Source of the DNA: Planctomycetota bacterium
Lineage (GTDB): Bacteria; Planctomycetota; SZUA-567; JAFGGJ01
DNA: 64,000 nucleotides
Direction: 5' to 3'
Assembly (NCBI GenBank): GCA_016930595.1
Contig: JAFGGJ010000088.1
Span: 23,132 to 87,131 of the forward strand
Positions within the stretch are counted from its first letter, which is position 1, and each line of letters opens with the position of its first letter. This document shows positions 1 through 64,000 of the stretch, piece by piece. The position numbers were made by a program, and so were the translations under genes. The notes below the pieces were generated by a model, which saw only the letters and a program-made list of their open reading frames with translations, did not search any database and was not told the DNA's origin.

Positions 1-1
1 A

Positions 2-295
2 CTGGCGAAGCGTGACACGACGAGGACGCTGTACATACTGGACGAGCCGACGACGGGGCTGCATTTCCACGACGTATCGAAGCTGCTGGACGTTCTGGAC
101 AGGCTTGCCGACAGGGGCAATACCGTGGTCGTCATCGAGCATAACCCGGACGTGATAAAGTGCGCGGACTGGATCATCGATCTTGGGCCGGAAGGGGGCG
201 AAGCCGGGGGCAGGGTTGTGGCGCGGGGGCGGCCCGAGGATATTGTGAAAATCGCCGGGAGCCATACCGGCAGGCTGCTGAAGGCGATACTGTAG
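2..295 (+). CDS. uvrA: UvrA excinuclease ABC subunit A, C-terminal fragment (5' end outside window)
   Basis: Frame 2 reads [70 protein letters not shown]...; ABC Walker B/UvrA C-terminal signature; TAG at 293-295. Confidence 0.95.
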
Positions 296-357
296 GGCCA
301 GTTTCCGTCTGTCGCGTCGACCGGGGCGGCGGGCGCCTCCCGGTTCCGGATTCCACC

Positions 358-1764
358 CTAGGAAACCGCCGCGACGGCCTTTTTCATTATTTTTTCGAAC
401 CGGGCGCCGCAGGCTTCCGAAAAGCCGGGGGCGAAGTCCGGTTTTTTCATTATCTCGTGGTATTCATCTCTTGCCTTGTCCACATCGGTCCTGGCCCCTG
501 ATGCCATCCAGCCGGCGAACATTTCTCTCGCCCATATTTTCGGCTCCCACAATTCGCCGCGGAAATGCCGTGCCGTATGCTCGTGGTCGATGAACAGTTT
601 TCCGGGGCCGACTTCGTTGACGACGTCGACCGCAAGGGTTTCTTCGGTGATATCGCAGCCGCGGGCGAATCTCTTCAGCGCCCCCACGTACTCGTTGTCG
701 ATCACCATCTGCACCGGCGAGCCGATTTCATCCATGGAAAGTTTGCCTGCGCCGACATAAGTTCTGCCGCAGGCCATCAGCGTGGGTATGGTGGTGAGAG
801 CGCGTTGTGCGCCCGCTTCGGCGCTGGGCTTCTTTGCGTCCGTGTGTCCTCCGTGGCCGTGGAATTCCGCTTTGTAATACCTGGCCATGTCCGACATTAT
901 CAGGTTGACTATCTGGCGTTCGGGGCGGCCGTAGGCGTACATGAGGGTTCGCATGTCATACGGGGCTATCGTCGACGAAATGTGCAGCTCCCTGCCGCCG
1001 TAATACGTCCTGTGTATAACGCGGGCCGCCAACACTTCGGCAAGATGTTCCGCGACGGCGCCGGCCAGGGTTACGGGAGCGGTCCCGCCGGCGGAGGTCA
1101 TGCTGCACAGGCTGACGGGCAAGCCGCGCTCCGCGAAAAAGACGAACTGTTCGGCCTCGGATCTGGGCAGCTTGAGCGCCGACGTAAAAAAGACCATTCC
1201 CGTGAAGTAATCCCGGGCGTCCTTTCCCGTTTCACGCCCCATTTCTTCGCACATCTCAAGTATGAACGGACACAGCCGCGTATCCCATATCGAGCCTCCC
1301 GCCGCCATCCCCAGCTTCCAGCAGTAATACCTCTGGACCAGCGGTATTATCCGCCGGTCTATGCCTTCGATGGGACACCCCAGCATCGCCGCGTGGCCGA
1401 CGTTGTCGAGATACCTGGCCAGCTTCGAATAGTCCGCCAGCCTTTTTCCCGTCCACGGCAGGTATTCGTCCGTATCGGGGTCCAGGTAGTAGCCCTGGAA
1501 CACGTCCGCGCCGCTGGACACGGAAGGCTCGACATTCTCCCAGTCGAACTTGTTGGATTCGTCGATAAAGCGTTCGATGAATTCCGGCGCGAAGCAGACA
1601 GTCGTTGTTTCCCGGTCGACCTTTGCACCGACGTCGGCCAGCTTCTGGAGCAGCGATTCATTTTCGACGGATATACCGGTTTCGGAAAGTATCCGCAGCG
1701 CAGCGCCGTGAATCATCCGGATTTCTTGATCGTTCAAAACCCTTGCTGACGCCGCTATCCGCAT
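358..1764 (-). CDS. Trimethylamine methyltransferase (MttB) superfamily protein, non-pyrrolysine type
   Basis: 468 aa; MttB-like motifs ...SPVQMVIDNEYVGALKRFARGCDITEETLAVDVVNEVGPGKLFIDHEHTARHFRGELWEPKIW...; no internal amber codon. Confidence 0.85.
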   Translation of the reverse strand: MRIAASARVLNDQEIRMIHGAALRILSETGISVENESLLQKLADVGAKVDRETTTVCFAPEFIERFIDESNKFDWENVEPSVSSGADVFQGYYLDPDTDEYLPWTGKRLADYSKLARYLDNVGHAAMLGCPIEGIDRRIIPLVQRYYCWKLGMAAGGSIWDTRLCPFILEMCEEMGRETGKDARDYFTGMVFFTSALKLPRSEAEQFVFFAERGLPVSLCSMTSAGGTAPVTLAGAVAEHLAEVLAARVIHRTYYGGRELHISSTIAPYDMRTLMYAYGRPERQIVNLIMSDMARYYKAEFHGHGGHTDAKKPSAEAGAQRALTTIPTLMACGRTYVGAGKLSMDEIGSPVQMVIDNEYVGALKRFARGCDITEETLAVDVVNEVGPGKLFIDHEHTARHFRGELWEPKIWAREMFAGWMASGARTDVDKARDEYHEIMKKPDFAPGFSEACGARFEKIMKKAVAAVS

Positions 1765-1854
1765 GTCCCGGCCTCCTTATCTTGCTGACGCATGCGAGTA
1801 TGTGAACTCCCGGGTACGGGACAGGAAGGAATCGTTCTCGGCGTGTCCCCGGCG

Positions 1855-2274
1855 CTATTTCCAGTGGCCGGGCACCCAGACGTGGATGTTGCCTTTCTGG
1901 ACATGGCAGCCCGGGACCCAGGTCTTGCCGGCACGATGGCGTTCCCAGCGGCCGGATACCCATGCGTACTGGTTGACCGCCGCGTTCCATTCCCAGTGGC
2001 CGCCGACCCACAGCCACTTGCCGGCCGCCGGTTGGGGAGGCTTGACTTCAACCTTTGGAGGAGGCAGTTTCACGGCGACGACGACGTTGCCGGAAGGCGT
2101 TTTGACGGCCGTGACTTTACCGCCCTTGGGGCCTTCCACCGAGACGACCGGTCTCCTGCGGACGGGACGCACGACGGGCCCCGCCGCGGCGTATTCGCCG
2201 CAACCGAGGGAAGCGATACCGGAAAATACGAGAACCAGCGGTCGAAAGCGTTTCACGGCCTGCTCCTTTCCCAC
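1855..2274 (-). CDS. Secreted protein with WxxGxW-type (YXWGXW) repeats
   Basis: Signal-like N-terminus; repeats WVGGHWEWN / WVSGRWERH / WVPGCHVQ / WVPGHWK. Confidence 0.65.
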   Translation of the reverse strand: MGKEQAVKRFRPLVLVFSGIASLGCGEYAAAGPVVRPVRRRPVVSVEGPKGGKVTAVKTPSGNVVVAVKLPPPKVEVKPPQPAAGKWLWVGGHWEWNAAVNQYAWVSGRWERHRAGKTWVPGCHVQKGNIHVWVPGHWK

Positions 2275-2322
2275 AACCAGCGGGCGTTATTCTACCATGC
2301 GATTGTACCCGGTCCACAATGA

Positions 2323-2350
2323 AAAAGGGGAGCCTGGCGGCTCCCCTTTT
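2323..2350 (-). terminator. Rho-independent terminator downstream of the PKD lipoprotein gene
   Basis: aaaaggggagcc-tggc-ggctcccctttt perfect 12-bp stem. Confidence 0.8.
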
Positions 2351-2371
2351 CGATACAGAAACGTTCCGGCG

Positions 2372-4147
2372 TCAAGGCACGACAGTCTCGGTGATGGAGA
2401 TGGTGACGTTCGTGGGGCCGTTGCCGGCGGCATCGTCAGCCGTGACGGTGACGGAACCGGAAGAATCGCCGGCGCCACTGCCCATGGTGACGTCGTTGGT
2501 GGTGAAGGTTTCGCTGGGTTCGTCAGCGGTGCCGTCATCGGCGATGGTGCCGGCGCCCTTGTCGTCGGTGAGGCTCGTGACGGCGACGTTATCGGTGGCG
2601 GTGCCTTTGATGGTCACGGTGGTGACGTCGAGCGTGGGCTTGGTAGTATCGGCTGGATCGGAGATGGTGATCTGCTTGGTGATGGTGTCTTCCTGGCCGT
2701 TGTCATCCACGACCCGGAGAGTAACGTCATGTATGCCTGCGGTGGCGAAAGTGATGCCGGAGGGATTCTGCGCGGTGGAAGTGGCCGGGGTGCCGCCGGA
2801 GAACGTCCATTCCCAAGTCACGATGGTGCCGTCACCCGGTGTGGAGGCGTCGGTAAAGTCCACGCCCTGAGAGGTCTCCGGGGATGCCGGCGACCACGTG
2901 AAATCGGCCGTGGGAGGCGCCGGCACGGTGACCGTAATGGTCAACGTATCGGTGCTGGAGTTCCCTGCGGCGTCAAAGGCGGTTATCGTGATGACGTTTA
3001 CGCCGACCAGGAGAGTAATACCGTTCTTGGACCATGAATCGGTGCCAGTGCACGCGCCGTTGCCGCCCCGGTCGTTTTCCCAGGTTACCGACGTGACCGC
3101 AACATTGTCGCTGGCCGTGCCGCTGATGTTGAGGGTGGTGCTGAAGGTCGACATGGTCGGATTGGTGGTGGGGCTTTCAATGGTGACGACGGGATCCACG
3201 GCGTCCGGAGCGTTGTAGGTGACCGTAAGGACGTCCGTGCCCGAGTTGCCGACGGCATCCTGCGCCGTGATGGTGATGACGTTCACTCCGTTATAGAGAG
3301 TGATGCCGGTGGCCGACCAGCTATCCGTACCGGTACACGCGCCACTGCCGCCCCGGTCGTTGGACCACACCACGTTATCCACGCCGACGTTATCGGTGGC
3401 GATGCCGCTGATATCCAGCGTCGAAGAAGACGTGGTCCAGGTCGTGCCGGAAGTGGGGCTCTGGATTGTGACAACAGGGTCTTCGGTATCAGGGGGCGTT
3501 GCCGTGTACGTGACGGTAAGCGTGTCGGTGCTGGAGTTCGCCGCAGCGTCGTAGGCGGTGATGGTGATGACGTTGACGCCGTCGAGCAGCGTAATGCCGG
3601 TCTGCGACCAGCTTTCCGTTCCGGAACAGGTGCCGCTGCCACCCCGGTCGTTGGACCACGTTACGGAAGTGACGTCTACGTTGTCGGATGCGGTTCCGGC
3701 GATGTCTATGGAAGCGTTCGTGGTGTTATACGTGGCCGCTGCGGTGGGACTCGTTATGGTGACGGTCGGATCCGTAACGTCGGCGCCTGCGGCGACGACG
3801 ACCGTTTCCGTCTTTACCGACTGCAGGCTGTTACTGTCGGTGACGGTAAGCGTCACGGTGTGATTGCCTGCCGTGGCAAAACTAATTCCCGAAGGGTTCT
3901 GCACAGCGGAAGTAGCCGGGGTGCCGCCTGCAAACGACCAGGACCAGTTCGTAATGGTGCCGGTACCGGGGGTGGAGAGGTCGCTGAAGTTCACCGGCTG
4001 GCCTATCGAAGGGGAAGTTGGACTCCAGGAAAACGCCGCCGTGGGGGCGATATTGCCGCCGCCGGGGTCGTCTCCGCCGCCGCAACCAAGGATAAAGGGC
4101 AGAGCAGCCAGGACAGGAAAAAGTCTCTTCATCATTATCCTCCTCAC
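2372..4147 (-). CDS. PKD/Ig-like repeat lipoprotein
   Basis: Lipobox ...ILGCGGGDD; two PKD domains (TAAFSWSPTSPSIGQPVNFSD..., TADFTWSPASPETSQGVDFTD...); three ~95-aa Ig-like repeats between them. Confidence 0.85.
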   Translation of the reverse strand: MRRIMMKRLFPVLAALPFILGCGGGDDPGGGNIAPTAAFSWSPTSPSIGQPVNFSDLSTPGTGTITNWSWSFAGGTPATSAVQNPSGISFATAGNHTVTLTVTDSNSLQSVKTETVVVAAGADVTDPTVTITSPTAAATYNTTNASIDIAGTASDNVDVTSVTWSNDRGGSGTCSGTESWSQTGITLLDGVNVITITAYDAAANSSTDTLTVTYTATPPDTEDPVVTIQSPTSGTTWTTSSSTLDISGIATDNVGVDNVVWSNDRGGSGACTGTDSWSATGITLYNGVNVITITAQDAVGNSGTDVLTVTYNAPDAVDPVVTIESPTTNPTMSTFSTTLNISGTASDNVAVTSVTWENDRGGNGACTGTDSWSKNGITLLVGVNVITITAFDAAGNSSTDTLTITVTVPAPPTADFTWSPASPETSQGVDFTDASTPGDGTIVTWEWTFSGGTPATSTAQNPSGITFATAGIHDVTLRVVDDNGQEDTITKQITISDPADTTKPTLDVTTVTIKGTATDNVAVTSLTDDKGAGTIADDGTADEPSETFTTNDVTMGSGAGDSSGSVTVTADDAAGNGPTNVTISITETVVP

Positions 4148-4269
4148 CTACGCGTGGAAACAGACGGATTTACCTTTTTATTAATGCGCCTGCACATGGA
4201 TTCGTCCCACAGAAATTCCAAAAACAGCCACCGGCGCGAGAGAATCCGGGAATCCAGACTTAAACGAAA

Positions 4270-4294
4270 GAGGGGGCCGGCGAGCGGCCCCCTC
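4270..4294 (-). terminator. Putative intrinsic terminator
   Basis: gagggggccg-gcgag-cggccccctc 10-bp GC stem just after the stop of the second lipoprotein gene. Confidence 0.65.
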
Positions 4295-4318
4295 GTGAAC
4301 GGCGTTTACGACAGGAAA

Positions 4319-4969
4319 CTAGGGTACCACAGTTTCGGTGATATTGATGGTCACATCAGTCGGGCCGTTGTTGGCGGCATCGTCGGCGGAAATGGTGACC
4401 GAACCGGTGGAATCGCCGGGCCCCGCGCCCATCGTGACGGGATGGGTAGTGAAGGTTTCACTGGCTTCGTCGGCGGTGCCGTCATCGGAGATATCGCCGG
4501 CGGCGACGTCATCGGTGAGCGAAGTGACGGCGACGTTATCGGTAGCCGTGCCCTTGATCACCACGCTTGTCACGTCCAGCGTGGGCTTGGTGACGTCGAG
4601 GGGGTCATTGATCGCGATGGGGATAACGATGGTGTCGCTGAGCAGTTCGGTGTTCGTGACCATGAGCGTCACATCGTGGAAGCCGGCCGTGCTGAACGTT
4701 ACAACCGGTGGCGATTGCACGGCGGAACTGGCCGGGCTGCCGCCTGCGAACGTCCACGCCCAGGTGTCGATGGCCGAGCTGCCGGGGGTGGATGTATCGG
4801 TGAAGGTGATTTCTTCGTCAATGTCCAGTTTGCCGTTGGCCGGATTGTCATCCACGTAGTTGTACGAGAAGTTAGCCGATGGAGCGGTTCCGGGGGGCGG
4901 GCCGTCATCGCCGCCGCCGCAACCGATCCCGAGTACAGCAAGAGCCGCAAAAACCACGAGTTTCTTCAT
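4319..4969 (-). CDS. PKD-domain lipoprotein, tandem paralog of 2372..4147
   Basis: Start at MKKLVVFAALAVLGIGCGGGDD (lipobox); C-terminal ~85 aa closely matches the neighbour and ends in the same ITETVVP. Confidence 0.8.
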   Translation of the reverse strand: MKKLVVFAALAVLGIGCGGGDDGPPPGTAPSANFSYNYVDDNPANGKLDIDEEITFTDTSTPGSSAIDTWAWTFAGGSPASSAVQSPPVVTFSTAGFHDVTLMVTNTELLSDTIVIPIAINDPLDVTKPTLDVTSVVIKGTATDNVAVTSLTDDVAAGDISDDGTADEASETFTTHPVTMGAGPGDSTGSVTISADDAANNGPTDVTINITETVVP

Positions 4970-5190
4970 AGCACGTTCCTCCCTCAACAAGTTAGAAGTC
5001 AGGTAATAACACCAGATATATAATACTGACCGGGGGCCGGAAATCTCAAGAAAACCCACGATTTTTTCGAGGTTCAGGGCCCAAGAGGAGTGAAAAAAGG
5101 CCCCGGAGAGGCAAAAAGGCCCCCGCATGAACGGCACCGGGAGACCCGTGAACTGCTTGCGGAATGGCGCCAGAGGAAACGGCGGGCAAG

Positions 5191-5220
5191 AAAAAACCCC
5201 GGGAACCGTCGTCCCCGGGG
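5191..5220 (-). terminator. Rho-independent terminator for 5248..5625
   Basis: Minus strand reads ccccggggacgacggttcccggggtttttt: GC stem followed by T6. Confidence 0.8.
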
Positions 5221-5247
5221 CTATGGCTGCCTGCAGATATCCCCGCG

Positions 5248-5625
5248 TCAACCCGCCGCACGCACTGCCGAACTCGCCGACGCAGGTACGGCGTCCGGAA
5301 CGACCGTCTCAAGGGCATAGCGGCCTTTATGGCGATCCTCGAGTTCGCCAAGCTTGGAGCGGTTCCAGTTTTCGACCTGGCTATAGTATCCGACGATCCT
5401 GGTTACCGTGACGAGTTCCACGACTTCCCGTTCGCCCTTCAGCAGCGACAGGAGTTCGGTTTCCTGCTGTTCCTTGATCAGGGGGACTGAAATGCTGTAG
5501 TGTCTTCCCGTTCTGGTGTTCGCGACGATAATAGCATCTTCTTCAGGGGTGGCCCCTTCCACAACATCCACCAGGGCGAGTTCCTCATTGGCGTCCATCA
5601 GCGCCCAGAACGCATCTTTCCGCAT
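5248..5625 (-). CDS. Small protein with NrdD-C-terminus-like motif
   Basis: Start MRKDAFWALMD preceded by AAGGAG; contains RIVGYYSQVENWNRSKLGELEDRHKGRYAL. Confidence 0.7.
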   Translation of the reverse strand: MRKDAFWALMDANEELALVDVVEGATPEEDAIIVANTRTGRHYSISVPLIKEQQETELLSLLKGEREVVELVTVTRIVGYYSQVENWNRSKLGELEDRHKGRYALETVVPDAVPASASSAVRAAG

Positions 5626-5669
5626 ATAACCCTGCTCCTTTCTTACTTGGCCCCCCTTAGAGGCCGGTA

Positions 5670-5697
5670 ATACTAACAGTAATATCGGGAGTGTCAA
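5670..5697 (-). promoter_or_regulatory. Sigma70-like promoter for 5248..5625
   Basis: Minus strand TTGACA-N16-TAGTAT upstream of the start. Confidence 0.6.
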
Positions 5698-5819
5698 GGG
5701 GTAATCTTTAATAAAACCACAACAAGTGACGGGTAAAATCGTGTAACCTACTATATATAGTGCTATTTATATGGGGAACGAAACGTTCTGAAAACCCTAA
5801 GAAATTGCGTATGCAGGCG

Positions 5820-7532
5820 TTATTCCGCTGAATTTAGGGTAATTTTAGGGTTTGGGCGGAATGGCTGGTCGGCCGGGGTGGTTTTGAGATATAGCTTTTT
5901 GATGGAATCCTCGGGCGCACGAGGTTTGGAAGCCTGTTTCATTTGATCCGAAAGCTCCCTGCCCCGGATAACCAGTTCGCCCAGTCTGCCGCTGTCTTCA
6001 CCGGCGACGAGTTTCAGTTCGGAGAGAAGGAGTTCATAGTCGAGGTACGTACGGATGTAATTGCGCTGGGCCGTCAGGAAAGTATTTTCGGCATCGAGAA
6101 CACGGAAGAAATCCGCGTCGCCGAGATCGTAGACGGCGCGTGTGCTTTCCAGGCCCAGGCCGGCGGAGCGGACCTGAAGGGCGTAGTTGAGGACGTTCAT
6201 GCAGGCGGTATCGAGTTCGCGGAGCATGCTGCGGACTTCGCCCCGGACCTTCTGTTCGGTTTCCCTTACGGTAAGGCGGGCGCTTTGGTAGTCCAGCAGG
6301 GCCTTCTCATAGGATGCACGGTCGCCGCGGTTTCCTATGGGGACGCTGAAAGACAGGCCGATGGACCAGCTTTCTTCGTCCAGCGGGAGGCTTTCTCCAC
6401 TGGTGGCGCCGTAGCCGCTCTTCGTATAGGACAGCGACAGGTCAAGATCGGGTCTCAGGCCGATCCGGTCGGCGGCGCAAGTGAGGTAAGCCCTGGCCTG
6501 GGAAAGCTGGGCATTGGCGAGGTCCAGGCGATTGGAGATCGCCCTGGACATCAGTTCTGACGCATCCACCTGCGTACCGCGGAAGAGGACCTGCTCGCCC
6601 AGGAGTTCGCCGGTGTCCTTTCTGGCGGTTCTGAGAGCGACGGTAAAGGCCTTTTCATCCACGGCGATACGGGTGCTGGAATCGTCGGTTTCGGATTCTT
6701 CGAGGTCGATATCCACGGGAGCCAGTTTAACCTCGGTGTCCACGTCGATATCGAGGAATTTCTTGAGGTCGTCCAGGGCAGCCTTATGCGCCCGTTGCGA
6801 TTCAGCGAGAGCTATCTTTCTCGACGCCAGGGTGGATTCCACTTCGGCAAGATCGAGCACGGTTGCCGCACCCAGAAGCTCCTTCTCACGGGTAACTTCG
6901 TAGAGACGCATGGTGCGCAACAGCGAGCGGTTGTTCACCTTGATAGTGAGTTCCTGCTTGATGCATTCAATATACTTGGAGTGCGCGGTATACAGGACGT
7001 TTTCGATCTCCTTTTCGAGCAGGTTCCGTTGAATCGCGGCGCTGATGCGGGATTTCCAGAGCGTGTCCAGCCGCTCGATACGCGTCGCGCCTTCGAGAAG
7101 CGGCTGGGTTACGGACACGGTGACATCCGAGTCGCCGGAAGAAGCGTCCCAGCCATGGCCAGCGGAAACGGACACGCTGGTACCCAAAGGGCCCGTCCCG
7201 CTGAGCGACAGGGAGACGTCCTGCGAATCACTGTCGTGTGAATGGCCGAATGACAGCGAGAGGTTGGGCAGGTAAAGGCCTTCGTCGTTCCAGAGGGTGA
7301 GTTCGGAGCGGCGGTTTTCGATCATGGACCTTTTCAGCCCGATATTGCCGAGGATAGCGAGAGAGCGACAGTCTTCGAGGCTGAGGTTATTCGGGTCCGG
7401 CGCATCCGGGACGACTTTCAGCGGCACGGGCTCCTTGACCGTTTCCAGAGGTGCTTCTTCGGCAGGGCATGCGGCCGAAGATACAAGCAGCGCCGCCACG
7501 ATCAGCCCCCAGCAGGTCCCGAGGTGTCTCAT
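5820..7532 (-). CDS. TolC-family outer membrane efflux protein
   Basis: 570 aa; signal peptide; repeated coiled-coil helices and OEP-type pattern (RLDLANAQLSQARAYLTCAADRIGLRPDLDLSLSY...). Confidence 0.8.
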   Translation of the reverse strand: MRHLGTCWGLIVAALLVSSAACPAEEAPLETVKEPVPLKVVPDAPDPNNLSLEDCRSLAILGNIGLKRSMIENRRSELTLWNDEGLYLPNLSLSFGHSHDSDSQDVSLSLSGTGPLGTSVSVSAGHGWDASSGDSDVTVSVTQPLLEGATRIERLDTLWKSRISAAIQRNLLEKEIENVLYTAHSKYIECIKQELTIKVNNRSLLRTMRLYEVTREKELLGAATVLDLAEVESTLASRKIALAESQRAHKAALDDLKKFLDIDVDTEVKLAPVDIDLEESETDDSSTRIAVDEKAFTVALRTARKDTGELLGEQVLFRGTQVDASELMSRAISNRLDLANAQLSQARAYLTCAADRIGLRPDLDLSLSYTKSGYGATSGESLPLDEESWSIGLSFSVPIGNRGDRASYEKALLDYQSARLTVRETEQKVRGEVRSMLRELDTACMNVLNYALQVRSAGLGLESTRAVYDLGDADFFRVLDAENTFLTAQRNYIRTYLDYELLLSELKLVAGEDSGRLGELVIRGRELSDQMKQASKPRAPEDSIKKLYLKTTPADQPFRPNPKITLNSAE

Positions 7533-8593
7533 TCCATCTCCGGTGTCGGCAGTGCGGATACCGTTTTGTGCAGTGTATTCAGCAACATATCTAGGTTATA
7601 CCGCGTGACGGCGGAAATTGCCACATAAAAAGAATCGACACCTTCCGGATTCGGAGGAAAAACGGAATCGCCCGCGGCGTTGTCCCTGAGGCGTAAGATG
7701 GTTTCCTGCACAGCCTTACGCAAGGAACCATCGGGGTCCAGGTCGGCCTTGGTGAGGACGAGGATTTCGGGACGCTCTGCGAGTCTGGGGCTGTAGAGTT
7801 TGAGTTCTCTCCGGACGGCCAGGTAGTTCTCGACCGGAGTTCCCGAAACGGGGGCGATATCGACGAGGTGAGCGATTACGCGGGTTCGTTCGACGTGCCG
7901 CAGGAACCTGTCACCGAGGCCGACGCCGTAATGCGCTCCTTTGATAAGCCCCGGAAGATCCGCCAGCACGAGGGTCTGGTACCTGCCTATGCGGACGACG
8001 CCGAGTTCCGGGGTCTTGGTTGTAAAAGGGTAGGGGGCAATTTCGGGGCGGGCGGCGGAAACGGCGGAAATGAGCGTGGATTTTCCCGCGTTCGGCAGGC
8101 CGACGAGGCCGACATCAGCGATGAGGCGCAGTTCCAGGAAAAGAGTTTTTTCTTCCCCCTGGGTACCTTCTTCGGCATGAGTGGGGGCCTGGTTGGTAGA
8201 GGTGGCGAAGCGCGCATTGCCGCGTCCGCCCGTGCCTCCACGGGCGACAATGACGGACTGGTTGTGTTTCACAAGGTCATGGATGACCGGGCCGTCGGGG
8301 ATTTCCCGGACAAGGGTTCCCAGGGGGACGCGCAGGGTCAGGTCGGAGCCGCTTCTGCCGGAGCGTTTTTTGCCTTCGCCCGGCCGGCCGTTCTCTGAGC
8401 TGAACTGGCGCTGCCTCTGCAGTTCCCACAGCGAACCCGTATCTCTGTCGGCCTGCAGAATGATATCGCCGCCCTTGCCGCCGTCTCCCCCGGCGGGGCC
8501 GCCGAGCGGGCGGAACTTCTCCCGCAGGAAGGCGACGCAACCGTTGCCGCCGTTCCCGGCTTTTACGGTTATCTCAGCCTCGTCCACAAACAT
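7529..8593 (-). CDS. obgE: GTPase Obg/CgtA
   Basis: Glycine-rich OBG fold (FVDEAEITVKAGNGGNGCVAFLREKF.PLGGPAGGDGGKGG) and G1 GLPNAGKST, DLPGLIKGA. Confidence 0.96.
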   Translation of the reverse strand: MFVDEAEITVKAGNGGNGCVAFLREKFRPLGGPAGGDGGKGGDIILQADRDTGSLWELQRQRQFSSENGRPGEGKKRSGRSGSDLTLRVPLGTLVREIPDGPVIHDLVKHNQSVIVARGGTGGRGNARFATSTNQAPTHAEEGTQGEEKTLFLELRLIADVGLVGLPNAGKSTLISAVSAARPEIAPYPFTTKTPELGVVRIGRYQTLVLADLPGLIKGAHYGVGLGDRFLRHVERTRVIAHLVDIAPVSGTPVENYLAVRRELKLYSPRLAERPEILVLTKADLDPDGSLRKAVQETILRLRDNAAGDSVFPPNPEGVDSFYVAISAVTRYNLDMLLNTLHKTVSALPTPEME

Positions 8594-8706
8594 GGCGGTC
8601 CATTTCCTGCGAACGGTTTCTCCGGCCGCGATGGGCCGGAGAAAAGCGGTAATGGTCCGGCGGCGCGGCAGGCATTATCACAATGCTGCCTTCATGGAGC
8701 ATGATT

Positions 8707-9072
8707 TCAAGGGAGTATCTCACGGAGATCGCGCAGTATCTTGCCCATCGCCTGGTAACAGGACCGGGCGGCGCCGCGTGCGCACTGATGGCGTTCCAGG
8801 TCGTCCAAGTCGATCTCATCCATGGAATGGCCTTCGGTCATTTCCTTGAGTTTCTCGAGAAAACCGCCGTTACAGGCATCGTCCCCGATGATTTCGATAT
8901 TCCTGAAGACATATCGTCCGTTTTCCTCGACCAGCCTGTACCGGATGCGGTCCACGCACGTGGAGGAATCGACATCCACCTCATTTTCAAGCACGTTTCC
9001 GCTTCGGCCGGTGCCGGGGGCCGGGGATGTTTTATCCGCGGGCGCGGTGGAAGGCTGGTCAGCGGGCGGCAT
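8707..9072 (-). CDS. TSCPD-like small protein
   Basis: GDDACNGGFLEKLKEMTEGHSMDEI...HQCARGAARSCYQAMGKIL resembles TSCPD-domain cysteine spacing. Confidence 0.5.
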   Translation of the reverse strand: MPPADQPSTAPADKTSPAPGTGRSGNVLENEVDVDSSTCVDRIRYRLVEENGRYVFRNIEIIGDDACNGGFLEKLKEMTEGHSMDEIDLDDLERHQCARGAARSCYQAMGKILRDLREILP

Positions 9073-9073
9073 T

Positions 9074-10219
9074 TTACTTCTTCCTGCGGTTCTTCTTGTT
9101 TTTGCCGGCTTTGCTCTGGGCGATAAGGCTGTTCATCAGCTTCTTCATCGCTGGACGGCTGGTAGGTATGTCCACAGGCTTGCCGGTATGGCCGGACAGG
9201 AGCGCGCCGTTGATGACTTCAACCGAACGGAGGCCTTCTTCGCCGGTAACCACGGGCTTGCCTCCCTTGAGGATACATTTCACGAAGTCTCTCATCAGGG
9301 GAGTATGGCTGGAAGGGCTGCTCTTGCCCGGCTTGGGTGTTATGTCCTTGACCTTGTACGTGGGGGAGCACCACATTTCCTTCTTCTGCACGAACTTGCT
9401 TATGGGCACGTCCAGCTTTGAAAAGAGGAGCTTGTTGCCCTGGAGCAGAAGGGTGCCCTTGTCGCCGGCCACTTCCAGGAATTCGCCGCCGGTGCCGTCA
9501 GTAGTGGAGACATACATGTAGCCGATGGCGCCGCCCTTGAACCACAGGAGCGCGCTCGCGCGGTCTTCGACTTCGATCTTGGGGTGCAGGGGGGTCGTTT
9601 CGGTTACGGCCATTATCCTGACCGGGTCTATACCTGCCACGTACAGCATCTCGTCGATCGGGTGCGGACCCTGGTTCATCAGCACGCCGCCACCCTCGCC
9701 TTTCCACGTACCGCGCCATCCGGCTGACGCATAGTAGCCGTTCGAGCGGAACCACGGGGACTTCATCATGACGCGGTAGACCTTGCCCAGGGCGCCCCCG
9801 GCCACCATTTCGTGGAACTTCCTGACGACGGGCATGTAGCGGCGCTGGTAAACCACCTGGAGGATCTTTCGGGCTTTCCTGGCGGCGGCGATCATCCTGT
9901 CGCAACCCTCCGCCGTTACAGCCATGGGTTTTTCAGTGAGCACATGCAGGCCGGCCCTCGAGGCGTCCACGGACAGTTGAGGATGGAACCAGTGGGGCGT
10001 GCAGATAGTGACGGCATCCACCAGGCCGCTCTTGTACATTTCCTTGTGGTTGATAAATCCCGGGACGCCGAATTCCTCGGATGCAGCTTTGGCGGCCTTG
10101 GGGCTGACGTCGCTTATGGCGGTGAGTTTTGCGCCCGGAGTATCGGCAATTGCCTTCGCGTGCGACCTTGCGATGCCTCCCGCCCCCACGATACCGATCC
10201 TGACCTTACCTGCCATCAC
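9074..10219 (-). CDS. Gfo/Idh/MocA family oxidoreductase
   Basis: N-terminal Rossmann VRIGIVGAGGIARSHAKAI; EKPMAVTAEGCDRMI motif. Confidence 0.93.
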   Translation of the reverse strand: MMAGKVRIGIVGAGGIARSHAKAIADTPGAKLTAISDVSPKAAKAASEEFGVPGFINHKEMYKSGLVDAVTICTPHWFHPQLSVDASRAGLHVLTEKPMAVTAEGCDRMIAAARKARKILQVVYQRRYMPVVRKFHEMVAGGALGKVYRVMMKSPWFRSNGYYASAGWRGTWKGEGGGVLMNQGPHPIDEMLYVAGIDPVRIMAVTETTPLHPKIEVEDRASALLWFKGGAIGYMYVSTTDGTGGEFLEVAGDKGTLLLQGNKLLFSKLDVPISKFVQKKEMWCSPTYKVKDITPKPGKSSPSSHTPLMRDFVKCILKGGKPVVTGEEGLRSVEVINGALLSGHTGKPVDIPTSRPAMKKLMNSLIAQSKAGKNKKNRRKK

Positions 10220-11043
10220 TCTACTCCCTTCGACGAAGCAACATCCGTATTCTTCGGCATGGCCTCCGTCACGATGACGGGACTGCCTGGCACAAGGAAG
10301 TCGAAGACCTCCTCGATGTCCTCGTTGCGGAACCTTATGCAGCCTTCACTGGCCGCCTTGCCGATGCTGTCCGGGTCGCAGGTGCCGTGTATTCCAAGGC
10401 TTCCCTTGAGCCGGATCCATCTGGTGCCGGCCGGGTTGAGCGGGTCGCCGCCGTCGTAGTGTTCGCCGTTGTGATCATAGGGAGGGTTCGCCACTTTCTG
10501 CTGCACGGCGTATTTGCCCGCCGGGGTCGGCGTGGTTTCGCTGCCGACGGCAACGGCATACTCCTTGATCCTGGCCTCCCCAAGGTATACCACGGCACGA
10601 CGTTCCTTCAAGAACACCTTGAGGGAAAAAGGTCCCGTTACGGTTTTTATTTCAGCGCCCGCCTGCAGCTTCCCGGCCGACGGCAGGCCGTTCACTTTCA
10701 CCAGGAAACTGTGGGTGACACCAAAAAGAGTCGCCACGGCCGTCAGGTGCGACCCCCTGGGCACGCGGTATAAAAGGAATTCGCTGCCGCGGCCCCTCAG
10801 AAAATCCTGCTGGAGCTTGAGAAGCCTGGGTTTCAGGCGGTCCGCCCTGTCGGCGAATCCATTTCTGCAATAGTAGTCATAAGCCGCGCTGCAGGCGGTA
10901 AGCGCCTTGCCCTGGACAGCCAGGGCGGAGATTTTTTTCAACAATACGTCCGGTCCGGTATCTTCCTGGCCGGACGCGCTCGACAACAGCGCGGCCGTCA
11001 GTACCAGAGGAAGCAGGTTCTGTAGCGCGACGGTTTTCAGCAA
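10216..11043 (-). CDS. LysM-containing L,D-transpeptidase (YkuD family)
   Basis: IHGTCDPDSIGKAASEGCIRFRNEDIEEVFDFLVPGSPVIV catalytic motif; LysM-like segment upstream. Confidence 0.9.
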   Translation of the reverse strand: MLKTVALQNLLPLVLTAALLSSASGQEDTGPDVLLKKISALAVQGKALTACSAAYDYYCRNGFADRADRLKPRLLKLQQDFLRGRGSEFLLYRVPRGSHLTAVATLFGVTHSFLVKVNGLPSAGKLQAGAEIKTVTGPFSLKVFLKERRAVVYLGEARIKEYAVAVGSETTPTPAGKYAVQQKVANPPYDHNGEHYDGGDPLNPAGTRWIRLKGSLGIHGTCDPDSIGKAASEGCIRFRNEDIEEVFDFLVPGSPVIVTEAMPKNTDVASSKGVE

Positions 11044-11121
11044 GCCGGGAACTCCTGTTGTCCGGTCGATTATAACGGCTGAATTTTTTTGCCCGGGTAT
11101 TTTGCCGGCGAAAGTTTCGGA

Positions 11122-12651
11122 TCATTTCCAGTGCAATGACAGCGCTGTCGCAAGCAGGCCGGCAAGGACGATGCCTCCTGCGAGCAGCGCAAGGACAACC
11201 CTCCGCTTGCCGAGAAGACCGGCGAGTGTGTCTCGTCCCAGCAGCCGGTCGGTGTCCAGGTTCCTGGCGTCACCCACCAGCGACTGTATCACGCCTACCA
11301 GGAAAGTCGCGCTCCCCGCAAGGGCGGCTTCGCCCGCCCGCATGTTTCCCAGGTACGCCCACTGCACGACCGACGCCGAGTACAGCCACGCCACTCCTAC
11401 AGATATATCTTTTGCGTACGGTATGCGTTCGATATGCAGCCGGCCGATCCGGATCCTGTATGCAATGAATGAGTACAACGGCCCGACGGCGCCTGCGAGT
11501 ACAAGCGCCTTGACGTGCCAGCGCCAGGGCGGAATTGACAGGCCGGCGGCGACTGCGGCGGCAAGGAACGCAAGTATCGTGGCTCCCACCCACAGTTTCT
11601 CCACGCCGGCTCGATCCGTATGGTAGGGTCTCCTGCCGGTGAAGTAGCGGTTGAGGTTGTACGAGGACAGCATGAAGCAGAACACGTAGACCAGGCCCGC
11701 GCTCCAGTATCCCCCGCAGAGATACTGGTTGAGCGCGGCGGCAGCCGTCCCCAGGGCACTGACCATTATTGCGGAGTCGAACGCCAGCAGCCTGAACCAC
11801 GCGAGCCAGGCGAAGCCTCCCATCCTGCGCAGCCTGTCAACGACCGCCACCGTGGCCCAGCCGGGGGTGCTGGCGCCCGCGGTGACGCCGACGGTCTTGA
11901 GTGACCGGAGTTTTTCGGCGGGAATTTCATCGGCTGTTTCCACGTGGAACGCCGGGAGTCCGCTCTCGCCCGCTATTTCCACCAGGCGTTTCGTGTTGGC
12001 GCTGTGGTGTCCCCCGACCACCACGATTGCCTCGACGCACCGTGTCATCTCGCGCACCTCGGCCTGGCGTTCATGAGTGGCGCTGCAGATGGAGTCCAGG
12101 ATTTCCATGTCCGGGTACCTGCGGCGCAGGATTTCCGTAATGGCGGCGTAGCGTTCTTCGTTAAACGTTGTCTGGGCGACTAGAGCCGGGGCCCGGGGCA
12201 CCCGGACCGCTTCGGCCTCTTCGGGCGTTGCGATCACGAACACTTCATCTCCCGCCCGGCTCGAAAGAGCCCGGACTTCGGCATGTCCGCTGTCGCCGAC
12301 GATGATGACCGGAACGCGTGCTTCGGCTTTCTTTTCGACAAAGCGCTCCGACCGCTGCACCTTGGGGCAGGTGGCGTCTATGATTTCCAGTCCCTGCCGC
12401 CGGAAGTTCTCCAGTTCTTCAACGGCTATGCCGTGGGCGCGCAGGACTACCCGGCGGTCCGCGGCTTCGGAGGGATCGTTTATCACGTCGATCCCCTGCC
12501 GTTTCAGCATCTCCACCACCTGGTTGTTGTGTATCAGGGGCCCATACGTGCAGAGGCCGGCAGGGGCTTTTTCGGCGGCTTCCAAGACCAGTCCCAAGGC
12601 GCGCCTGACGCCCATGCAGAAGCCGGCGGTGTCGGCGACGATAACTCTCAA
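11122..12651 (-). CDS. ispH: Fusion: 4-hydroxy-3-methylbut-2-enyl diphosphate reductase (IspH/LytB) + C-terminal UbiA-like prenyltransferase membrane domain
   Basis: LRVIVADTAGFCMGVRRAL..., IDATCPKV, DSICSATHERQ (three IspH cluster Cys); C-terminal half hydrophobic with VGDARNLDTDRLLGRDTLAGLLGKRR UbiA-type motif; TTG start overlaps the upstream TGA (TTGA). Confidence 0.88.
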   Translation of the reverse strand: MRVIVADTAGFCMGVRRALGLVLEAAEKAPAGLCTYGPLIHNNQVVEMLKRQGIDVINDPSEAADRRVVLRAHGIAVEELENFRRQGLEIIDATCPKVQRSERFVEKKAEARVPVIIVGDSGHAEVRALSSRAGDEVFVIATPEEAEAVRVPRAPALVAQTTFNEERYAAITEILRRRYPDMEILDSICSATHERQAEVREMTRCVEAIVVVGGHHSANTKRLVEIAGESGLPAFHVETADEIPAEKLRSLKTVGVTAGASTPGWATVAVVDRLRRMGGFAWLAWFRLLAFDSAIMVSALGTAAAALNQYLCGGYWSAGLVYVFCFMLSSYNLNRYFTGRRPYHTDRAGVEKLWVGATILAFLAAAVAAGLSIPPWRWHVKALVLAGAVGPLYSFIAYRIRIGRLHIERIPYAKDISVGVAWLYSASVVQWAYLGNMRAGEAALAGSATFLVGVIQSLVGDARNLDTDRLLGRDTLAGLLGKRRVVLALLAGGIVLAGLLATALSLHWK

Positions 12652-14036
12652 CGCCCGTCCCCGCCCAGCAGCCGGCGGTAACTCCACGCAAGCAGGCACG
12701 TGTAGCGGTGGAGGTTCTCGCCCGTGAAGGCGTCGTGGTGAATGAGCCACGGCCCTATATCCCTGCCGTAGACTTTCACCGCGCGCGACGGTATGAAATC
12801 AACCTTGTCCACTGCGATGGAGTCGCCGCCGCCGCAGGTGAACCGCGCCAGCGCCACGCCGAGCTGAGCGGGACGTATTCCAGGGCCGCCGGGAATCGCA
12901 ATCGCGGCCGGTAACGTGCCCGAATGCTCAACATGGTCGACAAGGCCGGACGCCGCTGCCAGCAGCGTTTCCCGCGCCAGGCTCGTGCCCCCGCTTCCTG
13001 GTACCGCCTCGATGTGCACGGGAGCGTCTACGGCGGGCACGCAGAACGTGTCGCGGGAATTGCTCGTTGCCGCCTGCGCTAGGAGGACCAGAATCTGGGC
13101 AGCGGACAGGGTTGTCCCGGAGCGATCGTCAAGGTACGAGTCCACGCTTCCACCGGCCCACGCAGCAGCCAGTTCCTTTATGACGGATGTGTTCACCTTG
13201 TCCGTGCCTGTGGAAAACGAAGCCATTGCCTGTCGTATGCCGACCGGTTCGATCCCGTGTTCAAGAATCCGGTCGAGGTACCGACCGAAGGTTCCGACCC
13301 GGTGCGCCATGACGTCCGCGGGAACAAGCGGAGCGGGCTTCCAATCGTCGGGGACCGGGCAGGCGCCGTGCGCGAAGTTGACAACGTCCCAGAATTCTTC
13401 AAGGCTCCATTCGTTGGGGTGGTTGCCGTGGCTGATGATACCGTCCGGCGGGAGCTTCTCGGCAAGACGGGAAACATTCGCCCAGGCCGTTTCAAGGGCG
13501 CCGTCGCCCGCGCGGGCGTCGAAGGAAGCCCGCGATTTCCACAGGCCCGCGATATTGAAAACTCCCCCCAGTTGGGAAGGATACACGTCGTCGCCGAGGT
13601 ACACGGACCCGCCCATGTAAGCCGGTACGCCCCACGCCTTCATGGCGCCGTACACAAAAGGGGTATAACTGGCGCCGGGCTGGCCGTAGCAGACGATCTC
13701 CTTACCGAACGTATCCCTGGTCAAGCGGAAGCCCTCGGTTTCCCGTGAGAGGATTTCCGCCACGCCGTCCTGCCAGTCCAGGTGTTCGGTGTATTCCGCT
13801 ATGGTCGGGTGGGCACTGTGCAGGTTCGTGTGGTAGCCTATTTCAAAAAGGTCGTCTTTCAGGGCGTCGATGATATCCCGCCTGTTGCGTTCCACGAGGC
13901 AGCGGGTTTTCTCGCCCACCATCTTGAACACGGCTGGGATACGCCGCTTCCTGAATTCCCCCAGCAGCAGGAGCAGGGCATCGTCGCTCTCGGGATTGAT
14001 GTAATCCTCGGTGTCCCACCAGAAAATAATCTTCAT
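12648..14036 (-). CDS. Polysaccharide deacetylase-like protein
   Basis: 462 aa; MKIIFWWDTEDYINPES..., FEIGYHTNLHSAHPTIAEY NodB-like metal-site motifs. Confidence 0.7.
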   Translation of the reverse strand: MKIIFWWDTEDYINPESDDALLLLLGEFRKRRIPAVFKMVGEKTRCLVERNRRDIIDALKDDLFEIGYHTNLHSAHPTIAEYTEHLDWQDGVAEILSRETEGFRLTRDTFGKEIVCYGQPGASYTPFVYGAMKAWGVPAYMGGSVYLGDDVYPSQLGGVFNIAGLWKSRASFDARAGDGALETAWANVSRLAEKLPPDGIISHGNHPNEWSLEEFWDVVNFAHGACPVPDDWKPAPLVPADVMAHRVGTFGRYLDRILEHGIEPVGIRQAMASFSTGTDKVNTSVIKELAAAWAGGSVDSYLDDRSGTTLSAAQILVLLAQAATSNSRDTFCVPAVDAPVHIEAVPGSGGTSLARETLLAAASGLVDHVEHSGTLPAAIAIPGGPGIRPAQLGVALARFTCGGGDSIAVDKVDFIPSRAVKVYGRDIGPWLIHHDAFTGENLHRYTCLLAWSYRRLLGGDGR

Positions 14037-14058
14037 CGGAATCGTCCCCGTTAGAAGA

Positions 14059-14565
14059 CTAGACGCGCCGGACGAGTTCTTTCAGGGGCTTGCGCTTTCT
14101 GGGCTTGCGCTGCTCTTCCCCCGGGTAGCCCACCGGAAGTAATATCACCGGCTCCCACGGTTCGGGTATTCCCAGGATTTCCTTGACGGGCAGCGGATCG
14201 AACGCCATTATCCAGCACGTGCCCAGTCCCCTGGCCGTTGCCGCGAGCGTCAGGTGGTCCACGGCGATGGCTACGTCAATGTCCCTTGCAAGAGCGCCGT
14301 CCTTCCGCTTGTAGGATTGCTCGGCACTGCCGCAGAATACGAGTATCACGGGCGCCCTGTAGAACCATTCCTGGTCGTAGGCGCGTTTGAATTGCGAACG
14401 TGTCGCCGGTTCGCGCACCACGTAGACCATCCACGGCTGGCGGTTCGCTGCGGAAGGCGCAAGCCGGGCTTCTTCGAGAAGTTCGTCCAGCACTTCGTCC
14501 GATACCGCCGTGCCCATGTACTTGCGGCAGGAATAACGTTCCCTTACCAGTTCTTTCCAGTCCAT
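14059..14565 (-). CDS. Nitroreductase family protein
   Basis: MDWKELVRERYSCRKYMGTAVSDEVLDELLEEARLAPSAANRQPWMVYVVREP. Confidence 0.9.
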   Translation of the reverse strand: MDWKELVRERYSCRKYMGTAVSDEVLDELLEEARLAPSAANRQPWMVYVVREPATRSQFKRAYDQEWFYRAPVILVFCGSAEQSYKRKDGALARDIDVAIAVDHLTLAATARGLGTCWIMAFDPLPVKEILGIPEPWEPVILLPVGYPGEEQRKPRKRKPLKELVRRV

Positions 14566-14591
14566 GGCATCCCCCGTCGTCTTGCAGAAAG

Positions 14592-15263
14592 TCAACTTTC
14601 AATCGAATCCGGATCGGGCAGTTCACGAAGGCTGGAAACGCCCAGTACCTGCAGGAACCTGTCCGTGGTGCCGTAGAGAAGGGGATTCCCGAGCCCTTCG
14701 CCACGTCCGACGACCTGCACCAGGCCTTTTTCGAGCAGCATGCGTAGGATGGGTCCGGAAGCTACGCCGCGCACGGACTCCACGTCCATGCGGCTGACCG
14801 GTTGATCGTAAGCAACGACCGACAGGACTTCCATGGCCGCCGGTGACAGCTTTCTACCGCCGGCGGATTTGTCCGCTGGCAGCACGTACGGCGCCATTTC
14901 TTTCCTGGTCAGCAGAACGAACCCCCCGGCTTCCTCGTGCAGTTCGAAAGCTCTGCCGCTTTCCAGGTAGAGTGTCTTGAGTTCCGCCAGCCCCCGGCGG
15001 ACTTCCTTGCTGCGGGTCTTGGTCGCGCGGCCTATCTCCCTGGGAGTCAGCGGCTCCCGGTTGCAGAAGAGCACTGCTTCGATCCTTCGGCAGAGCTCCT
15101 CCAGCGGGATTTCGTCAGCCTGGGACTCTTCAGCCTCCGGCTCCCCGTCATCGGGGAGTTCCGCGCCGTCACTGTCGCCGGACAATTCGGCAGTGTTATC
15201 ATCTTCGGCTTCGGCCGCGTCTTCCGCCGTACGGGGAGCGGCATCTTCCTCAGAGCCGTGCAA
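14592..15263 (-). CDS. scpB: Segregation and condensation protein B
   Basis: LSPAAMEVLSVVAYDQPVSRMDVESVRGVASGPILRMLLEKGLVQVVGRGEGLGNPLLYGTTDRFLQVLGVSSLRELP. Confidence 0.93.
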   Translation of the reverse strand: MHGSEEDAAPRTAEDAAEAEDDNTAELSGDSDGAELPDDGEPEAEESQADEIPLEELCRRIEAVLFCNREPLTPREIGRATKTRSKEVRRGLAELKTLYLESGRAFELHEEAGGFVLLTRKEMAPYVLPADKSAGGRKLSPAAMEVLSVVAYDQPVSRMDVESVRGVASGPILRMLLEKGLVQVVGRGEGLGNPLLYGTTDRFLQVLGVSSLRELPDPDSIES

Positions 15264-16455
15264 ACCAGTCCTCCATCCTGTCCATTGCTTCTTTTATCCG
15301 CTCGGCGGGTTCCACGATGGCCAGTCGGAAAGCCCCTTCTCCCGCGCTGCCAAAGCCGCCGCCCGGCATGGCCACCACTTTTATTTCCTCCATCATCCTG
15401 AAGGCGAACTCGATGCTCGGTGTGCTCCTCGCCTTCTTCGGCAGGTCGGCCCATACGAACATGCCGCCGCGCGGTTTTTCGAGTTCGAACCCCATGCGCT
15501 TCAGCGCCGGAACCATGATGTTCAGGCGCTTCTCATAAATCGCCGCCTGGGCGACGTGGTCCTCGTCGCAGTGGTCCAGGGTATACGCAGCCGCCTGCTG
15601 TATGGCCGCAAACAGGCTGTAGTCGTAGTAGCCCTTTATTGAAGCCAGGAGATAGAGAAGGTCCCTGTTCCCTACTCCATAGCCCACCCTCCACCCCGCC
15701 ATGCTCCACGGCTTGGACATGGTGAAGAACTCCACCGCCACGTCGATCCCCCCGGGCACCTGGAGCACGCTCGGCGCCCTGTATCCTTCGAACACGGTCA
15801 GTCCATACGCAATGTCGCTCAGGATGTAAAAGCCGTATTGCTTTGCCATCGCCACGGCCTTCTCGTAGAACGGCAGGTCCACGGTCCGCCCGGTGGGATT
15901 GTGCGGAAAACACAGTACAAGCACTTTGGGCCGGGGGACGAGCGTCCGGCAGAGCTCTTCCACCTTGTCCAGCAAGTCTTCCGTCTTCCTGGGGAACGGT
16001 ATCCCCACCGAAGTGCCGCCGGCCAGCATCGGCGCATAGAGATGTGGCGGAAAGGCCGGCACGGGCATCAGCACCACGTCGCCGGGGTTCAGGAGCGAGA
16101 TCCACATGTGGCTTATGCCTTCCTTGGATCCCACCGTGGCCAGTGTTTCGGTGACCGGGTCCAGCTTCACGCCGTGCGTCCTGTCGTAGAACCTTGCAAC
16201 GGCTTCTTTGAGCGCGGGAATCCCCTTGGCCGCCGAATACCTATGGATGCCCGGCTTGTCCAGGCATTTCTTCAGTTCCGCCACAGCCGTTTCGGGAGGC
16301 GGGTCGGTCGGACTTCCCATGCCGAGGTCTATTACGTCGTGCCCTTCCGCCAGCAGCCTGTCCCTGGCGGCGTTTATTTCGCCGAAAAGATACGGCGGCA
16401 GTTTGTGCATGCGTTCCGCTGCCATTCCGGGCAGGTCGGTTCGGCGTTGTTGCAT
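15250..16455 (-). CDS. PLP-dependent aminotransferase class I/II (AlaC / LL-DAP aminotransferase-like)
   Basis: Fold type I motifs; SKPWSMAGWRVGYGVGN lysine region; LCFPHNPTGRTVD. Confidence 0.9.
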   Translation of the reverse strand: MQQRRTDLPGMAAERMHKLPPYLFGEINAARDRLLAEGHDVIDLGMGSPTDPPPETAVAELKKCLDKPGIHRYSAAKGIPALKEAVARFYDRTHGVKLDPVTETLATVGSKEGISHMWISLLNPGDVVLMPVPAFPPHLYAPMLAGGTSVGIPFPRKTEDLLDKVEELCRTLVPRPKVLVLCFPHNPTGRTVDLPFYEKAVAMAKQYGFYILSDIAYGLTVFEGYRAPSVLQVPGGIDVAVEFFTMSKPWSMAGWRVGYGVGNRDLLYLLASIKGYYDYSLFAAIQQAAAYTLDHCDEDHVAQAAIYEKRLNIMVPALKRMGFELEKPRGGMFVWADLPKKARSTPSIEFAFRMMEEIKVVAMPGGGFGSAGEGAFRLAIVEPAERIKEAMDRMEDWFARL

Positions 16456-16461
16456 TTCAGC

Positions 16462-17511
16462 CTACTCTTCCGTTATGAAGAATTCTCCCGGTTTCTTGTC
16501 TGCCGGTCCGGGCGTTTCCGGCTTTGTGGTTTCGGGTTCCGCCGTGCTGTGACTGCTTTCAAGCGCGGCGTCGAGGTGTCTTTCCACCTTGGCGGCGTTT
16601 ACGAGCCGCAGGGTAAAGGCATCTGCCTCGGTGCGCACCATTTCATCCAGGTAGTCGGAGCGCACGAGATCTTTCACCTTTTCGAATTCGGGGCGGCTGC
16701 CCTCTATCTTCTGGGTCACTTTTATTACATGGTAGCCCCACATCGACTGTATGGGCCCGGCGATGCTGCCCTGTTCGAGTTCATAGGCCACCTGCAGGAT
16801 GCCGGGGCCCCACGGAAAAGTCTCCGGCGCGCTGAAGCCCAGGTCGCCGCCCTGGGCCGCAGATTCCTTGTCCTCGCTCGTCTCCCGCGCCAGCCGAGCG
16901 AAGTCCTCGCCTGCAACGGCTTTTCCGTAGATCGATTCCGCCTTCTTCTGCGCGGCGCCCCAGTTTTCCTGCCCCCGTTCGGTCATGGCTTTTACCAGTA
17001 TGTGGCTGATCCGCACTCTGGGCGGCTGGCGGTACTGCTCCTGGTTCTTGGCCCAGTAGATCTGCAGTTTCGCCTCGGGCACTTCACCCGTTCCGATTAT
17101 CTGCTGACGCAGGAAGAGCCTGAGAGCAAGAACCTCGTCGGCATATTCCTGCTCGGTCATGCCCAGTTGCCTGCGGGCCATTTCCGCCAGCGTGGTCCGC
17201 CCCTTGAAAGTGCGCTCTATGTTCCGTCTTTCCTCATCGAGCGCCAGCTCCAGGTCTTCTTTGGCCGCCTTGAAATTCGCTTTCTCCATGGCGTCCTTCA
17301 GCACTTCCCTGTAGACAAGTCTTTCAAGGACCTCCGGGCCGTACATCCTCAGCAGCATGTTGTTAAGCTGGCCCAGGGTGATCGGCCGGTCGTTGACGCT
17401 GGCCACCACTGTTTCACCGGGGCCTTCGCTGCATGCGGCTCCGCCGGTTCCGAGCACTATGAACAGGACCAGCCCCGCCGCACCTGTTCGCATACCCATG
17501 TTCGTAGACAT
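16462..17511 (-). CDS. Parvulin-type peptidylprolyl isomerase (SurA/PrsA-like), exported
   Basis: RVRISHILVKAM... DLGFSAPETFPWGPGILQVAYELEQGSIAGPIQSMWGYHVIKV parvulin signature; signal-peptide-like N-terminus. Confidence 0.9.
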   Translation of the reverse strand: MSTNMGMRTGAAGLVLFIVLGTGGAACSEGPGETVVASVNDRPITLGQLNNMLLRMYGPEVLERLVYREVLKDAMEKANFKAAKEDLELALDEERRNIERTFKGRTTLAEMARRQLGMTEQEYADEVLALRLFLRQQIIGTGEVPEAKLQIYWAKNQEQYRQPPRVRISHILVKAMTERGQENWGAAQKKAESIYGKAVAGEDFARLARETSEDKESAAQGGDLGFSAPETFPWGPGILQVAYELEQGSIAGPIQSMWGYHVIKVTQKIEGSRPEFEKVKDLVRSDYLDEMVRTEADAFTLRLVNAAKVERHLDAALESSHSTAEPETTKPETPGPADKKPGEFFITEE

Positions 17512-17679
17512 GACACATCCTTTCTCGACCGCGGATTATACTCCGCCTTGCCGCCCACGCCAACTAATATGGATGCACGGCTCCCGCCGCCTCGGGTGCC
17601 TCTCTCGTCAGCGATCAACGCCAGGAGGACTTTTTCCAGGATATTCTGCTGTCCGGGGGCTCCACGGACGACAATTGAA

Positions 17680-17707
17680 TTGACAGGGTTTCTCGAGTTG
17701 CTAAACT
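17680..17707 (+). promoter_or_regulatory. Sigma70-like promoter upstream of the TPR-roadblock gene
   Basis: TTGACA-N16-TAAACT, ~45 nt before the ATG. Confidence 0.55.
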
Positions 17708-17750
17708 CTTATGGCTGGTGTTGTTACTGAAAAAGGGGCATTGAGAGCAC

Positions 17751-18872
17751 ATGGGTATTATCTCCAGCCTGGTACGAGGTTGGGAAAAGCGCCGCCTGGA
17801 GAAGATCGAAAAGAACTCTCCACGTCCTCCGGCGGAAGTCTTTATCCGCCTCTACGAGATTTATCACTCTGAAGGCGAAGTCAACGCGGCCAGCCGTGTC
17901 GCCAAGCGCGGCATGCGGCTCTATCCCCATAATCCCGATATCGGCAAGGCCTCCAGGGATATGGACAGGATGGTCCGTGAGATCGAGAAGGAGCGCCTCC
18001 GCCAGAAGATCGAATCCTACCCTAACCCCATACTCTATGCCAGGCTCGCCGAGCTTTACAAGACCGACGGCGAAATCGGCGCTTCGGTCAAGGTCTGTGA
18101 AGCCGGTATAAGGGCCTTCCCCGACTACGGCGGCACCTACCTGCTTCTCGGCCAGATATGTTTCGACCAGGAAGATTTTGACGGGGCTCTCAGTTACCTG
18201 GAAAAGGCCGCTGAACTCGATCGCTACAACTACATGGCGCTCAGGCTCCTTGCCGACACCTACATGAAGCAGGGACGTTACATGGACGCCGTCCAGAACC
18301 TTGACGCCATCCTCTACTTCGCCCCCGGTGACGAACAGGTGCTCGATGCGCTCAAGGCCGCCAAGACCGCCGCCGGCATCCAGGAAGAAGTTCCGCCCGA
18401 AGCCGCTCCCGCCGAGGCCGTACCCGCGCCGGCGCCGACTACCAAGGTCAAGCCCCGCGAGCCCGCCAAAGGCGCCAGTACCGTCGCACGCCAGATGAAG
18501 ATGAAGGCCGCCGCCAAGAAGCAGGTGGCCTACACGGACGCCATCGAAATCCTGAAGACCATCGAGGGTGTGCACGGTGCGCTGCTGGTTGACGCTTTCG
18601 GCCTTGTCATTGCCAGCTACCTGTCGCAGGACGTGGACGAGGAACTCGCCGGCGCCATGATCACCAACATCTACAGGTCCACTGCCAGGAGTGCCCAGCA
18701 GATGGGCCTGGGCAGTTTTGAAGACGGTGTCATCGAAGGTGAAAGCGGCAACATCCACCTGATTGCCATTCAGGACATGATCCTCGCCGTTTTCGCCGCC
18801 GCGACCATCAAGATGGGCCTGCTCGAAAAGGCCATCCGTGACTTTGCCAACGCTGTTCTGGAGGTAGGCTGA
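17751..18872 (+). CDS. TPR-repeat protein with C-terminal roadblock/LC7 domain
   Basis: TPR helices (AGTYLLLGQICFDQEDFDGALSYLEKAAELD) then IEGVHGALLVDAFGLVIASYLSQDVDEELAGAMITNIYRS. Confidence 0.85.
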   Translation: MGIISSLVRGWEKRRLEKIEKNSPRPPAEVFIRLYEIYHSEGEVNAASRVAKRGMRLYPHNPDIGKASRDMDRMVREIEKERLRQKIESYPNPILYARLAELYKTDGEIGASVKVCEAGIRAFPDYGGTYLLLGQICFDQEDFDGALSYLEKAAELDRYNYMALRLLADTYMKQGRYMDAVQNLDAILYFAPGDEQVLDALKAAKTAAGIQEEVPPEAAPAEAVPAPAPTTKVKPREPAKGASTVARQMKMKAAAKKQVAYTDAIEILKTIEGVHGALLVDAFGLVIASYLSQDVDEELAGAMITNIYRSTARSAQQMGLGSFEDGVIEGESGNIHLIAIQDMILAVFAAATIKMGLLEKAIRDFANAVLEVG

Positions 18873-19231
18873 TGGCCCACGGTATGGGTGATATTCTCGA
18901 CCGCCTGAACCGCATCGAAGGCGTCAAGGGCTCGATGGTCGTCGGGCGCGACGGCATCGTTGTCGCCAGCGATTTCGCCGATTTCATCAATGAAGATGCC
19001 GTGGCGGCGGTTTCCAGCGCCATTCTCTCCAGCCTCGACGGCGCCCTCAAGCGCCTCGAAATGGGCGGCTTCAAACGCTTCGTCATCACCGGCTCTGACG
19101 CCAAGATCGTGCTGATGAAGGGCCGCAATACCCTCGTGCTGGTCCTTCTTCGCAAGGATATCAACCTCGGCTTCGTGGGCGTCGAAATACGCGAAGCCGT
19201 AGCCGAGATCGACGAGCGCACACACCTCTGA
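18872..19231 (+). CDS. Roadblock/LC7 domain protein
   Basis: LNRIEGVKGSMVVGRDGIVVASDFADFINEDAVAAVSSAILSSLDGALKRL; TGATG overlap with the upstream gene. Confidence 0.88.
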   Translation: MAHGMGDILDRLNRIEGVKGSMVVGRDGIVVASDFADFINEDAVAAVSSAILSSLDGALKRLEMGGFKRFVITGSDAKIVLMKGRNTLVLVLLRKDINLGFVGVEIREAVAEIDERTHL

Positions 19232-19278
19232 ACCGCGCCGTTCGCCGCGTTTCCCGCGCGCATCCCGTCCCGTCGACG

Positions 19279-21330
19279 TCAATCGTAGCCTGTTATCATG
19301 TCCACTTCCCCGCAGGGCGCGTATTCCTTGCCCCAGCCTTCCAGTTTCGTATCGGACTTGGTTCCCTTGATGATATCGTTCAGAATCATTCGCGCCCGGG
19401 CGACGTCTTCAACGTTGTTGGTGAACCAGAAGCCGCGCGAATCCGACTTTCCCCTGTACTCCCTGTCCGTGGCCGGCCCCATTCGGACCATCTGCGACAG
19501 CAATTTTTCGGTGGCCTGCCGGTTTTTCTTCCGCGCCATTGCCAGGTATTCATAGTCGTTTACTGAATCCCGCCACAGCTTGAGACGCCGGCTTGCCAGC
19601 ACTCCCTTGAATCCCAGACCCTTACCGTTGTAGAGCACAAAGTGATCCGTTGTGCCTTCCGGATCGCCTGTCCCGGGACTCGTCTTGTAAAACACCCGGC
19701 CTTCTATTCCCATGGCGGCGTGTTTCCACGCCAGTCCCGAAAATGCGCCCGAATGGACGGCCAGGCTGTTTGTGTCGTACCCCGATGTCCCGTACTGGTC
19801 GAACATGACTTCGTCCGTGTTGTACTGCGATATCAGGTGCTGCGCACCCTCGGAATGCGTGACTCCCACAACCCATCTGTCCGTTACCGGCTTCAACCAC
19901 AGGGCCGCGTTTCCCGTATTGAATTGTTTTGCTTTCCAGCATCTTGTGCCCTTGCCGGCTGGAGTCAGCATCCTGTCGCACTCCCAGTGGCCGATGTCCA
20001 GCCTTGTCAGGACGGTTATTTTCTTCTTCGACGCATTCCGGAACGCCCATTTTGCAACCGACTGCAGGTAGTGCAGTCCCCTGTAATCGGCGGCATCCGT
20101 GGGTTCGTCCAGCTTCCAGGGAGTGCGGTTTCTATCCCTGTTGGGTTTCTGGTTGAAATAGATCTCGAACCCGGTCTGCGTCCAGCCTTTATCCGCAAAG
20201 TGATCCACGTACTGTTCCGCCACCGCGCGCCACGTTTCTTCGTATTCCCGCAGCCGCGGGTCCCGCCCGGGGCCTTCCGGTATGCTGCTTTTGAACGGAG
20301 TGAAGTCGAACTGCCCCTCCGGCGAACTTCGCATCCCCACGGGATAATTGATATTGAACGCAAGCGTGAAGATCGCCGGCGGCTGTCCGTACTTACCCGT
20401 CTTGCCGTCAAGCAGCGCCCCGAACCGCTTGTCGAACCCTTCGAACGAAACCACCTTCGCGTCCGCTCCCTGCCCCGTTACCGGGTATGCATAGCGGGGG
20501 GAACCTCTCTGCGAATGGTACGGCAGGATGTTCAGGAACGCCCGGTTGTCCAACGTCAGCTTGTATACCGCCTGTTCGATTGCTATCGCTTCATCGGATG
20601 TCGTGAAATCCTCTCCGCCGCCGTCGGACATCCTGCTGTCCATGTCGAACAATCCCAGCGGGCTGCTGTACGAAAGCAGGTCAAGCCGGTACGTGGGCGT
20701 GTCGGGCAGGACGAAGTCCATGACTTCTATGGAAAGACCCAGGCGCGCCGCCTCCCGCCCTTCCCGCAGGACCGTCAGCACCCCTCGCTTTTCCCCGGGA
20801 GCAGCGTCCTTCGGTATCCATACCTCCACCAGCGCCGCTCCCACCCTGTTCCCGGCGCGCGGCAATCCCTTTATGTCGATCGGAATGTCGAACGACCTGA
20901 TTCCGCAGACGCTCCCGTCAAGCGGGACCACGACGTCGGGTACCAGGTCTTTCGACTTGGTCTTGGACCATGCTACCACGCTGAAGGTCACCCTCTCGAC
21001 GGGAATGCCTTCCAGCTTCTCGACGCGGAACGTGTAGTCCTTGCCGGCCGTGGGGATTAGTATCTGCGCGGCTACTTCCTGGTTTTTCGCCCCGCGCAGC
21101 TTTATCGTTGCGCTGCCGGCGTCCCAGCAGGCGTTTCCACGCGCCAGCCTGGACGTGTCGCCGTCGGCCAGTTCATAGCACTTGCCGTCCGTACGGATCC
21201 CGTAGGCGGCGCTTGCGGCGTACACGCCGTTCGATGCAAATTTCATGGCTTCTCCTTCCACTGCGCCGGCATTGCATCCGCACGACCATCCCGTCCAGAC
21301 CAGCCCTGCGGCAATAAGCAGCTTTCTCAT
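19279..21330 (-). CDS. Secreted DUF4091-like (glycoside hydrolase-like) protein
   Basis: 683 aa; signal peptide; C-terminal LKLWRDSVNDYEYLAMARKKN motif typical of DUF4091 proteins. Confidence 0.7.
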   Translation of the reverse strand: MRKLLIAAGLVWTGWSCGCNAGAVEGEAMKFASNGVYAASAAYGIRTDGKCYELADGDTSRLARGNACWDAGSATIKLRGAKNQEVAAQILIPTAGKDYTFRVEKLEGIPVERVTFSVVAWSKTKSKDLVPDVVVPLDGSVCGIRSFDIPIDIKGLPRAGNRVGAALVEVWIPKDAAPGEKRGVLTVLREGREAARLGLSIEVMDFVLPDTPTYRLDLLSYSSPLGLFDMDSRMSDGGGEDFTTSDEAIAIEQAVYKLTLDNRAFLNILPYHSQRGSPRYAYPVTGQGADAKVVSFEGFDKRFGALLDGKTGKYGQPPAIFTLAFNINYPVGMRSSPEGQFDFTPFKSSIPEGPGRDPRLREYEETWRAVAEQYVDHFADKGWTQTGFEIYFNQKPNRDRNRTPWKLDEPTDAADYRGLHYLQSVAKWAFRNASKKKITVLTRLDIGHWECDRMLTPAGKGTRCWKAKQFNTGNAALWLKPVTDRWVVGVTHSEGAQHLISQYNTDEVMFDQYGTSGYDTNSLAVHSGAFSGLAWKHAAMGIEGRVFYKTSPGTGDPEGTTDHFVLYNGKGLGFKGVLASRRLKLWRDSVNDYEYLAMARKKNRQATEKLLSQMVRMGPATDREYRGKSDSRGFWFTNNVEDVARARMILNDIIKGTKSDTKLEGWGKEYAPCGEVDMITGYD

Positions 21331-21413
21331 CTTGTCCCTCCTTGCATTTCAAATAGTATACGGGATTGGGTGTGTTTTGTCGGTACCGCAATTCCAGGAA
21401 TGGAGTATTCCTC

Positions 21414-22427
21414 ATGACCGGATTAGAAAGAGTCCTTGCCGTGTTCGCCGGCGAAAAGCCCGACCGCGTGCCCTTTATCCCTATCGTCCACGCGGGTCTC
21501 GCGCCGATGCTGGGTGTTCCCCTGCACGATTTCTTCACCAGTGCCGAAGTCATGGCCGACACGGTCGTCAGGGGATGCAGGCATTTCGGCTATGACGGCG
21601 TACAGCTTTCTCTCGGAGTCACGGCGGAAGCAGAAGCTTTCGGCGCCGCCGTTTCCCGGCCGCACGACGCTTCTCCAGTCCTCACGGAATACCTGCTTGC
21701 CGAAAGAATCGACGTCTCCCCTCTGCGCGGCATCGACGTCCCCGTCGCCGGCAGCTTTCCCATGTTCCGCGAGGCGGTAGAACGGACCGTCGAATGCGTC
21801 GGCGCCGAAGTCTTCGTCGTCGTCACCCTTCGCGGCCCCATGCTGATGGCCGCCCAGCTTCGAGGCGTCCAGTCGCTCCTCATGGATATCCTGGACCGCC
21901 CCGCCGAAATCGACTCGCTGCTCGATTTCACCGCGGGCGTCGCCGTCAGTACAGGCAAGGCTTTTCTTGATTCAGGTGCGCACGCGGTCGTCATGGGCGA
22001 AGCCACGTGTTCTTCCAGTTTCATATCCCCGCAGACCTACAGATCGCTCGTGCTGAAACATCATCGCCGGGTCGTCTCCGAGCTCTTCGGCGCCGGATGG
22101 AAGGCCGTAAATCTGCATATCTGCGGCAACCTGCGGCCGATCCTGGAAGACGTCCTGTCGACCGGTATCAACTTCCTTGACGTTGACTATCAGCTTTCGG
22201 CGGCCGATGCCCTCGCCGCTAACGCCGGCAGGGCCGTCCTGCGCGGAAACCTGGACCCGTCCGCCGTCTTCGCCTTCGGCGACGAGAATTCCATCCGCTC
22301 AACCGTCGCGCGCCTGAAAGAAGAAACCATGAACCGAGGCCACTGGATCTTTTCCTCCGGCTGCGACGTTTCGCCGGGTTCTCCTGCCGCCAACATGGAA
22401 CTCGTCACGCGCCTTCTCGGCGAATGA
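21414..22427 (+). CDS. Uroporphyrinogen decarboxylase family (MtaA/CmuA-like) protein, with HxC...C metal motif
   Basis: MTGLERVLAVFAGEKPDRVPFIPIV...; NLHICGNLRPIL and SSGCDVSPGSPAAN. Confidence 0.85.
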   Translation: MTGLERVLAVFAGEKPDRVPFIPIVHAGLAPMLGVPLHDFFTSAEVMADTVVRGCRHFGYDGVQLSLGVTAEAEAFGAAVSRPHDASPVLTEYLLAERIDVSPLRGIDVPVAGSFPMFREAVERTVECVGAEVFVVVTLRGPMLMAAQLRGVQSLLMDILDRPAEIDSLLDFTAGVAVSTGKAFLDSGAHAVVMGEATCSSSFISPQTYRSLVLKHHRRVVSELFGAGWKAVNLHICGNLRPILEDVLSTGINFLDVDYQLSAADALAANAGRAVLRGNLDPSAVFAFGDENSIRSTVARLKEETMNRGHWIFSSGCDVSPGSPAANMELVTRLLGE

Positions 22428-22440
22428 CGCCGTTAAAAAG

Positions 22441-22470
22441 AAAAAGGACCGGCATCCACCGGTCCTTTTT
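22441..22470. terminator. Bidirectional intrinsic terminator between convergent genes
   Basis: aaaaaggaccgg-catcca-ccggtccttttt. Confidence 0.9.
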
Positions 22471-22493
22471 CTGGCTCGTTGGCCGAAACCCGC

Positions 22494-22709
22494 CTACAGG
22501 TCAGCCGCCCTTACCGTGCTGCGCTTATTGGCCTTGGTGCGTGCCACGGCTTTCTTGATCGCATCTACGACGACCTGGTTGACGGCGTCCGGTACATCGC
22601 CGGATGTCTTGCATCCCAGCGAGTTGATCAGCTTCTTGATCCGGCTGGTCAACACCAGAGGTTCGTCTGCCTTCTTGGCGGGCTTCTTGGCCTTTTTCTT
22701 TTTTGCCAC
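22494..22709 (-). CDS. Putative bacterial histone-fold protein with N-terminal lysine-rich tail
   Basis: GTG start after AGGAG; MAKKKKAKKPAKKADEPLVLTSRIKKLINSLGCKTSGDVPDAVNQVVVDAIKKAVARTKANKRSTVRAADL; helix-loop-helix size and C-terminal R(K/S)TV..xDL histone signature. Confidence 0.75.
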   Translation of the reverse strand: MAKKKKAKKPAKKADEPLVLTSRIKKLINSLGCKTSGDVPDAVNQVVVDAIKKAVARTKANKRSTVRAADL

Positions 22710-22793
22710 GATGTTCTCCTATCCCTTGGCCGACGCACACAAACTGAAAATTCTTCCCTGCGCCCTTCTCTTACACCGAGCCGTTACCGCGTC

Positions 22794-22898
22794 CTACTTT
22801 TTCTTCTTCGCGGCCTTTTTCTTCGCCGGCTTCTTCGCGGCCTTTTTCTTCGCCGGCTTCTTCGCTGCCTTCTTCTTTGCCACTTTCTTCTTTGCCAT
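22794..22898 (-). CDS. 34-aa Lys/Ala/Pro-rich peptide (histone H1-like tail)
   Basis: ATG GCA AAG ... [48 protein letters not shown] upstream; consensus promoter at 22958-22985; below the ORF-track length cut-off. Confidence 0.75.
22804..22857 (-). repeat. Perfect 27-bp x2 tandem repeat inside the Lys-rich gene
   Basis: ttcttcgcggcctttttcttcgccggc repeated at 22804-22830 and 22831-22857 (encodes PAKKKAAKK). Confidence 0.95.
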
Positions 22899-22957
22899 CA
22901 GACATCTCCTTCCTTCATACCCTGCTCAGTAGGGTTGAACTCGTTTGGCTGCGAAAT

Positions 22958-22985
22958 ATAATAGTCGGGGAAGGTCATGTGTCAA
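22958..22985 (-). promoter_or_regulatory. Strong sigma70-like promoter for the Lys-rich peptide / histone-fold genes
   Basis: TTGACA-N16-TATTAT on the minus strand. Confidence 0.7.
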
Positions 22986-23044
22986 GAGGGTTTGCAGAAA
23001 AAATTCGTTTTTTTTTAGGGTTTCGCGAAAGGAGGGTGCACGTT

Positions 23045-23458
23045 GTGAGGTCGAATACGGAGTATCTTGAATTCAACACCCCCGAGCATAGACAATACAT
23101 AAATATTACGGAACAGGTAGTTACCTTCCTGGAAGAATCAGGCGTGCGGGAAGGCCTGCTCCTCGTCAGCGCCATGCACATCACCGCCGGGGTCTTCATC
23201 AATGACGACGAACCGGGCATCCTGGGCGATATCGATGAATTGCTGGAGACGCTCGCACCCTTCAGAAAAGACTACAGGCACCACGGAACCGGCGAAACCA
23301 ACGGTGACAGCCACCTCAAAAATATACTGGTGGGGCATCAGGTCGTCGTGCCCGTCACCGGCGGCCGCCTCGACCTCGGCCCCTGGCAGCAGGTGTTCTA
23401 CGCGGAGTTCGACGGCAGGCGCAGGAAGCGCCTGCTACTTAAGGTCATCGGCGACTGA
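23045..23458 (+). CDS. YjbQ/UPF0047 family protein
   Basis: GTG start after [53 protein letters not shown]...GNSHLKN-like [38 protein letters not shown]. Confidence 0.92.
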
Positions 23459-23584
23459 CCGCAGGCGTTATCCCTTGAGGGTATGGCGTCCCCCGTCTGC
23501 CCGCGGCGCCGCGACTTGTTGTGGACGCCCGGGCGGTTTCTGGTATTGTAGCCGCCCTGCCGAGACCTGTTCAGGAGGTGCCGC

Positions 23585-24634
23585 ATGGCCATGACCCCCA
23601 GGGAACGAGTCCTTGCCGTGCTGAAGGGCGAGCCCGTTGACAAGGTGCCCTTTACCATCTACGAGTGCATGATCCCGCAATGTGCCATCGAACGCGAACT
23701 TCGCAACCGCGGCCTCTGCATCGTCCACCGCCGGACGCCCGTCTACAAGTCCGAAACCCCCCACTGCGCGCATGAACAGCATCATTACTCCGAAGACGGC
23801 CGCCGCCTTGTGCGCAACGTGTACACCACCCCGGCGGGCGAACTGGCCACCATCGTCGAACCGGCCGGTTTTACTTCGTGGACGCGCGAACATATTTTCA
23901 AAAGCCCCGACGACTATGGCCCGCTCATCGCTCTCGTCGAAGACACCGTCTATACGCCCTGCTTCGAAGACTACCTCAGGGATGAAGCCTGGATGGGCGA
24001 CGACGCCATCCTCAGGGGCGGCATCGGCGCTATACCTCTGCATCATATCATGGTCCACATGATGGGTGTCGAGACCTTTGCCGTTGAATGGGCCGAAAGG
24101 CGGGACAGCGTGCTCGCCCTTGAAGCCGCCATGCGCCGCGCCGTGCGTCCCGTCTACGACATCATGCGCGATTCCCCGGTCACGCACGCCAACTACAGCG
24201 GCAACTTCATCCCCGAAATGATGGGCCTTGAGCGCTTCCTGGAATTCGTCCTTCCTCTCCTCGACGAAGCCGCGGACGTCCTCCACGAAAAAGGCAAGCT
24301 TCTCGGTTCCCACATGGACGGCAACAACAGGCTCTGGGCATCCCACCTGGGCGCTTCGCGCATGGATTACATCGAAGCCTTCACCCCGGCGCCCGACACC
24401 GACATGTCGATGGAAGACGCTTTCCGGGCCTGGCCCGGCAAGGCCATGTGGATCAACTTCCCGTCTTCTCTTTTCCTCGCCGATGATGAAAAGATCCGCA
24501 GCACGGCGAGGGAGATCATCAAAGCCGCCGGCGACAACGGCAGGCTCATCATCGGCATTACCGAAGATATGCCTCCGGACCGCTGGCAGGCGGGCCTCAC
24601 CGCCATCATGGACGGCATTGACGACATGGCCTGA
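23585..24634 (+). CDS. Uroporphyrinogen decarboxylase family protein, divergent (no metal-ligand Cys)
   Basis: MAMTPRERVLAVLKGEPVDKVPFTIYE N-terminus; HMDGN instead of HxCGN. Confidence 0.8.
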   Translation: MAMTPRERVLAVLKGEPVDKVPFTIYECMIPQCAIERELRNRGLCIVHRRTPVYKSETPHCAHEQHHYSEDGRRLVRNVYTTPAGELATIVEPAGFTSWTREHIFKSPDDYGPLIALVEDTVYTPCFEDYLRDEAWMGDDAILRGGIGAIPLHHIMVHMMGVETFAVEWAERRDSVLALEAAMRRAVRPVYDIMRDSPVTHANYSGNFIPEMMGLERFLEFVLPLLDEAADVLHEKGKLLGSHMDGNNRLWASHLGASRMDYIEAFTPAPDTDMSMEDAFRAWPGKAMWINFPSSLFLADDEKIRSTAREIIKAAGDNGRLIIGITEDMPPDRWQAGLTAIMDGIDDMA

Positions 24635-24645
24635 GAGGATTATGA

Positions 24646-26967
24646 ATGGATTTCCGCAAGGGGCAGCCGCTGCTCAGCCTTGACGGCGAATGGTCTTTCG
24701 CTTTCACTTCCGCCTTCAGCGAAGCCTTGAACGTCTCTTCCCGCTCAGCGCTCGAAGCCGCCGGCCTCAATTTCCGTCCCTGCTCCGTTCCCGGCAACCT
24801 CGAACTCGACCTCCTCGCCGCCGGTCTCATCAATGATCCGTTCCAGGGGATGAATACCGTCGCCCTCATGGAATGCGAGGATTACCATGTCTGGTACGTT
24901 CGCCGCTTTGACGCCGGCGCCCTTGCCGGCTCCAGGGGCGAACTCGTTTTCAACGGCATCGACTGCCTGGCGGACATATACCTCAACGGGAAGCCCCTCG
25001 GCTCCGTGGATAACATGCTCGTCGAGCACGTTTTCGACGTGACCGGCCTCCTCCGGCGGGACAATGAGCTCCTCGTCCACATCCGCCCCGCCATGCAGGA
25101 AGCCTCCCGCTACGACTATCCCCCGGGCGTGGCCGCCGGTCCCGTCAACAGGGAATCGCTCTTCGTCAGGAAAGCCCCGCACATGTACGGCTGGGACATC
25201 ATGCCCAGGGCCGTCTCCGCCGGCATCTGGCGTTCCGTCTTCCTGCGCGGCATGCCCGAAGAACGCCTTGAACGCGTCTTCCTGGCCACCACCGCCGTTG
25301 CGTCCGGCCATGCCGAGGCATCGCTGCGCCTCGATTACGTCTTGCACGTTTCCACCGGCGCCGGGCGGACCTGTGAAATACTCCTTACCGCTTCCTGCGG
25401 CGAATCTTCCTTTGAACACCGCTTCCGTCCGGCTGTTCCATCCGGCGCCGAAGAATTCAACGTCGCTTCGCCGGTTCTGTGGTGGCCCGCCGGTTACGGC
25501 TCGCCCGCCCTTTACGACGTCAACGTGACTCTCCTCATGGACGGCGCCCCGGTGGATTCCCTTGCTTTCGGCCACGGCATCCGCACGGTCGAACTCCTCC
25601 GGACCGGCGTTACCAACGCCGCCGGCGACGGCGAATTCGTGTTCATGCTGAACGGAGTCCGCGTGTTCGCCAAGGGCACCAACTGGGTCCCGCTCGACGC
25701 ATATCACTCCCGGGATCTCGCCCGCATCCCCGCTGCACTGGACCTTGCCGTTGAATGCCGCTGCAACATCATCCGCTGCTGGGGCGGCAACGTGTATGAG
25801 CACGACCTCTTCTATGAAATTTGCGACCGCTCCGGCATCATGGTCTGGCAGGACTTCGCCATGGCGTGCGCCGTGTATCCGCAGGACCGTGAATTCCAGG
25901 ACCGCCTCGCGGGTGAAGCCGTCAAGGTCGTCCGCAGGCTCAGGCAGCACCCCTGCATCATACTCTGGTCCGGCGACAACGAATGCGACTGGTCCTACAC
26001 CTGGTTCAAAAAGGGCGATCCCAACGCCAACGTTCTCACGCGCGGCGTTCTGCCTGCCGTTCTTGCCGCCGAAGACCCCTCCCGCCCCTATATCCCCAGC
26101 TCACCGTATATGGATGAAGAAGCCTGCGCCAAAGGCATCGAACTAGTCCCCGAAAGCCATCTCTGGGGTCCCAGGGACTACTACAAGAGTCCCTTCTACC
26201 TCGGCGCCGTCTGCCATTTTGTCAGCGAAATCGGCTACCACGGGTGTCCTTCGCCCGATTCCGTCAGGCGGTTCATTTCGCCGGACAAGGTCTGGCCCTT
26301 CCACGATAACGAAGAATGGGTTCTCCATTCTACCAATCCCGTCCCGGGGCGCTCCATGCTTTCCCCGCCCGACCAGCGCGTCCAGCTCATGGTCAAGCAG
26401 ATTCTTGCGCTCTTCGGCCGCCTTCCGGATAATCTCGAGGATTTCTCCTTCGCAAGCCAGGCTACCCAGGCGGAAGCGAAGAAGTTCTTCATCGAACGTT
26501 TCCGTTCCGGCATGTGGCGCAGAACCGGCATCATCTGGTGGAACCTCCTCGACGGCTGGCCGCAGTTCTCCGACGCCGTCGTCGATTACTATTTCCGCAG
26601 GAAGCTCGCCTTCCATTACATCGCGCGCTCCCAGCAGGACGTCTGCCTCATGCTTGCCGAACCGGATGCCGGCGCCCAGCGTCTCATCGCCTCCAACTCC
26701 ACTCTCGCCGATGCCTCTCTTTCCTTTAATGTTAAAGATGTGGCTACCGGCGAAATGATCGCGGAAAGCCACGGCCTGTCGCCCGCCAACTCCGCCGTGG
26801 CTCTCCTGTCCATACCCTTCGACGAATCCACTCGCCGCATGTATCTAATCTCCTGGCAAGGTGACGCCGCAGGCTCCAACCATTATCTCGCCGGCGTTCC
26901 TCCGTTCGACCTCGTCGAATACCGCTCCTGGCTCGCGGACCTCCGCATCGTCCCCGAAACGGAATAA
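24646..26967 (+). CDS. Glycoside hydrolase family 2, beta-mannosidase-like
   Basis: NIIRCWGGNVYEHDLFYEICDRSGIMVWQDFAMACAVYP... HPCIILWSGDNECDW. Confidence 0.93.
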   Translation: MDFRKGQPLLSLDGEWSFAFTSAFSEALNVSSRSALEAAGLNFRPCSVPGNLELDLLAAGLINDPFQGMNTVALMECEDYHVWYVRRFDAGALAGSRGELVFNGIDCLADIYLNGKPLGSVDNMLVEHVFDVTGLLRRDNELLVHIRPAMQEASRYDYPPGVAAGPVNRESLFVRKAPHMYGWDIMPRAVSAGIWRSVFLRGMPEERLERVFLATTAVASGHAEASLRLDYVLHVSTGAGRTCEILLTASCGESSFEHRFRPAVPSGAEEFNVASPVLWWPAGYGSPALYDVNVTLLMDGAPVDSLAFGHGIRTVELLRTGVTNAAGDGEFVFMLNGVRVFAKGTNWVPLDAYHSRDLARIPAALDLAVECRCNIIRCWGGNVYEHDLFYEICDRSGIMVWQDFAMACAVYPQDREFQDRLAGEAVKVVRRLRQHPCIILWSGDNECDWSYTWFKKGDPNANVLTRGVLPAVLAAEDPSRPYIPSSPYMDEEACAKGIELVPESHLWGPRDYYKSPFYLGAVCHFVSEIGYHGCPSPDSVRRFISPDKVWPFHDNEEWVLHSTNPVPGRSMLSPPDQRVQLMVKQILALFGRLPDNLEDFSFASQATQAEAKKFFIERFRSGMWRRTGIIWWNLLDGWPQFSDAVVDYYFRRKLAFHYIARSQQDVCLMLAEPDAGAQRLIASNSTLADASLSFNVKDVATGEMIAESHGLSPANSAVALLSIPFDESTRRMYLISWQGDAAGSNHYLAGVPPFDLVEYRSWLADLRIVPETE

Positions 26968-27089
26968 CCGCTTTTGCGCCTTCCCTGCCGTGCCGAAGGA
27001 CGGCAGCCTGCCGGCCCTGTTGCGGAGAAAGGGGTTTTCCACGGCTCCCGGGCGGGTATCATGTCCCGTGACGGAAGGAGTGGGACCGC

Positions 27090-28943
27090 ATGATCCACGT
27101 GCTGTTGTGGCTGTTGGCGCTTGCTGCCGCGCTCCTTTTCACGGCGCTCGCTGCCGCGCTGGCGGGGCGCATCGTGCGGTATCGCTTCAGGCTGGAAGCC
27201 GCCATGGCGGCGGCAGCCGTCGTTCTTGTGCCCGCCGCCGCGGCGTGCGTCTTTTCCTGCGTCATGCTCTGTCGCAGAATCCTCCCCGGGTGGCTCTTCC
27301 CTTATACGCTCGGCTGGACGGCCGCGTACGCTGCCGCGATGGCGGTTATTTTCCGCAGAGGCGGTGTTTTTCACGAGTTCCAGGACGATGAATCTCCGCC
27401 CGCGTGCGCCTGGCCGCGGCTGCGGCTCGCCGTGTGGTTCGCCGCCCTGCTGGCCGCCCTTTACCTCGCCCTGCGCATCGCGGACATCGAACTGAAAAAC
27501 CGCATGCAGGTTGTGCACACGGAATCCACCGCCGTGCTCCTTTCGCTCGGCCAGACCTGGATCCCGCCGGAACGCAACGCCGCCCTGCTCTATGAACGGG
27601 CCTTTGAGCGGTTCGGCGACAGGAAAGCCCTTGCCGCCCTCCGCCGCCGCATCGACGACGATTACTTGGGAGACGAATACCCCGCAGGCGACGCGCAGAC
27701 GGAAGAAGTCTCCCGGCTGCTTGCCGAATGCGCCCCGGCCACGCAGCTCATACGCGAAGCCGCCGGATGCCCCGACTGCTGGCACGGCGGCACGTACGAT
27801 CATGTCCACAAGATCGGCGTCCCACACCTGGCGGCACACCAGGTTGCGGCCAACCTTCTGCGCACCGAAGCCCGCCGCCGGGCGGCGGAAGGCGATGCGC
27901 CGGGTGCTTATGAAGACGTCGTCCTCATCCGCATCATGGCGGAACATATCAGCCGGAACCCGTCGCTCATTGCAGCTGTCATTTCCTTCGACATCGACAC
28001 CACCGCCCTTTACACGCTCGAAGACATTCTGGCCGACTGCCCTCCGCCCCCGGATGAAATGCTTCTCCATTCGCTCCGCCGAGCCGAGTATCACAGCGGC
28101 GTCGTTCAGCGCGCCATGCGCTGTGAACGCGCGGGGTTTGCCCAGGTAATGGCCCGGTGCGAAGTGAATGTGAACCTGGGCAAAAGCTTTTTTCTGGACG
28201 ACCCCGGTCGGCGCTCCGTTTCCGCTTACGGATCCAGGTGGACTGCCCCGCTCCAGGGCGTTATTGATGCATGGCCCGACTTTGAACTGAGTGCCGTGTT
28301 CGGCGGCGTTCTTGACTCCGACGGGTCCCGTTGGTACGCCCCGCTCTGGCGCGTCTTCATGGCATGGCCGGATTTTCAGTGCATGGACCGCAACATGCAG
28401 AAAGCCGTCTCGCTCATGGAACCGCCGCTGTACCGTCACGTTGACGAGAGGGCCGCCTTGAGCCGGGAAGCCCTCGATGGGTGGCGCGGCATCGTCAGCT
28501 CGATTGCGATGCTCAATATTGAGACAGTTGCCATCGAAGAAATGAACGTCCTTGCTCTGCACGGAATGGCGGATGCCGGCATCGCTGCAACTCTTTATGA
28601 ACGGGACCACGGCGCGTGGCCCTCGGCACTCGGCGATCTCGTCCCGGAATACCTGGACGCCGTGCCCATCGACCCCTTCGATGGCGCCCCGGTGCGTTTC
28701 ATCTCCGAAGAGAACGGCATTGTCCTCTACTGCCTTGGACGCAACTTCCTGGACGACGGCGGATGCTCTCCTGCCTGGCGCGGTAGCTGGGGCGACGGCG
28801 ACGACCTCATCTTCTGTCTGGGGTCTTCGTATCTCAGGCACCGCAGGGAGCCTTCTCTGGAACGGATCCGCAAAATGGAAAACCGGAGCAAGAATCCGAG
28901 CAAGTACCGGCGCACCCGCAGGCGCGCCCCGGCCGCCGACTGA
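27090..28943 (+). CDS. Membrane-anchored hypothetical protein with pseudopilin-like C-terminal segment
   Basis: RBS GGAAGGAG; multiple N-terminal TM segments; ATLYERDHGAWPSALGDLVPEYLDAVPIDPFDGAPVRFISEENGIVLYCLG. Confidence 0.65.
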   Translation: MIHVLLWLLALAAALLFTALAAALAGRIVRYRFRLEAAMAAAAVVLVPAAAACVFSCVMLCRRILPGWLFPYTLGWTAAYAAAMAVIFRRGGVFHEFQDDESPPACAWPRLRLAVWFAALLAALYLALRIADIELKNRMQVVHTESTAVLLSLGQTWIPPERNAALLYERAFERFGDRKALAALRRRIDDDYLGDEYPAGDAQTEEVSRLLAECAPATQLIREAAGCPDCWHGGTYDHVHKIGVPHLAAHQVAANLLRTEARRRAAEGDAPGAYEDVVLIRIMAEHISRNPSLIAAVISFDIDTTALYTLEDILADCPPPPDEMLLHSLRRAEYHSGVVQRAMRCERAGFAQVMARCEVNVNLGKSFFLDDPGRRSVSAYGSRWTAPLQGVIDAWPDFELSAVFGGVLDSDGSRWYAPLWRVFMAWPDFQCMDRNMQKAVSLMEPPLYRHVDERAALSREALDGWRGIVSSIAMLNIETVAIEEMNVLALHGMADAGIAATLYERDHGAWPSALGDLVPEYLDAVPIDPFDGAPVRFISEENGIVLYCLGRNFLDDGGCSPAWRGSWGDGDDLIFCLGSSYLRHRREPSLERIRKMENRSKNPSKYRRTRRRAPAAD

Positions 28944-28955
28944 AAGAAGCATCAC

Positions 28956-29696
28956 GTGGAATGGACGGAAAAGACCGCTTTGCGCAAGAGCGCCCTCTGG
29001 GCGCTCGTCATATCCATCGGAGCAAGCGCTCTTCTCGGCATCGTCGCTCTCGTCAGCGGCGACTTCGGCAAGATCCAGATAAAGATACTCCTGTCCAGCC
29101 TGTCGATATCCGCCGGCAGCATCTGCACGCTCGTTTGCGCCTTCCTGCTGGAAAAGAAGAAGATACTCGTACTTTCCATCCCCGGCATGGCGCTGGGAGC
29201 GCTCGGCACCATCCTTCTCATCACCGGCATCTGGACGGAAATGGACGAAGAGGTCTTCTGGAAGACCACGGCCATCGTATGGTTCTTCGCTGCGGCCACC
29301 ACGCACGTCTCCCTCCTGAACCTGGCGCGCCTCTCGCAGAAATATCTCTGGAGCCTCATCGCGGCAACCGCCGTCTTCTACCTGCTGGCCATCGTACTCA
29401 CAGTCATGGTGCTGTGGGAAATAGACGAGGAATTCATGCTGCGGGGCATCGGCGTCCTGGGGATACTGGCCGCGGCGCTTTCGATACTCATACCCGTGTT
29501 CCACAGACTCAGCCGCCCCGGCTCCCCGGCTCCGGGCGGAAGTACCCCCACAATACAGCCGCCGCCGGACGGGTCCATCAGGATGCTCTGCCCCGTCTGC
29601 GGTGCTGAACAGACCGCTCCCGCCGGCGGCGTGACGTGCACTGCATGCGGCAGCCGGTTCGTCATCACCATCGTAGAAGACAAGACGAAGACGTAA
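28956..29696 (+). CDS. Multi-TM membrane protein with C-terminal zinc ribbon
   Basis: Several hydrophobic helices followed by MLCPVCGAEQTAPAGGVTCTACGSRFVI (CxxC...CxxC). Confidence 0.65.
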   Translation: MEWTEKTALRKSALWALVISIGASALLGIVALVSGDFGKIQIKILLSSLSISAGSICTLVCAFLLEKKKILVLSIPGMALGALGTILLITGIWTEMDEEVFWKTTAIVWFFAAATTHVSLLNLARLSQKYLWSLIAATAVFYLLAIVLTVMVLWEIDEEFMLRGIGVLGILAAALSILIPVFHRLSRPGSPAPGGSTPTIQPPPDGSIRMLCPVCGAEQTAPAGGVTCTACGSRFVITIVEDKTKT

Positions 29697-29774
29697 CCAT
29701 CCGGTGACCTGACGCACGCCCGGCGGTCCTTATATAATGACGGCGCGGGGCGGGGGAGCCGGGCTCAGCCCGGC

Positions 29775-32549
29775 ATGCTTGAGAGGAGGGGCGCTGTGCG
29801 CACCTTTTTCATCGTTGTTTTCTTTTTACTGTTTGTCCTGCTTCTTCCTCTCGCCGCACGTGCCGGCGATGCCGACATCGCGGAAGCGGAACAGTACCTC
29901 CGCCGAACCGTTATTGCCGCCGCGGCCGAACACCGGAAGATCACCTTCTTTGCGGATTTTCTCGGTGCCACCGCAAGGGCTGAGCTCAAAGGCGCAGACC
30001 AGAAAGGCGTCTCGGCGGACGTTATGGGCATGAGACTCGATGTCCCATGGGTGAACCTCTCCCCCAGGCGCTTCTACGGCCTCGCAGCCAAATGCGCGGG
30101 CGATTCCGCGGAAGCCCGCCTCAACCTTGCTCGCTTCGCCCTCGCCAACGGCATGAACGAGCAGGCCGAATCCGACCTCCGGGCCGCTCTCGAACTCGAC
30201 CCCGCCATCGAACCGGCCGTAAGGCCCCTCCTGAACATCATCTCTCCTCCCGAACCCGCTCCCGCCGCGCCCGTCTCTGCTCCCGCTTCCACTGAAACCA
30301 GGCCGCAGCCCGGGCCCCGCCCGCCTTCCGGTGTCTACGCCCCTGAAATACACGGCTGGGCCCCCACCGGTCTTTCCGGCGGCGGCGCCATGTTTACCCC
30401 CACAATCAGCGGCGCCGACCCCAAAGTCATGATGCTTAACTGCGACATGTCCGCCGCCTATGTTTCCACCGACGGCGGTCGCTTCTGGAGAATGATCCAC
30501 CAGGGCCAGCTTCTCACAAACACACGCTGCCGTCCCGGCCTCCATCCCCGTGACTCCTCCATCATGTACGCCGCGCTCGGCAGCCGCATCAAGCGCTCTG
30601 CGGATACAGGCCTTACCTGGCAGGACTGGGGCGATGCCGGCGCACAGCTCCGCGGCGAAATACAGTTCGATCACGATAACCCCTCCCTCATGATCGCAGG
30701 CACCGCCTCCGGCGCCGTCATTTCTCACGACGCCGGCAAGACATGGAAGCCCTGTTCAGGCGTTGCCGGCGAAGGCAAGTCGTTCCATGTCGATCGCACC
30801 AGCCCCCCCGAACGACGCGTCATCTTCGCCGCTACCGCGCAGGGTGTTTGGCGTTCCGACGACAGCGGCTCAACCTGGGTCGACAAGACCCAGGGCCTCC
30901 CCTGGCAACGGGTCCACTCCTTTGCCGGAGGTTCCGATCCGAAGAGCTCTGCCTGCATCCTCTACTGTTCCGTCGAAAGCCGCTCCGTCGACGGCAAGTT
31001 CGCGGGCGGCATTTACCGCTCGCGCGACCGCGGCGAATCCTGGCAATCCGCCATGGGACGCGGCATCAACCTCGATACCTCCACTGCCGACGAATACGCC
31101 GAAGGCCCCCTCGCCCAGTACAAGGACGTCCTCACCTCAGACGCCAGGCCGCTCACCGTCTACGCCGCAAACACTTCCACGGGCTTTCACCCTCCTCATC
31201 ACACCACGGTCTACAGGAGCGACGACGGCGGCGATAACTGGCGCTCAGTCCTTTTCATGGATCCACGCTTCTCCGGCTATAACGTCGACAAGAACTACAT
31301 GACCGCCTCCACCGGCCAGTGCTACGAAGGCTCCCAGCACGCCGCCGCCATCAGTCCCTCCAATCCCGACGTCGTCATGCGCCTCACCGGCCAGATCATG
31401 CTCACCGACAACGGCGGCAGGACCTGGTACCAGGGACACTGCCACCTCGCTCCCGGACAGTCCGCCCAGCCCAACTGCTCCTGGATCTGCACCGGCGCCG
31501 TCGTCACCTCCACTTGGCATTACTACGTCGATCCACACCAGCACAACCGCCACTACATCGCCTACACAGACATCGGCTTCGCACGCTCGATGGACGGCGG
31601 TATGACCTGGGCCTGGTGGGAAAAGAACAAGTGGGCTCCCTGGCGCAATACCTGCTATGAACTCGCCTTCGACCCCGAAATCCCGGGCAGAATCTGGGGC
31701 GCTTTCACCAACGTTCACGACATCCCTAACGACAACATCATCGGCGGCCGCCACTGGAACAACAATCCCGAAAGCGGCCCCGGCGGCGTCTGCGTCAGCA
31801 CCGATTTCGCACTCTCATGGTCCCCATCCAACCAGGGCATGCCCGTCTCGCCCGTCACTTCCGTCGTCGTGGATCCAAAGTCCCCACGCGGCCGCAGGAC
31901 TCTCTATGCCGGCGTCTTCGGCAAGGGCGTCTATAAATCGGTTGACGACGGCAAGTCCTGGGTGAACAAGAGCAAGGGTTTCGGCCATCCTTCAAATATG
32001 CGCGTTTATCGGGTTATCATCCATGAAGACGGCACACTCTTCGCCATGATTACCGCCTTCCAGCGCGGCGGCACTTTCACCGGGGACGGCGTCGGCCTCT
32101 ATCGCTCGAAAGACGGCGCCGAAACCTGGGAATGCATTACCAGGGACGCGCCCATCCTCTGGCCCAAGGATTTTGAAGTCCACCCGAAGAACAGCAGTAT
32201 CATCTTCATCGGCGCCGCCGCCACGCGCTCGCCTTCCACCCCCGGCGGCCTCTACCGTACCAGGGACGGCGGCCGCACCTGGAACCAGGTCGCAAGCAAA
32301 GGCCGCCAGCACTTCGGCGCTTACTTCCACCCAAAAAAACCCGACTGGGTCTACATGACCATGTGCGAAGGCTCTGTGCCCTGTTCCCTTTTCCTGAGCA
32401 CCGACGGTGGCGACAATTGGCTGCCCTTCAACTCCTTCCCGTTCTCCAACACCCAACGGGTTACCGTGGACCCCGACGACGACAATAAAATCTACGTCAC
32501 CACCTTCGGCGGCAGCATCTTCCGCGGCCCGGCCGTCCCGCGCCGCTGA
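29775..32549 (+). CDS. Secreted Asp-box/BNR (sortilin/xyloglucanase-like) beta-propeller protein
   Basis: 924 aa; about 13 Asp-box-like motifs (STDGGRFW, SADTGLTW, SHDAGKTW, SDDSGSTW, SRDRGESW, SDDGGDNW, TDNGGRTW, SMDGGMTW, SVDDGKSW, TRDGGRTW, STDGGDNW...). Confidence 0.88.
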   Translation: MLERRGAVRTFFIVVFFLLFVLLLPLAARAGDADIAEAEQYLRRTVIAAAAEHRKITFFADFLGATARAELKGADQKGVSADVMGMRLDVPWVNLSPRRFYGLAAKCAGDSAEARLNLARFALANGMNEQAESDLRAALELDPAIEPAVRPLLNIISPPEPAPAAPVSAPASTETRPQPGPRPPSGVYAPEIHGWAPTGLSGGGAMFTPTISGADPKVMMLNCDMSAAYVSTDGGRFWRMIHQGQLLTNTRCRPGLHPRDSSIMYAALGSRIKRSADTGLTWQDWGDAGAQLRGEIQFDHDNPSLMIAGTASGAVISHDAGKTWKPCSGVAGEGKSFHVDRTSPPERRVIFAATAQGVWRSDDSGSTWVDKTQGLPWQRVHSFAGGSDPKSSACILYCSVESRSVDGKFAGGIYRSRDRGESWQSAMGRGINLDTSTADEYAEGPLAQYKDVLTSDARPLTVYAANTSTGFHPPHHTTVYRSDDGGDNWRSVLFMDPRFSGYNVDKNYMTASTGQCYEGSQHAAAISPSNPDVVMRLTGQIMLTDNGGRTWYQGHCHLAPGQSAQPNCSWICTGAVVTSTWHYYVDPHQHNRHYIAYTDIGFARSMDGGMTWAWWEKNKWAPWRNTCYELAFDPEIPGRIWGAFTNVHDIPNDNIIGGRHWNNNPESGPGGVCVSTDFALSWSPSNQGMPVSPVTSVVVDPKSPRGRRTLYAGVFGKGVYKSVDDGKSWVNKSKGFGHPSNMRVYRVIIHEDGTLFAMITAFQRGGTFTGDGVGLYRSKDGAETWECITRDAPILWPKDFEVHPKNSSIIFIGAAATRSPSTPGGLYRTRDGGRTWNQVASKGRQHFGAYFHPKKPDWVYMTMCEGSVPCSLFLSTDGGDNWLPFNSFPFSNTQRVTVDPDDDNKIYVTTFGGSIFRGPAVPRR

Positions 32550-32577
32550 TGCTTCAGGAAAACGGCCTGTCTGTATG

Positions 32578-33273
32578 CTACGGCTGTGTGTTGAATACGA
32601 CCAAGTCGGCGAATTCCCCTACCTGCAAATACGACGTCCCTTCCGCCTGCGCTCCAAGGTTCGTTTCGTGGTTTACCGAAACCACCTGCAGCTCCACGTC
32701 GCTCGTACCGGCCAGGAGCGTGGCCGCCGGAATGTACGCCGGTGGCGTCACCCCCACAATGGTCGTCCACTCGGTGGAGCTTCGCGTGTAAGTCCCCGAA
32801 ACAAGCAACTGCACGTAGACCGGGACGAACGACATCGCGTTCCATACCACGGCGATGTCCGCGTCGGAATCCTGCGTGCTCCCTCCCGTGGGATTCGTGA
32901 CCGTCGGCGGCTCCGGCATCTGCACCGTCGCACCCACGGTTACGGTAGCGCCGCTGTTGACCACCTGTACCATGACGTCGTCGCCGGAACTGATACTGAA
33001 TCCTCCCGAAGTGTACGTACCGCCTCCCACGTGCGGTATCGTGGTCGGGGCCCCGGCCCCGATCTGGACGGTTACTGTAGCGTCAGTCACCGGCACCCCG
33101 CCGTCCATGACGCTGAATGCAACGACGTTGGTGAATGACGGCGGCATGTTGTTGACTACAAAGCCCTTCACTTCCAGATCCGGAGGAGCAGGATCCCCGC
33201 CCCCTCCACAGCCCGTGCTTGTTAAAAGAAGTCCCGCCGCCAGCACCGCGCCTGCAAAATTCCTGTAACCCAT
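32578..33273 (-). CDS. Hypothetical lipoprotein
   Basis: MGYRNFAGAVLAAGLLLTSTGCGGGGDPAPP lipobox; beta-rich Ig-like remainder. Confidence 0.75.
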   Translation of the reverse strand: MGYRNFAGAVLAAGLLLTSTGCGGGGDPAPPDLEVKGFVVNNMPPSFTNVVAFSVMDGGVPVTDATVTVQIGAGAPTTIPHVGGGTYTSGGFSISSGDDVMVQVVNSGATVTVGATVQMPEPPTVTNPTGGSTQDSDADIAVVWNAMSFVPVYVQLLVSGTYTRSSTEWTTIVGVTPPAYIPAATLLAGTSDVELQVVSVNHETNLGAQAEGTSYLQVGEFADLVVFNTQP

Positions 33274-33478
33274 TCCTGCCTCCCCTCGGCAAATACCCGT
33301 CCTCAGAAAATCACGCCGTGTCAGCAGTCTAGCGTCTGGAAGAAGAAAAAGCAACAAGCCCTTTGCTCTTCCCGGCCCTGCCATGCGGTGTCCGTCCGCA
33401 AAACGCCCGGGACGGGTTGCGCCGGCGTCGTGTTGCGGTAACATGTTTTCCCGATTGTCATGCCAGGAGGTTCCCGCC

Positions 33479-34537
33479 ATGCCGAAAGAAACCATGTCCC
33501 CCAAAGAACGCTGGCTCGCCGTCCTCAACCGGCAGAAGCCCGACCGCGTCCCCATGGACTTCCGCGGCACCGGCGAAGTCCAGGCTAAACTCCTGAAGCA
33601 CTTTGACACCACCGACATGCAGGACGTCTTCTCTCGGCTCCATATCGACAATCCCGTCGGCGCGGGCGGCGATTATATCGGCCCTCAACCTCCGCCCGAC
33701 ACCGATATCTGGGGCCGCACCTACAGGGATATCGCCTACGAAGGCGGCTCCTACAGGGAATGCGTCTCCCATCCACTCGCCGGCTTCGAAACCGTCGAAG
33801 AAATCGAAGCCTCCTACGTCTGGCCCACCGCCGACCTCTATGACTATTCCTCCGTGTCCGGTAAGCTCAAGGGCAAGGATGATTACCCTGTCATGGCTGG
33901 CGGCTCCGAACCCTTCCTTCTTTACCGCGACCTGCGCGGCCACGAACAGGCCTACATGGATCTCGTCCTCCACCCCGACATCGTCCACTACTGCCTCGAT
34001 AAACTCTTTGATTTCTGCTACGAAAACACGCGCCGCATCTACGAAGCCGTCCCGGGGCGCGTCACCATGTCCTACGTTGCAGAAGATCTCGGCAGCCAGG
34101 AAGACCTCCTGATGTCCCTTGATCACATACGCGAATTCCTCCTCCCCAGGATGAAGCGCATGGTGGACCTCGTTCACTCTGCCGGCGCCTTTTCCTTCTG
34201 GCATTCCGACGGCTCCATCCGCAAAATCCTTCCCGATATGCTCGACATCGGCCAGGACGTCCTCGATCCCATCCAGTGGCGCTGCCGCAACATGGACCGG
34301 GCGGAACTCAAGCGCGACTTCGGCGACAGGATCATCCTCCACGGCGGCGTGGATAATCAGAAAACACTCGCCTTCGACACCCCCAAAGACGTCGAAGAAG
34401 AAGTTATCTACAACCTGAAAGTGTTGGGCGAAGGCGGCGGCTATGTCCTTTCCCCCTGCCACAATATTCAGGCCGTTTCCCCCGTCGAAAACATCATCGC
34501 CATGTACGAAACCGGCTACGCCCACGGCTGGACCTGA
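33479..34537 (+). CDS. Uroporphyrinogen decarboxylase family protein (HxD...C variant)
   Basis: MPKETMSPKERWLAVLNRQKPDRVPMDFRG; WHSDGSIRKILPDML; SPCHNIQAVSPVENI. Confidence 0.85.
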   Translation: MPKETMSPKERWLAVLNRQKPDRVPMDFRGTGEVQAKLLKHFDTTDMQDVFSRLHIDNPVGAGGDYIGPQPPPDTDIWGRTYRDIAYEGGSYRECVSHPLAGFETVEEIEASYVWPTADLYDYSSVSGKLKGKDDYPVMAGGSEPFLLYRDLRGHEQAYMDLVLHPDIVHYCLDKLFDFCYENTRRIYEAVPGRVTMSYVAEDLGSQEDLLMSLDHIREFLLPRMKRMVDLVHSAGAFSFWHSDGSIRKILPDMLDIGQDVLDPIQWRCRNMDRAELKRDFGDRIILHGGVDNQKTLAFDTPKDVEEEVIYNLKVLGEGGGYVLSPCHNIQAVSPVENIIAMYETGYAHGWT

Positions 34538-34797
34538 CCCGCCCACCCCAGCGCCTGTGGCGCGCGTGCCTCCTGCAATTGAGCGTTTCCCTCGAGCAGG
34601 ACCATGTGCACTGGGTCTTGCTCGAAAATGGTGCTTCCTCGCCGTCAGGCGGCCCACCCACCCCAATCGCCTGTGGCGCGCGTGCTTATCAGCAAAGAAA
34701 GTTTGCTGTTGAGCAGGACCCCATGCGAGGGGCCTTGCTCGAAAATGGTGCTTCTTCGCCGACAGGCGGGGGGCCGCAGGCGCTGGGGTGGGTGGGT
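34537..34797. repeat. Composite repeat element: two ~117-bp direct repeats flanked by 25-bp inverted arms
   Basis: acccgcccaccccagcgcctgtggc at 34537-34561; related arm near 34652-34676; reverse complement gccgcaggcgctggggtgggtgggt at 34773-34797; ttgctcgaaaatggtgcttc at 34618 and 34735. Confidence 0.88.
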
Positions 34798-34995
34798 TCG
34801 GCAAGTCGTTGTCATATGGGATGTTAGGTATAGCTATATACCGCTAAGGATTGGCTTCGTTTTGTCAATTTTTTATGGTGTTTGCTTCTTCGGAAGTCCT
34901 GTGTGGAAAGCGGGATTGAGAAATTGTGCACATTTCCTTACCATGGTATGTGCCGGCCCGCTGCGGGTCACGGCAATGAAAGGATGGCACCGCGC

Positions 34996-36633
34996 ATGAA
35001 ATGGTCCTGTCTGTTCGACGCTCCGTCTCTCATCCTGGCTCCCGCCGACGGCGGATTTTCCGGACATATAGCGCTCGGCCCGGACGAAGCCGGCCGTTCC
35101 GCCGACGTGCTGCTTACCGAAGTGGCTGGAACGTTCCGCCTGGACGCCAGGGTCGCCGGACGCCCGGCAGCGGTACGTCCGGACCATCCGGAATGGTACA
35201 ACCGCGCGCACATGGCGCTCATGCTCAACCCGGAACATGACCACTGCACCCGCTGGATGTATGCTGTCAGCGACACCGGGTCCGCCGTGGGGAGCGCGGC
35301 ATGGACGGCTCCCGGCGAAGAACCCGGGGACGTCCCTTCCCACCCGCTGGCGGCGCCGCCGGCGGCGCGGAGTTCATTCGAATGGCTGGGCGACTCCGGC
35401 TACCGGATTTCCCTGGAAATACCTTCCGAAGCGCTCTGGAAAGCTCCCGGCACTCCGGCGGGCATGCGCATCAAGCTCGGCTTTCACGAAGAAACCATCG
35501 TCGATCCGCTCACCTGGCCCGTGGACCCCGGTGCCGCAAGCGACGTGCCCCTCCTCTTCGCCGATGTCTACCTCGGCAAACCTCCGCTGAACATGAAACT
35601 GGTCGAATTCCCCCAGCCCGCATGGGGAGGCGCCCCGGGCGCCGTCAGGCTTCAAGGCATCCTCGCCCCAGGCGCCGCCTCATCCGGCACCGTGAACGTC
35701 ACGGCAATACTGCCGGAAGACTCCGAAATCCCCCAACCGCCGCAGGAGTGGAAAGCGGAGCGCGGCGCGTTCCGGTTCGACGGCGACGTCCTCTTCCACC
35801 ACCGCGCCAAGTGGTCCAACAGCCTTCTTCTGACTGCACGGGTCAGGCTGGAAGTCAAGGACGCCGACGGCGGCTCTCTCTGGCTGGCTGAATACCCTTT
35901 CGGCTTCGACTGCGGCATAATCGTCCGTGAAAAATACGGCGCCGCTGCAGGACCGGCGGTGGATCGCCCGGCCCCGCAGGACGCGAACTTCGTTGACCGC
36001 TACCGGCAATACATCCTCTCCCGCCTGCCCGACTACCGGCGCATGACGACACGCGACGGCGCGCCGTCGGACTTCTACCTGGCCGATGCCGCCGGCGGAG
36101 CCGACCTCGACCTCTCCGCGGAAGATCCTCTCGGCTCCGCTGCAGCAATGCTGGCCGCACGTTTCCACGACTGGCAGGACGCCCTCTGCGCCGCGGCCAT
36201 GTGGGTATACCACCCATGCATCACAAGGCACTCGTCCACCTGGCACAGGATATCGGGCTACGCCACCCTGCCGACCATAATGCGCCTTGGAGGCTGTTTC
36301 TGCGGCGACACCTCCCGCCTCCTGGCATCGCTCGCCGAAAAGACCGGGGCGATCCTCGGCGTGCCGCTCAAAGGCTGGACCATGGGCCTCCGAGGCCACC
36401 TCATAACGCTCGTGGAAGCCCCCGTCGGCCGCGTCGTCCTCGACGGCATGCTGGGGCTATGGTTCCATACTCTCGACAACTCCCGCCTTGCCACCCTGGA
36501 AGAAATGCGCGGCACCCGGGAAATCGTCCACAGAATGTGGTACTGCCCTCGCGCCCACGGCCATGAATTCTTCCACGGCAACCCGGACCAGATTATACGG
36601 CAATGGGAAGAAGGATCCCTGGCATGGCCCTGA
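34996..36633 (+). CDS. Protein with N-terminal CBM9-like region and C-terminal transglutaminase-like segment
   Basis: MKWSCLFDAPSLILAPADGGFSGHIALGPDEAG...; GGCFCGDTSRLLASLAEKTGAILGVPLKGWTMGLRGHLITLVEAPVGRVVLDGMLG. Confidence 0.6.
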   Translation: MKWSCLFDAPSLILAPADGGFSGHIALGPDEAGRSADVLLTEVAGTFRLDARVAGRPAAVRPDHPEWYNRAHMALMLNPEHDHCTRWMYAVSDTGSAVGSAAWTAPGEEPGDVPSHPLAAPPAARSSFEWLGDSGYRISLEIPSEALWKAPGTPAGMRIKLGFHEETIVDPLTWPVDPGAASDVPLLFADVYLGKPPLNMKLVEFPQPAWGGAPGAVRLQGILAPGAASSGTVNVTAILPEDSEIPQPPQEWKAERGAFRFDGDVLFHHRAKWSNSLLLTARVRLEVKDADGGSLWLAEYPFGFDCGIIVREKYGAAAGPAVDRPAPQDANFVDRYRQYILSRLPDYRRMTTRDGAPSDFYLADAAGGADLDLSAEDPLGSAAAMLAARFHDWQDALCAAAMWVYHPCITRHSSTWHRISGYATLPTIMRLGGCFCGDTSRLLASLAEKTGAILGVPLKGWTMGLRGHLITLVEAPVGRVVLDGMLGLWFHTLDNSRLATLEEMRGTREIVHRMWYCPRAHGHEFFHGNPDQIIRQWEEGSLAWP

Positions 36634-36638
36634 CGGTC

Positions 36639-37577
36639 TCAACCCGCGTGCACTATGATTTCGGACATCTTCCGTGCCGCTTCAAGTACGTTCTCCATCA
36701 TCCGGGAACACTTGCTCACGGGGATCCCCACCGCTTCCATCTCGCTGGCGGAAGGACCGCCCGATATGCCTTCGCCGCTGTCCCCGACGCGGCCGGCAAT
36801 GCAGATCCGGTCGCCCAGGTGGACGATCGCCGCCAGCCCACGCCCGTGCTTCTCGGCGGACCCGGGGTCGTGATGCCACGCGACGCCTTCAACGATCTCC
36901 GGCCGCTGGTGCCATCTCTCCAGAAGCATCCCGCCGATGTCGCCGTGGTCCGTCCCCATGAGTGCTCTTTCCGCCTTCAGTCTCGGCATGGACTCCCCCA
37001 GGCTCATGCGCATGATGCCGTCGGCGATGTCCGGCAGGCAGCATTCCAGCAGAAGCCACCCCACGTCGTGCATCAGGCCGGCGGTGTAGGCCTCTTCGGG
37101 ATCCACGGCAAGCCCGGAATAGGAATAGACGGCAAGGAGCCTGGCCGCTCCGGCGACGCCGATGGAATGCCGCCAGAAATCCCGGTAATCGACGTGGTCC
37201 AGCGTCGTGGGGAACGCCGAAACCACCGAAAGCGCCGATACGAGCCGCCTTACTTCCTCCACGCCCAGCATCGCGACGGCCTGCCGGATGTCCCACGTTT
37301 CCTCGTGACCGTCAAAGTATTCCGATGCGTTGACCACGTTCAGGATTCGCGCGGCAATGGACGCGTCCTTGGCCACTATGGCCGCGATCGTGGCGATGCG
37401 CGGGTGGCTGGACTCCAGCATCTGGTCGAGTTCCATGAGCACGCTCGGGGCGGCGGGAAGCGAATCGGTCTCCCTCACTTTCCGCCGGATCTTGCGCCTC
37501 TTTCTCGACTGTTCCTCGGCCGCGCCCAAAACACCGTCCCTTCCGTCGCGCACCCTGCATTCATTATACCGCGCCAC
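36639..37577 (-). CDS. HDOD domain protein
   Basis: LPAAPSVLMELDQMLESSHPRIATIAAIVAKDASIAARILNVVNASEYF...VAMLGVEEVRRLV...AGLMHDVGWLLLE. Confidence 0.92.
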   Translation of the reverse strand: MARYNECRVRDGRDGVLGAAEEQSRKRRKIRRKVRETDSLPAAPSVLMELDQMLESSHPRIATIAAIVAKDASIAARILNVVNASEYFDGHEETWDIRQAVAMLGVEEVRRLVSALSVVSAFPTTLDHVDYRDFWRHSIGVAGAARLLAVYSYSGLAVDPEEAYTAGLMHDVGWLLLECCLPDIADGIMRMSLGESMPRLKAERALMGTDHGDIGGMLLERWHQRPEIVEGVAWHHDPGSAEKHGRGLAAIVHLGDRICIAGRVGDSGEGISGGPSASEMEAVGIPVSKCSRMMENVLEAARKMSEIIVHAG

Positions 37578-37708
37578 GGACCTGTTTCCCGGACGATGCG
37601 GAAGAAGCTTTCATGGGGGTGACTTTACGGACGTATGGCGGTATACTATCCCCCGACAGGGACAGCCGCGTCAGCGTCCCGGGACAGGCTTTTTGGCCGG
37701 GAGGAACC

Positions 37709-39841
37709 ATGCCCACAAAGATCCGGTTGCTCATCCTCGTAACCCTTTTGGCGGCCTGCGGAACGGCTCTCGCCGAAACCCCTCTCATAATCGACACCTT
37801 CGATTCCGGCGACGCCTGGCGCGTTGAACCGGCAAGCGACCCCGTCTCACTGTTTATAACCAGCCGTTTCCGCCTGCAGGGTTCCAAAGCCATGGGGATA
37901 AGACTCTCGCCGGGCGCGGTACGCACCGCAACCATTTCGCGGCAGCTCCACCAGGATTTCTCCGGCGATTCGAAACTCTCCGTCACGGTGCGTTCCCCTC
38001 ACGAAGGCCTCGCCATGGCGCTCATGGTGGACGCCGGGGGCGAAGAACCCACGCGCTACGTTTCACGTCCGGCGTCGCTGGGCACGGGATGGCAGCGGGT
38101 GGATTTCCCGCTCAACGCAGAACTCTACTACATGAACCGCAGCCGCGGCGTGCGCGTAAGACCCGCCAACCTCGACGCCGTCAAATCCGTCGGCTTCGTC
38201 ATCTACAATCCCGCCGGTCTCAAGGCGGAAATGTATCTCGACGCCCTGGCCGTAACCAGGCTGTCGGAAGCCAGGCCCGCCAGGCCGACCGCGGAAAAAC
38301 AGCCGCCCGAAGTCGTGGAAGCCGGCGAGACCGTGGAAGTCGGCGTGCGCCTCGACGCCGCTGCGGGCGACGTGCGGGTCGAAGGAGTGTTCACGTCACC
38401 TTCCGGCAAGGTGCGGCGCGTTGCCGGTTTCACAGCGGCCGACGCGGCCGGCTGGCGGCTCATAAGGTACCTTGCCGGCGAGCCGGGCGATCATTCGTAC
38501 TACGCCGTGGTTAGCAGCGGAGGGGGAGTTGTCACGACTCCCGTCAGAAGGATAACTGCCCGGAAACCCGAACAGCCGGCGGCCGCATCCGAAACAGGAA
38601 TCATCGGCCTGAACGTAGCCTGGGCGGACGATTTCTCCCCGTACCTCAGGAACGTCGCTACCGGCGGCGGCAACACGGTGCGCATCTGGCTGTCGCCCTG
38701 GGGCCTCAATCTCGAAGAATCCCCCGGCGTCTATTCGCCGACCGTCGCAAGGAGGATTGACGGCATAATGTCTGAAGCGGCCCGCCTGCGCGTCGGCGTC
38801 ATCCTGACGGTCTGCACGTCCGGCGAACTCACCGCCGGCGGCTGGGAGAATAACCCCTATAACCGTACCAAAGGCGGCCCGTGCCTGCTGGCCGAGGAAT
38901 TCCTGGCTGACGGCGACGCCATCGCTCTCTTCGAAAAGAAACTGCGCTACTGTATCCGCAGGTGGGGCGCTTATGCCAGCCTGCGCGCTGTCGAACCCGC
39001 CGGTGACCTCGACAGGTTCCCTGCACCCGACAACGCGACAAGGCTCAAGTGGCTCAGAAGGATGTGCGCCGCTATCGAACAGGAAAACGTCTTCGGCTGT
39101 GAGACCATCCTGGGGCTGGAGCAGATCCCGGAAAAGGAACTCGCCGAGGGCATCGGCTCCATCGGGCGGGTGGACCGCGTGGGCGTGCATTTCCTGCCCC
39201 AGGGCGAAGACCCCGTCCCGTTCTTCGTCGGCGCGGCCGGCTTCTCCCGCATCATCGGGAAACCGGTGTTCGTCGAGGAATACGGCGGCGCATGGAAATC
39301 TTCGGGCGATACTGCAGACCCCGACGGCTCCGCCCTTAAAGCCGGCTTGTGGGTCGCCAGCGCCATAACCGGGGAAGTCCCCATGCCCTGGTGGTGGGAC
39401 AGCCATATCATGGGCAGGAAACTCTTCGGCGTCTTCCGCGACGTCGCCATGTTCACCGGGCCGCTCGACGGAAAGACTTACGTCGGCACGCGGGTCGAAA
39501 GCGACCTTGCCGACGGCACCAAAATAGCTGGCCGCGTCTACCCCAACGGGGCCTTCCTGGTCGCCTTCAGGTCGGACGTCCTTACCTGCGGCGAAAACGC
39601 CCGCAAGCCGGTGGCGGGCGCCGTCGCCGTGACCGGCCTGATGCCGGGCAGGTATAAGGTCGATCTGTGGGACGTCGCCGCGGGCAAGACCGCAGGCAAC
39701 AGCGAGGCCACCGTGGGACGGAACAGCCTCGACATCCCCGTGCAGTTCGCAGGCGCCCCGGTCGTGGCCGTAAGGGTCCTTCCGGCGGACCCGGCCCAGG
39801 CAAAGCCAGGGATCGGGGCCGCGGCACCAAAGAAGGACTGA
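37709..39841 (+). CDS. Secreted glycoside hydrolase-like (GH5/clan A-like) protein
   Basis: Signal peptide MPTKIRLLILVTLLAACGTALA; GGGNTVRIWLSPWGLNLEESPGVYSPTVARRIDGIMSEAARLRVGVILTV. Confidence 0.65.
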   Translation: MPTKIRLLILVTLLAACGTALAETPLIIDTFDSGDAWRVEPASDPVSLFITSRFRLQGSKAMGIRLSPGAVRTATISRQLHQDFSGDSKLSVTVRSPHEGLAMALMVDAGGEEPTRYVSRPASLGTGWQRVDFPLNAELYYMNRSRGVRVRPANLDAVKSVGFVIYNPAGLKAEMYLDALAVTRLSEARPARPTAEKQPPEVVEAGETVEVGVRLDAAAGDVRVEGVFTSPSGKVRRVAGFTAADAAGWRLIRYLAGEPGDHSYYAVVSSGGGVVTTPVRRITARKPEQPAAASETGIIGLNVAWADDFSPYLRNVATGGGNTVRIWLSPWGLNLEESPGVYSPTVARRIDGIMSEAARLRVGVILTVCTSGELTAGGWENNPYNRTKGGPCLLAEEFLADGDAIALFEKKLRYCIRRWGAYASLRAVEPAGDLDRFPAPDNATRLKWLRRMCAAIEQENVFGCETILGLEQIPEKELAEGIGSIGRVDRVGVHFLPQGEDPVPFFVGAAGFSRIIGKPVFVEEYGGAWKSSGDTADPDGSALKAGLWVASAITGEVPMPWWWDSHIMGRKLFGVFRDVAMFTGPLDGKTYVGTRVESDLADGTKIAGRVYPNGAFLVAFRSDVLTCGENARKPVAGAVAVTGLMPGRYKVDLWDVAAGKTAGNSEATVGRNSLDIPVQFAGAPVVAVRVLPADPAQAKPGIGAAAPKKD

Positions 39842-39843
39842 CC

Positions 39844-41634
39844 ATGTTCGGGGGGGCCGGGAGAAGCCTGTTCGCCGCTTTCCTGCTGGCCGGGCCGCTC
39901 TGCGCGGCGGAGTCGCTTCCGCGGGGCGCGCCGGTGGCAATCAGGATCACCGCGGCGGAAGTGTCTTCCGAATGCCTCATACCGCAGGTCCTTATGCTGG
40001 AGCAAGGCGTCCCGGCCCCGGAAGGCGTCCGGGCCGGCCTGTTCCTTCGGGTGGCGTGGAACAAGGGACCGGGGGAAATCGAAAAGGTCCTCCGCAACGC
40101 CCCGGCGCAAGCCGTTGCCTGCGGGCTCGTGCTGCCTTCCGAAATCCGCGGAGAAGAAGCTGCCAAAGCCCTCGCTGATTTCAGGGCGGCGGCAAAACGC
40201 TCCCGCCCGTCGATGATGACCGCCGCCGTGCTGTCTGACCCGTTCCAGGTGGAATCGGCCCCCGCCGTCGACCTCGTCCAGCTCAAACCGCCGCAAGGAA
40301 ACCGCCCCCCCGCGGCCGGGACGGACCTGTACGGTTACTACCTGGCGAACACGTGCCACAGAACGCTGATAGCCCAGGGGGCGCTGACGGCGGCAGAGGT
40401 GCTGCGCGGGGCGGGATGGGGGAAAGTGCCGGACAGCAGGGATGCGGAACGCCGGCTGGCTCTCCTCCGCGGGCTGCGGGCCCGTCACGACGCTTTTGCT
40501 TTCGACCGGGAACAGGAAACGCCGCGGACGCTCTTCCTCATCCCGGAAGGTCTTTCGTCCGGGCCGGCCTGGCGGCTGGGACAGGCCGACGGCTGGTTCA
40601 GGGCGGCGATGGACGCGGGACTGGCGCTGCGGGTCCTGCGCGTAAGCGACATATCGCCGAGGGACATCGAGAGATACCGGCTCGTGCTGGTGCCCCTGAC
40701 CGGGGAAATCGGTGAAGAAGCGGCGCGTTCGCTGGCGAAAGCCGCCGCGGCGGGGGGAACCGTGGTGCTCGGCGGAGCGCCTCGAGGCGCCGGCGCCGAC
40801 GTCCTCCTCCAGCTGGCGGGACTGCAGGCTCCGGAACCCGTATGCAGGTACGAGGAAAAAACATCTCCCGCTGGCGCGCTGGGGGCGTTCCGGGAAACGT
40901 CGCTGAAACTGCCGCAGACGGGCTCCGAGGGACTCGGCCGCCTGTGGAGCGGAGTGTCGGCAGGCCAGGCCGAAGTCTTCCTGGGCCGCCCGGAAACTCC
41001 CTGCGTCACCGTCAGGAGTATTTCGCGCGGCTGGACAATCATGATGAACCTGGACATGCTCGAATATGAACGCACCAACCGGGCCGGACTTTCCGGGGCC
41101 AGGCAGGTGCGCGACATGCTCAGGCACTGCGCGTGCAGGGCAAGGGCAGGCCTGCCGCTGGGGATGCGGGACGGATGGCGGGCGTGGTGGATTTCCGGGG
41201 GAGAATGGTACCACCTGGCGCTGGCCGAAGTGCCGCCCACAGCGGGGACGGTCCGCCCCGCCGACGCGATCGTCGGCCCGCTGCAGCATTCAGCGGGAAT
41301 GACCGCCATGGTGCATTCGGCGGGAGCAGGCACGGACGGGGCGGCCGCCGTGGGATGGTTCAGGCGGCGGCTGGAACACCTGAGATGCGAGGCCCACCGG
41401 AGCGACGGCGCGGTGGTATTCGAGGTGGACGCCGGCGGCATCGGACCGGAGATGCATGTCCCTTTGCTGGTCGAGATATCCGGAAGCGACGGACGCGGAG
41501 CATTGCTGCGATTCGTGATCGCAGGGGCGAAGGACAACCGGATCGATCTACCCGAGGAGCTGCGGGCAGGCCCGCTGAGGGTGCTGGTGCAGGAACCGTT
41601 TTCGGGCTTCCGCGCGCTGGCCGAAATCCTGTAG
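39844..41634 (+). CDS. Secreted hypothetical protein, amidotransferase/trimerisation-like region
   Basis: Signal peptide; YRLVLVPLTGEIGEEAARSLAKAAAAGGTVVLGGAPRG resembles the GH42 trimerisation fold. Confidence 0.5.
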   Translation: MFGGAGRSLFAAFLLAGPLCAAESLPRGAPVAIRITAAEVSSECLIPQVLMLEQGVPAPEGVRAGLFLRVAWNKGPGEIEKVLRNAPAQAVACGLVLPSEIRGEEAAKALADFRAAAKRSRPSMMTAAVLSDPFQVESAPAVDLVQLKPPQGNRPPAAGTDLYGYYLANTCHRTLIAQGALTAAEVLRGAGWGKVPDSRDAERRLALLRGLRARHDAFAFDREQETPRTLFLIPEGLSSGPAWRLGQADGWFRAAMDAGLALRVLRVSDISPRDIERYRLVLVPLTGEIGEEAARSLAKAAAAGGTVVLGGAPRGAGADVLLQLAGLQAPEPVCRYEEKTSPAGALGAFRETSLKLPQTGSEGLGRLWSGVSAGQAEVFLGRPETPCVTVRSISRGWTIMMNLDMLEYERTNRAGLSGARQVRDMLRHCACRARAGLPLGMRDGWRAWWISGGEWYHLALAEVPPTAGTVRPADAIVGPLQHSAGMTAMVHSAGAGTDGAAAVGWFRRRLEHLRCEAHRSDGAVVFEVDAGGIGPEMHVPLLVEISGSDGRGALLRFVIAGAKDNRIDLPEELRAGPLRVLVQEPFSGFRALAEIL

Positions 41635-41661
41635 GAACAACCGCGCGGCAACGCCGGGAAC

Positions 41662-42576
41662 TCAGCACAGAGAGCAGTCGGCGACGGGAACGGTGGCAAC
41701 GGAAAGAACCCTGTCCGCACAGCCGTAGTAGACGAGGTAAATGCCGTCTTTTTCGACGGTCCCGCAGCTGTAGACGACGTTGGGATAGTAGCCGGTTTTC
41801 TCGTAGTCGGTCTCGACGGTGAGGACGGGTTCTTCCTGGACCCTGATGATCCTGGAAGGATCTTCGAGGTCAAGCCACATGACGCCGAGGGAATAGGTAC
41901 CGTCGAGCGTATCGCTCTTGCCGTGCCAGAAGAGGAGCCAGGCATCGTCCTGCCTGATGGGGGTGGCGCCAATGCCGAGTTTCCTGCCGAACCACGACTG
42001 CCTGCGGATTTCGAACAGGAGCTTCGTGTCATACCAGTTGATGAAATCGTCGGTGTAGGAAATCCACATGTTGGGCTGGTAACGCAGCAGAAAACAATAC
42101 CGGCCGCCGAAAAGAGCGGGGAACATGCCGGCGGTGCGCATTTCATGCCAGGGCTGAATGACACGGACTTTTTCGAAGCACCGCAGGTCGCAGCTCCTAT
42201 AGAGAATGACCCTGTCCCCCCACCTGCTGACACCGGCGGTGGTGACGTAGAAGGTGCCGTCTACACATGCGATGCGGGGATCCTGTATGCCATGCTCGCC
42301 GAATTCGCCGTTGGGCTCGGGGCCGATGACGGGGTAAGTAAGGCGTTCGTCGATGGAAAAACCGTCGGAGGAAACCGCAAGGCCGAGACTGGTGACGGGC
42401 CATTCTTTGGTCAGGGGGACACGTTTTTCATAGCCTTCGGCGCGGTAGAGGATGTGAATCCTGCCGTCGTGCATGACCGCTCCGGCATTGGAGACATTCT
42501 GTGCTTCAAAAGCGTTGGAGGGAACGGGACGGAGGATGGGATTGTGTGGATAACGATCGAGAATAACCGGGGGCAT
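41662..42576 (-). CDS. Glycoside phosphorylase GH130 family
   Basis: HNPILRPVPSNAFEAQNVSNAGAVMHDGRIHILYRAEGYE...; TAGMFPALFGGRYCFLLRYQPNMWISYTDDFINW. Confidence 0.88.
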   Translation of the reverse strand: MPPVILDRYPHNPILRPVPSNAFEAQNVSNAGAVMHDGRIHILYRAEGYEKRVPLTKEWPVTSLGLAVSSDGFSIDERLTYPVIGPEPNGEFGEHGIQDPRIACVDGTFYVTTAGVSRWGDRVILYRSCDLRCFEKVRVIQPWHEMRTAGMFPALFGGRYCFLLRYQPNMWISYTDDFINWYDTKLLFEIRRQSWFGRKLGIGATPIRQDDAWLLFWHGKSDTLDGTYSLGVMWLDLEDPSRIIRVQEEPVLTVETDYEKTGYYPNVVYSCGTVEKDGIYLVYYGCADRVLSVATVPVADCSLC

Positions 42577-42761
42577 GGGAGGGCCTTTCTGGTAAGAAGA
42601 CTCCTGCCATTATACAGACGATACCCGCGGCGAACGATGCAATAAGGGAAGGGAAAGAGGCTTTCTTTTGGCGTTGCATAGAAGACAGTGGTCTATACAC
42701 TGTCACCTGGGACAGCGGATAGAGAAAAACGCCGCCGCTAACGTCCGGGAAGGAAGAAGCC

Positions 42762-45428
42762 ATGAAACCGTCCACGATAGCAATCACGGCCGTAACCATC
42801 GTGGCAGCCGTGGTGCTGTATGTACTGTTCACACGGGAGCCGGACGGGCGGGACGTCCAGCAACAGCCGCCGGCGGCGGGCGGGACGGAAACGGTCGTTC
42901 CCGGAGAAGCCCCGGCGCCCGTGGAAACTGCGGCGCCCGGCGAATCTCCGGAACCGCTTCAGCCGGCGCCCTCAAAGACCCCGGCCGGCAGCATAGACGC
43001 TGCCCGCGAGGCCTACGACGGAGGATGGCTGGGCGAAAGGACAAGGAGCCTGGCGCAGCTGAAGGAGCGTTACGGCCCGTGGATGGAATACCAGGCGATC
43101 ATCTGGGCGACTCCGCCGGGAGGGGACCAGGGGACGGCCTACCTGTCCCGGTACCCGGAACTCGGCCTGAACTGCGGGATGGCCTACCGCGGCGGCTCGC
43201 CGAAACCCTTCTATGACGCGGGGCTCAACGCGTACCACGAGAACGTATTCCGGTCGCCGTATTTCTTTCTGAAGAGTCGCTCGAAAAGACCGGAAGGGGA
43301 ATACCGGGCGTGGAGCGAAATCCACGACGAATACATGGCCGCCCGGGACAGGAAGGACCTCCTGGAGCGGAAACCGTCGCTAAACGATCCGGAGATGTGG
43401 AAGCTGCAGGAGGATTTCATCCGGAATGAGTCGGTAGGGCCGTTCGCCGGCATGGCGCGCAAACCTGTGGCGGTGAACCTGCGCGACGAGCCGTCGGTGA
43501 CGACGAGTGCGAACCCGTTCGACTATGACTTTTCGCCGGTTGGGCTGGATGCTTTCCGCGAGTGGCTTAAGGATAAGTACGGGACGGTGGAGGCGCTGAA
43601 CTCCGAGTGGGAAACCGATTTCGCCGGGTGGGCGGACGTGACGCCGTTCACGACGGAGGAGATCCGCGCCAGAGAATACAGGCGGGTGGATTCCGCCGGG
43701 ACGATGAAGCTGGCGCCGTGGGCGGACCACCGGGAATTCAACGACGTGACGTTCGCCGTGGTGACGGAAAAGTTCGTGAAGTACACGCAGGGGATCATCC
43801 CCGGTGCATACGTGGGCCTGGAAGGGCTGCAGATGCCCCACGCGTTCGGGGGGTACGATTACTGGAAGCTCATCCGCGCGATGAACTGGGCGGAGCCGTA
43901 CGACATACGGTGCAGCCGGGAGATAACAAGGTCGTTCAACCCGCACATACCCGTGGTGGCCACGGGCTTCGAGACCGACGGGGACAAGCTGGCCACAAAG
44001 CTGTGGTACCTGGCGCTGATGGGCGACAGGGGAATAATCATCTGGCCGTACGACGGCAACATGAACGACCGGGTGATCAATACGAAGAGTCCCGGGTACG
44101 AGATCACGGCCATAGGAAGCGAAGTGGGCAGGGCGCTCAGGAGCCTGCGGAGCGGAGCGGCGGACCTTGTCGCCACGGCCGACCAGCAGGTGTCGCCGAT
44201 AGCGATCTACTATTCGCAGGCGTCGATACGCGCCGACTGGATGCTGGAAACCCGGGAAGACGGCTCCACGTGGCTGAAGAGGTATTCAAGCTACGAAAGT
44301 AAGCATAACCAGAAGGCGCGGGCGCGTGAAGCCCTCGGAAAACTGCTGGAGGACGTCGGGTACCAGTACAACTACGTCTCGTACGAGCAGGTGGCCCGAG
44401 GGGAACTCGTGAACGCAGGCTACAAGCTCCTGCTGGCCCCTCGGCTGCATGCCCTGTCGTCGAAAGAGGCGGGCGAGGTGCGGCGGTTCGTGGAAAACGG
44501 CGGGACCCTCATCACGGATATCTACCCCGGGATAATGAACGAGAACTGCACGAGCGCCGACACCGGGCTGCGCGGCGTACTGGGACTGCCGGCGGCCGGA
44601 AAGCTGCTATGGAAAAACAGGCCCGAAAGCGTGGACCTGCCCCTGGGCGACGCCGGAACCGTAAAGCTGAACACGTTCCGGGAGCCGGGCGCGGCCTACA
44701 AGGAAACTTCCTTCGGTAAAGGCAAAGCCATAGTGACGGGGGCGGATCTCTTCTACGCGTATGAAAGCGAACGGCTGACGGCCTCCGGGGGGAAGATCCG
44801 CGAGTACATGACTGCGGTCATAAGGCAGGCGGGCATACCCGACCACGGTATAAGCGTCGAGCAGGACGGGCAGGGGCGCCCGGCGGCGGTGGAGACCCAT
44901 TTCTACCGCGGGGTGAACTGCGACATCGTTGGGCTGAACCGGAACCCGGTGTACCTGATAACGGAGGAACTGAAAGACCTTGCGGACAAGACGGGCGTAG
45001 CCGGCCCCGTGCGGGTGACGGTGAAACTGCCTTACGCGGCTTACATCTACGACGCCGGCCGCAAGGGCCTGCTGGGCAGGGGAACGTCGGCGGAAGTCGA
45101 GATACGGCCCGAACTCCCGGCGGTCCTGGCCCTGCTGCCATACGAAGTGACGGGAATCGACGCCAGGCTAGCTCCCGTGCAGGGCGGCATTCACGTCACG
45201 GGCGTCATAAAGACGGCCGAACCCGTGGAAAAATGGGCTCTACACGCGTTGACGCTGTCGGTCATGCAGGGAGGCAAGGAACTGCCGCTGGGGGCGCTGT
45301 TCGCGGAAAACGGCTCTTTCGATGGGACCGTGACGGTGCCGCTGGGGATAACCAGGGGACGGAAGGACTTCGTGCTTCGCGATGCTGCAAGCATGAAGGA
45401 ACTATGCTCAACAGGGGAATTGCGGTAG
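42762..45428 (+). CDS. Membrane-anchored beta-galactosidase-like (GH42-like) protein
   Basis: N-terminal TM helix + Pro/Ala linker; SPVGLDAFREWLKDKYGTVEALNSEWETDFAGW; GRGELVNAGYKLLLAPRLHALSSKEAGEVRRFVENGGTLITDIYPG-type trimerisation region. Confidence 0.75.
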   Translation: MKPSTIAITAVTIVAAVVLYVLFTREPDGRDVQQQPPAAGGTETVVPGEAPAPVETAAPGESPEPLQPAPSKTPAGSIDAAREAYDGGWLGERTRSLAQLKERYGPWMEYQAIIWATPPGGDQGTAYLSRYPELGLNCGMAYRGGSPKPFYDAGLNAYHENVFRSPYFFLKSRSKRPEGEYRAWSEIHDEYMAARDRKDLLERKPSLNDPEMWKLQEDFIRNESVGPFAGMARKPVAVNLRDEPSVTTSANPFDYDFSPVGLDAFREWLKDKYGTVEALNSEWETDFAGWADVTPFTTEEIRAREYRRVDSAGTMKLAPWADHREFNDVTFAVVTEKFVKYTQGIIPGAYVGLEGLQMPHAFGGYDYWKLIRAMNWAEPYDIRCSREITRSFNPHIPVVATGFETDGDKLATKLWYLALMGDRGIIIWPYDGNMNDRVINTKSPGYEITAIGSEVGRALRSLRSGAADLVATADQQVSPIAIYYSQASIRADWMLETREDGSTWLKRYSSYESKHNQKARAREALGKLLEDVGYQYNYVSYEQVARGELVNAGYKLLLAPRLHALSSKEAGEVRRFVENGGTLITDIYPGIMNENCTSADTGLRGVLGLPAAGKLLWKNRPESVDLPLGDAGTVKLNTFREPGAAYKETSFGKGKAIVTGADLFYAYESERLTASGGKIREYMTAVIRQAGIPDHGISVEQDGQGRPAAVETHFYRGVNCDIVGLNRNPVYLITEELKDLADKTGVAGPVRVTVKLPYAAYIYDAGRKGLLGRGTSAEVEIRPELPAVLALLPYEVTGIDARLAPVQGGIHVTGVIKTAEPVEKWALHALTLSVMQGGKELPLGALFAENGSFDGTVTVPLGITRGRKDFVLRDAASMKELCSTGELR

Positions 45429-45444
45429 AAAGGAGCAGCGGGAA

Positions 45445-46473
45445 ATGGCAAAGAAAATATTCACGGGCAAGAGGCTGCTTTTTGCGGCGAAAAGCCGCGT
45501 GGAGGTGGCGGACTGGGACGTGTTCGAGCCGCAGAAGGGCGAAGTGCTGTTCGAAACCCTTGTAAGCCTGGTGTCGCCCGGCACGGAGCTGTCGCACCTG
45601 CACGACACTCACACCAAGCCGACGCAGTACCCCACGAATTCGGGTTACCTGTCAGCCGGAAGGATAGTGAAGATCGGCACAGGGGTGGAAAAATGGAAAC
45701 CCGGGGACGTGGTGCTGTCAGGGCTGGGGCACGTGAGTCACGCGGTGTTTCCAGAGAGCCACCCGTTCGTAAAGGTGCCCCACGGAATGGAATTGCGGGA
45801 CGCCGTATGGGTGAAGATAGCGACGATACCGCTGTGGGGCGTGCAGAAGGCGGCGGTGCGGCTGGGTTCCACGGTGGCGGTCTTCGGCCTGGGGGCCATA
45901 GGACAGATGGCGGCGCAGCTGGCGAAAATAGCCGGCGGCCTGCCGGTAATAGGTGTGGACCTCTGCCAGAACCGGCTGGACCTCGCGGCGTCGCTGGGGA
46001 TAACGGCCGTGAACGGCAAGACCGACGTCGCGGCGGCGGTGAAGGAGGCGACGGACGGGTACGGGCTGGACTGCATAATAGAGGCGACGGGGACGCCGCA
46101 CGTGGCGCATTCGCTGTTCGAGCACTGCGCGCACGGCGCGACGATATCCATACTGGGGGGCGTGCACAAGCCTGTGCCGCTGGACCTCTATACGCACTTC
46201 CAGAAAAAGTGCCTGACGATGGTGGGCGCACACACGTCGGGGACGCCGAACGAGGCGGACTCGTTCTACCCGTACAGCCACGAGCATAACATCCGGTTCC
46301 TGATGAAGGCGATACAGACGGGTCTTTTCAACGTGAGGGCGTACACGTCGAAGTTCGTGTCGTACGAGGAAGGCCCGGCGATGTTCAAGGCGCTCTCAGA
46401 CCCGGAAAGCGGCGTGCTGGACGTGGTGTTCGACTGGAGCGAGGTGGCGCAGAGCTCAAATCTCCTGAAATAG
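45445..46473 (+). CDS. Zinc-type alcohol/threonine dehydrogenase family oxidoreductase
   Basis: VSLVSPGTELSHLHDTH; VAVFGLGAIGQMAAQLAKIAGGLPVIGVDL. Confidence 0.9.
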   Translation: MAKKIFTGKRLLFAAKSRVEVADWDVFEPQKGEVLFETLVSLVSPGTELSHLHDTHTKPTQYPTNSGYLSAGRIVKIGTGVEKWKPGDVVLSGLGHVSHAVFPESHPFVKVPHGMELRDAVWVKIATIPLWGVQKAAVRLGSTVAVFGLGAIGQMAAQLAKIAGGLPVIGVDLCQNRLDLAASLGITAVNGKTDVAAAVKEATDGYGLDCIIEATGTPHVAHSLFEHCAHGATISILGGVHKPVPLDLYTHFQKKCLTMVGAHTSGTPNEADSFYPYSHEHNIRFLMKAIQTGLFNVRAYTSKFVSYEEGPAMFKALSDPESGVLDVVFDWSEVAQSSNLLK

Positions 46474-46529
46474 ACCGCGGCCGCACGATCGGGGGCACGC
46501 GGTGGCGGATCCGGTACTGCCGGGGCGGC

Positions 46530-47378
46530 TCAGAGTTCGCCGGCAGCGCTTTCGACGTCGGGCTTGTCCCCGGCGGCGTAGCGCTTGTAGGAAACGGCAA
46601 AGGGATCCTTGCTGCAGTCGACCTTGCAGGCAACCCAGCCCTTTCCGGTCTTTTCCCTGTAGAGAAGGACGTAGACGCCGGGTTCGACGATCATGATTTC
46701 GGGCATGGTGCCCTTGGCGAGATAACCGATGCCGGTAAGCGTCATGGGGAAGGCCTTGTTCTTGCCGATGCGCTGGACAAGGACGACTTCATCCCAGGCC
46801 CTTGGAGAACGGACCACGTAGAACATCTCGTTATAGTCGGGGTCGCCCCATTCGACTTCCCTGATGCGGTCGATTATAAGGTCGGCGGGGAGGGTGAGTT
46901 TCCGGAGGGGAAGCACGGTGAAGCTCACCGTGTTGGACTCCATCTCACGGTACCGGATGGACATTTCGTATGTGCCCGGCCTGCGGATGAGATAATGCCG
47001 GCCGATATTGATGCTGACCTGCACCTGGCCGTTGCCTTCGACGCGGAGGTTTTCAACTTCCGTGGGAACAAAGGGGGCGGCCAGTCCCGCGACCCGGGGG
47101 ATTTCCAGGCCGTCGCCTCCTTCGGGGTCCATCCACCTGATGGCCGCGCTGGCGGCCATGCCCGGGGCCGCTTCGGGATGAATAACGGGCTTGGGCACAA
47201 GAACGGCCACGTTGGACGAGTTGGCGATGGTAAGAGTCGCGACAAGGCCTTCGACGGGGACCTGCGTGCCACGGATGTAATTCTCACGGGGCAGCGACAG
47301 GGTAAGGGAGAGATCCTGTGCGGCGGCCGTCGCGGCCGCGAGGCACATGAAAGAAGCGAGAAGCATATTCCGTTTCAT
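46530..47378 (-). CDS. Secreted hypothetical protein
   Basis: Signal peptide MKRNMLLASFMCLAAATAAAQ; beta-rich, no recognised domain. Confidence 0.6.
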   Translation of the reverse strand: MKRNMLLASFMCLAAATAAAQDLSLTLSLPRENYIRGTQVPVEGLVATLTIANSSNVAVLVPKPVIHPEAAPGMAASAAIRWMDPEGGDGLEIPRVAGLAAPFVPTEVENLRVEGNGQVQVSINIGRHYLIRRPGTYEMSIRYREMESNTVSFTVLPLRKLTLPADLIIDRIREVEWGDPDYNEMFYVVRSPRAWDEVVLVQRIGKNKAFPMTLTGIGYLAKGTMPEIMIVEPGVYVLLYREKTGKGWVACKVDCSKDPFAVSYKRYAAGDKPDVESAAGEL

Positions 47379-47589
47379 TTTCCGGCACCCCTTTCAATCC
47401 CGCAATTATAGCACGGGCAAGCAGATAGCAAAGATATTTTAAGCCTGGGGCGCCGGGACGGTGGACCGCCGCCGGAAGGGCGGCGAAGAAGCCGGGGCCG
47501 CAGTCGCATTGACCGGAAAGCGGTTTTCCGTTAGAATAGAGGGATGCAGCCGGAACAGAGGGCTGCCGGCAAGGAGGCACAAGCGCCTG

Positions 47590-49161
47590 ATGGCAGACAT
47601 CCCGGATCCAGACTTCTCCGAAATGCTGGGGCAGATGCTGTACCTAGACCTGTTCAACGAAGCGGACGTGGCGCTGCTCGGAAGGTTCAGGGCCGGCGGA
47701 GTAATGGTGCGGCGCCGGTACGCCAAGAGCACAAGGCAACTGGTGCGCCTGGTGGCAAGGCACCAGGAAGAAGCATCCCTGCCGCTTTTCGTGGGGGCGA
47801 ATTTCGAGTGGGGCACGGGCGGAGACACCCCGTCGGGCACGCTTTTCCCCGGACTGATGGCCATAGGGGCGACCGGGACCGAAAGGGCGGCCAGGGATTA
47901 TGCAAGGGTGACGGCGCGCGAGGCGCACGCCATGGGGATAAACCACATCCTGGGCCCGGTGCTGGACATTGCCGTCGCAGGCGGGGGCAGCGTGATATCC
48001 ACCCGGTCGCTGGGCGATAACACGGAGAACGTTTCCAGGCTGGGCAGCTGCATAGCATCGACCTTCCAGTCAAACCGGCTGCTGGCGACGGCAAAACACT
48101 TCCCGGGTTCGGGGGCAATGCAGGAAGATCCACACGTTTCGCTGCCCACCATCGAATGCTCGCGCAAGGAGATGCACGAGAAGCACCTGGCGCCGTTCAG
48201 GGAAGCGATACGCGCGGGAGCCGGATGCGTGATGGTGTCGCAGGCGTACATCCCGGCGCTGATGGGGAAACAGACCGGGCCGGCGTGTCTTTCAAGAAAG
48301 ATGATAACCGGAATACTGCGGCAGGAATTTGGCTTCGAGGGCCTCGTGATGACGGAGAACCTGACCATGGGGGCCGTGTCGCTGGAGCCCGTGATGGCCT
48401 GCGCCCAAGCGATACGGGCCGGGGCGGACCTGCTACTGACCCGGCAGGACGCGTTCCGGCCGGATAACTTCGCGGACCTGCTGCGGATCGTGGAATCGGA
48501 CAGGACGCTCACCGCCAATGTGCGCGCGTCCTGGAAGAGAATCATGGAAACCAAAAAGAAGCTGGGGCTGTTCAGAAAGTCCGGCAAAATCAACGCCGAT
48601 GAATCGGAAACCGTCGTCGGGGCGCCGGAACACGCTAAGGCCGCCAAACGAGTGTCGCTCGGGGCCATAACGGTGCTGAAAAACGCCGGCGGCCTCCTGC
48701 CAGTCAAGCCGGGACGGAAGGAAAAGATCGTCGTCGTAACGCCGAAACTGCCCGAATCGACGCTGGTAAGCGTCAAGGACACCTGGGGACACCTGTACAA
48801 GGCTATAAAGGAGTATCACCCGGCCACGTCGCCGGCCTACGTGTCGCATGTCCCGACGCCTGACGAGACGGACAAGGCCGTACGGGCGGCGTCGCGGGCC
48901 GACTACGTGATAATGGTCATAGCGCACGAAGTGGGCCAGGCCTGCGACGGGGCGCAGACCGCCCTCGCGGATGCGGTCCGGAAAGCGAACAGCAGGACGG
49001 TTACAGCCGTCCTCGGCAGCCCTTACCCGGCGGCGCGCCTTTCGGGCGGAGACGGAAGCGTCTTACTTTCATACAGCAATATGCCGCAGAGCCAGGTGGC
49101 CGCGGCGGAAGTCATACTCGGCAAAGCCAGGGCCAAGGGTTCGCTGCCGGTAACGCTGTGA
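47590..49161 (+). CDS. Glycoside hydrolase family 3 (NagZ-like) protein with atypical nucleophile region
   Basis: [46 protein letters not shown]. Confidence 0.88.
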
Positions 49162-49192
49162 GCCCGTGGCAGCGCGCCGGGGGGAGGAAACC

Positions 49193-49729
49193 ATGTCCGA
49201 CAAGATCCGTTCGACGACGATAGTGGCCGTCAGCCGCGACGGGCGTACCGCACTGGCCGGGGACGGCCAGGTGACGCTGGGCAGCTCGAAGGTGAAGTCC
49301 GGCGCCCGGAAGGTGCGGAGGCTGAACGAAGGAAAGGTCCTGGCCGGCTTCGCAGGGAGCGCGGCCGACGCTCTGGGGCTCCTGGACCGGCTTGAAGGGC
49401 ACCTGAAATCGGAAAACGGCGACCTCCGGCGGGCCGCTGTGGCGCTGGCACGGGAATGGCGCACCGACCGGGTGTTGCGGCGGCTGGAGGCAATGCTCGT
49501 CGCGGCCGACGGCAAATCCATCCTGATAGTGAGTGGGGCCGGGGACGTCATCGAACCCGACGTGCCGGTGGCCGCCATTGGTTCAGGGGCGGACCCGGCA
49601 AGAGCGGCGGCGACGGCCCTGCTGGAAAACAGCGGCCTGGCGGCGGCGGATATCGCCGTGAAAGCCCTCGAAATCGCTTCGCGTATCTGCATATACACCA
49701 ACGACCGGATAGTGTTGGAGGAGCTCTGA
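49193..49729 (+). CDS. hslV: ATP-dependent protease proteolytic subunit HslV
   Basis: [71 protein letters not shown]. Confidence 0.97.
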
Positions 49730-49730
49730 A

Positions 49731-51062
49731 GTGTCCATAGATCTCACTCCCCGCAGGATCGTCGAATTCCTGGACAGGTACATAGTCGGCCAGGACGACG
49801 CCAAGCGCGCCGTGGCGGTGGCGCTGCGCAACAGGTGGCGCCGCAGGCAGCTTGCCGAAGAAGTGCAGCGGGAAATAACGCCCAAGAACATAATCATGAT
49901 AGGACCGACCGGCGTGGGGAAAACCGAAATCGCTAGGCGCATAGCCCAGATGTCCGGGGCCCCGTTCGTCAAGGTGGAAGCGACGCGTTTCACCGAAGTC
50001 GGCTACCACGGGCGCGACGTGGAAACGATGGTGCGGGACCTCGTCAAGGTGGCGCACAACCTGGTGACGGAGGAGATGCGTTCAAAGGTGGACGAGGGCG
50101 CCCGCAGGGACGTGAACGAACGCCTGCTGGACGCCCTGCTGCCGGTCCAGTCGCTGTATTCCGAAGGGGGCGAACACCACGCCAGGGCCAAGGACAAGGT
50201 ACGCACCCAATTGGAAGAAGGCCTTCTGGAAGACCGTTTCATTGAGATCGAGGTACAGGTGTCCGGCCAGCCGATAGCCAACATATTCGGCGCTATGGGC
50301 GACCCGGAGATGGGCGTGCAGCTCCAGGACGCCCTCGGCAGGATGATGCCAAAGCGGACGGAACGCCGGCGGATGGCCGTAAGAGAAGCCCGCTCCATCC
50401 TGCTGGACGAAGCCGCCGGACGGATGGTGGACGAGGAAAGCGCGGCGAGCGCTGCGGTGACCAAGGCAGAAGAAGAAGGCATAATATTCATCGACGAGAT
50501 CGACAAGGTTGTGGCCACGGAATCGAAAACGCACGGGCCGGACGTCAGCCGTGAAGGAGTACAGCGGGACCTGCTGCCCATAGTAGAGGGGACGATGGTG
50601 GGGACGCGTTACGGGCCGGTCAGAACCGACCATGTGTTGTTCATAGCGGCCGGCGCTTTCAGCCACTCCAGCCCCTCGGAACTGCTGCCGGAGCTCCAGG
50701 GGAGGTTCCCGATACGGGTGGAACTCTCTCCGCTGTCGGAAAAGGATTTCCGGCGCATTTTGACTGCCCCACAGAACTCGCTTGTCCGCCAGTACTCCGA
50801 CCTGCTCGAGGCGGACGGGGTCAAGCTGGAATTCGCCGAAGAAGCGCTGGACGCCGTGGCGTCGATTGCGGTGGAGGCAAACAGGTTGGCGCAGAACATC
50901 GGTGCACGCCGCCTCCACACCGTGATGGAGCGCCTGCTGGAAGACGTCTCTTTCCGCACGCCGGAGGAAGTAAGCGGCACGGTCGCCGTGGACCGGAAGA
51001 TGGTGGAAGAGCGGCTGCGCGGCGTCGTGGACGACCCGGACCTCACCAAGTTCATCCTGTAA
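49731..51062 (+). CDS. hslU: ATP-dependent protease ATPase subunit HslU
   Basis: LTPRRIVEFLDRYIVGQDDAKRAVAVALRNRWRRRQL...NIIMIGPTGVGKTEIARRIA. Confidence 0.98.
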   Translation: MSIDLTPRRIVEFLDRYIVGQDDAKRAVAVALRNRWRRRQLAEEVQREITPKNIIMIGPTGVGKTEIARRIAQMSGAPFVKVEATRFTEVGYHGRDVETMVRDLVKVAHNLVTEEMRSKVDEGARRDVNERLLDALLPVQSLYSEGGEHHARAKDKVRTQLEEGLLEDRFIEIEVQVSGQPIANIFGAMGDPEMGVQLQDALGRMMPKRTERRRMAVREARSILLDEAAGRMVDEESAASAAVTKAEEEGIIFIDEIDKVVATESKTHGPDVSREGVQRDLLPIVEGTMVGTRYGPVRTDHVLFIAAGAFSHSSPSELLPELQGRFPIRVELSPLSEKDFRRILTAPQNSLVRQYSDLLEADGVKLEFAEEALDAVASIAVEANRLAQNIGARRLHTVMERLLEDVSFRTPEEVSGTVAVDRKMVEERLRGVVDDPDLTKFIL

Positions 51063-51098
51063 CGCGAGCGGCGCGCCGCCTGGAGAAAGGAACCCTCG

Positions 51099-53630
51099 AT
51101 GGCGCTCGACATTTCAACAAGGTACTGCGGAACGGGGCTGGCAAGCCCGCTGATCATAGCTTCTTCGGGGCTGACCGAGCACGTGGAACACATGGCAAGG
51201 GCCCAGGATGCCGGCGCCGGCGCAGTGGTTATGAAGTCGCTGTTCGAAGAGGAAATCTGCCGGACGGCCCCTACACCCCGCTACCACCTCATCCGGCATG
51301 ACATGGAAGACCGTGAGACCTTCACTTTCCTGAGCTATGAGCAGGCGTCCGAGTGGGGCCCGAAACGCTACGCCGAAGAAGTGGCGCGGGCCAAGAAGGA
51401 ACTGGCCATAAAGATAATACCCTCGATCAACTGCCTGAAGACGGAAACCTGGAAGACGTGGGCGAAAATGATGGAAGACGCCGGCGCGGACATCCTCGAA
51501 CTGAATACGTCCTGCCCGCACGCTTCGATCACCTTCCGGGGCGGCCAGGTCGAGGAAACCATCGCCGGCGTCGTCGCGGCCGTCAGGGAGTCCGTGTCGC
51601 TGCCGGTGGTCGCCAAGATAAGCCCGATGCTCACGAACCCCATGGGACTCGTGAAAATGCTGGTCGACGCCGGGGCCGACGGCGTAACGGTATTCAACCG
51701 GATGACGGCCCTCGACATCGACCTGGAAACCGAAAAACCCGTCATGCACGGCGGCTATGCCGGCCACGGCGGGCCATGGGCGATGCTCTACCCCCTCCGC
51801 TGGATAAGCGCGATACGACCACAGGTGGACATATCCATTTCCGGCTCCGGGGGCGTGTCGTCGGGGAAAGACGTCGCCAAGTACATCCTCGCCGGCGCCG
51901 ACGCGGTGCAGGTCTGCACGGCGGTGTACCTGAACGGCTTCGGCGCGATATCCCGAATCCTTGAAGAACTGAAGGAATGGATGCGGGCGAAAGGCTATCG
52001 CAGGCTGGATGATTTCCGTTCCGGGATTACGGGAAAGATCCTGGGCAACGACGAAGTCGACCGGCGGCATATGCTGAGAGCCTTGATCGCAAACGACCTC
52101 GTGGCGCCGTGCCGCGGCGAATGCCCCGACGGCGTGCCGGCGCAGGGCTACGTCCGCTTGGCGGCACAGGGCCGCTGGGAAGAAGCCTACGCCCTGATAA
52201 AACAGCACGACCCCTTCCAGAAAACTCTCGGCTACATATGCAATCACTACTGCGAATCCGCCTGCACCAGGGCCCTTGTGGACAGTCCCGTAGCCATACG
52301 GGCGGTCAAACGGGCCGTGATTGAGACCGCAGAAAAACGCGGCGCGGAATACGCCGTGGAAATCGCTCCGTCCAACGGCAGGAAAGCCGCCGTCGTTGGC
52401 GCCGGGCCGGGCGGCCTTACCGCGGCGTGGGAATTGGCACGCGCGGGCTATGCTGTCACCGTATATGAGGCCGGGGAAGAGGCGGGAGGCATGCTCCGCT
52501 ACGGGATACCCGCGTTCCGCCTGCCGCGGGAAATCCTCGACGCGGATATCGCGACGGTGCGCTCGCTGGGCGTTGTAATAAAGACTTCGACGCCGGTGGA
52601 AGACGTGCGCTCACTGAAAAAAGAGTACGACGCCGTCATACTTGCCGCCGGCGCCTGGCAGTCTTACGCTCTCGACGTAGCCGGAAAAGACAAGCGCGGC
52701 GTTGTGGACGCCCTGGATTTCCTGTACAAGGCAAACCGCGGCGAGCCGATGGAGTCCCTGGGGCGCGTTGCCGTGATAGGCGGAGGCAACACGGCCATGG
52801 ACGCGGCGCGCACGGCCCTGAGACTCGGCGCCGACAACGTCTACGTCGTCTACCGCAGGACCCGGGAGGAAATGCCCGCCCTGGCAGAAGAAGTGCACTC
52901 GGCCGAGCAGGAGGGTGTGAAGATCCTGTACCTGGCCGTGCCGGCTTCCATCGAAGGGACGGACAAGGTGGAGGCGCTGCGCATCGCTCCGGCGTACCTG
53001 GACGAGCCCGACCGAAGCGGCCGGCGCAGGCCAGCGGAAGCCCCGGAAGCAAGCCCCTACGACCTTGCCGTGGACACGGTCATAACTGCCCTGGGGCAGG
53101 TCGTCCCGCAGAAACAGGCCGGCGTCTCCGCCGCTGGCGGGGACGCGCTGGAAAGCTCGGGGGTTTTCCCGGCGGGCGACTGCGTCCACGGGGCGGCGTC
53201 CGTCATAGAAGCGGTGGCTTCTGGACGACGCGCAGCGGCGCGTCTCGACGCCTACGTACGCGGCGACGGCGCCATCCTGGCGGAGCCCAGGGAAAACCGC
53301 GTGGTGGAAAAGCGCAAAGTGCTCGGAAGGGTGCGGGACTGGGGTATCCGGACGAGGGTCGAACCGGACCTCGTGCGCGAACCCAAGTCCATGAGCAAGC
53401 TGGTCGAACTGACCCTGCTTCCTGAAACCGCCATCGGCGAAGCGTCGCGCTGCCTGGCCTGCGGATGCGGCGTCGGATGCGACCGGTGCCACACCGTGTG
53501 CCTGTATTCCGCCGTCGAGTCGAAAGACGGGCGCTACTCGGTCGACCCGGAGAAATGCGACGGTTGCGGCCTGTGCGTGCAGATATGCCCCAACGCGAAC
53601 ATCGAGATGATCCTCCGGCAAGGAACCTGA
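51099..53630 (+). CDS. Fused dihydropyrimidine dehydrogenase/DHOD-like (PreA-type) + GltD/PreT-type FAD/NAD(P) oxidoreductase + 4Fe-4S ferredoxin
   Basis: ELNTSCPHAS FMN domain; CRGECPDGVPAQGYVRLAAQGRWEEAYALI...CNHYCESACTR; VVGAGPGGLTAAWELARAGYAVTVYE; VAVIGGGNTAMDAARTALRLGA; C-terminal CDGCGLCVQICPNANIEM. Confidence 0.9.
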   Translation: MALDISTRYCGTGLASPLIIASSGLTEHVEHMARAQDAGAGAVVMKSLFEEEICRTAPTPRYHLIRHDMEDRETFTFLSYEQASEWGPKRYAEEVARAKKELAIKIIPSINCLKTETWKTWAKMMEDAGADILELNTSCPHASITFRGGQVEETIAGVVAAVRESVSLPVVAKISPMLTNPMGLVKMLVDAGADGVTVFNRMTALDIDLETEKPVMHGGYAGHGGPWAMLYPLRWISAIRPQVDISISGSGGVSSGKDVAKYILAGADAVQVCTAVYLNGFGAISRILEELKEWMRAKGYRRLDDFRSGITGKILGNDEVDRRHMLRALIANDLVAPCRGECPDGVPAQGYVRLAAQGRWEEAYALIKQHDPFQKTLGYICNHYCESACTRALVDSPVAIRAVKRAVIETAEKRGAEYAVEIAPSNGRKAAVVGAGPGGLTAAWELARAGYAVTVYEAGEEAGGMLRYGIPAFRLPREILDADIATVRSLGVVIKTSTPVEDVRSLKKEYDAVILAAGAWQSYALDVAGKDKRGVVDALDFLYKANRGEPMESLGRVAVIGGGNTAMDAARTALRLGADNVYVVYRRTREEMPALAEEVHSAEQEGVKILYLAVPASIEGTDKVEALRIAPAYLDEPDRSGRRRPAEAPEASPYDLAVDTVITALGQVVPQKQAGVSAAGGDALESSGVFPAGDCVHGAASVIEAVASGRRAAARLDAYVRGDGAILAEPRENRVVEKRKVLGRVRDWGIRTRVEPDLVREPKSMSKLVELTLLPETAIGEASRCLACGCGVGCDRCHTVCLYSAVESKDGRYSVDPEKCDGCGLCVQICPNANIEMILRQGT

Positions 53631-53750
53631 CCGCGGTCAGCCCGCCGGCTCGCACAGGGAGCGGAAGATTTCCGGCCTTCCGCCCCGCAGGCTGAAGCGC
53701 CCGCTTTCACGCCGCGCGTCCGTCCTGTCCGCCAGGAAATCCTTTACGCG

Positions 53751-56525
53751 TCAATTCCCCAGAACTTTGCGCACAACGCGCCTGAGGGTCGATATTTCAT
53801 AGGGTTTTTTCAGAAAGCCGGCAAAACCGTACCTGGAAAGCCTGGCGGTGACTTCCTGCTCGTCGTAACCGCTCGAAAGGACGACTTTTACTCCCGGGTC
53901 GACCTCCAGCAGTTTCGGCAGCGTCGCTTCTCCATCCATGCCGGGCATTGTCAGATCCAGCAGCACGAGGCTGATGTCGTCCTGCCTGTCCCTGAAGGCT
54001 TGCAGGCCGGTTTCGCCGCTGTCGGCCACGACGACGTCGAAGCCCATCTCTCGAAACAGGAGCGACGCCACGTCCCGGACGACTTTCTCGTCATCGATGA
54101 CAAGAACCGTCCCATGCCCGGCCCAGCGGGGTTCTTCGGCCGCGGCGGGAGACTGACGCGCGAAAACAGCGGTACTCGAACACGGAAACAACGCCTTGAA
54201 AGAAGTTCCCTTCCCCGGCCGGCTGTCAACGACAATGGCCCCGGAATGCCCGCGCACGATGCCGAGCACGGCCGCCAGTCCCAGGCCTCGCCCGGTAAAC
54301 TTGGTGGAGAAGAACGGATCGAATATCCTGGAGAGCGCGCCCGCGTCCATACCCTGCCCCGTGTCGGCGACTTCCAGAAAAACACACCGTCCTTCAGGCA
54401 GCACTCCTTCCACGTGAACGTGATCGCCGGAATCTCGGCGCGGAGACATCTCCCCCGTGCGGACGGCGATGATGCCGGGCTCTCCGCCGATGGCTTCCGA
54501 GGCGTTGGTAATAAGGTTCATGACGACCTGCCGGATCTGGGTGGCGTCCGCGTCCACCAGCGGAATGCCGGGCGCAAAATCGTATTCCAGCCGGGCTTTT
54601 TTCGAGACGGCCACTTCCATCAGGTGGGCCATTTCGGCTACAAGTGTCGAAAGGTTCACCGGTTCAACCAGAAAGGACCCCTTCCCCGAATAGGCCAGCA
54701 TCTGGTTAGTGAGTTCGGCGGCGAGGAGAGCGGTCCTTTCAATCTGCCGGATGTTCGTCATGGCGGGAGATTCAGGTTTCAGTTTCTTCATGGCCAGTTG
54801 CGCGTTGCCGAGCATTCCAGTGAGCAGGTTATTGAAGTCGTGCGCGATGCCGCCGGCCAGCAGGCCCAGGCTTTCGAGCTTCTGCGCGTGTTGCACCTGG
54901 GCTTCCAGCCGGAGTTTTTCCTCTTCAATTCCGCGCTGCATGGTGACGTCCCGTATGGCCGTCAGTACCATGACCGGCTTCCCCTCCTTCATTACGGGGA
55001 TCTTCCGTGTTTCGGTCAGGAACCGTTCGTTATCGATGATGTTCTCCTCTTCGGTCCACAGGGACTGCATGGTTGTGAATACCCGTTTGTACTCGTCCTT
55101 CACCCTGTCCGGCAGGAACGGGTAGATATCGAACAGTTTCTTGCCCACCACGTCGGCCTCAAGGCCCAGCCGCCGGTTCATTTCGGCCATGGCGGTGTTC
55201 GCCAGGACGATGGTGTAGTCCCTGTCCATGAGGTGCACCATCTCATCCATGAAATCAATGGTCGTGCGGTAGAGCGCTTCGCTCTCGCGCAGCGCTTCAT
55301 CGGCACGCCTGCGCGCCGTCGTGTCCTTCCAGATCGTGACCACCTGGCCGATTTCCCCCGAAGGCAGCCGGACGGGGAACATCGTGATTTCCTGGTAGCT
55401 AGGGTTCGCCCTGCTTCCTCCGAACACGGTTTCAAACCCTTTCGGCGGGAACCTCATTTCCGGCACGTGCAGCGTTTCTCCTCGTTCGAAAACAGCTTTT
55501 ATCTTCGCTCTGATAACCTCGTCGACACGGGCGTGCATTTTTAGCACGTTCGCCTTGCCCACGACTCGGGAAGCAGAATCCAGGCCCAACATGTCGAGAA
55601 ACGCCCTGTTGACCATAACGGTCGTGCCGTCGGGGTCGCTCACGTGGACGGGAAACGGCATCTGCTCGACAAGCCCGCGCAGCCGCATTTCGCTGGCGGC
55701 AAGCGCCTGTTCCGCCCTTACCTTAAAAGTAACGTCTTCGACCGTCACCACCGCGGCGGCGATATCTCCGTTCTCGTCGTGCACGGGGGCCGCGTTGGCG
55801 ACAAGCAGCACCGTCCTGCCGTCGGCCGTCCTGACGGCATACCTGACGTTCATCGCGGGCGTGCCGGAGGAAAAGACCCGCGCCGCGGGCAGCCTGTCCG
55901 GCTCGAAAGCCGATCCGTCGTAAGCCTCGGCGTGAAAAGCCTCGTCGTCATGTCTCCGGCCCGTAATCCGGTCGACGGCCATCCTCAGCACTTCCGCCGC
56001 CCTGGCATTGGCATAGGTTATCACGCCGGCCCCGTCGACCATCAGTATTCCGGCCGGGCTGGTTTCCATCATCGTCACAACCAGCCGGTGTTCCCTTTTC
56101 AGTGCTTCTTCCGACGTCTTGCGGTCGTTTATGTCGGTGATGAAGCCCTCAAGGGCGTCCAGCAACCCGTCGTCGGCAAAAACCCCGACGCCCTGCTCCC
56201 AGACCCACTTCACCGCGCCGGACACGTCGACAATACGGTACTCGAGTTGAAACGGTCTTCTTTCGGCAACGGCTTCCTGGACGCGCTGCCAGACCATCTC
56301 CCTGTCCGCCGGAAGAATCAGCTCCGCGTAACTCACGTCGCGGTTGCCGACGACCTGTTCCGGCAGGTAGCCGGTAAGCCGCAGGCAGCCGCCGCTTACG
56401 AATTCCATTGTCCAGTCGCGGTCATTGCGACACCTGTACGCCATGCCCGGCAGGTTGGACATCAGGGTCTCGAGAACGCGGCGGTTTTTGCGAAGCGCAT
56501 CCTGGTCCTTCCGGTCGGACTGCAT
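53751..56525 (-). CDS. Hybrid multi-PAS sensor histidine kinase with C-terminal receiver domain
   Basis: Multiple PAS/PAC segments; LLAGGIAHDFNNLLTGMLGNAQLA H-box; VMNLITNASEAIG; VLVIDDEKVVRDVASLLFREMGFDVVVADSGETGL receiver. Confidence 0.93.
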   Translation of the reverse strand: MQSDRKDQDALRKNRRVLETLMSNLPGMAYRCRNDRDWTMEFVSGGCLRLTGYLPEQVVGNRDVSYAELILPADREMVWQRVQEAVAERRPFQLEYRIVDVSGAVKWVWEQGVGVFADDGLLDALEGFITDINDRKTSEEALKREHRLVVTMMETSPAGILMVDGAGVITYANARAAEVLRMAVDRITGRRHDDEAFHAEAYDGSAFEPDRLPAARVFSSGTPAMNVRYAVRTADGRTVLLVANAAPVHDENGDIAAAVVTVEDVTFKVRAEQALAASEMRLRGLVEQMPFPVHVSDPDGTTVMVNRAFLDMLGLDSASRVVGKANVLKMHARVDEVIRAKIKAVFERGETLHVPEMRFPPKGFETVFGGSRANPSYQEITMFPVRLPSGEIGQVVTIWKDTTARRRADEALRESEALYRTTIDFMDEMVHLMDRDYTIVLANTAMAEMNRRLGLEADVVGKKLFDIYPFLPDRVKDEYKRVFTTMQSLWTEEENIIDNERFLTETRKIPVMKEGKPVMVLTAIRDVTMQRGIEEEKLRLEAQVQHAQKLESLGLLAGGIAHDFNNLLTGMLGNAQLAMKKLKPESPAMTNIRQIERTALLAAELTNQMLAYSGKGSFLVEPVNLSTLVAEMAHLMEVAVSKKARLEYDFAPGIPLVDADATQIRQVVMNLITNASEAIGGEPGIIAVRTGEMSPRRDSGDHVHVEGVLPEGRCVFLEVADTGQGMDAGALSRIFDPFFSTKFTGRGLGLAAVLGIVRGHSGAIVVDSRPGKGTSFKALFPCSSTAVFARQSPAAAEEPRWAGHGTVLVIDDEKVVRDVASLLFREMGFDVVVADSGETGLQAFRDRQDDISLVLLDLTMPGMDGEATLPKLLEVDPGVKVVLSSGYDEQEVTARLSRYGFAGFLKKPYEISTLRRVVRKVLGN

Positions 56526-56678
56526 GGCCAAAGTGAATCCTCCCCTTGAATGCGCGCCCGCCGGGTCCCGTCGGAACTGGAAAGCCTCTTCCCCTGATGA
56601 ACCGTCCCGAGTACACCGGAAGGATCGTAGGAACATCCTGCCGCGCGGCCATATAGTATGCACACTTCAGACGTATAG

Positions 56679-58148
56679 TCAAGTGTCTTGCGCGGGATCG
56701 GCCGGCGTACTCTCCTCTCCCTCCGCGCGGCCGCCTACGCACGTCGCAACCGCTCTTGGCGGCACGACAAACGCGCCCGAACGGACATCCATGCCGGCAT
56801 TGCGCATGTACCTGCGCTCGGTCGTGACGTGGCATTCCCACGCATAACCCTCCGGCGGCAGAGACAGAGTTACCGCTTCCGCAAGGGTGTTTATCGCCAC
56901 AACCACGCGCCCCGTATCCCCCCTGTCCCGGAACGCCGAAACCAGAACTCCTTCGGGCGCCTGCCGCACCGGCACCATGACCATGCCGGGCCGTACGAAT
57001 CTGTAGAAGTGCATCGAGGTGTAGTACTTGGGAGTCAGCGTGTATTTCGCCGCGCCGCTCTTCCCGGCGTATATCAGGGCTTCGCCCGGCTTGTCGAAGT
57101 AGAGCGACCAGTAGAGCACCGCACGGCATTCGCCCGACACAAGCGCATGATGCATCTTCTGCGCCCAGATGAATGCTTCGTCGTACGACCCGGGTTTACT
57201 CACGCCGCCGGACAGGTAGTTGGCCGTCTCCATGAACCACAGCGGACGTTCTCCGGCCGCTTCCCTTGCGGCGCGCCAGCGCGGCGCATCCTGATCGACA
57301 CGATGATACGGAATCCTGAGATCATAAAGATGCACAAGCAGCGGGCCGTCGTACCCGACGGCGTCCAGCGCCGCCTTGTATTCCGGCAGGTTGTATATCC
57401 TGCACGTGTCGGGGCCGACGACGCACGTCCGTATCCTTTCCCTGCTGAAGCGGGCGCGTGTCGCTTCAAGCGCACGCACATAGGTTTCGGGACGGTAACC
57501 ACACGTGGGATAGACGGGATAAGACAGGTCCGGCTCGTTCTGAATGGACACGAACGGGATGGATATCTTCCATTCCCTGTCCATCGCGACAACATAAGCG
57601 GCCCAGAGTTCGGCCAGTTCCTCCGAATTCCGCTCCTCGAACCAGCCCCCCGCTCGGCTGCCGCTGTCTTTCATCCAACCGGGGGGGCTCCACGCGGTCG
57701 CGACGATGGTCCTCACGCCGTGCTTCGCGGCCGTTCTGATGATGTCCGCGTTGAGCCTTTCGGTCCGTGCAAAGTGGAAATTCTCCCACGCATAGACGGA
57801 AGAGTCCGCATTGTCATTGACCGGCTCAGGGCAGTCTTCGTCCCCCGTTTCCCCACCCAGCGCCCTTACGCGCAGCACGCTCGCCCCGAGATCCCGGAAA
57901 AGAAGCTCCCCCACCCTCTCGAGATTCTTTGCCGACGGATGCACCCAGCCCATCGTCCCGCCGAAACCGACTATCTCCTGCCGTTCGCTCCCCCAGTCAA
58001 TGGACATCTCCGCAGAAAAGGCCGTCCCGGCACACGCGAGGATCATGACAACCGCGGCAATGAAACCCGGCCGCCGCACTCCGAACGGATCCACCGCCCA
58101 CACGCGACACGCCCAAGCCCACCGCCACGATCTCCCCTGTGCCCCCAC
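56679..58148 (-). CDS. Glycoside hydrolase family 30-like
   Basis: QEIVGFGGTMGWVHPSA; VSIQNEPDLSYPVYPTCGYRPETY; PLWFMETANYLSGG. Confidence 0.85.
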   Translation of the reverse strand: MGAQGRSWRWAWACRVWAVDPFGVRRPGFIAAVVMILACAGTAFSAEMSIDWGSERQEIVGFGGTMGWVHPSAKNLERVGELLFRDLGASVLRVRALGGETGDEDCPEPVNDNADSSVYAWENFHFARTERLNADIIRTAAKHGVRTIVATAWSPPGWMKDSGSRAGGWFEERNSEELAELWAAYVVAMDREWKISIPFVSIQNEPDLSYPVYPTCGYRPETYVRALEATRARFSRERIRTCVVGPDTCRIYNLPEYKAALDAVGYDGPLLVHLYDLRIPYHRVDQDAPRWRAAREAAGERPLWFMETANYLSGGVSKPGSYDEAFIWAQKMHHALVSGECRAVLYWSLYFDKPGEALIYAGKSGAAKYTLTPKYYTSMHFYRFVRPGMVMVPVRQAPEGVLVSAFRDRGDTGRVVVAINTLAEAVTLSLPPEGYAWECHVTTERRYMRNAGMDVRSGAFVVPPRAVATCVGGRAEGEESTPADPAQDT

Positions 58149-58160
58149 GGCAAGTACCCC

Positions 58161-59060
58161 CTACTCCGAGAGTTCCCCTCCCGTCAGGCGCCTGAAGGCA
58201 TCCAGGTACTTCTCCGTCGTCTTGGCCACCACCTTGTCGGGCAGAGGCGGGGCCGGCGGCGTCTTGTCCCAGTCGCAGGCTTCCAGGTAATCGCGTACGA
58301 ACTGCTTGTCGAACGATAGCTGTATACCGCCCGGCGTGTAATTGTCCTTGGGCCAGAAGCGCGACGAGTCCGGCGTCAGTATTTCGTCGATAAGGTAGAC
58401 GCTCCCGTCGAAAATGCCGAATTCAAACTTCGTATCCGCTATGATAATGCCTCGCTCGTCGGCGTAGTCCCGCGCCCTCTGGTAGATCGCAAGAGACGCC
58501 CTGCGCATTTCTTCGGCCGTGTCCCCGCCCACTGTTTCCACCGCCTCCTTGAAAGAAATATTCTCGTCATGCCCGCTTTCGGCCTTCGTAGCCGGCGTGA
58601 AGATGGGTTCCGCAAGCTTGCTGCCGGATTTCAGTTTTTTCGGCAGCTTCAGCCCGCAGACGGTTCCCTTTTCCCGGTATTCCTTCCAGCCGCTGCCAGC
58701 CAGGTAGCCCCTGACCACGCATTCCACCCGCAGCGGTTCGGTCTTGTGCACCAGCATTGAACGTCCCGAAATAACCTCGGCGTGCCGCTGGATCTCCGCA
58801 GGCATCTCGCTTATCTCTATGGTAATCATGTGGTTGGGAATAATATCGCTCATCATGCCGAACCAGAACGCGGCCATCTGGTTGAGTATCTTGCCCTTCT
58901 GCGGAATGGGCGTCGGCAGAACGGAATCGAAGGCCGAAATCCTGTCCGATGCCACTATCAGCAGCTTGTCCCCAATGTCGTAGATGTCCCTGACCTTGCC
59001 CCTTACCGGTTCCCCAAGTCCTTCCAGGCTGGTCTCGGTAACCGCATCAGATGATGACAT
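58161..59060 (-). CDS. purC: Phosphoribosylaminoimidazole-succinocarboxamide synthase
   Basis: GKVRDIYDIGDKLLIVASDRISAFDSVLPTPIPQKGKILNQMAAFWF; VECVVRGYLAGSGWKEY. Confidence 0.97.
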   Translation of the reverse strand: MSSSDAVTETSLEGLGEPVRGKVRDIYDIGDKLLIVASDRISAFDSVLPTPIPQKGKILNQMAAFWFGMMSDIIPNHMITIEISEMPAEIQRHAEVISGRSMLVHKTEPLRVECVVRGYLAGSGWKEYREKGTVCGLKLPKKLKSGSKLAEPIFTPATKAESGHDENISFKEAVETVGGDTAEEMRRASLAIYQRARDYADERGIIIADTKFEFGIFDGSVYLIDEILTPDSSRFWPKDNYTPGGIQLSFDKQFVRDYLEACDWDKTPPAPPLPDKVVAKTTEKYLDAFRRLTGGELSE

Positions 59061-59081
59061 CCGGGTCTCCTTTCTCACCCG

Positions 59082-59166
59082 TGGTGCGAGGAGGGGGAGT
59101 CGAACCCCCACGGGTTGCCCCACAAGATCCTAAATCTTGCGCGTCTGCCGGTTCCGCCATCCTCGC
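59082..59166 (-). tRNA. tRNA-Leu(UAG), CCA encoded
   Basis: GCGAGGA acceptor paired with TCCTCGC, encoded CCA; anticodon stem CAAGA/TCTTG with loop TTTAGGA; long variable arm; GGTTCGACTCC T-arm. Confidence 0.96.
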
Positions 59167-59292
59167 TGTCATACCAAAACCTTCCCGTTCCGACCCGGAC
59201 AGCCCGTAAAAGCAGGATGAGAACACAACCAGGTGACCACTCCCGTCAAACACCCCCGCAAAACCGCCCGGTTCCCCGTCGAACGCTTACCT

Positions 59293-59586
59293 CTAATCCA
59301 ACTTGGCGGCTTCCCGACACACACGTTCTTCCATCATTTTCCCGGGCTTGAACGTTACTACTTTTTTCGGCGGCACCATGACTTCTTCCCCTGTCCTGGG
59401 GTTACGCGCTTTGCGTCCACGCCTGGTTTTCACTTCAAATATCCCAAAGTTCCTCAATTCTATCCGGCCGTCGTCCACCAGTGCGTCCACGATGCCGTCA
59501 AGGGTCATCTGGGCGACCTTTTTTACGTCTACCTGCCTCAACCCCGTAGCCTTGGCAATGCTGACCACTATATCGTTCTTCGTCAC
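59293..59586 (-). CDS. HU/IHF family DNA-binding protein
   Basis: VDALVDDGRIELRNFGIFEVKTRRGRKARNPRTGEEVMVPPKKVVTFKPGK. Confidence 0.96.
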   Translation of the reverse strand: MTKNDIVVSIAKATGLRQVDVKKVAQMTLDGIVDALVDDGRIELRNFGIFEVKTRRGRKARNPRTGEEVMVPPKKVVTFKPGKMMEERVCREAAKLD

Positions 59587-59654
59587 CCGGCACTCCTCTC
59601 AAACTCTGCTGCATCCCGGGGGGACCTGTACCCGTGCCTCCCGAACGATGTTGT

Positions 59655-59682
59655 ATAATACGACCACACAAGCACTTGTCAA
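59655..59682 (-). promoter_or_regulatory. Sigma70-like promoter for the HU-family gene
   Basis: TTGACA-N16-TATTAT on the minus strand. Confidence 0.7.
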
Positions 59683-59688
59683 GATACG

Positions 59689-60189
59689 CTAACCTCCGGC
59701 AGCCGACGGTTTCGGACCTCTCGCCAGCGCGACTTCACCCGTTCTGGCCATTTCCTTGATGCCGTACGGCCGCATCAGATCTATGAAAGCATCCACCTTC
59801 GCGCGCTTGCCGGAAATCTCTATCATCAGCTCCTTCGCACCCACGTCAACCACTTTCGCGCGAAAGACTTCGGCGATTTCCATGACCTCGGCCCTCTTCG
59901 AAGGCCCCACATTCACACGCACGAGCATCAGCTCCCGTTCGACGCTTTCCATCTCGCTGAGGTTTATGACCTTTATGACGTCTATCAGCTTGCCGAGTTG
60001 CTTGCGTATCTGCTCCAGGATCCTTTCGTCCCCGCGACATACGATAGTCACCCTGGAAAACCTCGGATTGTCGGTCTCCCCTACGCTCAGACTGTCGATA
60101 TTGAACCCGCGGCTCGCAAACAGCCCGGTTATGTGCGTCAGCACGCCCGAATGATTCTCAACGCGACACGCCAGTACTTGCCGCCTCAT
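59689..60189 (-). CDS. ilvN: Acetolactate synthase small subunit
   Basis: LACRVENHSGVLTHITGLFASRGFNIDSLSVGETDNPRFSRVTIV. Confidence 0.96.
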   Translation of the reverse strand: MRRQVLACRVENHSGVLTHITGLFASRGFNIDSLSVGETDNPRFSRVTIVCRGDERILEQIRKQLGKLIDVIKVINLSEMESVERELMLVRVNVGPSKRAEVMEIAEVFRAKVVDVGAKELMIEISGKRAKVDAFIDLMRPYGIKEMARTGEVALARGPKPSAAGG

Positions 60190-60202
60190 TTTCTTCTCCT
60201 AC

Positions 60203-61885
60203 TCATGCCATCCCGCCAATCATCCTGTCGATCGCCTCGCCGGACGGCACCATGGGGAATACGTTCGCTTCAGGCTCCACCACAAAGTCTATCAGCGTCA
60301 GCGTCCTGGCGTCGAACGCTTCCCGCAGGGCCTGTTCCACGTCCCCGGCACGGTCGACACGCATCCCCTTGGCCCCGTACGCCTCTACGAGCTTCACGAA
60401 ATCAGGATTCGCTTCGAGCGTCGTGTGCGAATATCTCCTGGCAAAGAACAATTCCTGCCACTGCCGCACCATGCCAAGGTAACCGTTGTTCAGCAGGACG
60501 ATGACTATCGGCAGGTCCAGCCGGTGCGCCGTCGCCAGCTCCTGGATGTTCATCTGTATGGAGCCGTCGCCGGACACCAGCGCCACTTTCCTGTCGGGCA
60601 TTCCCACCTGCGCCCCTATGGCGGCGGGGAAACCGTATCCCATGGTGCCGAGCCCTCCCGACGATATGAACGTGCGCGGCTTCGAATACCGGTAGAACTG
60701 CGCCGCCCACATCTGGTTCTGGCCGACGTCCGTCACGATTATCGCGTCGCCCCCAGTCACTTCGTGGAGCTTCTCGACGACCATCTGCGGGTGCAGCTTG
60801 CCGTCCTGCGGATACGAAAGAGGGTATTTCTCCTTCCACTCCGCCACCGTCCTGACCCATGCCTCCCGCTCGTTCGGCTTGATGTGTTCCTTCAGCTCCT
60901 TCAGGACTTTCTTGCAGTCCCCGACTATCGGCATATCCACGTGGACGTTCTTCGATATCGCGCTGGGGTCGATGTCGATGTGCACCACCTTGGCGTTCGG
61001 AGCGAACGCATCGAGCTTGCCCGTGACCCTGTCGTCGAACCTGGCCCCGACAGCGATCAGCAGGTCGCAATTGGTGACCGCGTAGTTGGCGTATACGGTC
61101 CCGTGCATGCCCAGCATCTGCAGCGAAAGAGGATGCTCTTCCGGAAATGCTCCAAGTCCCATCAGCGTCGTGGTCACCGGGATGTGAGCCTTGGTCGCAA
61201 TCTCGAAAACCTCTTCGCTGGCTTCGGATATTATGACCCCGCCGCCCACGTAGAGCACCGGCCTTTCCGCCTTGTTTATGAGCTCGGCGGCGCGCTGGAC
61301 CTGCTGCGGATGACCCTCGTACGTAGGCTTGTACCCGGGAAGGTCTATCTCCACCTTCTTCGGGAGCCTGGTCTTCTGCTGCGTGACGTCCACGGGCAGG
61401 TCTATCACCACCGGGCCGGGCCTGCCGGTCGATGCGATATGAAATGCCTCCTTCACCACCCGCGCCAGATCGTTCACGTCCTTTACCAAGTAGTTGTGCT
61501 TGGTGATCGGCCGGGTTATACCCGTGACGTCCGCCTCCTGGAAGGCGTCGTTGCCGATAAGCATCGTCTTTACCTGCCCGGTTATGGCTACCATGGGCAC
61601 CGAATCCATGTAGGCGTTGGCGATCGCCGTAATGAGGTTCGTCGCGCCGGGGCCGCTTGTCGCTATCACGCATCCCGGTTTGCCGGTCGCACGGGCATAG
61701 CCGTCAGCCGCATGTCCGGCGCCCTGCTCGTGGCGCGTCAGCACGAACTTGATCGACTTCTCTTCGTACAAAACGTCGAAAATCGGTATCACCGAACCAC
61801 CGGGATAACCGAACATCACTTCCACTCCGGCCGCCTTCAGCCCTTCAACCAGGATCTGGGCGCCGGTCATCTCCTTTGCGGACAC
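60203..61885 (-). CDS. ilvB: Acetolactate synthase large subunit
   Basis: GYPGGSVIPIFDVLY...HEQGAGHAADGYARATGKPGCVIATSGPGATNLITAIANAYMDSVPMVAITGQV. Confidence 0.97.
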   Translation of the reverse strand: MSAKEMTGAQILVEGLKAAGVEVMFGYPGGSVIPIFDVLYEEKSIKFVLTRHEQGAGHAADGYARATGKPGCVIATSGPGATNLITAIANAYMDSVPMVAITGQVKTMLIGNDAFQEADVTGITRPITKHNYLVKDVNDLARVVKEAFHIASTGRPGPVVIDLPVDVTQQKTRLPKKVEIDLPGYKPTYEGHPQQVQRAAELINKAERPVLYVGGGVIISEASEEVFEIATKAHIPVTTTLMGLGAFPEEHPLSLQMLGMHGTVYANYAVTNCDLLIAVGARFDDRVTGKLDAFAPNAKVVHIDIDPSAISKNVHVDMPIVGDCKKVLKELKEHIKPNEREAWVRTVAEWKEKYPLSYPQDGKLHPQMVVEKLHEVTGGDAIIVTDVGQNQMWAAQFYRYSKPRTFISSGGLGTMGYGFPAAIGAQVGMPDRKVALVSGDGSIQMNIQELATAHRLDLPIVIVLLNNGYLGMVRQWQELFFARRYSHTTLEANPDFVKLVEAYGAKGMRVDRAGDVEQALREAFDARTLTLIDFVVEPEANVFPMVPSGEAIDRMIGGMA

Positions 61886-61929
61886 AGCATCATCTCCTCC
61901 GGAGCGCTTGTCTCCGTATGACTGGCGGA

Positions 61930-62931
61930 TTAAACTTCCTTCGCGTCAACCCAGGGCATCATCCTGCGGAGTTTACGGCCTACTACTTCCAACAGGTGTT
62001 CGTGGTTCTTTGCCCTGGCGGCGTTCAGGACCGGGCAGTTGGCCTGGTTTTCCAGTATCCACTCCCGCGCAAACTCGCCCGACTGCACTTCCCGCAGGAT
62101 CTCTCTCATCTCCTCGCGGGTCTCGTCGGTGATTACCCTGCCGCCGCGGCTGTAGTCCCCGTATTCCGCCGTGTCGCTTACCGAATATCTCATGTACGTC
62201 AGGCCGCCCTGGTAGAACAGGTCTACGATCAGCTTGAGCTCGTGGAGGCATTCGAAGTACGCTATCTCCGGCTGGTAGCCGGCTTCCACCAGCGTGTCGA
62301 ACCCGGCCTTTACAAGCTCCGAAACCCCGCCGCACAGGACCGCCTGCTCGCCGAAGAGGTCCGTCTCAGTCTCTTCCTTGAACGTGGTCTCCAGGGCCCC
62401 CGCCCGCGTCCCACCGATGCCTTTCGCATACGCAAGCGCCGTATCCTTGGCGCCCCCAGAAGCGTCCTGCTCCACTGCTATCAGCACGGGGACGCCCCCG
62501 CCTTTTTCGTATTCCGCACGCACCAGGTGCCCGGGCCCCTTGGGCGCCACCATTATCACGTCCACGTCCGCCGGCGGCTTTATCTGCCCGAAGTGTATGT
62601 TGAACCCGTGGCTGAACATCAGGGTCTTGCCGCTCTTCATCTTGTCCCTCATGGCCGCGTTGTAGACTTTCGCCTGCACCGTGTCGGGTATCAACATCTG
62701 GATTATGTCGCCCTTTTCGGCCGCAACGTCCGCACTGACGGGGCTGAACTTGTGCTTCTTGGCAAGATCATGGTTGGGAGTGCCTTCGAGCTCCGACACT
62801 ATTACCTCTACGCCGCTGTCGCGCAGGTTCTGGGCCTGGGCATGACCCTGTGAACCGTACCCGACAATGGCTACTGTCTTTCCTTTCAGAACATTCAGGT
62901 CCGCATCCTTGTCATAATGGATCTTTGCCAT
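61930..62931 (-). CDS. ilvC: Ketol-acid reductoisomerase
   Basis: [43 protein letters not shown]. Confidence 0.98.
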
Positions 62932-62980
62932 CGGTGTTCTCCTTTCCACCACGGCCGATGCTGTTGTTAATGAGCGTGAC

Positions 62981-63008
62981 ATTGTAGCACGGTCATCCCG
63001 TCACGCAA
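62981..63008 (-). promoter_or_regulatory. Sigma70-like promoter for ilvC-ilvB-ilvN
   Basis: TTGCGT-N16-TACAAT on the minus strand. Confidence 0.5.
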
Positions 63009-63069
63009 CTTCGTTACGCGACAAAACGTTAAGCCGGGCATGTTCGCCCGCCGCGCCGGCCGCCCGGCG

Positions 63070-64000
63070 TCAGTCTCCTTCGGCGGGCGGGTACCTGAGC
63101 AGCACCCCCAGGGTTTCCCCGGGACACTCTATAAGCTTGTCGAAAGCCGCTTCAGCCTCCGCAAACGGGTACTCGTGCGTAATAAGCTGCTCCACCCTGA
63201 CCCGGCCCGTTGACACCAGCCACAGCCAGGCCCCCATGTTGCGCCCTTCGGTCCAGCGTATCATGCTCATCGGGGGATCGTTCCCCTCCTCTTCATACCA
63301 GGCGTCGTACCTGCCGCCCCCGCCCGCCCTCGGCACAAGCACGTCCAGTTCCTTCTTGAACACCACTTCTCTGTCGAACCCGGTTCCGCCGCCGCCCACC
63401 AGCACGACACGTCCCTTCTCACGGCACAGCCGCAGCACCCCGTTCACCATCCCGACATTCTCCGTCGACGTCAGTATGACGGCTCCGTCCAGCCCGGCGC
63501 CGCCGGTCCAGGCGTCCACCGCTCCCGGCAGGTCTTCCTTTGCCGGATCTATGGTCCGCACCCCGGCGGCTCCGGCCTTTTCCCGCCGGAAAGCCAGCAG
63601 CTCCGAAGCCAGCACGTCCACGCCCGACGCCGCCAGTATCTGCGCCGTCAGGTTGCCCAGTATCCCCAGCCCCACCACCAGCACCTTTTCCCCGAACTCA
63701 AAACGCCCCCGCCTCACCGCGTGGACCCCTATCGTTCCCACCCCAGTGAAAGCGGCCTCCCGCAGGGAAACGCCTTCCGGAACGGGGTGGACAAGGTTGC
63801 GCGGCACGAGGTTCCACTCGGCGTGCCTTACGTAAGGGGCGCCGTAGCACGCCGCCCGGCATCCCGCAGCGATGTGCTCTGTCTCTTCGCCCGTCTCCTC
63901 CACCACCCCGCTGTTGCTGTAGCCGAAGCCGTAAGGCTCCACCTCGTCCACCGGTTCGACGGGAGTCCTGCGGCGCTGGATTATGCCCCTGGTTTCGGTC
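63070..64000 (-). CDS. Zinc-type alcohol dehydrogenase family protein, N-terminus outside window
   Basis: EKVLVVGLGILGNLTAQILAASGVDVLASELLAFRREKA; frame open through position 64000. Confidence 0.85.
   Translation of the reverse strand, partial: TETRGIIQRRRTPVEPVDEVEPYGFGYSNSGVVEETGEETEHIAAGCRAACYGAPYVRHAEWNLVPRNLVHPVPEGVSLREAAFTGVGTIGVHAVRRGRFEFGEKVLVVGLGILGNLTAQILAASGVDVLASELLAFRREKAGAAGVRTIDPAKEDLPGAVDAWTGGAGLDGAVILTSTENVGMVNGVLRLCREKGRVVLVGGGGTGFDREVVFKKELDVLVPRAGGGGRYDAWYEEEGNDPPMSMIRWTEGRNMGAWLWLVSTGRVRVEQLITHEYPFAEAEAAFDKLIECPGETLGVLLRYPPAEGD

Follow-up and report, generated by a model that had tools for sequence, protein, structure and literature searches.

Background

Fusions of IspH to a UbiA-type membrane domain have been described before. 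Rao et al. (2015, Chem Sci, PMC4746011) presented 47 sequences, all reported from sulfate reducers, as "IspH-UbiA Rosetta stone proteins", and called the UbiA domain PT_UbiA_5, which they described as carrying two DXXXD repeats and predicted to have nine helices; a full-length active protein could not be expressed. Our literature searches found no later work on the UbiA half, a further mention of IspH-UbiA merely citing Rao et al., and no report of the fusion in anammox bacteria. Published UbiA structures put Mg2+ and the diphosphate at ApUbiA Asp54, Asp58, Asp182 and Asp186, and Asn50 close to the reactive carbon (PMC11047366).

The gene studied here lies in a window (the whole stretch of DNA that was analysed) of 64,000 nucleotides from a Planctomycetota genome. 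The initial annotation of this gene did not know its architecture as standard, a view superseded by the 2015 publication; the architecture is common in anaerobic bacteria. The annotation had named an existing, well-characterised family of the same build as a finding that would count against it; the family that exists is published and partly studied, activity of its UbiA half never having been shown. The window protein is a new, divergent member of this IspH-UbiA (PT_UbiA_5-type) family.

Results

The fusion gene and its surroundings

The ispH-ubiA gene is a single uninterrupted frame of 509 aa on the minus strand (Table 1), as the initial annotation had it, except that the strand was not stated there; the plus strand across 11122-12651 is interrupted by stops. 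The gene starts with a TTG at 12651 and ends with a stop at 11124-11122. The start forms part of a TTGA that also holds the stop codon of the upstream gene, so that the two genes share four bases, and it matches the N-terminus M/L-R/K-V-I-L-A seen across the fused homologues. The upstream gene has no Pfam or NCBIfam match and by eye resembles a polysaccharide deacetylase. Three minus-strand ORFs adjacent to one another at 17724-18758, 18770-19282 and 19279-21330 (344, 170 and 683 aa) have no Pfam match at E<=0.01. The neighbour genes include no consistent partner pointing to an acceptor.

Table 1. Features of the ispH-ubiA locus in window coordinates.
Feature	Position	Strand	Basis
ispH-ubiA fusion gene	11122..12651	-	ORF; start agrees with homologue N-termini; TTGA overlap
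Upstream gene, 462 aa (context only, outside the fusion)	12648..14036	-	Stop overlaps ispH-ubiA start
IspH/LytB domain, residues 3-274	11830..12645	-	Pfam LYTB, TIGR00216, PDB 3DNF
GFCMG, first Fe-S Cys (C12), from residue 10	12610..12624	-	Motif position; 93/93 conservation
ATCPK, second Fe-S Cys (C95), from residue 93	12361..12375	-	Motif position; 93/93 conservation
SICSATHE, third Fe-S Cys (C189), from residue 187	12070..12093	-	Motif position; 93/93 conservation
UbiA-like domain, residues 281-509, seven predicted helices (TM1-TM7)	11125..11811	-	PF01040, fused-domain profile, AF2, Foldseek
Motif I site, N334-R-Y-F-T338-G-R-R-P342 replacing N[DR]xxDxxxD, with the Asn retained and neither Asp	11626..11652	-	Column counts, hhalign
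ERIPYAK, window form of [KR]-D-I-P-[GA]-S-K, between TM4 and TM5	11410..11430	-	Column counts
Motif II, D461ARN464LDTD468RLLG; D182 equivalent is Asn, D186 kept	11236..11271	-	Column counts, hhalign

The fusion is genuine and widespread

Full-length homologues that align over both halves in one frame were found in 15 of 60 relatives, and named genomes added about 75 further fused proteins of the same architecture. When the phylum was surveyed with a profile of the C-half, 146 of the 392 genomes gave a match; about 70 matches were strong and lay mostly in frames of 570-680 aa, as would be expected of a fusion from its size. The fused architecture was seen in sulfate reducers, syntrophs, Nitrospirota, Nitrospinota, Chitinivibrionales and the anammox Planctomycetota Brocadia, Jettenia and Scalindua. 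UbiA matches fall at identical coordinates in G233, a member of the surveyed phylum, and in the Brocadia pituitae record, which places the window's genome and B. pituitae in one phylum. Because the homologues were gathered mainly via their IspH motifs, the sample leans towards fused proteins that resemble the one in the window, where IspH is likewise followed by a UbiA-type membrane domain in one frame. Residue counts given below refer to 93 fused proteins.

That an assembly or frameshift artefact has joined two separate genes, for which the initial annotation suggested a check at about 11.7 kb, is highly improbable. The same junction is found, collinear, in about 90 homologues of several phyla, among them those of Desulfocarbo indianensis strain SCBM and of a complete Brocadia genome, and the homologues align straight across it, which rules out a frameshift or misassembly at that point. 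The junction gives such an artefact no support, and only the short 3' end of the gene is unusual.

The IspH half

The N-terminal half is a full-length IspH domain that covers positions 1-266 of the 267 in PF02401 (LYTB; E=5.6e-85), scores 265.7 bits against NCBIfam TIGR00216, above the cut-off, and matches the PDB IspH 3DNF at E=9e-49. The annotation of a full IspH carrying all three cluster motifs was thus borne out. Cys12, Cys95, Cys189, His41, His73, His123, Glu125, Thr162, Ser217, Asn219 and Ser261 are invariant in all 93 fused proteins, the window protein included. The window residues include the equivalents of E. coli His41, His124, Glu126, Thr167, Ser225, Asn227 and Ser269, with which PDB mutant names agree. 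Because the Fe-S and substrate residues are intact, because the fusion is the only IspH found in its genome (82% complete), and because IspG and a polyprenyl synthase were also found there, the IspH half is very likely the cell's working HMBPP reductase, making IPP and DMAPP.

In family f4 of the same class (G003, G005, G007, G009, G011, G015 and G017) the only IspH found is a long, divergent one, in frames of 411-474 aa that aligned in two pieces, so that no fewer than two widely divergent lineages of IspH occur within a single class.

A predicted UbiA fold that stops after seven helices

The initial annotation called the C-terminal half UbiA-like, a correct label that is weakly supported when the window copy is taken alone: PF01040 gives E=1.8e-5 and 24.6 bits, below its cut-off of 34.2, and a PDB search with the C-half as a single sequence returned chance matches only. 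A profile of the fused domain, with 38 rows of which the window sequence is itself one, scores 149 bits over positions 6-248 of 300, and by this collinear homology over the rest of its length the protein can be filed as a divergent, truncated member of the IspH-UbiA family. Structure prediction, which had also been proposed, yields an AlphaFold2 model with a mean pLDDT of 87.9 and seven transmembrane helices, placed by Foldseek in the UbiA fold (AfUbiA 4TQ3, probability 1.00, target-normalised TM 0.52). The model of the Brocadia homologue (pLDDT 92) has nine transmembrane helices and a TM of 0.68 to ApUbiA 4OD5. Across the family, the C-half matches NCBIfam PRK13591 'prenyltransferase' in 37 of 38 members scanned (best E=2e-19); this model outscores every quinone-pathway model, and in at least one member its score lies below the curated cut-off.

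The window protein ends after TM7, with TM8 and TM9 (about 60-70 aa) absent, and has seven of the nine helices of the family; fused homologues measure 560-593 aa, apart from those cut by contig ends. This shortness was overlooked in the initial annotation. No frame downstream of the stop encodes the missing helices, and they are therefore not hidden in another frame; the truncation at 11122 is read from one assembly. GC at the three codon positions is 0.64/0.50/0.76 in the C-half versus 0.69/0.46/0.76 in the IspH half, keeping the pattern of a translated gene. Since this pattern is kept, and since motif II and N334 are recognisable, the C-half is not yet junk and could have a non-canonical function.

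Loss of catalytic residues

Catalytic positions were mapped by hhalign profile-profile alignment to canonical UbiA proteins from the same phylum. ApUbiA N50, D54, D58, D182 and D186 fall on window residues 334, 338, 342, 464 and 468, which are N, T, P, N and D, so that one of the four Mg-binding Asp is left; the motif I columns sit in a loop of variable length, and the D58 column is especially approximate. Both motifs lie where they had been annotated, NLNRYFTGRRPYHTDRAG at residue 332 and VGDARNLDTDRLLGRDTLAGLLG at residue 459. At motif I the window reads NRYFTGRRP in place of N[DR]xxDxxxD with its Mg-binding Asp, and at motif II the DxxxD has become N464xxxD468.

The first Asp motif had rightly been called degenerate, and this is a trait of the whole fused family. 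N50 is kept in 88/93 proteins, D54 in 31/93, D58 in 21/93, D182 in 66/93 and D186 in 86/93, and in none of the 93 do all four Mg-binding Asp occur together. The two DXXXD repeats of Rao et al., absent from the window protein, are not general in the fused family either, and on the alignments compared here they do not define membership in it. The Arg that follows the motif I Asn is no anomaly, as NRxxDxxxD is likewise found in canonical proteins of the phylum; what sets motif I apart in the alignment is the missing pair of Asp. The family conserves an invariant Trp and a KDIPGSK motif, a KDIP[GA]SK segment with P in 84/93, S in 84/93 and K in 82/93. The Tyr at the ApUbiA Y115 position is retained. 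For the YxxxK of the S4-S5 loop, Tyr393 is kept and there is no Lys at Y+4, in an alignment made ambiguous by the inserted KDIPxxK segment.

Loss of the UbiA half and quinone context

IspH-only proteins (L116, L013, L022, L024, L025, L026 and L027) lie inside the fused clade of the IspH tree, in which several deep branches are weak; the best tree requires 8 state changes, and well-supported branches force at least 5. No UbiA remnants were found beside the IspH-only genes. Because IspH-only relatives are nested among the fused ones, the fusion is probably old and its UbiA half lost several times, and a part of the state changes may instead reflect independent gains. The window protein, with IspH kept, the membrane domain shortened and most catalytic residues gone, fits an intermediate in this process.

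Apart from the C-half, no UbiA-like protein was found in the window's genome, and neither MqnA/D family members nor MenB were found there; both statements are provisional, the genome being 82% complete. A role in menaquinone synthesis was rejected on this ground, and in anammox hosts that use the futalosine pathway, canonical UbiA proteins are encoded separately from the fusion. As neither MqnA/D nor MenB was found, a quinone role for the window C-half is unlikely.

Discussion

The reading that we favour, and consider probable, is that the window protein is an active, membrane-tethered IspH whose UbiA-like anchor is no longer a standard prenyltransferase. The IspH half would reduce HMBPP to give IPP and DMAPP, and the C-terminal domain of the UbiA superfamily would hold it at the cytoplasmic face of the membrane. 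That the protein is membrane-bound is almost certain. With three of the four Mg-binding Asp and TM8-TM9 gone, the C-half is very probably no longer capable of canonical Mg2+-dependent prenyl transfer; it would persist as an anchoring or lipid-binding module that is itself being lost, as has already happened in several IspH-only relatives. Telling against this reading are the still recognisable motif II and N334, the coding-type GC pattern of the C-half, and the KDIPGSK motif and invariant Trp conserved in the family. The initial annotation had proposed a membrane-tethered isoprenoid enzyme with a possibly atypical prenyl acceptor. Its membrane tethering is very likely right. Its atypical acceptor presumes catalysis, and one remaining Mg-binding Asp and two missing helices make a membrane anchor or a non-canonical role likelier than a new acceptor.

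The published alternative is that of a Rosetta-stone enzyme, proposed by Rao et al. (PMC4746011), in which an active UbiA half would prenylate a non-quinone acceptor with substrate supplied locally by IspH. The predicted UbiA fold, the conserved motif II Asp and Asn50 positions and the retained Tyr would suit such an enzyme, as would the dxs and polyprenyl synthase genes (identified by eye) that occur close to the fused gene in some Syntrophales. However, motif I Asp are mostly missing family-wide, and the losses in the window copy go further; UbiA enzymes use long prenyl diphosphates, whereas IspH makes IPP and DMAPP; and many host genomes hold a separate canonical UbiA. We therefore regard an active prenyltransferase as unlikely. 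Less likely again is a sensing or redox role, in which the UbiA-like half would bind a polyprenyl lipid or a quinone and control IspH or pass electrons to it. Conserved pocket residues alongside incomplete catalytic Asp, and host lineages that look anaerobic by name, would agree with it, but no menaquinone pathway was detected in the window's genome (82% complete) and IspH-only relatives manage without a UbiA half. Membrane anchoring of a working IspH is thus preferred to both.

More tentatively, and with some doubt, the UbiA-like halves might form a pseudo-prenyltransferase family of IspH membrane anchors or polyprenyl-lipid sensors, gained before its spread over several anaerobic phyla. In Planctomycetota the domain would be undergoing stepwise erosion, and the window protein would represent a halfway stage.

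These results establish the architecture as known and biological, extend its range well past the sulfate reducers of 2015 to include anammox bacteria, and correct the view that the two Asp motifs have stayed intact. With the set of catalytic Asp incomplete and the UbiA half apparently lost more than once, the choice between enzyme and anchor is open to direct testing. What distinguishes the window copy is solely the loss of TM8 and TM9 and of most residues expected for catalysis, a natural truncation that could serve as a control.

Comparison with known systems

IspH-RPS1 fusions, found in Firmicutes and others, share with the window protein an extra domain C-terminal to IspH, but their partner consists of ribosomal protein S1 repeats instead of a membrane domain. 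With the structurally characterised enzymes ApUbiA (4OD5), AfUbiA (4TQ3) and MjDGGGPS (6M31) the C-half has in common its fold (probability 1.00 in Foldseek) and a motif II that can still be recognised, at about 14% identity; unlike them it has no motif I Asp and it carries the extra conserved KDIP[GA]SK segment, and the window copy also falls two helices short. Three standalone UbiA-like proteins from the same phylum, at L129:1006-2073 (-), L131:602-1735 (+) and L132:727-1572 (-), combine DRxxD with KDxPxxK. They resemble the fused domain in the KDxPxxK segment, in [DN]-R at motif I and in a similar motif II, and differ from it in being unfused to IspH and in keeping Asp at the D54 position; among the unfused proteins seen in this analysis, they are apparently the nearest relatives that the IspH-fused domain has. 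The nearest match remains the IspH-UbiA family of Rao et al., with the same order of IspH and UbiA-like membrane domain, the same domain type and full-length homologues of about 560-590 aa. Whereas those 47 sequences came from sulfate reducers and were described with two DXXXD repeats, the window protein comes from Planctomycetota, has 509 aa, lacks TM8-9 and retains one of the four Mg-binding Asp.

Follow-up and report, generated by a model that had tools for sequence, protein, structure and literature searches.

In the window, the whole 64-kb stretch of planctomycete DNA that we analyzed, a gene for a 71-residue bacterial histone and a shorter lysine-rich ORF upstream of it lie between a promoter and a terminator, and together they form an apparent two-gene unit. 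The features of this unit, along with the gene for the nucleoid protein HU and its promoter, are as follows:

22439..22472, minus strand: intrinsic terminator hairpin (-24.4 kcal/mol, z -5.2) after the histone gene, with a U run downstream of it
22494..22709, minus strand: gene for a face-to-face (FtF)-type alpha3 histone, 71 aa, GTG start (from translation, homology and model)
22659..22709, minus strand: lysine-rich N-terminal tail of the histone, residues 1-17 (low-confidence and non-helical in the model)
22794..22898, minus strand: 34-aa Lys/Ala/Pro ORF with an AAGGAGA ribosome-binding site, upstream of the histone gene
22958..22985, minus strand: near-consensus promoter TTGACA-16-TATTAT (11 of 12), before the 34-aa ORF
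59293-59586, minus strand: HU gene, preceded by TTGACA-16-TATTAT
59655-59682, minus strand: HU-gene promoter TTGACA-16-TATTAT, with hexamers and spacing identical to those of the histone unit

Translation of the minus strand from 22709 to 22494 gives MAKKKKAKKPAKKADEPLVLTSRIKKLINSLGCKTSGDVPDAVNQVVVDAIKKAVARTKANKRSTVRAADL. The GTG codon follows GGAGA at a distance of 5 nt, and the 3.4-Mb assembly contains no second copy of the gene (its next match has an E-value of 0.57). Residues 1-17 form a tail of Lys/Ala/Pro type with 8 lysines and a net charge of +6, while the remaining ~54 residues make up the body, the fold spanning about 18-71. The histone gene is flanked by a uroporphyrinogen-decarboxylase-like gene and by an ORF without assignment. 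Elsewhere in the window (18872-19231, plus strand) there is a gene for a protein with a Roadblock/LC7 domain, a domain most familiar from small-GTPase regulators.

None of the Pfam and NCBIfam models calls the 71-aa protein, and therefore the histone would probably be missed by automatic annotation. Weak, sub-threshold matches to DUF2540, UPF0253 and BRCT in these collections were set aside as chance, as were matches to ribosomal protein S2 among PDB sequences (E about 0.3). A phmmer search against PDB sequences, on the other hand, identified HLp of Leptospira perolatii as the best solved relative (9qt0, 38.6 bits, E 8.7e-9), with HBb (Bd0055) of Bdellovibrio bacteriovorus scoring below it (8cmp, 25 bits, E 1.9e-4). 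These matches, together with an alignment of homologs in which R57, N61, R63, T65 and D70 are invariant across about 25-26 relatives, place the ORF beyond chance: the protein is a bacterial histone. The RxTxxxxD motif of alpha3 histones is present as R63 S T65 V R A A D70, and the longer R...N.R.T....D motif is kept in 108 of the 110 distinct histones that we collected. Four family histones with the latter motif (L046, L047, L048 and L049) were found on contigs of a viral collection.

The AlphaFold2 model, computed for the monomer from a 10-row alignment of this histone and sequences from other loci, has a mean pLDDT of 80, with about 87-90 per ten-residue block over residues 21-70 and 56-64 in the tail. 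Its helices cover residues 21-30, 39-60 and 68-70, and the chain ends one residue past the alpha3 turn. This is the three-helix fold of alpha3 (truncated) histones, having a long alpha2 and an alpha3 shortened to 3-4 residues, and not that of nucleosomal histones (archaeal HMf and eukaryotic), in which alpha3 is about 10 residues long and alpha2 is longer. The top Foldseek match among 350,542 chains was HLp (9qt0; rmsd 0.9 Å over 56 columns, target-normalized TM 0.93), followed by HBb and then by the archaeal FtF histone HTkC (PDB 9F2C), which shares the fold at an rmsd of 0.9 Å but comes from another domain of life and is only 24% identical. All of the first nine matches were alpha3 histone chains, either bacterial or archaeal. 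The initial annotation, made from the letters and a list of ORFs, had proposed a GTG-start ORF of 71 codons encoding a Lys/Ala/Pro tail of ~15 residues and a histone-fold body of ~56. It named no strand; the reading frame agrees with the minus-strand translation and with the homologs, the tail and the body need only slight adjustment (to 17 and ~54 residues), and the histone fold emerges from both types of search: the first PDB-sequence matches are HLp and HBb rather than some unrelated family, and the model superposes on HLp.

The same annotation likened the protein to both archaeal and Bdellovibrio-type histones. The likeness to the histone fold stands, whereas the protein is not of the Bd0055 type but nearer to the tetrameric FtF histone HLp. 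FtF histones form homotetramers that two dimer-dimer interfaces close into a torus. Assembly of the tetramer involves positions R48 and N52 of the FtF profile, both lacking in bacterial dimer histones (PMC11390915); these residues correspond to R49 and N53 of HLp (PMC11390915, PMC12701072), whose tetramer residues are R49, N53 and R55 and whose clamp residue is D62 (PMC12701072). In the present histone R57, N61 and R63 are equivalent to R49, N53 and R55 of HLp, and D70 is equivalent to D62, completing the R-D clamp. HBb, in contrast, shares the short-alpha3 fold and the RxTxxxxD motif, but it is a dimer carrying S and D at the positions equivalent to R57 and N61. Thus, the presence of R57, N61 and R63, along with D70, points to an FtF-type alpha3 histone and not to a dimer histone of the Bdellovibrio type; the protein was modeled as a monomer, and its tetrameric state is predicted from these residues. 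The conserved DNA-binding lysine K16 of the FtF profile (K17 of HLp) is matched by K25. The other DNA-contact residues of HLp are largely retained, with T27, G29 and T57 corresponding to T35, G37 and T65, while K21 is replaced by N29 and T56 by S64. Overall, the histone shares with HLp (PDB 9QT0-9QT2; PMC12701072) the fold, the R/N/R tetramer residues, the R-D clamp and 41% identity over 56 structurally aligned residues. It differs in having a longer and more lysine-rich tail and in belonging to another phylum than L. perolatii, and the SMC/MAP/DUF350 neighborhood reported for hlp was not seen beside its gene. The sequence is divergent, with a branch length of 0.9 in a tree of 112 histones that has too few columns to place it firmly.

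The assembly carries no 16S rRNA gene, and ribosomal signatures of related genomes place it most likely in Planctomycetota: the planctomycete probe EUB338-II has exact matches in two genomes of the same class and PLA46 in one of the same phylum, and Phycisphaerae are among the named relatives. Family histones are widespread in Planctomycetota, the family profile matching 166 of the 395 sampled genomes of the phylum. Within the class such a histone was found in 8 of 29 genomes, this one included; since many genomes of the class do without it, it appears to be dispensable at that scale. Bacterial FtF histones with positively charged N-terminal tails have already been published for Planctomycetota (Schwab et al. 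2024, PMC11390915), and the present protein shares with them the phylum, the histone class and the positive tail, with no difference in kind found. Tails were measured in 101 planctomycete sequences, taken mainly from the better matches, with starts assigned by a simple rule. Their median length is 13 residues; 39 of them reach at least 17 residues, 52 have a net charge of +4 or more and 25 one of zero or less. The lengths range from no tail at all to 54 residues (L067). Very long tails of Lys/Thr/Ala repeats, making up to half of the protein, occur in L067, L102, L128 and L036. The arrangement of a tail followed by a histone fold does recall eukaryotic histones, as was initially remarked, but the likeness is one of layout only and the layout is common in the phylum. 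A lysine-tailed histone is thus an already described type, and its identification here is correct but ordinary.

Taken together, we put at roughly 85% the probability that the ORF encodes a planctomycete alpha3 histone of the FtF type, which forms a tetramer that wraps DNA with assistance from the tail and serves as an abundant chromosome organizer beside HU. The folded part would most likely form a handshake dimer, and contacts made by R57, N61 and R63 would hold two such dimers together as a closed tetramer. DNA would then be bound non-specifically around the tetramer, as it is by HLp, which wraps about 60 bp (PMC12701072). The tail, a presumably disordered polycation, would most likely provide extra non-specific phosphate contacts and more compaction, and the histone would act alongside HU as an abundant chromosome-organizing protein. 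In the whole window there are only two promoter-like sites with at least 11 of 12 matching positions (0.1 expected by shuffling), one in front of the histone unit and the other in front of the HU gene. Judging from sequence, such matching promoters are consistent with strong expression of both nucleoid proteins.

Other explanations appear far less probable. HBb is 39% identical over the body, and its structures fit the model at rmsd of 1.0-1.1 Å, as might be expected if the protein were a dimer histone that bends or coats DNA without forming a tetramer. We regard this as improbable, because HBb scores below HLp (25 versus 38.6 bits) and because both R57 and N61 are present, whereas bacterial dimer histones have no counterparts of these residues (R48/N52 of the FtF profile; PMC11390915). 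There is a similarly small chance that the protein, while having a histone fold, is a low-abundance and more specific regulator instead of a general chromatin protein. HU, encoded in three copies in the genome, may do the general packing, and no histone was found in 21 of the 29 genomes of the class; yet the near-consensus promoter, paralleled in the window only by that of HU, and the polycationic tail both speak against such a role. As for a chance or spurious frame that encodes no histone at all, the silence of Pfam and NCBIfam is outweighed by the homology, which refutes it, and by the fold matches, making this possibility negligible.

Returning to the FtF-type histone and its surroundings, the only unusual detail at the locus is the small gene, nearly all Lys/Ala, that precedes it. 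The 34-aa ORF is composed solely of Met, Lys, Ala, Pro and Val, runs in the same direction as the histone gene and is separated from it by 84 nt, in which no RNA structure was detected (z 0.03). Its product is a candidate polycationic DNA-binding peptide, and the ORF may be translated into a partner of the histone, correspond to a tail split off from it, or serve as a regulatory leader. Such a lysine-rich ORF was found at none of the 109 other histone loci, some viewed only as far as the contig ends, and no counterpart turned up in 150 related genomes, although such a search is weak, being poorly suited to a low-complexity query. Likewise, we found no literature report of an H1-like partner of bacterial histones, nor one on planctomycete tails. 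The idea that this ORF, sharing an apparent transcript with the histone, supplies a detached tail or a partner resembling linker histone H1 is speculative, and we consider it rather unlikely. Were it true, the locus would be a two-component histone operon, in which the core histone wraps DNA and a separate polycation neutralizes linker DNA. As far as the literature consulted shows, a gene for a 34-aa polycation beside a histone gene would, if translated, be an unreported arrangement.

The histone itself adds one more lysine-tailed representative to the FtF histones of a phylum that is rich in them but provides none of the characterized examples in the literature consulted. Since their tails range from none to 54 residues, planctomycetes offer a place to test the function of histone tails outside eukaryotes.
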